From Methanospirillaceae archaeon (GTDB lineage: Archaea > Halobacteriota > Methanomicrobia > Methanomicrobiales > Methanospirillaceae), in assembly GCA_016926505.1 (NCBI GenBank), contig JAFGOM010000037.1, forward strand, positions 1 to 36,056: 36,056 nucleotides of DNA, given 5' to 3'. The translations under genes and the position numbers were made by a program. Under the pieces are notes generated by a model. The model worked only from the letters and a program-made list of their open reading frames with translations. It had not been told where the DNA came from and made no database searches. Below, in pieces: positions 1 through 36,056 of this stretch (the stretch's first letter is position 1; every line of letters starts with the position of its first letter).

Positions 1-2706
1 CTGGACAGAACCGGTAGCGGGAAGGGGAATTTCCGTTCCGGGAGGCATGGTATCTCTTCCGGTATCGTCATCCTTTCCGGGACCCGGCATAACATCGATC
101 TGGTAATGTTTCCTGATAACCTGGAGAACCTTCTCAGAATCTGCCCACCGCTGATCAAGCTGGGTTACCATCAGATCGATGTTGTTCACCTGTGTCCGGA
201 TCTGATCAACAGCCGCACTCTCCCCAATCATATCTGCATAGACCGTGATGATGGTCAGCGGGTTCCGGATACCGTCATTGAGGATGGCAAGTTGAGCCAG
301 ATTTTTCTGGATCTGTGCGATTGCTTCTTCATTCGCACGCTCAAGCCTCCTTTGTTCGGTAATATCCCTGCCCTGTGCAATGGTGGCAACCGGAACCTCC
401 CCGGCTTTGTCATACAGGGTCGCAGAGTTCCAGATTACCGTCTTTAGCGAACCATCCCGGTGCTGGATATCGAGTTCGACGGTCTCCCACCTGACTCCGT
501 CAAGCGTTGTCTGTAACAGCCGCAGGGTATGATCTGCCTTGTCAGGAGGGATGAGAATTGAGAGCGGTTTTCCGAGAACTTCTTCTTTAGAGCGCCCGAC
601 CAGCAGTTCAAACGCATGGTTTACCCGGGTAATCTGAAATGACGGATCCCAGATAATAATGGGTACATTGGCAATAGAGATGAGACTCTCAAGAAACGAG
701 GTGGTCTCCTGAGCCTTTTGCTCCTGCAGGATCAGTCTTTCCATACTCAGCCTGAGCTCGGCATCGGTTGCTGCCAACTGCCCATATGCTGCAGAAAGTT
801 CATCGTTCGCCCGGATTAGATCCTCATGAGCCTTCTTTTGTTCAGATATATCCCTGATGATCCCGACTACGCCGAGGATGGTTCCGGTATCGTCACGGTA
901 AAAGGTGCTGGTTGAACTGACAGGAAACACACTCCGGTCTTTTTTGTAAACCTGGGCTTCGTAATCAACAACCCGTCCCTCTTCCCGTATCTTCCTGATA
1001 AATTCACTTCTCTTCTCCGGCTCTACCCAGAATGTATCGATCGGCGTACCCAGTAACTCGTCCGGTGAGTCATATCCGAATATCCTGGCAGCAGAATCAC
1101 TTACCTCAATAAGAGTTCCTTCCAGATCGGTCCGGTAATAAATATCCTCGAGATTTTCAATAACATCCCGGTAATTTTGTTCACTCCTGCGCAGTGCATC
1201 TTCAGCCTTCTCCCGTTCGCTGATAACCCGTGCCTGAAGGAGATTTTTGTAGGCAAGTTTCGAGAGATGATTTGCATAGCTGTACATGACTTTTGCCACT
1301 GCCCTGAATGCATCAGAGGACAGGGAAGGAACGTCACGAAATGCCGGGAGGATTACCTCTTCATCTACGCCGATCGTTTTCGCATAGGATCGCATCGCCT
1401 CTTCTGTCTGTTCTTCGTTCCGTACCTGACCGATAAGCCAGCTCGCAACATGCCGGTTGCCAACGACAATAGCGGCTCCTGCACCCCATAATCCCCCGGA
1501 GAGGCATCTCTGAACAAGGGGACCGTCAAAAGACGGTTTTCCAAGAGCTGCATCTGATGCACTGCAGTTCTTCTGCCCGATCCCGGTATTCCTGATGATA
1601 CTGCACAGGCGGGTAAACCCGGCCGGCCTTGTGATCGGTGTCCCGTCAGGGCGGGTGATAAGGGATGCGACACCGGTCGCCTCTGAAAATTCGTCTAAGA
1701 TACGCTGTATCTCATTGATATCAAAGAGATCCTCGAAAGAAACATCAGTGTCATCGGGAGGTATCGTACGAGCACCAGGCGGTCTCTCTCGTGATTCTTC
1801 CTCCTGTTTTATACTCGTGATATCATGAACAACCCCGATTACCGTCATCGGGGATTTTTCCGTTCCGCCCTTTGTATGTGCAATGCAATGGAGCACACAG
1901 GGAGCAGATCCGTCAGCAGGATGTATCAGAAACCCGGTATCAATTCTTTCGTTTCCGGCGATACCATCTGATATTTCCTGCAGAATACGGTCACTGTCAG
2001 GGATGCATGCTGCTATCTCTTCTATCCGGTACTCCCTCGCAACCGGCTTAAACCCAAAGATTCGTGATGCTCCCGGGGAACCCCGGAGATTGCCGGTCAC
2101 CGGGTCATAGACAAAGCAACCGGTTCTGCCAATCTCTTCTGCAAGAAGAAGACACTCCTGAATCTCCGGACCAGGTACATTTTCTGTCAGCCGTCTGCAG
2201 GAACCGGGTGCCGGAAGAGCACCGGGTGTTTTTTGTGTCCTTCTTTCTTCCCGTGCTGCCTGTACCTGCTCTGCCAGTCTGGGGATCAGGGAGCGGGAGG
2301 GATCACTTTTGGTTACCGAAAACGCTACAATAAAATCCTGTTCTGCAGAGAAAAGTTCTCCTGTTCCGGTTCCGATACAGATAACCGGAGTTTTGTCTCC
2401 ACTCTCAGATAGAAATGCAAACCAGCCGGCAGATTTGAGATCACCGATCCTTTTGTCATAGATGATGAGATCAAAAGAATGAGCAGAGAGAAGAACGGAT
2501 GCTTCTTCTCCGTCTGCTGCCCTCCTGACCATGTAACCGGAAAAGGTGGCAATATAATCACTTATCAGGTCAGGAAAAAGCACAACGTCTCCGATACAAA
2601 GAACAGACAGGTAGGTTTCACAAAACTCAATCGGGGTGGATAAACGGGAGACGCCGCTACCGGTGTTTGTATCATTCCCTTCTCTTCCGGTATCTTTCTT
2701 TATCAT
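1..2706 (-). CDS. PocR/multi-PAS sensory protein with a degenerate histidine-kinase H-box (3' end outside window)
   Basis: The minus frame is open for 902 codons from ATG at 2706 to the window edge, so the C-terminus is not seen. Domain order by my translation: a receiver-like domain (about 17-130, keeping Asp in IIYDKRI but lacking the usual acidic pair), a PAS domain (about 190-305), a PocR ligand-sensing domain (about 325-485, with an NCSASD cysteine motif), PAS (about 505-620), a short coiled coil, PAS (about 665-790), then an H-box-like helix near 806-820 reading LNDGIRNPLTII. A true HisKA H-box has His where this has Asp811, and no ATPase domain follows within the remaining 90 residues. 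It is therefore probably a cytosolic sensor without autokinase activity. No other in-frame start lies between 2706 and an upstream stop at 2754. The ATG overlaps the stop of a small ORF upstream (ATGA), suggesting coupling. Ligand and partner are unknown. Confidence 0.85.
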   Translation of the reverse strand, partial: MIKKDTGREGNDTNTGSGVSRLSTPIEFCETYLSVLCIGDVVLFPDLISDYIATFSGYMVRRAADGEEASVLLSAHSFDLIIYDKRIGDLKSAGWFAFLSESGDKTPVICIGTGTGELFSAEQDFIVAFSVTKSDPSRSLIPRLAEQVQAAREERRTQKTPGALPAPGSCRRLTENVPGPEIQECLLLAEEIGRTGCFVYDPVTGNLRGSPGASRIFGFKPVAREYRIEEIAACIPDSDRILQEISDGIAGNERIDTGFLIHPADGSAPCVLHCIAHTKGGTEKSPMTVIGVVHDITSIKQEEESRERPPGARTIPPDDTDVSFEDLFDINEIQRILDEFSEATGVASLITRPDGTPITRPAGFTRLCSIIRNTGIGQKNCSASDAALGKPSFDGPLVQRCLSGGLWGAGAAIVVGNRHVASWLIGQVRNEEQTEEAMRSYAKTIGVDEEVILPAFRDVPSLSSDAFRAVAKVMYSYANHLSKLAYKNLLQARVISEREKAEDALRRSEQNYRDVIENLEDIYYRTDLEGTLIEVSDSAARIFGYDSPDELLGTPIDTFWVEPEKRSEFIRKIREEGRVVDYEAQVYKKDRSVFPVSSTSTFYRDDTGTILGVVGIIRDISEQKKAHEDLIRANDELSAAYGQLAATDAELRLSMERLILQEQKAQETTSFLESLISIANVPIIIWDPSFQITRVNHAFELLVGRSKEEVLGKPLSILIPPDKADHTLRLLQTTLDGVRWETVELDIQHRDGSLKTVIWNSATLYDKAGEVPVATIAQGRDITEQRRLERANEEAIAQIQKNLAQLAILNDGIRNPLTIITVYADMIGESAAVDQIRTQVNNIDLMVTQLDQRWADSEKVLQVIRKHYQIDVMPGPGKDDDTGRDTMPPGTEIPLPATGSVQ

Positions 2707-2837
2707 CTCATCATCATCCCGAAAGGTACGTGCACGTTTGTCCGATCCTCTTTAGGAACAGGGAAGAGGCACCTTGTACCTGCTTCTTTAGCCAGGAGAT
2801 CCTTAAAACCTCTGAATAGATGAGATCCAGCCATCAT
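2703..2837 (-). CDS. Putative 44-aa protein translationally coupled to the PocR/PAS gene
   Basis: A minus-strand ORF of 44 codons begins with two ATG codons (2837 and 2834) and ends in a TGA that overlaps the ATG of the downstream sensor gene in the 4-base ATGA arrangement typical of coupled genes. The peptide begins MMAGSHLFRGFKDLLAKEAG and ends in FGMMMR; it has no signal peptide or membrane segment. A GGGT lies 6 bases before the first ATG as a weak ribosome site. I recognise no family. The exact overlap is the main support; an untranslated leader is the alternative. Confidence 0.45.
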   Translation of the reverse strand: MMAGSHLFRGFKDLLAKEAGTRCLFPVPKEDRTNVHVPFGMMMR

Positions 2838-3049
2838 CTGATACCCACAGGAATATCGGTTCTTTTACGAGACAGAGCACCTGAATGGCAGGATATTTCA
2901 TATGCAGGGGATATTTCAGGAGTCCCTCTGTCAAGAAACTGATAAATGTAATCTCCTCTCTTTCTAGATAGTAGTTTCCCTATAAAAATTGCAGGTTATC
3001 AGAAAAGAATTGGGTCTTTCTCACGATAGAAGAAGAATTGAGAGAGAAA
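2838..3049 (-). promoter_or_regulatory. Intergenic region with candidate TATA box for the sensor gene
   Basis: The space between the DUF1015 stop and the small ORF holds no further convincing ORF. Reading the minus strand, TTTTTATAG at about 2980-2988 is the best TATA-like element and would put a start near 2957, giving a leader of over 100 bases. Pyrimidine-rich sequence just downstream of the DUF1015 stop (3010-3049, minus) may act as its terminator. Both assignments rest on sequence appearance only. Confidence 0.3.
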
Positions 3050-4309
3050 TCACGAGATCTTATGAATAAGAAGCCCGCTCAGGAGTTTTGGTTCAAACCA
3101 TGTTGACTTCGGTGGCATGACACAACCTGCATCTGCTATTGCAAAGACAGTGGTAACACTGACCGGCTGCATCGCAATCGCTGCCATATATTCCCTGCTG
3201 TCAACCCGTGCCATCAGGTCGGCAAGAGGACGGGCACCTCCCAGGTACTGAAGCCGGGGATCTTTTCGCGGGTCTTTTATTCCAAGGAGCGGGGTAAGAA
3301 CATGATCCTGCAGGTAACTCACATCAAGTCCGCTGATGGTATCAGCATCCGGGTCCCGTTCCCGTGCACACTCATACCACTGGCCATCCAGATACAGATG
3401 AAGAATATGATGAGTGCAGGGATCTGCACAGGGTTGTATGAGATACGCCTGCCCGTCTGCCTGATGATACGGGGATACCGCAAAGAACCGGGAGAGAGCG
3501 GAAAGGAACGATTCAGGATTAAATTCGCCCAAATCTGATAGCAGACGGGAATAACCGTGAACCCGTACCTCGTTATCAGCAAATAAAACCCCGAGGAAAC
3601 GGCCAGTCTCTTCCGGTACCGGTTTCTCTGCTGATCTCTTCTCGAATACATTCACTGCCGATTTTGCACGGTGATGACCATCGGCAATATAAAGTTCCGG
3701 TACATTCGAAAAGAGTGTCTCAAGCCGGTTTAAGATGACAGAATCAGTAATCTGATATATCTGGTGAACAGAACCCCCGGATCCGGATACCTCGATATCA
3801 GGGGTCAGGGCATCCCTGATAACCGCAGCGATGATGTCGGTGACCTCTGGTATCTCCCGGTAAAGAAGGACAACCGGGCCGGTATTTGCATTGACCGTAT
3901 CGATATGCCGGGTCCGATCCTCCTCTTTCTCATACCTGGTAAGTTCATGACGCCTGATAGCACCGGATACATAATCACTGACACTGCAACAGCAACACAT
4001 ACCGGTATAGATCTCGTCACCCATCATGACACGGTAGAGATAGATTCCGGGAACGGTATCACTCACGAAAAGACCATCACTGACATACTGATCCAGTGTC
4101 TCTCCGGCCTTCCGGTAGACCTCATCTGCATAGGGGGAGATGTCAGGCATGAGGACATCAGACCGTGATATTCTCAGAAACGAGTGTGGACTTTTTGAGA
4201 TGATCTCCCGTGCCTCTTCCTCATTGACCACATCATAAGGAACTGATGCAATATCCTGTGCACGTTCCTTTGCCGGCCTCATGGCAGTAAATCGATGTAT
4301 ATGAACCAT
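3050..4309 (-). CDS. DUF1015 family protein
   Basis: A 419-residue protein of the conserved archaeal/bacterial DUF1015 (COG4198) family, full length. The N-terminus carries the family pattern RFTAMRPAKE...ASVPYDVV (residues 6-28), and the hallmark ADGHHRAKSA is at 209-218. The DGHHR loop resembles the nucleotide-binding loop of ParB/sulfiredoxin-fold proteins such as archaeal free-serine kinase, so a phosphotransfer role has been suggested by analogy; that is inference. An unusual run of four cysteines is at 105-108. The protein is soluble. The gene is divergent from the acetyltransferase gene, with a shared A+T-rich element at 4347-4358. The product's reaction is unknown. Confidence 0.85.
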   Translation of the reverse strand: MVHIHRFTAMRPAKERAQDIASVPYDVVNEEEAREIISKSPHSFLRISRSDVLMPDISPYADEVYRKAGETLDQYVSDGLFVSDTVPGIYLYRVMMGDEIYTGMCCCCSVSDYVSGAIRRHELTRYEKEEDRTRHIDTVNANTGPVVLLYREIPEVTDIIAAVIRDALTPDIEVSGSGGSVHQIYQITDSVILNRLETLFSNVPELYIADGHHRAKSAVNVFEKRSAEKPVPEETGRFLGVLFADNEVRVHGYSRLLSDLGEFNPESFLSALSRFFAVSPYHQADGQAYLIQPCADPCTHHILHLYLDGQWYECARERDPDADTISGLDVSYLQDHVLTPLLGIKDPRKDPRLQYLGGARPLADLMARVDSREYMAAIAMQPVSVTTVFAIADAGCVMPPKSTWFEPKLLSGLLIHKIS

Positions 4310-4346
4310 GTTCTTGCACCAGGCAGGATATCTTATTTCTCCTGAC

Positions 4347-4358
4347 TCTATATTATAG
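4347..4358. promoter_or_regulatory. Shared TATA-like element between DUF1015 gene and rimI
   Basis: The element TCTATATTATAG is nearly self-complementary and reads as a TATA box both ways. It lies about 40 bases before the DUF1015 ATG (4309) and about 25 bases before the rimI TTG (4382), which would make the rimI transcript essentially leaderless. No other TATA-like sequence is in the 72-base gap. Confidence 0.4.
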
Positions 4359-4381
4359 CAGAGACAAACATAAAACCTGCA

Positions 4382-4843
4382 TTGTCAGGCACACATACCA
4401 TCAGAAGGATAAAGGATTCTGATCTCAAAGGGATCCGCAGAATAGAAGACGAGGTATTCCCCGATCCCTGGGGTGATGAAGTCCTCTCCGAGACGATAGA
4501 GACATTCTCTGCCACGAGCTTTGTTGCAGAGGAACAGGGAAAAATTATCGGATTTATCATCTGCGGGATAGAGGATACCGGTGAGGAACGGTACGGGCAT
4601 ATCTGTAATCTTGCCGTGGATAACGGCTACCAAAAGAGGGGTATCGGCCGCGATCTCGTCAGGCGTGCAGAACACCAGCTCATCGTGTGTTGTGCAACAG
4701 CCTGCCAGCTCGAGGTCAGGATATCGAACAGAACTGCACAGGCATTTTACCAGAAGATCGGGTATCAGCCGGTCTTTCAGGTAGGTGCATATTATGCAAA
4801 TACCGAGGATGCGATTATCATGATGAAATGGTTCATGAAATGA
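4382..4843 (+). CDS. rimI: RimI-like GNAT N-acetyltransferase
   Basis: A 153-residue GNAT-fold acetyltransferase, usual RimI length. It would transfer acetyl from acetyl-CoA to the alpha-amino group of protein N-termini; archaeal RimI/Ard1 homologues act on many proteins. The N-terminal IRRIKDSDLKGIRRIEDEVF fits RimI, and the acetyl-CoA pyrophosphate loop QKRGIG follows ICNLAVDNGY (about 73-88). A C-terminal NRTAQAFYQKIGY is typical of the family. The start is taken as TTG at 4382: no ATG or GTG occurs in frame between the stop at 4343 and the conserved domain, and a TATA-like element 25 bases upstream suits a leaderless start. Substrate specificity cannot be read from the sequence. Confidence 0.85.
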   Translation: MSGTHTIRRIKDSDLKGIRRIEDEVFPDPWGDEVLSETIETFSATSFVAEEQGKIIGFIICGIEDTGEERYGHICNLAVDNGYQKRGIGRDLVRRAEHQLIVCCATACQLEVRISNRTAQAFYQKIGYQPVFQVGAYYANTEDAIIMMKWFMK

Positions 4844-4861
4844 TATCATCCTCTTATGGTG

Positions 4862-4885
4862 AAACCCCGGTATTATCGGGTTTTT
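4862..4885 (+). terminator. Hairpin plus T-run after rimI
   Basis: AAACCC (4862-4867) and GGGTTT (4878-4883) form a 6-bp stem with a 10-base loop, with a T5 run at its 3' side, 19 bases beyond the rimI stop. Confidence 0.45.
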
Positions 4886-4926
4886 GAAAAATTACTTACC
4901 ATTCTGATTAAAAAAAAAGGTACACG

Positions 4927-5877
4927 ATGAAGAGACATACAACCCTGTTCCTAGCCGGTCTGATTCTTATCAGTATCACCTCTCTTTTTCCGGTAGCGGC
5001 ATCAGAAGAGTCCAGTCAGATAGAAATAGTTCCGTTGCTGGCTGAACTGATACCGCATGATCTCGAGACTGCACCGGCCAGTGCACCAGAATCACCGTTC
5101 TTTGCCGGTTATTGTATAGATAATACAGGAAACCGTCCTTCCGGGACATTCCTGACACGGTTGTATCTCTCTTCTGATACGAATCTCTCAGGCAATGATA
5201 TCCTCGTCTGGGAGAAGAAAGAGGGATTTTTGTCTGTCGGCGATACCGGGTATTTCCGATACCAGGAAAATCTTCCTGACTCCATCAGACCGGGAACCTG
5301 GTACCCGGTTCTTGTTTCTGATGCAAAAAATATCGTTCCTGAGAGAGATGAGACCAATAATTGTATCATTGGAGACCCGGTTCTGATAACAAAAGAGTTC
5401 GAACGTCCTCGTGATTTTTATCTCAAAAAAATAGGGGATCTCATCATCTTTCTGACAAACGAGGAGCGTGACCAGTTCAGGATGACTCAGTTAAAACCCG
5501 ATCCCGGCCTGATGGAGATAGCACAGGACCATAGCAACGACATGGCAGAGCGGGACTACCTCAGCCACATCAATCCTGACGGTGAAAACCCGTCTGACAG
5601 GGCTCTTCGCCATGGATATACACCACGCAGGGTGACCGATGACGGAGATACCGTGCAGGGAATAGCTGAGAATATCATCAGGGTTCCCATCGGAAATACC
5701 CGTAATTATGGGTACATTGACGAGGATGATATCATCGCAATCGCTGAATTAATCCTTGATTCATGGATGCATAGCGCAGACCACCGGGAAAACATCCTCA
5801 ATCGTCATCTTGAAAAGATTGGCGTAGGTGTCTCATTTGATGAAAAGCGCTACTATGCAACCCAGAACATGATATAA
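4927..5877 (+). CDS. Exported CARDB-CAP (SCP/PR1-like) domain protein
   Basis: A 316-residue secreted protein. Residues 1-25 are a signal peptide with the cleavage-like end VAASEES. A CARDB-type adhesion/immunoglobulin-like domain spans about 45-150, ending in VPERDETNN. A CAP (SCP/PR-1/YkwD) domain covers about 170-316, with TNEERDQFRM, a DHSNDMAERDYLSHINPDG segment, GIAENI and WMHSADHRENILN, including the family's conserved His and Glu positions. CAP domains bind lipids or small molecules or act as peptidase-like modules outside the cell; the role in methanogens is unknown. The CARDB part suggests surface attachment. It ends at ATQNMI, as the fold requires, so it is complete. It stands alone between convergent neighbours. 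Confidence 0.85.
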   Translation: MKRHTTLFLAGLILISITSLFPVAASEESSQIEIVPLLAELIPHDLETAPASAPESPFFAGYCIDNTGNRPSGTFLTRLYLSSDTNLSGNDILVWEKKEGFLSVGDTGYFRYQENLPDSIRPGTWYPVLVSDAKNIVPERDETNNCIIGDPVLITKEFERPRDFYLKKIGDLIIFLTNEERDQFRMTQLKPDPGLMEIAQDHSNDMAERDYLSHINPDGENPSDRALRHGYTPRRVTDDGDTVQGIAENIIRVPIGNTRNYGYIDEDDIIAIAELILDSWMHSADHRENILNRHLEKIGVGVSFDEKRYYATQNMI

Positions 5878-5893
5878 TCAGGAAAAATGACGG

Positions 5894-5918
5894 CCGGTCA
5901 CCCCGGACAGATGACCGG
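5894..5918. terminator. Bidirectional hairpin between CARDB-CAP and chemoreceptor genes
   Basis: CCGGTCA (5894-5900) and TGACCGG (5912-5918) are perfect inverted repeats with an 11-base loop, in the short space between two convergent genes. On the minus strand a T5 run (5882-5886) follows, on the plus strand an A-run. It probably ends both transcripts, chiefly the minus one. Confidence 0.5.
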
Positions 5919-5963
5919 AAAAAAGAGAGGGTATGACGGGGAGAGAAATATTCAGGGCTCTAA

Positions 5964-8255
5964 TCAGATGGTAAAGTTGCCGATCCGCTTTATCAGGTGT
6001 TCGGTATCACCCTGTGTCTCCTGGATGGCTGCATCGATCTCTTCAACCGCTGCGTTCGTCTCCTGTGCAAGGGACGAGAGTTCCATGATGTAACTCAGGT
6101 TCTTGTTGGTTAAATCCATCCCCTTCTCGTTCATCGAGACCACAGTGGATGTCACGGTCGCCTGTTTCTCGATTGCTTTTGCGATCTCTTCCATATCGAG
6201 CGTCACCTGGTTGGCACCCTCAACCATGCTGTTTAGTGCCTGTATGGTCTCGTTCACACTCTCGACCCCTGCTGTTATCTCGGTGTTGACGGACAGGATC
6301 ACCTGGGCTGTCTTCTCACTGCTCTGCTGAATCCCGTGAATGACCTCATCGATATGATCGGTCGCCTTCCGGGCATCTGCAGCGAGATTCTTGACTTCTC
6401 CGGCAACAACCGCAAATCCCCTTCCGGCATCTCCGGCCCGTGCCGCTTCAATGGCTGCATTAAGAGCAAGGAGATTAATCTGGCCGGTGATATCATTGAT
6501 CATCTTCACGACCTTGTTAATCTCCTTTATCTGGGCATTGAGATCCTCCATGTCACGAACGGTCTCAGAGGCAATACTCTCAACTACTCCCATCCGTTCA
6601 TTCGCTTCCTTCCCCAGAACCTGTGCATCACTCCCTTTCGATGCAACATCACGTGAATGGGTCAGCACCTCCTGGCTCGTACTGAATATCTCCTCGTTTG
6701 AGGCTGATAACTCACCGATCTCATTTGTTATTGACTCAATCTGTGTCAGCAGGTTCTGACCGAGATCCGCTGATAGCTGTGCGGTCTCGGCTACCTTCTG
6801 TGAAGCCCGGGAGATGTCGTTGGATCCGACACTGATACTCTCCATACGCACCCGTACACTCTCGGTGACATTGTTTACTTCAGTAAGCGCATCAAGAAGG
6901 GCTTTTGCTGCACTATTGTAGTCCTGTTTTACCGATGCCAATGGATCATTCTCATCAATTGCAGCCTGATTCGTGAGATCACCGGATGCAAGGGTCTTGA
7001 GCACTCTCCCGAGTTCATTGGCACTACCTGAGAGGATCTCTGAACGCTCTTTTGATTCTCCAATCAGGTGTTCTATCTCCTCGGCTTTCCTCATCTCCTC
7101 GGTCATGTCCTTGTAGGTTGCCATGATACTGGAGACTTCGTTGTTCTTGTCAAGGAGGGGGATGATATCCTGTTCGATGTGATGAACACCATTGGGAAAT
7201 TCAACCGAAATATTTCCTGTTGCTGCTTTTTTCGTCTTAAGTGCCTCTTTTAAGCCGTGACCTGACTTGGCAGTAACCCGGAAATCACCGGCTTTCATCT
7301 TCATCAGATCTGTCTCACGGTAGCCGCTCATCAGAATAAAGGATTCATTGGCTTTTAAGATCTCAAGATTTAAGTTCAGGAGAAGGATCGGGAGAGGATT
7401 TTGATTAATCATCATCATCTCCTGCTGCTGGAGTTCAACGATCTTCTCCATATTCTGTTTCAGTTCAATCTCTGACTTTTTGCGTTCAGATATATCCCGG
7501 ATCGTGGCCATCACCACCGGTCCGCGAGCGAGGTTCAGCCTCACAAAGACCATCTCTGTCTCGATGAGTGTTCCGTTTTTCTGCCTGACGGCCATCTCAC
7601 AGACCTGTCTGATACCGGCAAGGGCACCCTCAAGATACCGGGACAGCCGATCGTCAGAAGATGAACCATCCGGCTGTTTTTCCGGGAGAAAATCGATGAA
7701 AGGACGGTTGATTACATCTTTTTCTTCGAGCCCGCCGGTAAGGGTGTAGAGCTGGGAATTACACTCGATGACAAGATTGTTATCAATAATCAGAATGGCA
7801 TCGTACGAAGAGTCTATCATGGAACGGAACTTCTTCTCTTCTTCGAGACGCCGTTCCACCGCGTGTTCCCGCTCCCTTCGTACTTCTGCGTCACGGATTT
7901 CACGGTCTATTGCCGGAAGAAGGCGGGTCATGTTCCCTTTAATCAGGTAATCGTGCATCCCTGCCTTCATCATCTCGACTGCTGTCTCCTCTCCTATCTC
8001 ACCGGATATTAAGATAAAAGGAATATCGAGATCCCGTTCATGGTACATCTCAAGGGCATCGTGCCCGTTAAAGTCAGGGAGAGCATAATCACAGAGGATT
8101 ACGTCCCATCCTCCTTTATCAAGCGCTTCACGATATGACTGACGAGTCTCAACCAGGGTATAATCAAGGTCAGAATACCCTTTCAGTAACTCATGCTTGA
8201 TAAGATATGCATGATCAACGTTGTCTTCCACATGAAGAACATGTAATGTCGGCAT
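5964..8255 (-). CDS. Soluble receiver-PAS-PAS methyl-accepting chemotaxis protein
   Basis: A 763-residue protein with no membrane segment. Residues 1-122 form a complete response-regulator receiver (E10/D11 acidic pair, phospho-acceptor D56 in ILCDYALP, S84, K106). Two PAS domains follow (about 137-260 and 280-395), then a HAMP-like helical stretch with LASGDL, and the chemoreceptor signalling coiled coil (about 450-763). The highly conserved hairpin tip INLLALNAAIEAARAGDAGRGF starts at about 592. The protein should sit in a cytosolic receptor array and control CheA through CheW; the receiver could let another kinase tune it. A divergent cheW gene lies next door. A TATA box TTTATATTC is at 8362-8370 (minus), leaving an 80-base leader, and a GGGGG lies 12 bases before ATG. 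Signal sensed is unknown. Confidence 0.92.
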   Translation of the reverse strand: MPTLHVLHVEDNVDHAYLIKHELLKGYSDLDYTLVETRQSYREALDKGGWDVILCDYALPDFNGHDALEMYHERDLDIPFILISGEIGEETAVEMMKAGMHDYLIKGNMTRLLPAIDREIRDAEVRREREHAVERRLEEEKKFRSMIDSSYDAILIIDNNLVIECNSQLYTLTGGLEEKDVINRPFIDFLPEKQPDGSSSDDRLSRYLEGALAGIRQVCEMAVRQKNGTLIETEMVFVRLNLARGPVVMATIRDISERKKSEIELKQNMEKIVELQQQEMMMINQNPLPILLLNLNLEILKANESFILMSGYRETDLMKMKAGDFRVTAKSGHGLKEALKTKKAATGNISVEFPNGVHHIEQDIIPLLDKNNEVSSIMATYKDMTEEMRKAEEIEHLIGESKERSEILSGSANELGRVLKTLASGDLTNQAAIDENDPLASVKQDYNSAAKALLDALTEVNNVTESVRVRMESISVGSNDISRASQKVAETAQLSADLGQNLLTQIESITNEIGELSASNEEIFSTSQEVLTHSRDVASKGSDAQVLGKEANERMGVVESIASETVRDMEDLNAQIKEINKVVKMINDITGQINLLALNAAIEAARAGDAGRGFAVVAGEVKNLAADARKATDHIDEVIHGIQQSSEKTAQVILSVNTEITAGVESVNETIQALNSMVEGANQVTLDMEEIAKAIEKQATVTSTVVSMNEKGMDLTNKNLSYIMELSSLAQETNAAVEEIDAAIQETQGDTEHLIKRIGNFTI

Positions 8256-8360
8256 TTGGTCATAACCCCCTTCTCAGTCAGAATCGGTACAAAGTCCATC
8301 TCACATCCCGCATCGGTAGTACTATCAGCATGAACTTTTGGTCTTTTTGTGCTGCTGAAA

Positions 8361-8371
8361 AGAATATAAAG
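8361..8371 (-). promoter_or_regulatory. TATA box of the chemoreceptor gene
   Basis: The minus strand reads CTTTATATTCT, a good archaeal TATA box. Transcription would start near 8338, about 83 bases before the ATG at 8255. Confidence 0.5.
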
Positions 8372-8391
8372 GAGATCTTTTGACATAATCC

Positions 8392-8412
8392 CTTAAATAT
8401 GTTGCATTTAAG
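8392..8412. promoter_or_regulatory. Perfect 7-7-7 inverted repeat upstream of the chemoreceptor promoter
   Basis: CTTAAAT and ATTTAAG are exact reverse complements separated by 7 bases (8399-8405). Centre-to-centre spacing of two DNA turns suits a dimeric regulator. It lies 21 bases upstream of the chemoreceptor TATA box. The binding protein is unknown. Confidence 0.4.
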
Positions 8413-8593
8413 AACAGAGTTTGGCTGCATCCCGCTCAAAAGGGAACCCAGGTGTCAGGAGACTGCCTTATCAATCAGAAAATGCAGTACAGAATAAGAA
8501 TGATATCACTTCATAAACAAAATTCCCGGCGATGCGAACCCCTGGTTTTTCGTATCCGAAACCGGAGGATTACTATTTGCCGGACATATACCG

Positions 8594-8609
8594 GATCAAA
8601 GCTTTGATC
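8594..8609. promoter_or_regulatory. 16-bp perfect palindrome upstream of cheW
   Basis: GATCAAAGCTTTGATC is identical to its reverse complement over 16 bases and lies 101 bases before the cheW ATG. It could be an operator or a hairpin in a cheW leader. No function is shown by the sequence alone. Confidence 0.35.
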
Positions 8610-8710
8610 TCCCCCCTTTGTTTGGAACAACTCCGATACCCGTCATTCGTTTCGAACCGAAATCATACCAGAAAAAGATAAGCCATCAGGAGATAAAGAC
8701 TGAGTATTCC

Positions 8711-9274
8711 ATGACGATTGAGATAGTTGAGTTTGAACTTGGATCACAACATTATGCCATGGATATTCAAAATGCACGTGAAATCGTGGAGATGCTCCCT
8801 ATCACCCGGATCCCTCGTGCACCCCGGCATATAAGTGGCATGCTCAATCTCAGGGGAGAGATAACCACCATTATTAATATTCACGAGATACTGGGAATCT
8901 CCAATACCCGTGACCGAACTGACCAGAAGATCGTCGTTTTAGTTCCCTCCGTTACCGAGGGCGCAAACTTAGGGATAATTGTTGATGATGTCCAGAATGT
9001 CAGAACGGTTGAAGAGAGCGATATTGACAAACACCTTTCATCTTCTGAAGCAGAAGGTGACCATGTCAATGCATACATCAAGGGTATCATAAAAATAGAT
9101 ACCAGTGAAGATTACTCCTTTGCCACTGACAATACAGTGACTGATGACACCAATGATGAATCGATAGGGAATATGCAGTCTCGTGCCGGAAAACAACTTC
9201 TCATCTGGATCGACATCTCAAAGATCATCGGTACAATGAAGAACAATTCACCTGAAAGTCAGGAAAAAACCTGA
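8711..9274 (+). CDS. cheW: CheW-like chemotaxis coupling protein
   Basis: A 187-residue CheW domain protein that would link receptors to the CheA kinase. The start at MTIEIVEFELGSQ places the first strand of the fold at the N-terminus; upstream in-frame codons reach a TTG at 8618 but add unrelated sequence. Conserved features: YAMDIQNAREIVE (15-27), the RAPRHISGMLNLRGEITTIINI core (36-57) and NLGIIVDDVQNVRTV (86-100). Between the last strands there is an extra acidic insert of about 30 residues (131-160, rich in Asp/Thr) before LLIWIDISKII, absent from typical 150-160 residue CheW. The divergent soluble chemoreceptor is the obvious partner; no cheA is in the window. Confidence 0.85.
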   Translation: MTIEIVEFELGSQHYAMDIQNAREIVEMLPITRIPRAPRHISGMLNLRGEITTIINIHEILGISNTRDRTDQKIVVLVPSVTEGANLGIIVDDVQNVRTVEESDIDKHLSSSEAEGDHVNAYIKGIIKIDTSEDYSFATDNTVTDDTNDESIGNMQSRAGKQLLIWIDISKIIGTMKNNSPESQEKT

Positions 9275-9377
9275 CTATCCAATCTTTTTTGATCTCTGCC
9301 CGATAATTACGATAAAGAGAACAGATCTCAACCATACGATTATCTCAGGGAAACCATTATTCTCAAACAAAAAACCT

Positions 9378-9397
9378 TACCGTTCCAGGATACGGTA
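9378..9397. terminator. Hairpin between cheW and thermosome genes
   Basis: TACCGT (9378-9383) pairs with ACGGTA (9392-9397) across an 8-base loop. On the minus strand it is followed after AGG by TTTTTTG, fitting a backup terminator for the thermosome transcript. It lies 100 bases beyond cheW, for which it may also serve. Confidence 0.35.
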
Positions 9398-9500
9398 CTT
9401 TCAGGTAACCAGTACACCTTTTCCGGTCATGATACAATCAGAATGGTTCATATGATTACGAACAGAAGACGTTTCCGGGATAGAACACTATTTTCGCGAA

Positions 9501-9520
9501 CAGAAAAAAAAGAAAAAAAG
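9501..9520 (-). terminator. U-rich terminator after the thermosome gene
   Basis: The minus strand reads T7 and T8 runs separated by a single C, starting 18 bases past the thermosome stop. Oligo-U tracts without a required hairpin are the usual archaeal termination signal. Confidence 0.55.
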
Positions 9521-9537
9521 TGAGAGTATCGGGGGGG

Positions 9538-11199
9538 TTACATCATACCGGGCATTCCGCCCATGCCACCCATTCCGCCCATACCACCCATCTCATCCAT
9601 TCCCGGGCCGCCTTCAGGGGCTGACGACTTGGCTGATGCGATGATATCATCGATACGGAGGATCATGATTGCAGCCTCTGCTGCACTGGCAATGGCCTGT
9701 GTCTTGACACGGAGTGGCTCTAATACTCCTTCTTTTACCATATCCGAGGGTTTGCCCTCAAAGACATTGAGACCGGTCGTCTTATTTCCTGCCTCATGGG
9801 AAGCACGGAGTGCGACAAGCATGTCTATCGGATCAAGACCTGCATTCTCTGCAAGGGTGCGGGGAATAATCTCAAGAGAGTTTGCAAATGCCTCAATGGC
9901 GAGCTGAATCCTGCCACCAACCGATGCTGCATATTCACGGAGACGTAATGAGAGTTCAATCTCAGGTGCTCCCCCACCGGCAACACATTTCTTGTCCTCG
10001 AGAACGACACCAACAACCCTGATGGCATCTTCCATGGCACGGTCAAGCTCGGCTACTACATGCTCGGTTCCGGCCCGGATGATGAGAGAGACGGCTTTGG
10101 GGTTCTTGCAGTCTTCAACAAAGATCATCTCCTCACCAGAGACCTTTCTTTCCTCAACAATACCGGCTTTTCCCAGTTCACTGTCACCGATAGCATCGAT
10201 GCTTGATACAATCGAGGCACCGGTTGCACGTGCCAGTTTCTCCATGTCACTCTTCTTGACACGGCGGACGGCAAGCACCTTGGCCTTGGAGAGGTAATGC
10301 TGGGCAATATCATCGATCCCTTTCTGACAGAAGACAACATTTGCACCAGATGCAATGATCTTATCAACGATACTCTTTATCATCCGTTCTTCCTCATCAA
10401 GGAAGGCCTGGAGCTGGTCAGGGCTTGTGATGTTTATCTCGGCGTCGACTTCAGTCTTTTTAAACTCAACTGCTGCATTGAGCAGGAGGATCTTCGCGTT
10501 GGAGACCTTTACCGGCATACCGGGATGAACCCGCTCCTTGTCGATGATCATGCCCTCGATTATCTCTGAATCCTCGATGGATCCGCCCACCTTCTTCTCT
10601 ATCTTGATGTTCTCGATATCAACAGAACCATCAGCCTCGGCTACCATGCTGACTGCCTTGACCACCAGTGCACAGAGTTTCTCTTTTGATGACTCGGCGC
10701 CTTTCCCGGTCATCGCTGTCTCAGAGATCTTCTTGAGAATATCGGCATCTTTTGCCTTGACATCTATGGCAAAACTTTTAAGGAGCTCCTGTGCCTTTAC
10801 TGCTGCCTGGCGGTATCCCTGTGCAATCACGGTCGGATGAACATCCTGCTCGAGAAGTTCTTCGGATCGCTTGAGCAGTTCCCCTGCGATGACAACAGCA
10901 GTTGTGGTTCCGTCGCCGACCTCATCATCCTGGGTCTTTGCGACCTCAACCATCATCTTTGCAGCCGGGTGTTCGATATCCATCTCTTTAAGGATGGTCA
11001 CACCATCATTCGTGATAACAATATCTCCGATGGTGTCAACAAGCATCTTATCCATCCCTTTCGGGCCAAGAGTGGTTCGTACTGCATTTGCCACAGCTTT
11101 TGCTGCAGTAATGTTCATTCCCTGTGCATCACGGCCACGTGTCCGTGAACTACCCTCTTTTAGGATAAAAATGGGTTGTCCTCCAAGTTGTGTTGACAT
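9538..11199 (-). CDS. thsA: Thermosome subunit (group II chaperonin)
   Basis: A full-length 553-residue group II chaperonin subunit. It assembles into a double-ring ATP-driven folding chamber with a built-in lid. The equatorial ATP-binding motifs are plain: [13 protein letters not shown] (43-55), NDGVTIL and [15 protein letters not shown] (96-110), and the late equatorial [10 protein letters not shown] near 405. The tail ends in the flexible Gly-Gly-Met repeat ([16 protein letters not shown]) common to archaeal thermosomes. A GGTGA ribosome site lies 6 bases before ATG, and a strong TATA box is at 11240-11248 inside the end of the preceding gene. It is one of possibly several paralogues in the genome; paralogue letter is uncertain. 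Confidence 0.97.
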
Positions 11200-11235
11200 G
11201 TAATTTCACCAGTTGTGCATTAACGTGGGTTAGGG

Positions 11236-11250
11236 GGTCTATATATAATT
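11236..11250 (-). promoter_or_regulatory. Thermosome TATA box overlapping the upstream gene's stop codon
   Basis: The minus strand reads AATTATATATAGACC. The core lies 41 bases before the thermosome ATG, predicting a leader of about 17 bases with the GGTGA site. The bases TAT ATA TAG are also the last two codons and stop of the HTH regulator gene. Confidence 0.65.
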
Positions 11251-12174
11251 TTTGGGAGTGACCATATCGATCAGGTCTTCTGCTTCTTCCAGATGCAACA
11301 GGGTCTCCTCACCGACAACCAATGTTTTTCCAACCCGGCGCTGCCGGTTATCATCTGTTGCCACACACATCGCATGCATCCCGGTCACTTCAGAAATATT
11401 GCCGATGATTTCGGCGCGCCTGATGATCTTCTGGGCCTTCCCGTACCCGGTCAGGATGGTATGATCATCATACAGAATCATGGCCTGGAACGGTGCACGG
11501 TGCATCGCATGAAGCTCGATCCCAAGATCAGAGAGAGCTGCAGAAAAAGTTGGATCCGTCTCACTGGAACGCACATCGGCTCTCCCTTCAAACTGTGAAT
11601 CATAATCCAGCAGTTCTATTGACTCGATAATCCCGTGGTCAAAGGTCTCCTCAATCTTGATTGCAATCTCGATTGTCGTACCCATTCCGGATTCATACTT
11701 GGATATCGTCCGACGGGATACACCCAGCATGTGAGCCATATCACCAAGGGAGAGGTTATGCTTCTCACGCAGTTCATGGAACCGCTCCCCGGAAATATTC
11801 ACATACAATCCTCCGGGAGAAGCATAGATAAGCGGGGGTGAATCTTCAACAAAATAATCATGGAGTGTTGCTACATTGATGGCATATATCCCGTACCTGA
11901 GATACACCGCTCCCCGTTCCAGTAGAGCATCGCGTGCTCTCTCGCCGATAATGAGAGGAGAACCGTTAATGTAGTGTGCAATCTGGTCCAGGTCATATGC
12001 GATCTCTTCACTGACACTGTCGATATGAGAGACAACCTTCATGATAATGGTCTCTTCTTTATTGCTCGCAACGATGTCAAATGACCTCGGTCGCATAAAA
12101 AACTGCTCTGATACCTGAAACCCTGCAAGTAACATCACGCTGATGACACTGTTGAGGAGTCGTTCCTGAGACAT
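11239..12174 (-). CDS. Archaeal HTH-type transcriptional regulator (COG1395 family)
   Basis: A 311-residue protein when started at MSQERLLNSVISVML. Upstream in-frame codons to 12297 give sequence unlike the family and are excluded. The N-terminal part (about 1-120) resembles a restriction-endonuclease-like/Mrr-type core seen in this family (FDIVASNKEETIIMKVVSHIDS). A Cro/cI-type helix-turn-helix is at about 130-165 (LREKHNLSLGDMAHMLGVSRRTISKYESG). The C-terminal region of about 130 residues is typical of COG1395 putative regulators conserved in Euryarchaeota. Targets are unknown. The thermosome gene starts 39 bases downstream and has its own promoter in this gene's 3' end, so co-transcription is possible but not needed. 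Confidence 0.8.
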   Translation of the reverse strand: MSQERLLNSVISVMLLAGFQVSEQFFMRPRSFDIVASNKEETIIMKVVSHIDSVSEEIAYDLDQIAHYINGSPLIIGERARDALLERGAVYLRYGIYAINVATLHDYFVEDSPPLIYASPGGLYVNISGERFHELREKHNLSLGDMAHMLGVSRRTISKYESGMGTTIEIAIKIEETFDHGIIESIELLDYDSQFEGRADVRSSETDPTFSAALSDLGIELHAMHRAPFQAMILYDDHTILTGYGKAQKIIRRAEIIGNISEVTGMHAMCVATDDNRQRRVGKTLVVGEETLLHLEEAEDLIDMVTPKNYI

Positions 12175-12348
12175 GAACCTATAGTAATTTCTTGGAGAGA
12201 AGCAGTAATGAAGATATAGGTAGAAAGAGGACTGTGGTGATGCCACCACAGATACTGCAAAAAAACGAGTGATTCTCAATACAGGAGGGATCCACACGCA
12301 TTATCAGGATGGCAGGAAAACGTACTACAACGATTCTGTGATAGATGC

Positions 12349-13626
12349 ATGTTTATTGGTATCGATGACACCGATTCTGCTGACGGGATGTGTACAACCT
12401 ATCTTGGAGCAGTTCTTGCGGGAAAACTAAAGGAATCCGGAGCCCGTATCAGGCGTGCCTACCTTATCAGGTTAAACCCGACTGTACCCTATAAAACCCG
12501 TGGAAACGCCGCCGTCTGTATCGAGGCAGATGGCTGTGCTGATGAGATATTTGCCATTACCTGTGCTCTTATCGAACAGTACGCAGTGCTAGGGGATGAA
12601 AAGACAAATCCTGGTGTGGTGATAACCGGGAAGAGAGGACCCGCAGAGTGGTATAAACGGTGTCTCACCGGTTACGTGACCATAGACGAGGTATACTCTG
12701 TTATCCAGAGAGAAGGCATGATATTTCGTGGCTGGAAGAACTGCAGGGGCCTTATCGGAGCTTGTGCTGCAGTATCAGCAGTTCTTGCGGATTGTACCTA
12801 CGAACTGATTGCATACCGCCAGGAAGAACGATTCGGAAACCCCCGCAACGTTACTGCATCAAGTGTTTTTTCTGCTGAAGCTGCCACCTATCCTGCAACA
12901 TGGGACTCAGTGGATCACGAAAATCAGGTTGTTGTCTGCGTACCCCATACCCCGGATCCGGTTCTTTTTGGCATCAGGGGCGAAAGTCCCTTCTCAGTTG
13001 CCCGCGCTACCGGACTCATTGCTTGTGAACCGACAGGGATGAGGCAGATATGGTGCACAAACCAGGGTACCGATGCCCACCTTATCATCCAAAAACCCGG
13101 CCAGCCACTTACAGAAGGGTCATCCTACCTTCTTCCCGGAACGGTGAATTCATATCCAAAGTCAGGCAGGGGAGGTCATGTTACGTTTTCGTTACTGCTC
13201 GCGGTGTATCCACAAGAACGAAAAGAAGAATCGATCACCTGTATCGCCTTTGAACCGACCAGGGGATTTCGGAATATCATTCGATCCCTGCATCCCGGAG
13301 ACAGGATACTGGTTGCCGGAAGTTTCCTGAAAGAAACCATAAACCTCGAGAAAATTGCTCTAGTCCTGCCCGCACCTGCTGTCAGAACAGAGGCACCGGT
13401 TTGCCCTGCCTGTAACAAACAGATGACCAGTGCAGGTACCGGAAAGGGATACAAATGCCGGAGGTGCCGGTACCGGACCAGAGATCCGGTAATAAAAGAA
13501 GAGAAAAGGCAGATCACTCCCGGATGGTATGAGGTACCACCGATCGCAAGAAGACACCTGGCACGCCCGCTTATCCGGGGATCCCCATCGGTACCAGGCG
13601 AGTTCCTGTCCTCCGAAACCTCTTAA
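12349..13626 (+). CDS. tiaS: tRNA(Ile2) 2-agmatinylcytidine synthetase TiaS
   Basis: A 425-residue TiaS, which uses ATP and agmatine to convert C34 of tRNA-Ile2 (CAU) into agmatidine so that it reads AUA. The N-terminus MFIGIDDTDSADGMCTTYLG carries the Asp-rich motif of the catalytic part. An OB-fold anticodon-binding segment is at about 297-327 (CIAFEPTRGFRNIIRSLHPG), and a C-terminal zinc ribbon with CPAC...CRRC is at 352-373. Length is normal. No ribosome site precedes the ATG, which suits a leaderless transcript. It begins a plus-strand cluster with dys, pyrF and a box C/D sRNA. The essential codon-decoding role and conserved architecture make the call secure. Confidence 0.95.
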   Translation: MFIGIDDTDSADGMCTTYLGAVLAGKLKESGARIRRAYLIRLNPTVPYKTRGNAAVCIEADGCADEIFAITCALIEQYAVLGDEKTNPGVVITGKRGPAEWYKRCLTGYVTIDEVYSVIQREGMIFRGWKNCRGLIGACAAVSAVLADCTYELIAYRQEERFGNPRNVTASSVFSAEAATYPATWDSVDHENQVVVCVPHTPDPVLFGIRGESPFSVARATGLIACEPTGMRQIWCTNQGTDAHLIIQKPGQPLTEGSSYLLPGTVNSYPKSGRGGHVTFSLLLAVYPQERKEESITCIAFEPTRGFRNIIRSLHPGDRILVAGSFLKETINLEKIALVLPAPAVRTEAPVCPACNKQMTSAGTGKGYKCRRCRYRTRDPVIKEEKRQITPGWYEVPPIARRHLARPLIRGSPSVPGEFLSSETS

Positions 13627-13712
13627 ACCCTTCCTGATGCCTGTACTTCATCTCCCGGATATGGGATCCTTTAGCGCAGGAGAGATTCAAAAAAAGATAA
13701 CGAAAGGGGTTA

Positions 13713-13844
13713 ATGCAAAAATCGGAAGAAGATATTTTCTATCCATCCTTTTTTATCGAAAAACCTCAAACGATCCCTCTGTCCTATCCGGTTCATCAAC
13801 CCTTCATCAGAAGGATGCATGGGTACTTACCATACAAGATGTAA
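13713..13844 (+). CDS. Putative 43-aa protein between tiaS and dys
   Basis: An open frame of 43 codons runs from ATG 13713 to TAA 13844, with GGGG 4 bases upstream as a possible ribosome site and only 10 bases before the dys ATG. The peptide starts MQKSEEDIFYPSFFIEKP and ends HGYLPYKM; it is rich in Pro, Phe and Tyr and has no membrane segment. I recognise no family. It may be a real microprotein in the operon, or part of the dys leader. Confidence 0.3.
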   Translation: MQKSEEDIFYPSFFIEKPQTIPLSYPVHQPFIRRMHGYLPYKM

Positions 13845-13854
13845 GAAATAACGC

Positions 13855-14781
13855 ATGGAATGTGGTGATCCCGTACAGCAGGTGCACCTGACATCCGGGA
13901 TGAGTGTTGACGCTCTCATCAGGGCAATCGGGAATGCCGGGGCTTACAACGGAGGAGCAATGGCTGAAGCGGTCAGAATATACGAGACCATGCTAGAAGA
14001 TTCCGGTGCGACACGGTTTTTAGGCCTTGCAGGAGCGATGGTTCCCGCGGGAATGGGAGGGATCATCAGTGACCTCATCAGGGACGGATATGTTGATGTG
14101 TTAGTCTCAACCGGAGCAAACCTGACCCACGATATCATCGAGGCAATCGGATGTCACCATTACAAGGGTTCATCCTCCGGTAATGATGTAGAACTTCGTC
14201 AGAGTGAAATAAACCGCATATACGACATATACCTCCCAAATGATGCGTTTTCTGTATTTGAAGAGTTTCTTCAGGGGTCATTTGGGAAACTAAAACCGGG
14301 AAGTGTTATCTCGATATCAGATCTCCTCAGGCATCTGGGCGGGGATTTAAAGAGCGGCATATTGCATACCGCGGTCAGAAAGGGGATCCCAATCTTTTGT
14401 CCTGCAATCCAGGACTCTATGATCGGTCTGCAGTTCTGGCTCTATAACCAGACCCACCGGGTAACCGTTGATGCATTTGCTGACATGAAGGGGATAATCG
14501 ATATCTGTTTTGATGCAGAACGGGCCGGAGCCCTCCTTATCGGCGGTGGTGTTCCGAAAAACTTCATCCTTCAGAGCATGCTCATGACAGAGAACGGTTT
14601 TTCGTATGCAGTTCAGCTGACAGGAGACAGGCCTGATCTCGGTGGGCTTTCCGGTGCAACCCTTGATGAAGCACGTTCATGGGGGAAAGTTGAAGAAGAC
14701 GCAGAGACGGTAACCGTGTACGGGGATGCGACGATCACCCTTCCACTCCTGGTTGCGGCTGTTCGAGGGCGGATTTCATGA
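13855..14781 (+). CDS. dys: Deoxyhypusine synthase
   Basis: A 308-residue deoxyhypusine synthase. It transfers the aminobutyl group of spermidine, using NAD, to a lysine of archaeal translation factor aIF5A. Visible signatures: LGLAGAMVPAGMGGIISDLI (about 56-75), STGANLTHDIIEAIG (about 85-99), the GGGVPKNF loop (K235) and DEARSWGKVEED, whose K278 aligns with the lysine that forms the enzyme-substrate imine in the human enzyme. Family length is about 310-340, so it is complete. Start ATG 13855 gives the usual N-terminus before SGMSVDALI. The pyrF start overlaps its stop by 4 bases (ATGA), so the two are translated together. Confidence 0.95.
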   Translation: MECGDPVQQVHLTSGMSVDALIRAIGNAGAYNGGAMAEAVRIYETMLEDSGATRFLGLAGAMVPAGMGGIISDLIRDGYVDVLVSTGANLTHDIIEAIGCHHYKGSSSGNDVELRQSEINRIYDIYLPNDAFSVFEEFLQGSFGKLKPGSVISISDLLRHLGGDLKSGILHTAVRKGIPIFCPAIQDSMIGLQFWLYNQTHRVTVDAFADMKGIIDICFDAERAGALLIGGGVPKNFILQSMLMTENGFSYAVQLTGDRPDLGGLSGATLDEARSWGKVEEDAETVTVYGDATITLPLLVAAVRGRIS

Positions 14782-15413
14782 GTGATCTCATCCTTGCCCT
14801 TGATCTGACCGATGCAGCAAAAGCGGTACACCTTGCTGAGATAACCGCTCCATACCTGAATGCTATTAAAATCGGTTACCCGCTTATCCTTTCGGCAGGA
14901 CCCGGGATCGTTACGGAACTTTTAACTTTCGGACTGCCGCTCATTGCAGACTTTAAGGTTGCAGATATCCCGAATACCAATCGTCTCATAACAGAGCAGG
15001 TTTTTCATGCAGGTTTCTCTGCGATCATATCACATGGCTTTACCGGCTCTGACTCGGTTACTGCCTGTGTACATACCGCTCACGAAGCAGGAGGAGAATG
15101 CTATGTGGTATGCGAGATGAGCCATCCGGGAGCAGAAGAATTTTTTTATCAGGGGACTGCCGAGCGGATCGCATCTCTTGCAACACAGTGCGGGGCAGAC
15201 GGGATCATCGCTCCTGCAACCAGACCGGAGAGGACCCGCATTCTGCGCGAGATTGTCGGAGAGAAAAAGATCCTCTCACCCGGAGTCGGGGCACAGGGAG
15301 GTGATCCAAAAGCAATCTCTGGACTTGTCGATGGGATTATTGTCGGGAGAAGCATATATGAAGCACAAGACCCGGTATCAGCTGCAGCACAGTATGCAGA
15401 GGCCTGCCGATGA
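14778..15413 (+). CDS. pyrF: Orotidine 5'-phosphate decarboxylase
   Basis: A 211-residue OMP decarboxylase, making UMP in de novo pyrimidine synthesis. TIM-barrel catalytic residues are visible: D9 in LALD, K31 in KIGYP, and the D58-x-K60-x-x-D63 charge network in ADFKVADI. Phosphate-binding residues appear in LSPGVGAQGG and GIIVGRSIY. The archaeal short form has this length. It overlaps dys by ATGA. The last four codons and the stop are also the 5' stem and box C of a box C/D sRNA. Confidence 0.96.
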   Translation: MSDLILALDLTDAAKAVHLAEITAPYLNAIKIGYPLILSAGPGIVTELLTFGLPLIADFKVADIPNTNRLITEQVFHAGFSAIISHGFTGSDSVTACVHTAHEAGGECYVVCEMSHPGAEEFFYQGTAERIASLATQCGADGIIAPATRPERTRILREIVGEKKILSPGVGAQGGDPKAISGLVDGIIVGRSIYEAQDPVSAAAQYAEACR

Positions 15414-15468
15414 TGAGATGAATCGAACTGAACCGTGATGAACCCTATGAGTCAGCTGAGGCAGGCCT
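15400..15468 (+). ncRNA. Box C/D guide sRNA overlapping the 3' end of pyrF
   Basis: All four boxes are present in order: C ATGATGA (15410-15416), D' CTGA (15428-15431), C' GTGATGA (15435-15441), D CTGA (15456-15459). A perfect 9-bp terminal stem closes them: AGGCCTGCC (15400-15408) with GGCAGGCCT (15460-15468). The D' guide is 11 bases (15417-15427), the D guide 14 bases (15442-15455), and the D'-C' spacer 3 bases, all as in archaeal sRNAs that direct fibrillarin 2'-O-methylation. The last ten bases of the D guide, TATGAGTCAG, complement CUGACUCAUA, the sequence of a typical CAU-anticodon arm. By the box D plus 5 rule the target is the C paired to G15451 (position 32 in tRNA numbering). Box C contains the pyrF stop codon. 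The target is inferred, the RNA call is not. Confidence 0.9.
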
Positions 15469-15528
15469 AGTGGCTCAAATGCTTTCTCTCTCGATGGCTT
15501 TTTTAGATAACCACACAAACACCCTTGC

Positions 15529-15891
15529 ATGATATGGAGTGAAGAGCAGAAAGAACTCTGCAGCAGATACTCGTCTCCAGCTGATGTTCCGGAAGCAGAA
15601 CGGAAGTACAAGTGTCATACCTGCCACATGGTTGTCGAAAGTATCCCCTGCCCGGTCTGTGGTGAGAAGAACCTGGAGATCATGTGTCCCCTTGATCACT
15701 GCAACTGTTCACACGATATCACAACGAATATTGAGTACTGTCCCCTCTGTGGAGAGGCTGTCTGCCCACAATGCGGATCCCATGATGTGATCCAGATAAG
15801 CAGGGTCACCGGCTACCTGCAGGATGTTTCCGGCTGGAATGCAGGAAAACAGCAGGAACTCAAAGATCGGAAACGATATACCGTGGCATGA
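15529..15891 (+). CDS. Stand-alone zinc-ribbon protein with NrdD-type glycyl-radical C-terminus
   Basis: A 120-residue protein. The last 30 residues, ISRVTGYLQDVSGWNAGKQQ and what follows, match the C-terminal end of class III anaerobic ribonucleotide reductase (NrdD), where the glycine of the RxxGYL motif carries the glycyl radical (here G95). Preceding CxxC pairs C71/C74 and C79/C82 match the NrdD zinc site; further pairs C29/C32 and C41/C44 make extra ribbons. The 500-residue catalytic barrel of NrdD is absent, and no frame nearby supplies it. It may be an autonomous glycyl-radical or zinc module, or a nucleic-acid-binding protein; function is unknown. A TTTTTAGATA at 15500-15509 is the likely TATA box for a leaderless start. 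It overlaps cbiZ by ATGA. Confidence 0.8.
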   Translation: MIWSEEQKELCSRYSSPADVPEAERKYKCHTCHMVVESIPCPVCGEKNLEIMCPLDHCNCSHDITTNIEYCPLCGEAVCPQCGSHDVIQISRVTGYLQDVSGWNAGKQQELKDRKRYTVA

Positions 15892-16817
15892 GGATCTTTA
15901 CCAGAACTGACACGCTTTTTATCAGGGGAAACTTCAAAGCAGCAAGTACCGGGATCTCCGGGGGGATCAGACCGGTAACCACCCTGCTGAATCACACCGT
16001 TCCCCACGATTTTTCTGCCCCACCGGAACGGTTTGTATCAGAACTTGCGATCCGGAGCGGATTTGATCCGGCAAAAACCTTCGGACTGCTGACTGCCGTC
16101 CCCATGAAATATCTCTGCATCATGCAGATTGAAACGGTAACGGTCTGCATCACCGCAGGAGTAACGCACCCTGACGGGAATGAACATGGCACGATAAACA
16201 TTATTGTGGTTACCGATACTCCGCTTAGCGATGCTGCCCTGCTGGATGCCATAATTACGACGACCGAGGCAAAAGCACAGGCAATGAAACAGATGGGATA
16301 CGATGCCTGCGGGACACTGACCGATGCAGTCATCATCGCCTCTTTTGCTTTCGATAAAACGGTTGCACCAGGAACCTATGCAGGAAGTAAGACCCGGGTA
16401 GGGAGAAGGATAGACACCGCGGTCAGGTTTGGTGTGAAAACAGCGCTTGAACGGTTTGAGGGAGGGGATCTTTCGGCGCAACCTGCCTACTTTATCTTTA
16501 GTTCAATCGGAGGCGGTCACTGGTTTTTATGGAACCGCAAATCCTGCCAGTATTATCCCTGTCACTTCGCGGGTCAGCGGTGTGATTACTGTTACTGCCC
16601 GCTGTATCCCTGTAAGGATGAGAGTCTCGGAGAGTGGGTTTTTAGTATCTCGGGGAAAAACCGGGTCTGGAGTTGTGCACGCTGTATCCTCAACCATCAG
16701 CCGGTGGTCGTCGATCATCTCAGGCAGTTTCCGGAAGCTGGTATTTTCGAACTAAAACATCTTCTCCTCATGCATCACCTCCCGATGCGGCAGGAAAAAA
16801 ACAACAGCGAAACATAG
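15888..16817 (+). CDS. cbiZ: Adenosylcobinamide amidohydrolase CbiZ fused to a cysteine-rich domain
   Basis: A 309-residue protein. The first 200 residues are CbiZ, which cleaves adenosylcobinamide to adenosylcobyric acid in archaeal corrinoid salvage (GISGGIRPVTTLLNHTVP, TAGVTHPD and GTINIIVVTDTPLSDAAL are visible). Residues about 208-300 are a cysteine-rich domain (SCQYYPCH, CDYCYCPLYPC, CARC) of the kind found fused to archaeal CbiZ, probably metal binding. Corrinoid salvage matters to methanogens because methyl transfer to coenzyme M uses a corrinoid. It overlaps the NrdD-like gene by 4 bases and is followed by a T-rich stretch (16850-16865) that may end transcription. Confidence 0.9.
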   Translation: MRIFTRTDTLFIRGNFKAASTGISGGIRPVTTLLNHTVPHDFSAPPERFVSELAIRSGFDPAKTFGLLTAVPMKYLCIMQIETVTVCITAGVTHPDGNEHGTINIIVVTDTPLSDAALLDAIITTTEAKAQAMKQMGYDACGTLTDAVIIASFAFDKTVAPGTYAGSKTRVGRRIDTAVRFGVKTALERFEGGDLSAQPAYFIFSSIGGGHWFLWNRKSCQYYPCHFAGQRCDYCYCPLYPCKDESLGEWVFSISGKNRVWSCARCILNHQPVVVDHLRQFPEAGIFELKHLLLMHHLPMRQEKNNSET

Positions 16818-16901
16818 ACCGTACAATCATCCTGGCTTTTCCCTGGACTTTTTCGTATTTTTTATTACTGCTCATAAGCCGGATGGGTACCCGGATACTT
16901 T

Positions 16902-16927
16902 CACCCTGCAGGGTGCACCTTTTATAG
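16902..16927 (+). promoter_or_regulatory. RPA promoter with 14-bp palindrome
   Basis: CACCCTGCAGGGTG (16902-16915) is a perfect palindrome four bases upstream of a TATA box TTTTATAG (16920-16927). The predicted start near 16950 fits the ATG at 16961. The palindrome overlaps the BRE/upstream region, a place where an archaeal activator or repressor could act. Confidence 0.45.
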
Positions 16928-16960
16928 CCTTCTGATAAGATGGTAATGTGGAGATGTTAT

Positions 16961-19105
16961 ATGGAACCATCTGACGTAATACACAGGATCTCCGAGAAAT
17001 TTGCATTACTGGGTCATCCCATTGACCAGAAACAACTGACCGAGAGATTGAACCGGCTGACTGATGAATTTGGCATTCCCCTGCCTGAAGCGGAACGGAC
17101 ACTGGTGAGTGACTTCTCGCGACAATTTAATCTTCCGGAAGGAGGTACAGCAGGAAAACAGGAGAAAACAGGAAATTCTCTTGTTACACCGATAGCCGGA
17201 CTTGAACCGGAGACGTGGGTTACTCTTGAAGGAATGGTCACGGTCATCTTTCCGCCCCGGTCCCCGTCGATTGCACAAAGTGGTATCCTGGCCGATAAAA
17301 CCGGATCGGTCAGGTTCACCATATGGGCACGATCCAATGCACCCCCGGTCGAGACCGGTAAATGGTACCGGTTCTCTTCAGCGGTAACCGACGAGTACAA
17401 CGGGCAGGTCAACTTCAAGGTTCACGGAGGGACGACCATAACCCCTCTTGACAGTGATGAGATACCGGCCGATTCACCGGTCCCCATACAGGACCTCCGG
17501 GAAGGTCTCTGCACCGTCGAGGGCAGGGTAACAACGCTATTTCCACCCCGGTCCCCGTCGATCGCCCAGAGTGGTATTCTTGCTGATACCACAGGTACCA
17601 TTAATTTTACCATATGGGCAAATGCCGGTCTCCAGGAACTTAAAGAAGGAGAAACATACCAAATCCGCCATGGCCTCGTTGATCTCTACAACGGGAGGCC
17701 TGGATTAAAGGCACAACAGGGGACCATCATCGCACCGGTATCCGATACAGCCAGGGTTACAACACCGGTATCGGTAACACCCATCGGATCTGCCACGAGC
17801 GGTATTGTTACCCTCGAAGGGATGGTTGTTGCGTCTTCGCACCCGGCATCCGAGGCGCTCAGACAGACCGGGACGATTGCTGATAACAGCGGAGCCATCA
17901 GGTTTGCCATCAGGGGTGCTGATGAGTCAGAAGAACTCAAAGACAATACCTGGTACCGGATTGAAGGTGCAGTCATTGACCAGTATCGCGGGGCATTACA
18001 TGCAAGGATTACAAAAGATACCATTGCAACCGTAATATCAGGGGAACAGACACTCAACCCTGCCTTTTCTCCTATCGATCAACTAAAACCCGGTGTTTCC
18101 TGCATCAGGGCAAAAATGGTACAGGACTGGGAAACCAATCATGAACGTATGCTCCAGTCAGGAATTGTCGGAGATGAGACAGGAACCATCAGGTTTGTAA
18201 CCTGGCAGGATCCGCAGGCTGAACGGCTGAAACCTGATACGGTCTACCGGATTTACTGGGCAGCCGTCGATGAGTATAACGGTCAGCTCTCACTTACCTT
18301 GTCAGATTCGGCACTGATCGAGGAACCGGGTGACATCGAGGTAAAATCCGAGAGCCAGGAAGTGACCGGTGCACTCGTGCATATCTCTCCTGGTTCCGGA
18401 CTCATCAGACGGTGCCCGGTTGAAGGATGCGGGCGTGTTCTTTCACGCCAGAATTTCTGCCAGGTGCATGAATTTCAGCCTGAATATACCTATGACCTGC
18501 GAATCAAGGGATGGATAGACAATGGCCGCCAGACCTGGGATACCATCATCGGGTGTGAAGCGGTCCTGCATCTTACCGGCCTTTCCATTGATCAGGCAAA
18601 AGAGATGGCAGAGAATAATCCTTTAGGTCCTGAGACTGTTTTTTATCACATCTACGAGATGCTGCTCGGGCGATACTTCAGATGTACCGGACGGGTTATT
18701 GAGAACCGGCTTTTTGCGAAAGGGTGTGAACTGCTTTCCGTAAGTCAGAACCGGCTTTTCGAACTGATAAATCGTGCCAACGCAGGTAAACCCAGTGAGA
18801 ATATCAGGAATAAAGAGGATAGCGAAGAGATAAGTCCTTCATCTGACGGTAAAATTTTTCAGGGAAACGAACCCTTCAGAGAACCGGAACTACACCCCGG
18901 CGGGCAGGATAATAACGAACAAAAAACCGTTCCTGCTCCCGGATCAAAAGCAGATGTTGGAGATCTGCAGGATGTAACTGATTCCCGGATTAACACGGGT
19001 TTCTCCCCTGCCTCGGTCCATGAACCCATGGAAGATTATGAGACAGAGTCATATGACCGTGATAATGAGGATGAATGGATGGAATCATACCGGGAGGAGG
19101 AATAG
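16961..19105 (+). CDS. Replication protein A (ssDNA-binding, four OB folds plus zinc finger)
   Basis: A 714-residue single-stranded DNA-binding protein acting in replication and repair. Start at MEPSDVIHRISEKF has GGAG 8 bases upstream; an earlier ATG at 16940 would lie before the predicted transcript start. After a helical N-terminus, four OB folds follow at about 85-165, 183-260, 278-363 and 373-460. OB1 and OB2 share the near-identical block FPPRSPSIAQSGILAD, showing recent duplication. A zinc finger CPVEGCGRVLSRQNFCQVH (C-x4-C-x9-C-x2-H) at about 484-502 begins the C-terminal OB region (to about 605). The last 110 residues are acidic and disordered. The RPA-associated protein follows with no gap. 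Confidence 0.9.
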   Translation: MEPSDVIHRISEKFALLGHPIDQKQLTERLNRLTDEFGIPLPEAERTLVSDFSRQFNLPEGGTAGKQEKTGNSLVTPIAGLEPETWVTLEGMVTVIFPPRSPSIAQSGILADKTGSVRFTIWARSNAPPVETGKWYRFSSAVTDEYNGQVNFKVHGGTTITPLDSDEIPADSPVPIQDLREGLCTVEGRVTTLFPPRSPSIAQSGILADTTGTINFTIWANAGLQELKEGETYQIRHGLVDLYNGRPGLKAQQGTIIAPVSDTARVTTPVSVTPIGSATSGIVTLEGMVVASSHPASEALRQTGTIADNSGAIRFAIRGADESEELKDNTWYRIEGAVIDQYRGALHARITKDTIATVISGEQTLNPAFSPIDQLKPGVSCIRAKMVQDWETNHERMLQSGIVGDETGTIRFVTWQDPQAERLKPDTVYRIYWAAVDEYNGQLSLTLSDSALIEEPGDIEVKSESQEVTGALVHISPGSGLIRRCPVEGCGRVLSRQNFCQVHEFQPEYTYDLRIKGWIDNGRQTWDTIIGCEAVLHLTGLSIDQAKEMAENNPLGPETVFYHIYEMLLGRYFRCTGRVIENRLFAKGCELLSVSQNRLFELINRANAGKPSENIRNKEDSEEISPSSDGKIFQGNEPFREPELHPGGQDNNEQKTVPAPGSKADVGDLQDVTDSRINTGFSPASVHEPMEDYETESYDRDNEDEWMESYREEE

Positions 19106-19687
19106 ATGGCAGCACCACAGAACACAATGACACGCAGGTATGAACGTGAACCGGCACGACGGGTATTTGCAGCCGAACTGAGAGAGACAACATACCAGTT
19201 CAAGGACGGTACCGAGGAGATGAGCCCGTCATATATCCTCCTGCCCACCGGGGAGCGTTGCAACCGGGTATTTATCGTAGGCACCATCACCGAGAAGAGA
19301 CGATCAGAGGGGGAGAATGTCTTTTACCAGATCCGCATCGTTGATCCGACCGGTACATTCTTTATCTCTGCAGGCAGTTACCAGCCTGAAGCACTGCAAC
19401 AGCTGTCATCTATCGAGACCCCTGAGTTTGTCGCAGTTATCGGAAAACCGAACCTCTTTGAGTCACCTGACGGAAGAACACTCATATCAGTCAGGGCAGA
19501 GTCTATCACGAAAGTCGATCGGAGTGTTCGCGACTGCTGGATCCTGGATGCCGCTGAACGAACTCTTGAGAGGATAGAGGCGACAGAAACCACACCTGAC
19601 CGCCAGACGGCACAGGAAAAATATCCGCAACGCCCTGAGGTATGGTACCGCATCATCAGTGACGCTCTTGCAACTGTCGAGATGTAG
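19106..19687 (+). CDS. RPA-associated OB-fold protein (COG3390)
   Basis: A 193-residue protein of the family encoded next to archaeal RPA genes, thought to form part of the RPA complex. An OB-fold spans about 45-140 (RVFIVGTITEKRRSEGENVFYQIRIVDPTG and the AVIGKPN strand). The N-terminus MTRRYEREPARRVFAAEL is typical of the family. The ATG directly abuts the TAG stop of RPA and a GGGAGGAGG ribosome site lies inside the RPA end, so translation is coupled. Binding to RPA is known for haloarchaeal homologues; here it is inferred from family and position. Confidence 0.88.
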   Translation: MAAPQNTMTRRYEREPARRVFAAELRETTYQFKDGTEEMSPSYILLPTGERCNRVFIVGTITEKRRSEGENVFYQIRIVDPTGTFFISAGSYQPEALQQLSSIETPEFVAVIGKPNLFESPDGRTLISVRAESITKVDRSVRDCWILDAAERTLERIEATETTPDRQTAQEKYPQRPEVWYRIISDALATVEM

Positions 19688-19763
19688 GAACTCACTACCG
19701 CGGATCCGTGTCAGCAGGAACAGATCCCTTTTTTTGCACCCTGATGAAAAACTGATATTTCTT

Positions 19764-21641
19764 TTATTCGTTGATAAACTCACGAAATTCACGAAGAAGA
19801 TACTGGTATTTCATCGTGTGTTTCATGATGTAGATGAAAATGACCAGTCCGAATATGTTGATAACTACATCAGAAAGGACATAATGAGTAAGGAAAAACT
19901 GTATCTCATCAAAAGACGGGAGCAGGAACAATGGATACAGAATACAGATGGCGATTAACTCAACAATAATCGGGATGGTGATCGCCCGCAGGTACGTTAT
20001 CCTTCCCTTCCAGCGCAGCCGTAAATACCCTGCGATAAGTCCTGCCAGAAGCATGATGATTCCGTCAATAAGGCCGTCCGGGCTCATCCCTGAGTGATAA
20101 ACCGCAAATAAGCCTCCTATCAGACCCACAATTCCTCCAACCACCGGTCCGGCAAAAAGACCGGCGATCATCGGTGCGAGTTCTCCGAAGTTAAAGACAG
20201 CCTCGCCAATCATCTCACCACGGTATACTCCGTACATGGAAAGACCGGAGAAGATGAGAATAAACCAGATGAGATCCGTTCTTCCTGCAGTACTCCTCTG
20301 AATCTTCTCAAAAAGGGTGGTATGGGTAAGACCATAAAAAAAGATAGCAACAAGAGCCAGTCTCTCTATCATGGGAAGACCATAGGTGAGGATTCCCTCT
20401 TCCATCATCAGTGCAATGAACAGAAAGAGAGAACTGCCACATATCATAACGGCTGCCCAGGTTCGTGACCCCCGTGCATAGAGAGGGAGAGTCAGATCAA
20501 GGTACAGGATCATAAACCCGATAATGGCGAACATAATAGAGGATAATGCTGCAACATGGTGAATTACCGTCCGGGGGTCACCAAAGGTAGCGGTTATCAC
20601 GATGAGGATCGAGAACAAGATAAGAACTGACCGGTACAGCATCCGTTCACTGACAGAAGTGTTCGTGGTTCTCCTGATAATGGAAGAGACTGCACGAGCC
20701 CGGCCGTCCATCCCTGAAAGAACTGCAGCAAAAAGGATAAGAAATCCGGTGAGCAGAAAGACGGTTGACCCATAGGGAATGTATGATACAATGTAGAGGA
20801 TCTGTGCCGTTATCATATCAAAGGAGAGCATCTCTTCCGGCCCGAGGTAGGAGGTTGAAAATCCGACCAGGCCCATGGTAAAAAAGACAATACAGAGAAG
20901 TGCTACGAGAATAAATGCCAGACCGAGATCGATATTAACACTCCGCATGTACTTCGCGAAATTCGATTCCGAATGACTTTCTTTTGTCTTTTCATGAAGC
21001 CATACCGAGTACAGCAACAGGTTCAGACCGGCTCCCACGGTTCCCATCAGAGCCATGATATCAAAGAGTGAACCCTTTGGTATGGATGGAATAAAACCTG
21101 ATAAAATGGCAGGGAGAGGAACGAAAAAAGAAGTAAGACTGTAGGCTATACCACAGAAGAGTATCACAGCCATGAGGGTAATGCACAGTTCCAGCCGCTC
21201 ATACTCTCCACTCCACAGGATAATGAGAATACAGGAAAGTGCAATAAGAACGAGAAAGAGCGTACTGTTCCACCCGGGGATCAGGTAATCAAGGAATATC
21301 GCCCCAAGATACAGCATACCCCCAAGGGCAGTCATCTCCATGAAATAGATAAGGGTTATGAACAGAACTTCCCAGTTTTTTGGCCCGGGAATTTTGGAAA
21401 GGCCATAAAAGATGGTCTCTCCGGTGGCAAGGGTGTACCGGGCGATACCATTGACAAATGCAAACTTAAACACAAGGGTAACTGCAACAACCCAGAGGAG
21501 GGCATACCCGAAATGAGAGCCGAATTCAATAATTTCAGCGATGCCACTCTCTCCTGCTGCACCGATAGCAAGGATAAGGCCGGGACCGAAGAAGAAGAGA
21601 TATTGTCGCAGATATCTGCGAATACTACCTAAAAATCCCAT
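19764..21641 (-). CDS. Nramp-like transporter fused to a LytS-type 5TM domain
   Basis: A 625-residue integral membrane protein. Residues 15-445 follow the Nramp layout (GPGLILAIGAAGESG in helix 1; GTVGAGLNLLLYSVWLHE in helix 6). Canonical Nramp metal ligands are missing: the helix-1 DPGN is GESG (30-33) and the helix-6 MPHN is AGLN (204-207). Residues about 472-610 add a second membrane unit with NFGELAPMIAGLFAGPVVGG and IDGIIMLLAGLIAGYLRLRW, the pattern of the 5TM-5TMR domain of LytS/BtsS-type sensor kinases, here without any kinase. Metal transport in the usual way seems unlikely; substrate is unknown. It is 75 bases downstream of, and co-oriented with, a LivJ-like binding protein gene, probably one transcript. 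Confidence 0.75.
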   Translation of the reverse strand: MGFLGSIRRYLRQYLFFFGPGLILAIGAAGESGIAEIIEFGSHFGYALLWVVAVTLVFKFAFVNGIARYTLATGETIFYGLSKIPGPKNWEVLFITLIYFMEMTALGGMLYLGAIFLDYLIPGWNSTLFLVLIALSCILIILWSGEYERLELCITLMAVILFCGIAYSLTSFFVPLPAILSGFIPSIPKGSLFDIMALMGTVGAGLNLLLYSVWLHEKTKESHSESNFAKYMRSVNIDLGLAFILVALLCIVFFTMGLVGFSTSYLGPEEMLSFDMITAQILYIVSYIPYGSTVFLLTGFLILFAAVLSGMDGRARAVSSIIRRTTNTSVSERMLYRSVLILFSILIVITATFGDPRTVIHHVAALSSIMFAIIGFMILYLDLTLPLYARGSRTWAAVMICGSSLFLFIALMMEEGILTYGLPMIERLALVAIFFYGLTHTTLFEKIQRSTAGRTDLIWFILIFSGLSMYGVYRGEMIGEAVFNFGELAPMIAGLFAGPVVGGIVGLIGGLFAVYHSGMSPDGLIDGIIMLLAGLIAGYLRLRWKGRITYLRAITIPIIVELIAICILYPLFLLPSFDEIQFFLTHYVLSDVVINIFGLVIFIYIMKHTMKYQYLLREFREFINE

Positions 21642-21716
21642 CTATTCATTCACCCTGAAGCAAAAAATCAAAATAATCTCCGTTCATAATCCCTGCTGTT
21701 CGTGCCATATTCTTCT

Positions 21717-22901
21717 TTAATGATCGAAATCCACGGAAAATGCCAGTTCATTCCGGTTTACCGACTTCCATTCACCGTCTGTAAGCCTTACAACATCAAA
21801 CAACGGAGCGATATCTCCGTTTTTATCAAATGACTTCGGTCCGGTGATGCCGATATCCCTGACAGAAAAGAGGATATCCCTGATAGCCTCGCTGTCATAA
21901 CCCGCTACCGGGATTGCAAGACTCACTATCCGGATCGTGTCATACCCGTATCCGGAGAGAAAATCAGGCTCATATCCGTACCGGTCAAAGAATTTTTTCT
22001 CAAAATCAGGAGAGAAGAGACGTGAGGAAGAGAGTGTTGCGGTAAACCCTTCTGAAGAAGGGTAGGTATCAAGAATGAACTTGTCATTGACCACCGATTC
22101 ATCGCCAAACCAGGAACATAAAAGATCAGCGTCTGCAGCCTGGGTTACAATCCCTGCAGATTCGCTGAGGTACCCGAATAGAATCACGGTGTCGGCACAG
22201 GTATCCTTAAGATGAGCAATTTGCTCGGAAAAATCAGCCTGGTTCCGGGGAAAAGAGATGGATGTCAGGTTTTTGCCGGGATTCATCTCATGATATACCT
22301 CTTCTGACACCTCATAGAGCCCATGACCATACGCATCATCCTGATAGAGAACCGTGAGGTTTTTATTATGATCTTTCTTGCTCTGCACCAGATGAACAAG
22401 CCCCCTTCCCTTGTACCGGTCTGATGCTATCGTCCGGAATACCCAGGGGGAGTATCCGGAAAGAATCGGAGTTGTTGCACCGGGTGAGATGAGTACAATC
22501 CGGTATGCATCGGCAAGCGGTGCCATCGCAAGGGTGTTATCGCTTGATACTGCACCGATAATCACAGGACATCCATTCTCTGCCGCCTGCCGGAATGCTT
22601 CGACTGATCTGTCAGCATTACTTCCGTTGTCATAATACAAAACCCGTAACTCTCTCCCTGAAATCCCGCCATTTTCATTTATCCCGGCAACAGCCATCTC
22701 AATTCCATCCCTGACATGAGATCCGTACTCAGAGATACTGCCGGTGAGGGGGAGAACCGCTCCAATCTCTATGATATCAGGCAGGTTTTTCGGGGTGAGA
22801 GGATCGAATAAAACCAGGTATGAAAGAGAGAGAACCACCACAAGGATAGATACAAAAATGAAGGTAATTTTTGACTCGAAAGAGAGGGGTGGGAGATCCA
22901 T
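21717..22901 (-). CDS. Membrane-anchored LivJ-like (Peripla_BP_6) substrate-binding protein
   Basis: A 394-residue protein with one N-terminal membrane helix (about 11-32) and a type-1 periplasmic binding fold outside the cell: EIGAVLPLTGSISEYGSHVR (45-64), GIEMAVAGINENGGI, and VIIGAVSSDNTLAMAPLADA are characteristic of branched-chain amino acid and amide binding proteins. The helix has no lipobox cysteine, so it is anchored by the helix. No LivHMGF permease or ATPase genes adjoin it, so it is an orphan whose only partner in the transcript is the Nramp-LytS fusion. A TTTTTTATA box at 22927-22935 (minus) lies about 26 bases before the ATG, predicting an almost leaderless mRNA. Confidence 0.85.
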   Translation of the reverse strand: MDLPPLSFESKITFIFVSILVVVLSLSYLVLFDPLTPKNLPDIIEIGAVLPLTGSISEYGSHVRDGIEMAVAGINENGGISGRELRVLYYDNGSNADRSVEAFRQAAENGCPVIIGAVSSDNTLAMAPLADAYRIVLISPGATTPILSGYSPWVFRTIASDRYKGRGLVHLVQSKKDHNKNLTVLYQDDAYGHGLYEVSEEVYHEMNPGKNLTSISFPRNQADFSEQIAHLKDTCADTVILFGYLSESAGIVTQAADADLLCSWFGDESVVNDKFILDTYPSSEGFTATLSSSRLFSPDFEKKFFDRYGYEPDFLSGYGYDTIRIVSLAIPVAGYDSEAIRDILFSVRDIGITGPKSFDKNGDIAPLFDVVRLTDGEWKSVNRNELAFSVDFDH

Positions 22902-22925
22902 CAGATATAGAGCTGTATCATTCCT

Positions 22926-22935
22926 CTATAAAAAA
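22926..22935 (-). promoter_or_regulatory. TATA box of the LivJ-like protein gene
   Basis: The minus strand reads TTTTTTATAG. Its distance to ATG 22901 predicts transcription from about 22903. The same bases read TATAAAAAA on the plus strand, so direction is not certain from sequence alone. Confidence 0.5.
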
Positions 22936-23052
22936 CCTGCAGAAGAAAAAACGCATGCTCGACTGATGAAGAAGGAATATGTTGCCTTTTTTTATTTTGA
23001 GAAGGGTACGCCTGCCAATGACTGTCTGAACTGTTATCGTGAGGATACAGAA

Positions 23053-23067
23053 TGAAAAAAGAAAAAG
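23053..23067 (-). terminator. U-rich terminator after ribB
   Basis: The minus strand reads T5 and T6 runs about 26-40 bases beyond the ribB stop, after a C/T-rich stretch. No hairpin is needed in archaea. Confidence 0.4.
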
Positions 23068-23092
23068 AGAGGGGAGGGGAAGGGATCCGGAT

Positions 23093-23767
23093 TTACGAAT
23101 CCTGCGTCTCTTCCCATAACGCCAGTACATCAGCCCCTTCAATAAAGGCGAGATGATGCTTCTCTGCATACCGTTTTGCATCCCGTTTTCTGAGGGCATC
23201 GCCGGTAGTATCATCAAGCATCTCACATATCGTTACTGCCGGAACAATACCTGCCATCTCTGCCATCGCAACCGATAACTCGGTCTGTCCATGCCGCTGG
23301 GAGAGAAGATGCTCTGCAGCGATAAGGATAGGTACATGTCCGGGAGTTCTGAATCCTGCAGAAAATGAAGGATTTTTGCCGTTTAAAGCATCTGCAACTA
23401 CTTCTGCAATCCTGTTTATGGTAAGGGTCCGATCCCGGTCAGTAATCCCGGTAAAGGTCTCACGGTGGTTCACCCAGAGAGAAAATGACGAGTTATTATG
23501 GGGATCATACGGGATCTCACCGATCTTCTCAACCATCGCACAGTTGCGGAGCACCTCCCGTGCAAACGGAATCCCGAGCTCCTGTGCTGCCCGGTGAGCA
23601 ATGGCAGTACAGATAAGACCCCCCCCGTCATGTCTCATCAGGCAGATATCCTCCCTTCTCACCCGGTCAGACCGGATTGCAAAATCTGTCTCCTGTTCCC
23701 GGTCATCAAAATCATACAGTAAAACCAACTCTCCTGCTGCTAACCGGCGTAACGCATCCTGTATCAC
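23093..23767 (-). CDS. ribB: 3,4-dihydroxy-2-butanone 4-phosphate synthase
   Basis: A 224-residue DHBP synthase. It converts ribulose 5-phosphate to the four-carbon unit of riboflavin plus formate. The acidic metal-binding loop YDFDDREQETDFAIRS (18-33) and RHDGGGLIC (45-53) are in place. Near the C-terminus RHGQTELSVAMAEMAG aligns with the bacterial GHTEA motif, with Gly-Gln instead of Gly-His order. The gene overlaps the riboflavin kinase gene upstream by 4 bases (ATGA), forming a two-gene flavin operon. Confidence 0.93.
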   Translation of the reverse strand: MIQDALRRLAAGELVLLYDFDDREQETDFAIRSDRVRREDICLMRHDGGGLICTAIAHRAAQELGIPFAREVLRNCAMVEKIGEIPYDPHNNSSFSLWVNHRETFTGITDRDRTLTINRIAEVVADALNGKNPSFSAGFRTPGHVPILIAAEHLLSQRHGQTELSVAMAEMAGIVPAVTICEMLDDTTGDALRKRDAKRYAEKHHLAFIEGADVLALWEETQDS

Positions 23768-24432
23768 AGGAGTACCTCCACGGTTACTTCATCTCCGTCA
23801 CTGACACAAAGACTCTCACGCAATCCTGTGGGAGCAATGACCTCGATGATATCTTCAGGATAATGACTTCTTCCGGGGACGATGATACCACAGGTGATAT
23901 CCTGTATCGTGCATCCGATGCACTGCACCTTTCCAAAAGTCCTTCCCTCTGATTCAAAGCCTTCAATCACATGCCAGTTACCCATCCCGAGACGTTTGCG
24001 AATCGCGACTGCTGCCGGACTGAGACGAATATTGAGTGTTCCGGGGTAGGGAGTAAACCCGAGATAGGTGTGAAATTGTCGGCAGTACGGAGCAAGACTC
24101 ATGTAATAGGCACCCTCACCGAGACCAGACTCCACGATTCCGGTAAGGATCTGTTTCATCTCTCCGGTACGCCCGAAGAGCCGGTAATAATCACAATATT
24201 CCTGCCTGAGTTCTGCTTCTCCTGCCCGGGTAATGAGAATCTGCTGTCCGTCCGGAACCAGGGAACGGGTAATATAATTCCCTGATTCAAGCGATTTCAG
24301 TCTCCGGGATGCGGTCTGAGGGCTAATCCCCAGTTCCTGACCGATTACCTGGGAATTAACAAGAACCGGGCTCATTAATCCGCCAAGGAGTGCTATTCGT
24401 TTCAGGCAGATCAGATCATCAGCCGCGAGCAT
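23764..24432 (-). CDS. ribK: CTP-dependent riboflavin kinase with N-terminal HTH (RbkR type)
   Basis: A 222-residue archaeal riboflavin kinase, which makes FMN using CTP. Residues 1-85 are a winged helix-turn-helix (IGQELGISPQTASRRLKSLE at 30-49), and 93-222 the kinase barrel with GLGEGAYYMS (103-112), PYPGTLNIRL (128-137) and VIAPTGLRES. Proteins with this fusion (RbkR) regulate archaeal riboflavin genes and make FMN as well, so self-regulation of the ribK-ribB operon is likely. The ATG lies about 22 bases after CATAAATAG (24454-24462), implying a leaderless mRNA, and an inverted repeat overlaps that box. Confidence 0.92.
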   Translation of the reverse strand: MLAADDLICLKRIALLGGLMSPVLVNSQVIGQELGISPQTASRRLKSLESGNYITRSLVPDGQQILITRAGEAELRQEYCDYYRLFGRTGEMKQILTGIVESGLGEGAYYMSLAPYCRQFHTYLGFTPYPGTLNIRLSPAAVAIRKRLGMGNWHVIEGFESEGRTFGKVQCIGCTIQDITCGIIVPGRSHYPEDIIEVIAPTGLRESLCVSDGDEVTVEVLL

Positions 24433-24435
24433 GAT

Positions 24436-24463
24436 TCATAATTGGGATGGATACTATTTATGA
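24436..24463 (-). promoter_or_regulatory. ribK promoter with candidate operator
   Basis: TCATAA (24436-24441) and TTATGA (24458-24463) are exact inverted repeats spanning the interval between the ATG and a TATA box (CATAAATAG, minus, 24462-24454). A regulator bound here would block TBP or the start site. The HTH of the ribK product is the obvious candidate; the 16-base spacer is wider than most operators. Confidence 0.3.
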
Positions 24464-24684
24464 GTTGTTGATTTTGAGAAGGTTATCAAAAATGGCGAGT
24501 AGTGCAGGATGACTCCCGTCCCGGATTTAAAGGAAGGTAAGAATCGATGAACCCTCTGCACGATATATTCCCGTTCCTGACAAAAAATACCGGTCAGGTG
24601 GTGAGACCACAATGAAAGAAGCCACCCATTATCTCCCAGTACTCACAACTCATTTCATTATCACAATAATAATGGAGATGATTC

Positions 24685-26217
24685 ATGGTAGACACACAGA
24701 CACTGATGATCAGTCTGCTGATAATTGAAGCACTATTCGCTGCCCTCATGCTCATTATCGCAAAGATTCAGGATAATTATCCGGGTTTTCTGATCTGGTC
24801 AATAAGCCTTGTAGTGCTCACCATATCATCAGTTTTTTTAAGTTTCAGAGGATTTATCCCTGATATCATCTCCATCCTTCTCGGAAATACCCTGTTTCTG
24901 ACCGGTCTTGTCCTGATGGCTGAATCCCTTCACCGCTTCTATACTAATATGCCACTAAACAGGATGTATTACCTGATAATCGTCCCTTTTGTAATTCTTA
25001 TCGGATATTATACCCTGATAGAGGATACCATATCAATCAGGTCATGTATCTTAACATTCTCCTCTGCAATCATCCTTTCATTATCGATCCATATTGTGTA
25101 TCGCAATGCAGCACAGGAGAGAATTCCATCCATCCTGCTTATGGCTTCGCTAACCGGTTTTGTAGCAGTTATGGTGATTCGTGGAGTATTATGGTTCCTG
25201 CGCCCGTTGGGAAGGGATTTTTTCGAGTCTTCGCCTTTAAATATCGGGTTATACATTGCTGCAATAATCGCTCTCATCATTATCACCATCATGTACCTCC
25301 TGCTCCATTTTCATCGTCTCAATACTGAATTACGAAGATCAAACGAGAAAACAAAGAGTCTGCTTGCTGATCTTGATTCCCAAAACCGTGAATTAGAGCA
25401 TCTTGCCTGGCGTTTGCAGACCTTAAATGAAGAACTGGAACAGAAGGTTAAAGAACGGACAAAGAATGTTGAGAATCTCCTGCTTCAGAAGGATCATTTC
25501 ATCAACCAGATCGCGCACGATCTCCGGACCCCTCTGACTTCCCTGGTTGCTCTCGTACCACTCATCAGGAAGAAGATCCGGGATGAAGAAACAACAAAAC
25601 TGGTAGATATCCTGGATCAAAGCATCAAACACCTGCGGAACTGGACTGATCAGATAATCATGATGGCAAAGATTAACCGGCAGAACTCGATTACTGATTA
25701 CGAGGAGTTCAGCCTGGCCGGTCTTGTTGCATATGCACTCAATAAAAATGCGGTACTGATTGCAGATAAAAAGATTACGGTCAGTCTGAACATTCCTGAA
25801 GATCTCACGGTCTGTGTCTCTACAGTTCTGGGAGAAACCATCTTCTCAAATATCATCAGCAATGCAGTGAAGTTCAATTCGACAATGGGTCATATCATTA
25901 TCACCGGAAGTCAGGATAACAAAAATGTCAGGATTACGGTGACAGATACCGGTATCGGAATGAACCGGGAGACCATAGAGAGGATATGGGATGAACTCTA
26001 TGTTGCTGATGAATCACGCAGTGATCCGGAATCTAAAGGGCTTGGTCTCGCCATGGTCAGAAAGATTATAGAGCTTCACGAAGGAACGATCTCTGCCATG
26101 AGTCCGGGACTCTCTCAGGGCTCGACTATCCGGGTAACGCTTCCCCGGTTCTGCCCTGATTTCTATAATATTCCTGATACGGGAACCAAAAAAAGGAATG
26201 AACCTGATATCACATAA
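24685..26217 (+). CDS. Membrane histidine kinase with seven-helix sensor domain
   Basis: A 510-residue sensor kinase. Seven hydrophobic helices fill residues 1-208, resembling 7TM sensor domains of other archaeal kinases. A coiled coil (about 210-268) leads to the H-box INQIAHDLRTPL with phospho-acceptor H278. The ATPase domain has its N box SNIISNAVKFN, G1 DTGIGM and G2 KGLGLAMVRKI. All catalytic motifs are intact, unlike the first gene in the window. No response regulator is adjacent, so its output partner is unknown. GGAG lies 8 bases before the ATG. It is convergent with the methyltransferase gene, 25 bases away. Confidence 0.93.
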   Translation: MVDTQTLMISLLIIEALFAALMLIIAKIQDNYPGFLIWSISLVVLTISSVFLSFRGFIPDIISILLGNTLFLTGLVLMAESLHRFYTNMPLNRMYYLIIVPFVILIGYYTLIEDTISIRSCILTFSSAIILSLSIHIVYRNAAQERIPSILLMASLTGFVAVMVIRGVLWFLRPLGRDFFESSPLNIGLYIAAIIALIIITIMYLLLHFHRLNTELRRSNEKTKSLLADLDSQNRELEHLAWRLQTLNEELEQKVKERTKNVENLLLQKDHFINQIAHDLRTPLTSLVALVPLIRKKIRDEETTKLVDILDQSIKHLRNWTDQIIMMAKINRQNSITDYEEFSLAGLVAYALNKNAVLIADKKITVSLNIPEDLTVCVSTVLGETIFSNIISNAVKFNSTMGHIIITGSQDNKNVRITVTDTGIGMNRETIERIWDELYVADESRSDPESKGLGLAMVRKIIELHEGTISAMSPGLSQGSTIRVTLPRFCPDFYNIPDTGTKKRNEPDIT

Positions 26218-26242
26218 CCCTGGTTTGTGTATTATTCCGGTA

Positions 26243-27064
26243 TTATTGCAATGGAACTGAACCGAAAGCCCTGAAAAACGTGTAACAGAACGTCCCATCC
26301 TTCTCTTTCGTTCTTCGCAACCCCTTCAGGCCCTCGTCCCACCGCTCCTGTGATATCCGGCCTGATGATACTGCTTCACCCTCGACTCCTGCCACCATCG
26401 CGGTAAAGGTCTTCTCGATAAACCCGTCCACGAGATCCGGCCGGGTTGCATCAACATAGACTATCAGTGGTTCTACAGACAGGTCTGCTAACCCGGCCTG
26501 TGAGAGCAGGGGATACAGTTCCCTTCCAATAAGAGCATTCCCGCCTTTTTCAGCCTGCATATCAATTAATACCCGAATCGTCTCCCTGGCTGCATCACTA
26601 TGGGGATAGAATACGGTTGATCCATGATCGCCCTCAATAACCGTTATTGTTCCTCCCGGGACAAGGAGAGAAGTCAGGTGGGCAAGTGTTGCAAGGGGAT
26701 GGACAAGATGCTCAAGAACAAAACAGAGAAAGATATGATCAAAAGAACCTCTCTCAAAGGAAGTATGAGTAATATCCCCCTCCTGAAACACAACATTCGT
26801 AAACCCAGCCCGGATAACCCGTTTCTGTGCCTCACGCAGCGACTCTTTTGAGATATCCATTGAGGTTATCCGGGCACCGGGAGAGTTCCCGGCGAGGAGG
26901 ATGGTCTGGGCACCGATCCCACAACCGGCCTCAAGAACCCGGGCCCCTTTCTCAAACCTGATACCATGATGGAGAAGGGAAGCGAGCGTTCTTGCCTGAT
27001 CTGCAAGCCGGAACCCTTCGACAGGTGAGTATCCATGAACATAATTATGGTTATTTGAGATCAT
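26243..27064 (-). CDS. Class I SAM-dependent methyltransferase
   Basis: A 273-residue methyltransferase of the Methyltransf_11/25 type. Motif I VLEAGCGIGAQT (43-54), SMDISKESL (motif II), EGDITHTSF (motif III) and HIFLCFVLEHL (motif IV) are all clear, followed by LLVPGGTITVIEGDHGS. The substrate-binding C-terminus ends in a hydrophobic segment. The N-terminal YVHGYSPVEGFRLADQA recalls UbiE/arsenite-methyltransferase-like enzymes that act on small molecules, but the substrate cannot be told. TTTTTATAC at 27090-27098 (minus), about 28 bases before the ATG, predicts a leaderless transcript. The neighbours give no functional hint. Confidence 0.88.
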   Translation of the reverse strand: MISNNHNYVHGYSPVEGFRLADQARTLASLLHHGIRFEKGARVLEAGCGIGAQTILLAGNSPGARITSMDISKESLREAQKRVIRAGFTNVVFQEGDITHTSFERGSFDHIFLCFVLEHLVHPLATLAHLTSLLVPGGTITVIEGDHGSTVFYPHSDAARETIRVLIDMQAEKGGNALIGRELYPLLSQAGLADLSVEPLIVYVDATRPDLVDGFIEKTFTAMVAGVEGEAVSSGRISQERWDEGLKGLRRTKEKDGTFCYTFFRAFGSVPLQ

Positions 27065-27089
27065 TGGCGTATATTATTGTAAAATAAAG

Positions 27090-27098
27090 TATAAAAAT
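27090..27098 (-). promoter_or_regulatory. TATA box of the methyltransferase gene
   Basis: The minus strand reads TTTTTATAC within a very A+T-rich stretch. A start near 27066 would leave two bases or none before the ATG. Confidence 0.5.
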
Positions 27099-27225
27099 AA
27101 GCATTCTTACTCTCATGCCCTCTGCATGATACGCAATATGAAGAGAATACCCGGGTTGTATGGCCGGGGAATATCCCGGTCCCCTGCTGATCACGAGTGT
27201 GTATCCATATTCCGTCCGGGTACCG

Positions 27226-27237
27226 GGAAGTACTTCC
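27226..27237. promoter_or_regulatory. 12-bp palindrome upstream of the small CARDB gene
   Basis: GGAAGTACTTCC is self-complementary and is flanked by CCG and GG, giving a slightly longer imperfect hairpin. It lies 61 bases before the CARDB ATG. Operator or leader hairpin are both possible. Confidence 0.3.
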
Positions 27238-27297
27238 GGCATCCTATGGATTCATACCATACCAGCTTCCATATACTAAAAAAGCATACGAGACATC

Positions 27298-27753
27298 ATG
27301 AACAACTACCTATCTTACATGACTGCATTTCTTTTGGTTCTGCTTCTTACCGGTGCATCAGCTAGTGCCGAGACCGCAGCGGACGTTCCGTCACGGCTCC
27401 CCCTCCCCTGTGACCTCGCTGACTTACAGATCGTTTCTGCGTTTATACCGTCAGCCGGGGGAGCAGGCCAGAACCTGACAGTCAGCATGGTTATCGCCAA
27501 TACAGGACTCACCCCGTCACCTGAGGTCCCGGTCCGGGTTACCCTTCCCAACGGAAAAACGGTCAATATCACGGCTGCTATCCCGGCCCTTGACGCAGGG
27601 GAGAAGAAACGGATAGTCATTGCGGTCTTTATCCCGAAAGGAACGACCGGGAACAATCAACTCTCTCTCGTGGTGGATCCGGAAAAGACCGTCGATGAGT
27701 GTTCCCGTTCTGATAATCATGCATCAGGTCCGTTCAGGATAATATCAGTATAA
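27298..27753 (+). CDS. Small exported CARDB domain protein
   Basis: A 151-residue secreted protein. The signal peptide (MNNYLSYMTAFLLVLLL, cleaved near ASASAETA) is followed by one CARDB domain (about 40-150): DLADLQIVSAFIPSAGGAGQ, VSMVIANTGLTPSPEVPVRV and VVDPEKTVDECSRSDN are the family's first, middle and last strands. Such domains occur alone or repeated in archaeal surface proteins and act in cohesion; no enzymatic part is present. Two cysteines (about 39 and 140) might form a disulfide. It is a single-gene unit. Confidence 0.85.
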   Translation: MNNYLSYMTAFLLVLLLTGASASAETAADVPSRLPLPCDLADLQIVSAFIPSAGGAGQNLTVSMVIANTGLTPSPEVPVRVTLPNGKTVNITAAIPALDAGEKKRIVIAVFIPKGTTGNNQLSLVVDPEKTVDECSRSDNHASGPFRIISV

Positions 27754-27928
27754 TTCCTTTTATCCTGCAGATATCACCAGTGATGGCGGGGAGCAGATCT
27801 GATCCTTTTTTCCGGTTACCCGCCCGGAACACAACCCCATTCACCGGCATTCCCCATAAAGCAGCAGATATCCGGGCAAGAACCCGGTATTATCAGCAGT
27901 ACAAGGCTGTACCATAGAGCCGGGCATA

Positions 27929-27948
27929 ACTTCGTATAATGTCGAAGT
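27929..27948. promoter_or_regulatory. Inverted repeat operator before the mevalonate operon
   Basis: ACTTCG (27929-27934) and CGAAGT (27943-27948) are exact inverted repeats with an 8-base spacer, just upstream of the TATA box. The first gene downstream is an HTH protein, so an autoregulatory operator is likely. Confidence 0.45.
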
Positions 27949-27958
27949 GATATACGTT

Positions 27959-27968
27959 AATTATATAC
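27959..27968 (+). promoter_or_regulatory. TATA box of the mevalonate operon
   Basis: AATTATATAC lies 25-34 bases before the first ATG (27993), so transcription should begin at or next to the start codon. Confidence 0.55.
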
Positions 27969-27992
27969 ACGAACACAGTAACCTGTATAGGC

Positions 27993-28703
27993 ATGGAACC
28001 GGGACTTCGCCATCGTATGGCAGAGAAGATGGCGGGGGACGTTACCCTGTCGGATTCACCGGGAAAAGCCCTGAAAAAATGGCGTGTCAATTATGGCATC
28101 TCCCAGGGAGACCTTGCTCTCCACCTGGGAGTATCACCATCAGTCATCAGTGATTACGAGAGTGGACGGAGAAAGAGTCCGGGAACAGCAATCGTCGGTA
28201 AGATTATTGAGACCATTCTTTGCATCGATGAGGAGCGGGGAGGCACGTACATGCAGAAGTTTTGTACGATGCTCACTCTGGATACCCCAAAAGATGTCAT
28301 CTATGACCTGTATGACTACTCTGCACCACTGAAGATCCAACTCTTTGCAGACAGTATCGAGGCTGAAATCCTCTATGGAAAGACTGAGCTGTCGATATAT
28401 GGGTATACCATTGTAGATAGCCTAAAGGCAATACTGACGCTGTCAGCGAACGAATTTAACCAGATCTATGGATGGAGTACAGAGCGGGCATTGATCTTTA
28501 CCGGTGTATCAAACGGGAAGTCACCCATGGTGGCAATCAGGGTAACACCCTTTAAGCCCAGGTGTGTGGTTCTCCACGGCATATCAGCAGTCCAGGTACA
28601 TCCCATTGTACCAAAACTGGCAGAAAGGGACCAGGTAACCCTGATGTGCACCAGGATGCCAATCGAACAGATAATACAACGACTACGGGAAGAAAAATGG
28701 TAG
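27993..28703 (+). CDS. HTH regulator heading the mevalonate operon (COG1709-like)
   Basis: A 236-residue Cro/cI-family regulator. The helix-turn-helix is at about 35-62 ([31 protein letters not shown]). The remaining 170 residues have no domain I can name, but this arrangement is conserved upstream of archaeal HMG-CoA synthase genes. Its last 7 bases overlap the HMG-CoA synthase start, so the two are made together. It probably controls this operon through the inverted repeat at 27929-27948; ligand is unknown, perhaps an isoprenoid intermediate. The leaderless start at ATG 27993 fits the TATA position. Confidence 0.82.
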
Positions 28704-29749
28704 GAATCATTTCATATGGTGCGTATATCCCCAGGTACCGGATACGCGTTGAAGAGATCGCACGGGTATGGGGAGCGAACGGCACAGAGATTTCAAAGGG
28801 TCTTGGAGTGTATGAAAAATCACTCCCTGATCTTGATGAGGACACGGCAACAATATCTGTCGAGGCTGCACGTGCAGCACTTGCACGGAGAACGGTCGAT
28901 CCGGGAGAGATTAAAGCGGTCTATGTCGGCTCAGAGTCACATCCCTATGCAGTCAAACCGACCGCAGCAACCGTCGGTGAGGCGATCGGGGCTACTCCGG
29001 TGATGACTGCGGCAGACTATGAATTTGCCTGTAAAGCCGGGACTGCAGCAGTGCAGACCTGCATGGGACTTGTCAAGAGTGGAATGATCCCATATGGTAT
29101 TGCCATTGGTGCAGATATTGCCCAGGGAGAACCGGGTGATGCTTTAGAGTATACCGCAGCTGCCGGAGGTGCTGCTCTTATTATCGGGAACAGAGATCCT
29201 ATCGCAGATCTCAATTACACCTGTTCATACACAACCGATACCCCTGACTTCTGGAGACGTGAAGGAAAACCCTTCCCCAGGCACGGGGGAAGATTCACCG
29301 GGGATCCCGGGTATTTCAAACATGTTCTCGGATCCTCACGAATGCTTCTTTCAGATCTGGGAACAAAACCTGGCGATTACGACTATGCGGTATTTCATCA
29401 GCCGAACGGCAAATTCCCGGTACGGGCTGCAGATATCCTTGGTTTCTCCCGGGAACAGATAAAACCCGGTCTTGTTGTTCCCTACCTTGGAAATACCTAC
29501 TCGGGAGCGTCCATGGTAGGACTCTGTGCAACCCTGGATATCGCCCGGCCCGGGGATCGGATCTTTATGACCAGTTATGGCTCGGGAGCTGGCGGAGATT
29601 CCTTTGATATCACGGTCACTGATGTTATCGATTCTGATCAGTTCAACCGTGATGCTGCCCCGACAGTGGCGGATATGCTGAAAGACAAGAAGATGGTTGA
29701 TTATGCGGTGTATGCCAAACACAAAGGGAAAGTGGTGATGATGGAATGA
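28697..29749 (+). CDS. Hydroxymethylglutaryl-CoA synthase (archaeal)
   Basis: A 350-residue HMG-CoA synthase, condensing acetyl-CoA and acetoacetyl-CoA in the mevalonate pathway for archaeal lipids. The start at [16 protein letters not shown] is the family N-terminus; an upstream extension of the frame to 28562 would overlap the regulator by 140 bases and is rejected. Catalytic E80 (VGSES), C112 (EFACKAGT) and H234 (FHQPNGKF) are present. In methanogens this enzyme forms a channelling complex with the thiolase and DUF35 proteins encoded next. Overlap with the regulator is 7 bases and with the thiolase 4 bases. Confidence 0.95.
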
Positions 29750-30909
29750 GAGATGTTGCAGTAATCGGGGTCGGTTGTACAAAATTCGGCGAGAAATGGG
29801 ATACATCGTTTCGCAACCTCTTTGTTGAGGCAGGGGGACTCGCGTTAGAGGATGGAAACCTGTCAGGAGACCAGATCGAGGAGATCTTTGTCGGGAACAT
29901 GAGTGCAGGCAGATTTGTCGAGCAGGAGCATGTCGGTGCCCTTATCGCTGATTATGCAGGACTTGCTACTGATAATATCCCTTCAACACGTGTCGAAGCT
30001 GCCTGTGCATCAGGAGGGCTGGCGTTCCGGCAGGCATATACCACGGTGGCGAGCGGTATGGCTGATGTCGTCGTTGCAGCAGGTGTCGAGAAGATGACTG
30101 ATGTCGGTACTGAGATGACAACCGATGTCCTTGCTGCGGCGGCAGACCGTGAATGGGAAGGAATCGCCGGGGCAACCTTCCCGGGACTCTATGCCATGAT
30201 AGCGACGCTCTACATGGACCGGTATGGTCTCACACGGGAACAACTCGCCCAGGTTGCCGTCAAAAACCATGCAAACGGTGAAAAGAATCCCAATGCACAG
30301 TTCAGAAAAGCGATAACCCTTGATACAGTCTTACAATCAACCCTGGTTGCGGATCCCCTGCGGCTCTTTGACTGTTCACCGGTGACAGACGGAGCGGCAG
30401 CAGTAATTCTTGCTCCCCTGGAGCGTGCACGGGAATTCACTGATACTCCGGTCAGGGTTTTAGGATCATCCCAGGCTTCCAGCACCATCGCTCTCCATGA
30501 CCGCAGGGATATCTGTACCCTTGATGCAACGGTGGCCGCAGGAAACCGTGTCTTTGAGATGGCAAAGGTAGAGAGGAAAGATATTGGGTTTATTGAGGTT
30601 CATGACTGCTTTACCATCGCAGAGCTCTGTGCTATCGAGGATCTCGGGTTCTGCAAAAAAGGAGAGGCAGGAAAACTGACCGAGGAAGGGGTAACTGCAT
30701 TAAACGGCTCCCTGCCGGTAAACCCGAGCGGGGGACTCAAAGCCTGTGGTCATCCGGTCGGGGCTACCGGTATCAAGCAGGTGTATGAAGTTGTCAGACA
30801 ACTGCGTGGTGAAGCAGAAGGAAGACAGATAGATGCAGATATCGGTATGACCCACAATGTCGGGGGAACCGGTGCTACTGTCGTCTGCTCCATATTAGGG
30901 AGGGTATAA
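29746..30909 (+). CDS. Acetyl-CoA C-acetyltransferase (thiolase)
   Basis: A 387-residue archaeal thiolase that makes acetoacetyl-CoA from two acetyl-CoA. Nucleophile C87 is in VEAACASGG, the His of EVHDCF is near 285, and the C-terminal [17 protein letters not shown] holds the active-site Cys/His motif. Together with HMG-CoA synthase and DUF35 it forms the first steps of the mevalonate pathway; complex formation is known for a methanogen homologue and inferred here. Start overlaps the previous gene by ATGA. Confidence 0.95.
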
Positions 30910-30910
30910 C

Positions 30911-31300
30911 ATGACCGTTCCGCGTTTCTGGAGAAAACAACAGAGCAGGTATAATCTTATCGGCACCACATGTTCCACCTGTGGACAGTACTTCTATCCT
31001 CCCCGGAATTTCTGCCCGGAATGCCGGCGGGATGGAAAGATAAACGAGCATAAATTCAAAGGAACGGGAAAGGTTGTGACATACTCCATTATACGGAGTG
31101 CAAGCGACCAGTTCTCGTTACTGACCCCGTACGTCATTGCCATCATCGAGCTGGATGAAGGATGCCGGCTCACATCACAGGTTATCTGTGAAATAGATGC
31201 AGTCTACATCGGGATGCCGGTGAAGCAGACATTCCGTCGTCTTGGAACCGATGGTGGCAGTGGTGCTATTTTTTACGGAACCAAGTTCATTCCTGCGTAA
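30911..31300 (+). CDS. DUF35 zinc-ribbon/OB-fold protein of the thiolase-HMGCS complex
   Basis: A 129-residue protein of the DUF35 (OB-fold acyl-CoA-associated) family. The rubredoxin-like zinc site is C21-x2-C24 and C35-x2-C38, followed by a short linker and the OB barrel (KGTGKVVTYSIIR, YVIAIIELDEGCRLTSQV). In methanogens this protein bridges thiolase and HMG-CoA synthase and shares their CoA-binding site, so acetoacetyl-CoA is passed directly. It starts one base after the thiolase stop and its own stop codon sits in a terminator hairpin. Confidence 0.93.
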   Translation: MTVPRFWRKQQSRYNLIGTTCSTCGQYFYPPRNFCPECRRDGKINEHKFKGTGKVVTYSIIRSASDQFSLLTPYVIAIIELDEGCRLTSQVICEIDAVYIGMPVKQTFRRLGTDGGSGAIFYGTKFIPA

Positions 31301-31318
31301 GCAGGGAAGATTCTTTTT
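31290..31318 (+). terminator. Terminator of the mevalonate operon
   Basis: A 7-bp stem (31290-31296 with 31301-31307, one G-U pair) closed by a GUAA tetraloop is followed by a T6 run (31313-31318). The DUF35 stop codon TAA lies in the loop (31298-31300). Confidence 0.55.
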
Positions 31319-31727
31319 TCGAATCAGTATACCCTTATTTTTCAGCTCCTTTCAGAGGTAAAAAACCGGGATGGGACCTCGATTCAGATCAGCGTAGTAC
31401 TATGTGAGAATACGAAAACCCGGTTTTTGAAATTCCGACCGGTCCGGTCCCATGAATGGGATTGACCCTGAGAGGAATGGAAACCTGCGCATGCTTTTTT
31501 TATCATCCTGAATCGTGTATATCAGGATAAAAGGAAAGATACTAAGAGAACAATGATTTTTGTGATATTATTTCGCTGATTTTTTACGGGAAAAAATATA
31601 TCCTTCAATAATAGTCAGAATCGGTAAAAATCCCACCCATTATTTCTAAAAGTGGTTTTGTTCATGTATCTGGCAGGAAATCAAAGAGATGCCTAAATAA
31701 TAATTTAAATTGATTTTTTTGAAAAAT
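31301..31727 (+). other. Intergenic region between mevalonate and glycine betaine operons
   Basis: 427 bases without a convincing long gene. The first part holds the operon terminator. The middle (31355-31501) contains long inverted repeats and ends in a T-run, listed as a candidate RNA. The right part (31640-31727) is very A+T-rich and includes TATA-like TTTAAAT (31704-31710) for the transporter genes. Confidence 0.5.
31355..31501 (+). ncRNA. Candidate structured RNA with pseudoknot-like pairing
   Basis: AAAAACCGGG (31361-31370) pairs perfectly with CCCGGTTTTT (31419-31428), and directly adjoining ATGGGACC (31371-31378) pairs perfectly with GGTCCCAT (31446-31453). The order of arms makes the two helices cross, as in a pseudoknot. 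A TATA-like AGTATACCC is at 31326-31334 and a T7 run ends the region at 31495-31501. I know no family with this layout; alternative hairpins such as CCCATGAATGGG compete. Confidence 0.25.
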
Positions 31728-31898
31728 ATGCTGTTTAATGAGAGATTTAAGATGAGAGTAACCGGAAAACCCCGAATAAAAGACACACGTATCATAAAGC
31801 GGGATTATTTAGCCATATTAAAAGAAAATGCGACGCATAACGCTTATCTGTATTCACCGGAAAGTATCTGTGAGCTGGAAAATCCGGGATTAAGATGA
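31728..31898 (+). CDS. Putative 56-aa protein coupled to the glycine betaine transporter genes
   Basis: A short basic ORF (MLFNERFKMRVTGKPRIKD to ENPGLR) whose TGA overlaps the ATG of the transporter ATPase gene (ATGA). Start is unsure: ATG 31728, ATG 31752 (48 codons, GAGAG 7 bases upstream) or TTG 31710. No signal peptide or family is recognised. The upstream region is so A+T-rich that the TATA box cannot be fixed. It might be a regulatory leader ORF. Confidence 0.4.
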   Translation: MLFNERFKMRVTGKPRIKDTRIIKRDYLAILKENATHNAYLYSPESICELENPGLR

Positions 31899-33112
31899 AT
31901 AACGAGAGAGAGATAAAGGGCCAGCCGATTATTGAGGTTGTAAACCTGACAAAAATTTTCGGTCCGAAACCAAACAAAATTCTTCCCCTGTTAAAGGAGG
32001 GATATAACCGGAGCGAGATCCAGGAAAAGACCAGACATGTCGTTGCATTACATAACCTTTCTTTCTCGGTGCTTCAGGGTGAGATATTTGTTTTGATGGG
32101 CCTTTCCGGTTGTGGAAAATCTACCCTTCTCAGATGTATTAACCGGCTCATACATCCGACAACGGGTGCCATCCGGCTCGAGGGAGAAGATATTGCAAAG
32201 GCTTCAGAAGAACACATGCGTGATATCCGTCGTCATCGGATGGGGATGGTGTTTCAGAGTTTTGCCCTCCTTCCTCACCGATCAGTTCTGGACAATGTCA
32301 GATTCGGACTGGATATTCAGGGAGTACCACCGGAAGAACAGATCAGGAAGGCTCAGGAAGCACTTGACCTTGTCGGGCTGACCGGATACGAACGATCATA
32401 CCCAGACCAGTTATCAGGAGGGATGAAACAGCGGGTTGGTCTTGCACGGGCACTGGCAAGTTCACCTGATATCCTCCTCATGGATGAAGCATTCTCTGCA
32501 CTCGACCCCCTCATCAGAAGAGATATGCAGAATGAATTGTTGGATCTTCAGGACAGGCTTGAAAAGACGATCATCTTTGTCACCCATGATCTGGATGAAG
32601 CATTAAAACTGGGTTCGCGTATTGCCCTGATGAAAGCAGGTGAGATCATCCAGATCGGTACACCGGAAGAGATCCTGATTCAGCCCGAGAATGAATATGT
32701 AGAGAGGTTTGTGGAGGATGTGGATTTGTCACGGGTATTAACCGCAAAAGACGTAATGAAAATACCAGATCCTATGATCCATGTTACTTCAGGACCACGG
32801 GTAGCTCTTCGCATGATGAAGGAAGCAGGGATATCAAGTATCTTTGTCGTGGCAAAAAACCGGGAACTAAAAGGAATAATTACTGCGGAAGATGCATTAT
32901 CTGCCTGTAAACAGAACCAATCTCTTCAGGATATCATCAGTGATGATATTATTTCCATCTCTCTGGATACGCCGGTAGCAGAGATTATTCCGGTTATTGC
33001 CGATAGCAGGCTTCCTATTGCGGTAATCAACGAAGAAAAAAGACTGAAGGGAGTAATTGTCAGGGGCTCGGTTCTTGCCGCTCTCGGACGAACACGGTGT
33101 GATGAACCATGA
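31895..33112 (+). CDS. opuAA: Glycine betaine/proline ABC transporter ATPase with CBS domains
   Basis: A 405-residue ATPase of the ProV/OpuAA family, powering osmolyte uptake. Walker A GLSGCGKST (69-77), the Q-loop VFQSFALLPHRS, signature LSGGMKQR and Walker B ILLMDEAFSALD are intact. The N-terminal insert between IFG and VAL is typical of ProV. Two CBS motifs occupy about 285-400 (TAKDVMKI..., ISDDIISISLDTP...); in related transporters CBS domains sense ionic strength or nucleotides. It overlaps both neighbours by 4 bases. Confidence 0.95.
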   Translation: MNNEREIKGQPIIEVVNLTKIFGPKPNKILPLLKEGYNRSEIQEKTRHVVALHNLSFSVLQGEIFVLMGLSGCGKSTLLRCINRLIHPTTGAIRLEGEDIAKASEEHMRDIRRHRMGMVFQSFALLPHRSVLDNVRFGLDIQGVPPEEQIRKAQEALDLVGLTGYERSYPDQLSGGMKQRVGLARALASSPDILLMDEAFSALDPLIRRDMQNELLDLQDRLEKTIIFVTHDLDEALKLGSRIALMKAGEIIQIGTPEEILIQPENEYVERFVEDVDLSRVLTAKDVMKIPDPMIHVTSGPRVALRMMKEAGISSIFVVAKNRELKGIITAEDALSACKQNQSLQDIISDDIISISLDTPVAEIIPVIADSRLPIAVINEEKRLKGVIVRGSVLAALGRTRCDEP

Positions 33113-34008
33113 GCAGTAGTTCGCCTCTTCCACGAATTCCGCTTGGAGAATGGGTAGAAGAACTCGTTGACTGGGTAAGTGATAATCTTGGCTGGTTGCT
33201 TGATGCTATCACTGCAATCATTGCAACCCTGATGGATATCCTGCAGGGATTCCTCGAGTCCATACCACCTCCGGTCTTTATCTGTTTCATCTGTGTCATC
33301 GCCTTTATTCTTCGGTTTAGAAATCCCGATAACCAGACTACCCTTCATCGAAGGATTACCAGCTCACTTGATCTCCCCCTGCTCTGCCTGGCAGGACTTC
33401 TTCTTATCTGGGATCTGGATCTTTGGAGTCAGTCAATGGAGACACTGGCTCTGGTTATTGTTTCAACTATTGTTGCATTACTGATCGGTATTCCGCTGGG
33501 TATTTTTTCTGCTCATAATGACAGATTTAACCAGATTAGCAGAGTTTTACTGGATTTTATGCAGACAATGCCTTCCTTTGTATATTTAATTCCGGCTGTT
33601 ATCTTCTTTGGTCTTGGTAATGTTCCCGGTGTTATTGCAACCGTAATTTTTGCAATGCCTCCGGCAATCAGACTAACCAATCTGGGTATCAGGCAGATTC
33701 CGGTTGAGTTACGAGAAGTATGTGAAGCATTCGGAGCGACAAAAACACAGAAACTCATCAAGGTGGAATTACCGGTCGCGCTTCCGACCATCATGGCAGG
33801 AATCAACCAGTGTATTATGCTTGCCCTTTCCATGACCGTTATTGCGTCGATGATAGGAGCCGGCGGCCTTGGGTACCAGGTTTTATATGGCATTCAGCGG
33901 GTTGATATTGGAGCAGGGTTTGAAGCAGGTCTGGCAATTGTAATTATTGCTATCATTCTTGACCGGCTCAGTCAGAATCTTTTGCCGGAACGGAAAAAGG
34001 TAGGATAA
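33109..34008 (+). CDS. opuAB: Glycine betaine/proline ABC transporter permease
   Basis: A 299-residue permease of the ProW/OpuAB type. The N-terminal region (IPLGEWVEELVDWVSDNLGWLLDAIT) is the family's amphipathic start, followed by about seven membrane helices. The ATPase-contact (EAA) loop is VCEAFGATKTQKLIKVELPVALPTIMAGINQ (about 204-234). It overlaps the ATPase gene by ATGA and lies 15 bases before the binding-protein gene. Confidence 0.95.
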   Translation: MSSSSPLPRIPLGEWVEELVDWVSDNLGWLLDAITAIIATLMDILQGFLESIPPPVFICFICVIAFILRFRNPDNQTTLHRRITSSLDLPLLCLAGLLLIWDLDLWSQSMETLALVIVSTIVALLIGIPLGIFSAHNDRFNQISRVLLDFMQTMPSFVYLIPAVIFFGLGNVPGVIATVIFAMPPAIRLTNLGIRQIPVELREVCEAFGATKTQKLIKVELPVALPTIMAGINQCIMLALSMTVIASMIGAGGLGYQVLYGIQRVDIGAGFEAGLAIVIIAIILDRLSQNLLPERKKVG

Positions 34009-34023
34009 AAAAGGAGTATTGAT

Positions 34024-34911
34024 ATGAAAAAAACACAAAAAATCAGCATTATTCTCATGATCCTGTGTATCGGATGTATGCTTATGGCAGGATGTACCGG
34101 ACAGCAGGATACGGCAACGTCACAGAAAGGTAAGATTACCGGCATCGAACCGGGAGCCGGTATTATGCAAAAGACCGAAGATGCAATCAGGGATTATGAT
34201 CTTGACTTCACCCTGCTCTCCAGCAGTAGTGCAGGTATGGCCTCAGAACTGACAAAAGCGATCAAAGAGGAGAGATGGATCGTGGTTACCGGATGGACGC
34301 CACACTGGAAGTTTGCCAGGTTTGATCTGAAATACCTTGATGATCCGAAAGGTATCTATGGAGGCGAGGAGTATATCGCAGCACTTTCCCGCACCGGATT
34401 TGATACTGATAACCCGGGAGCATATGAGATACTCTCACGATTCAACTGGAGTCCCGAAGAGATGGCTGGTGTCATGCTTGCAATCGAGGATGGCAAAACT
34501 CCGGAAGAAGCAGCTGCTGATTACATATCTTCCCATCCGGATCAGGTTAAATCCTGGATCGGTGATGTTTCCGGAGACGGTGAAGGAGTAGCAGTTGGAT
34601 ACGTATTATGGGATTCAGAGATAGCGAGTACCAATGTACTCAAACAGGTCTTTGAACAGGCAGGATATACGGTAAAACTCTCTGCAGTCGATGCCGGACC
34701 CCTGTACCAGGCTGTTGCTTCAGGAAATGTCGACTGTACCATCTCTTCATGGCTTCCGACAACCCATTCAATGTATCTGGAAAAATACCACGATGATCTC
34801 GTTCAGGCAGGCACCGTACTTCGGGGAGCAAAGATCGGACTCGTCGTTCCTGAGTATGTCACCATCGATTCCATCGACCAGTTAAACAGTGTAGCAGATA
34901 AGTTCGCCTAA
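34024..34911 (+). CDS. opuAC: Glycine betaine ABC transporter binding lipoprotein (OpuAC type)
   Basis: A 295-residue lipoprotein with lipobox LMAGC (C24). It binds betaine or a related osmolyte outside the cell. Lobe order is KITGIEPGAGIM first (37-180), then VGYVLWDSEIAST (191-295). This is the Bacillus OpuAC order and is circularly permuted relative to ProX-like and lactococcal OpuA domains. Tryptophans W91 (TGWTPHW), W196 (VLWDSEI) and W243 (SSWLPTTH) match the aromatic cage that holds the quaternary ammonium in OpuAC. An AAGGAGT-like site (34012-34017) precedes the ATG. A T8 run at 35004-35011 probably ends the operon. Confidence 0.94.
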   Translation: MKKTQKISIILMILCIGCMLMAGCTGQQDTATSQKGKITGIEPGAGIMQKTEDAIRDYDLDFTLLSSSSAGMASELTKAIKEERWIVVTGWTPHWKFARFDLKYLDDPKGIYGGEEYIAALSRTGFDTDNPGAYEILSRFNWSPEEMAGVMLAIEDGKTPEEAAADYISSHPDQVKSWIGDVSGDGEGVAVGYVLWDSEIASTNVLKQVFEQAGYTVKLSAVDAGPLYQAVASGNVDCTISSWLPTTHSMYLEKYHDDLVQAGTVLRGAKIGLVVPEYVTIDSIDQLNSVADKFA

Positions 34912-35003
34912 TCACCGGTACGCACACAACAAACCCATTCATCATCCAGTCTGTCAGATCCGGCATTTCCAGGTTTGGGAGAAGAGAAATGATGGATAAT
35001 ACC

Positions 35004-35011
35004 TTTTTTTT
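35004..35011 (+). terminator. Oligo-T terminator of the glycine betaine operon
   Basis: A run of eight T lies 93 bases beyond the opuAC stop, in the gap between convergent genes. No stable hairpin adjoins it. Confidence 0.4.
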
Positions 35012-35069
35012 GTGATATCTTCCTGACTGAATCCGGGGATCTGAAACCCGAATGTCTTTCAGGTATCAC

Positions 35070-35648
35070 TCACTGATATGCAGCGAATTCACGCCCCATT
35101 TTATAAGCGGTTTCCATAATGGTTACGTCCTGAAGAATGGATCCTTTCTCAAAAAATCCACATAAAGGCAGCGTGTCCCATATATGATAGCTAAGAGCCT
35201 CTAAAGGACGTGACATCGCTTCAATTGCAAAACCTTCCTCTTTTTTATCGGTCTGCTCGCAGATTGAGAAGATTAATGAACTCCGTTTCGTATCAGCAAG
35301 ACGTGACTGATATCTCCGGGGTCTGTCATCAGAAAAGATGTAATACGGATACAGTCGATCGATAAATGATTTCATCTGACTGGTTATGTTGTAATGATAA
35401 ACCGGTGAACCAAGAATAATGTGATCCGCTGCCTCAATTTTTGGATATAACAGATTCATGCCATCGTTATATTGAGAACAGGTCTTATCCTTTCTACATT
35501 TCTCACAGCCGATACAGGGGGTGATTACATAATCACGAAGAAAGATCAGTTCCGTTTTGATACCTGCATCATCTGCCCCCCGGAGCATTTCCCTGATAAT
35601 GATATCAGTATTGCCATTCTTTCTCGGACTTCCGCTAATACCAAGCAT
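35070..35648 (-). CDS. Iron-sulfur flavoprotein (NADPH-dependent FMN reductase/Isf-like)
   Basis: A 192-residue flavodoxin-fold protein. The FMN phosphate loop SGSPRKNGNT is at 5-14, LGSPVYHYNITSQMKSFIDRL (about 79-99) is the second FMN motif, and the compact cysteine cluster CIGCEKCRKDKTC (C45, C48, C51, C57) matches the 4Fe-4S site of methanogen iron-sulfur flavoprotein. Isf-type proteins pass electrons between ferredoxin and acceptors such as oxygen or peroxide; the acceptor here is unknown. A CTTAAATAAAAAAG stretch at 35683-35696 (minus) is the likely TATA box. It stands alone. Confidence 0.88.
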   Translation of the reverse strand: MLGISGSPRKNGNTDIIIREMLRGADDAGIKTELIFLRDYVITPCIGCEKCRKDKTCSQYNDGMNLLYPKIEAADHIILGSPVYHYNITSQMKSFIDRLYPYYIFSDDRPRRYQSRLADTKRSSLIFSICEQTDKKEEGFAIEAMSRPLEALSYHIWDTLPLCGFFEKGSILQDVTIMETAYKMGREFAAYQ

Positions 35649-36041
35649 GATCAGGTATTATCCCACAGATGTAATAATGTGACTTTTTTATTTAAGTGTT
35701 AAGGGAATACACGTTCCTTACACGAGCAACGTGCCGTTGGCACCTGTAAATAACCGATATAAAAAAACGTCTTTTGCGATTTCATGAGTACTTCAGGATT
35801 GGATTTTTTTACCGGTTACGTAAATCATCGTAATCTAATTGTCAGTATTCATGATCGCTATCCTATCCCACGGGATTGAACTTTTTTACTCTGTGTAGAT
35901 CCTTACGAGCTAACATCATTAACACTATTAACGTTAATAAACTTTAATACTCTCCCTGCTCATCTCACAGGCAGGAACCTGCCGGATCTTGTATCCGGTC
36001 ATCCCGCTTTTTTCCGGGAGTGTTCCAAAGAAGGAGTAATC
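35649..36041. other. Intergenic region with several hairpins and palindrome
   Basis: 393 bases without a secure gene. From the left: TATA region of the flavoprotein gene; nested repeats TTACA/TGTAA (35718-35722, 35745-35749) enclosing GTGCC/GGCAC (35731-35735, 35739-35743); a TATA-like GATATAAAA (35756-35764) that precedes a 31-codon ORF at 35784-35879; the palindrome ATTAACGTTAAT (35927-35938) with a second ATTAAC 9 bases upstream; then three hairpins before the last gene. I recognise no RNA family. Confidence 0.45.
35970..36018 (+). promoter_or_regulatory. Three consecutive hairpins in the leader of the last gene
   Basis: GGCAG/CTGCC (35970-35974, 35979-35983), CCGGAT/ATCCGG (35982-35987, 35993-35998) and CCCG/CGGG (36003-36006, 36015-36018, T6 in the loop) follow each other. 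The first two share bases and exclude one another, as in a switch. TATA-like TTTAATAC is at 35943-35950. No riboswitch class is recognised. Confidence 0.3.
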
Positions 36042-36056
36042 ATGTCAGGGGTAATA
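36042..36056 (+). CDS. Start of a gene cut by the window edge
   Basis: ATG at 36042 begins MSGVI and is preceded by a strong ribosome site AAGGAG (36031-36036) 5 bases upstream. Only five codons are visible, so the product is unknown. The structured leader before it supports a real gene. Confidence 0.6.

Follow-up and report, generated by a model that had tools for sequence, protein, structure and literature searches.

The window (the whole stretch of DNA analysed here, 36,056 nt) contains at positions 15400-15468, on the plus strand, what we take, with a probability of about 0.88, to be a complete box C/D guide sRNA of the sR41/sR-tMet family that targets the unspliced precursor of elongator tRNA-Met. 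The family and its target RNA are known. What is new is the predicted form of the guide, which across the order Methanomicrobiales is one to three bases longer on the side of box D, the side from which the methylation site is measured.

A box C/D sRNA gene at the end of pyrF

The sRNA is closed by a terminal stem of nine perfect pairs between a 5' arm, AGGCCTGCC (15400-15408), and a 3' arm, GGCAGGCCT (15460-15468). Between the two arms lie, in order and all on the plus strand, box C (AUGAUGA, ATGATGA in the DNA; 15410-15416), an 11-nt D' spacer (15417-15427), box D' (CUGA, DNA CTGA; 15428-15431), box C' (UGAUGA, DNA TGATGA; 15436-15441), a 14-nt D spacer (15442-15455) and box D (CUGA, DNA CTGA; 15456-15459). 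Together with G15409, box C forms a kink-turn of exact geometry, with the stem followed by a three-base bulge and GAUGA on one strand, and CUGA running directly into the stem on the other. The pattern GCC-[NRU]-GAUGA / CUGA-GGC is also seen in relatives, where the pairing of the terminal stem is kept and its sequence is variable. Four ordered boxes (with RUGAUGA as the box C consensus), a kink-turn and a closing stem are the features by which archaeal box C/D sRNAs are recognized. Moreover, 400 windows simulated to match the first-order composition of the real one yielded the four boxes in order 0 times, against one occurrence in the real window, and the folding z-score of the sRNA is -4.0. 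Fibrillarin is encoded in the same genome (PF01269, 165 bits); its gene (G000:C35:40211-40747) and a tRNA-Gln(CUG) gene (G000:C35:40056-40128) stand on opposite strands, with about 80 bases between them.

The host gene of the sRNA is pyrF (14778-15413, plus strand), encoding orotidine-5'-phosphate decarboxylase (NCBIfam NF010386, 246 bits against a cut-off of 208; Pfam PF00215), whose stop codon TGA (15411-15413) provides bases 2-4 of box C. A preliminary description of this DNA had proposed a C/D sRNA built into the end of pyrF, and the complete set of boxes, the 9-bp stem, the position of the stop codon and the simulations bear this out; it also calls the guide lengths right, which is true of the 11-nt D' spacer and not of the 14-nt D spacer. 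A run of six T (15499-15504, plus strand) is, judging from the sequence, a possible end of a pyrF-sRNA transcript. This T-run, and the overlap with the end of pyrF, could also be taken to mean that the region is no RNA gene and that a feature of pyrF, in its coding sequence or terminator, only looks like a C/D RNA. We find this hardly credible, given that in Methanosarcina the same RNA lies up to about 230 nt past pyrF, that in Methanothrix, Methanobrevibacter and Methanomassiliicoccales it is away from this gene altogether, and that the guide core, which lies beyond the coding part, is conserved. Genes of this kind commonly overlap the 3' end of an mRNA (PMC7994747). C/D sRNA genes overlapping the 3' ends of open reading frames are likewise known from Tripp et al. 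(2017), as reported in PMC7994747; compared with the genes as related there, the sRNA of the window is distinguished by a partner, pyrF, that is retained across several orders or classes.

Indeed, pyrF adjoins the sRNA in most of the Methanomicrobiales checked, in Methanosarcinaceae (up to about 230 nt downstream in Methanosarcina), in Methanoperedens and in several other families; the loci away from pyrF extend to Thermoplasmata. Upstream in the same cluster of the window are a tiaS-like gene for tRNA-Ile2 2-agmatinylcytidine synthetase (12349-13626, plus strand) and, between it and pyrF, the deoxyhypusine synthase gene dhs (13855-14781, plus strand; NF002630, 497 bits). The tiaS-like product matches Pfam TiaS_FLD, TiaS_TCKD and Zn_ribbon_TiaS, all above cut-off, and scores 370 bits against NCBIfam NF040849, under the cut-off of 600. 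Gene order dhs-pyrF-sRNA is the wider unit, present also at Methanosarcina-type loci; the unit tiaS-dhs-pyrF-sRNA was found in Methanomicrobiales only, so that the neighbourhood with TiaS pointed out in the preliminary description is real and confined to this order. On the other side of the sRNA, positions 15529-15891 encode a 120-aa protein whose match to anaerobic ribonucleotide reductase is limited to the C-terminal zinc-binding end, and this gene is conserved beside the sRNA in Methanomicrobiales.

Pairing with the intron-containing elongator tRNA-Met

Three tRNAs with a CAU anticodon were found in the genome. The elongator tRNA-Met gene (G000:C109:47171-47277, locus L028) carries an intron after position 37, with the exon/intron sequence CCAGACUCAUA/GGGUUG. 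A C/D guide is a stretch of about 10-12 nt beside D or D' that is complementary to a cellular RNA, and the D guide of the window (15442-15453) pairs with GACUCAUA/GGGU of elongator pre-tRNA-Met over 12 uninterrupted bp (-21.5 kcal/mol). The duplex includes a ten-base core, CCCUAUGAGU (15443-15452), conserved in relatives. It covers positions 30-37 of pre-tRNA-Met and the first four intron bases, spanning the junction of exon 1 and intron, and ends two bases before box D, leaving the two D-spacer bases nearest that box (AG) unpaired with tRNA-Met. When the guide was aligned to every other tRNA of the genome, no match exceeded 8 contiguous bases; tRNA-Ile2 and the initiator tRNA, each with 6 contiguous bp, were rejected as targets. 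Of the ten bases beside box D that had earlier been matched to the CAU arm of elongator Met or Ile2, the CAU-arm target stands, for elongator tRNA-Met only, while the two bases nearest the box drop out and the pairing extends four bases into the intron instead.

Since the duplex crosses the splice junction, the sRNA must act on the unspliced precursor. In haloarchaea, the unspliced precursor of tRNA-Met is likewise used, by an sRNA that guides Cm34 and forms a duplex reaching into the intron (PMC2584109), and a Cm34 guide sRNA for intron-containing tRNA-Met is also reported in PMC4033218. The former paper puts forward a 23S rRNA position as the target of the Pyrococcus sRNA named sR41, which raises the question of whether rRNA is the target of the sRNA, or whether its two guides hit different RNAs, the tRNA match being secondary. 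We consider this very improbable. The D guide has no match longer than 7 bases to the rRNA of three relatives, searched in place of the organism's own rRNA, which is absent from the assembly; the H69 region around the proposed 23S site is unmatched by it; and loss of the guide tracks loss of the tRNA intron (see below).

The D' guide is probably an unused orphan, as is typical of tRNA-targeting sRNAs (PMC7994747). Its spacer is unconserved among relatives (mean pairwise identity 0.35), has no conserved target in the rRNA of three relatives, and finds its best match, 8 bp, in tRNA T-loops. The TTCGATTC T-loop of tRNA-Gln, -His, -Asn and -Arg, which would point to A58, was rejected as its target because the spacer is not conserved.

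A search by DNA similarity recovered the sRNA in 41 of the 101 genomes searched, and its distribution was also drawn from a pattern search (394 genomes of the phylum) and a scan of named genomes; the counts based on the core were obtained with its sequence fixed in advance, and are to be read accordingly. The genome is related to Methanomicrobiales, with relatives that include Methanolinea, Methanoculleus, Methanogenium and Methanoregulaceae, and the guide recurs in most relatives. The same guide occurs in Methanosarcina, Methanoperedens, Methanothrix, Methanobrevibacter, Methanosphaera, Methanomassiliicoccales and Thermoplasmata, the ten-base core being common to many archaeal groups. Stray occurrences of CCCTATGAGTCTGGCGCCCTGA in three genomes and single bacterial matches (Prevotella, Bifidobacterium, Dictyobacter) were excluded as unlikely to be the same RNA. 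At three loci (L201, L203 and L206), the guide core is intact, box D has decayed (CCGA, UUGA) and C' reads UGACGA; these copies are possibly on the way to loss. At L237, L239, L241, L280 and similar loci of Methanobrevibacter and Methanosphaera, the CCCTATGAG guide apparently stands between C and D', and it may have moved between the halves of the sRNA.

There is good evidence, from comparison of the genomes, that guide and target co-vary: lineages without the intron, or without its GGG start, are mostly without the guide. In Methanomicrobiales, GGG starts nearly all elongator tRNA-Met introns. In genus g29 the tRNA-Met is intronless and the guide is missing at pyrF, and in genus g12, in G008 (g9) and in G037 (g11) the introns begin AAG or AATG and the guide was not found. 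Loss of the boxes in relatives that keep pyrF, which had been set down earlier as speaking against the sRNA, thus does occur in some genera, and mainly where the tRNA intron is lost or changed, which supports pre-tRNA-Met as the true partner. The exceptions are g5 (for example G018, G047 and G510) and G020, in which the GGG intron is kept with no recognisable guide; here either loss of the modification came first, or the guide has relocated and diverged. A relaxed pattern search for relocated or compensatory guides in g5, g9, g11 and g12 yielded no convincing candidate. The state of g5 indicates that some lineages can do without the guide.

At the gathering score, Rfam gave no match in the window. 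In a permissive search, the best family was sR41 (RF01126; 44.6 bits, E 8.7e-10), short of its gathering score of 54, and sR-tMet (RF02163) scored 22.8 against a gathering score of 50. Members of other groups with the canonical 12-nt spacer pass the sR41 cut-off, and the copy of the window falls below it because of two inserted bases. sR41, first described in Pyrococcus, shares the CCCUAUGAG guide upstream of box D; the sRNA of the window differs from it in these two extra bases and in overlapping pyrF. sR-tMet, the haloarchaeal Cm34 guide of elongator tRNA-Met, has the same core and target RNA, pairs across the exon/intron junction and is a separate gene outside the intron, as here, but the spacer of its Rfam consensus is 12 nt, compared with 14 nt in the window, where the two bases are inserted beside box D. 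Of the characters of the sR41/sR-tMet families, the sRNA of the window has the conserved D guide CCCUAUGAG(U) to pre-tRNA-Met and lacks the 12-nt spacer that puts C34 at box D plus five. The shared core, target and position at pyrF argue for common descent.

The lengthened D spacer and the methylated base

In the scan of named genomes, the spacer between C' and D was exactly 12 nt in 97 of 120 loci. Other lengths belonged to Methanomicrobiales, to probable chance matches and to a single further archaeal locus (13 nt). This locus, L344, has a Thermoplasmata-like architecture and is the sole lengthened spacer in an archaeal locus unlinked to pyrF. In Methanomicrobiales, the D spacer is 13, 14 or 15 nt long (124 matches) and the extra bases are all beside box D: the distance from C' to the core is constant at 1 nt, while the linker from the core to box D, which is 1 nt outside this order, is 3 nt in 108 of the 124, 2 nt in 10 and 4 nt in 6, and never 1 nt. 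In the window, this linker is CAG (15453-15455). Linker base 2 pairs with tRNA position 29 in only 11 of 124 cases, and base 3 with position 28 in 8 of 114.

The plus-five rule counts from box D to the methylation site, and no exception is stated in the literature searched (including PMC2584109). With a 12-nt spacer, box D plus five is C34; with linkers of 2, 3 and 4 nt, it becomes U33, C32 and A31, respectively. In the window, the fifth guide base from box D (15451) faces C32 and the seventh (15449) faces the wobble base C34. Three different plus-five bases among relatives fit poorly with one conserved function, and the C' distance and the core stay fixed while the linker on the D side takes 2, 3 or 4 nt. 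We read this as a ten-base duplex centred on C34 that is conserved, with the box-D side loosened, and predict C34 as the methylated base, a prediction to which we give an even chance. That the site is not set by the distance from box D, with C34 methylated 6-8 bases away and the position measured from the C' side or from the duplex ends, is a tentative proposal that we rate somewhat below even.

The same RNA could act on the same target and methylate the base at box D plus five, which would mostly be C32, and U33 or A31 with the 2- and 4-base linkers; Methanomicrobiales would then have retargeted an ancestral Cm34 guide. This is the main alternative and a serious one, yet we lean against it. 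Taken literally, the rule does give C32 here, but linkers of 2, 3 and 4 nt inside one order would shift the site among three bases. Nine pairs would still form at guide positions 3-11 from box D with a linker of three bases, though the linker bases expected to pair near box D are unpaired, and the far end of the core, facing the GGG of the intron, is conserved although it would lie partly outside that working duplex. Several archaeal tRNAs are known to carry Cm32, and no enzyme is assigned to it there (PMC4033218). In the same genome, the guide in the tRNA-Trp intron retains 12-nt spacers that place plus five on C34. The methylation of C32 put forward in the preliminary description follows mechanically from the rule and is doubtful, C34 being the base that homologues of this guide select in every other archaeal group seen.

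The tRNA-Trp guide just mentioned (Rfam sR3) is, like the sRNA of the window, one that acts on a precursor tRNA before splicing, at C34 of the anticodon loop; it differs in being encoded in the tRNA intron and in its spacers. As in other euryarchaea, the tRNA-Trp gene of this genome (G000:C92:57155-57312, L070) has a complete C/D sRNA within its intron; the two spacers of this sRNA are each 12 nt long. These normal spacers indicate that the lengthening is not general to the organism.

Pairing that is conserved while the catalytic register drifts would also be expected if methylation had been lost in the order and the sRNA were now an antisense chaperone, keeping the exon/intron junction of pre-tRNA-Met open and timing its splicing; selection would then act on base pairing only, and the distance to box D would drift. 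Moreover, the guide would compete with a precursor helix between C32-A35 (CUCA) and UGAG near the 3' end of the intron, and UGAG is present there in nearly all tRNA-Met introns compared. We nevertheless regard this as unlikely: boxes C, D and C' and the terminal stem are all retained, as a full RNP needs, and relatives without the guide retain their introns, indicating that it is not required for splicing.

Proposed action and implications

In our preferred reading, the sRNA would be cotranscribed with pyrF, forming the 3' end of its message, and L7Ae would bind the kink-turn, the sRNA being released by trimming around it to the 9-bp stem. Nop5 and fibrillarin would then assemble and the D guide would pair with unspliced elongator tRNA-Met, upon which L7Ae, Nop5 and fibrillarin would, as expected from the family, 2'-O-methylate one anticodon-loop ribose before splicing. 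Release of the precursor would be followed by splicing, guide binding and the CUCA:UGAG splicing helix presumably competing with each other. Cm34 in the Met-type CAU anticodon would favour the reading of AUG, not AUA. The linker on the box-D side has grown from 1 to 2-4 nt in Methanomicrobiales; should C34 have remained the target, the site would be fixed by the distance to C' or by where the ten-base duplex ends.

TiaS in tRNA-Ile2 and the sRNA in tRNA-Met would both modify the same wobble base, in two CAU tRNAs that need to be kept separate, a link in function that is suggestive only. The gene of a predicted wobble-base guide is tied to pyrF across several orders and, in Methanomicrobiales, to tiaS as well. 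The plus-five rule underlies nearly every predicted C/D methylation site, and the guides of this order call it into question. Together, the natural series of 1-, 2-, 3- and 4-base linkers on the same core and the relatives without the guide make a direct test of the rule possible.
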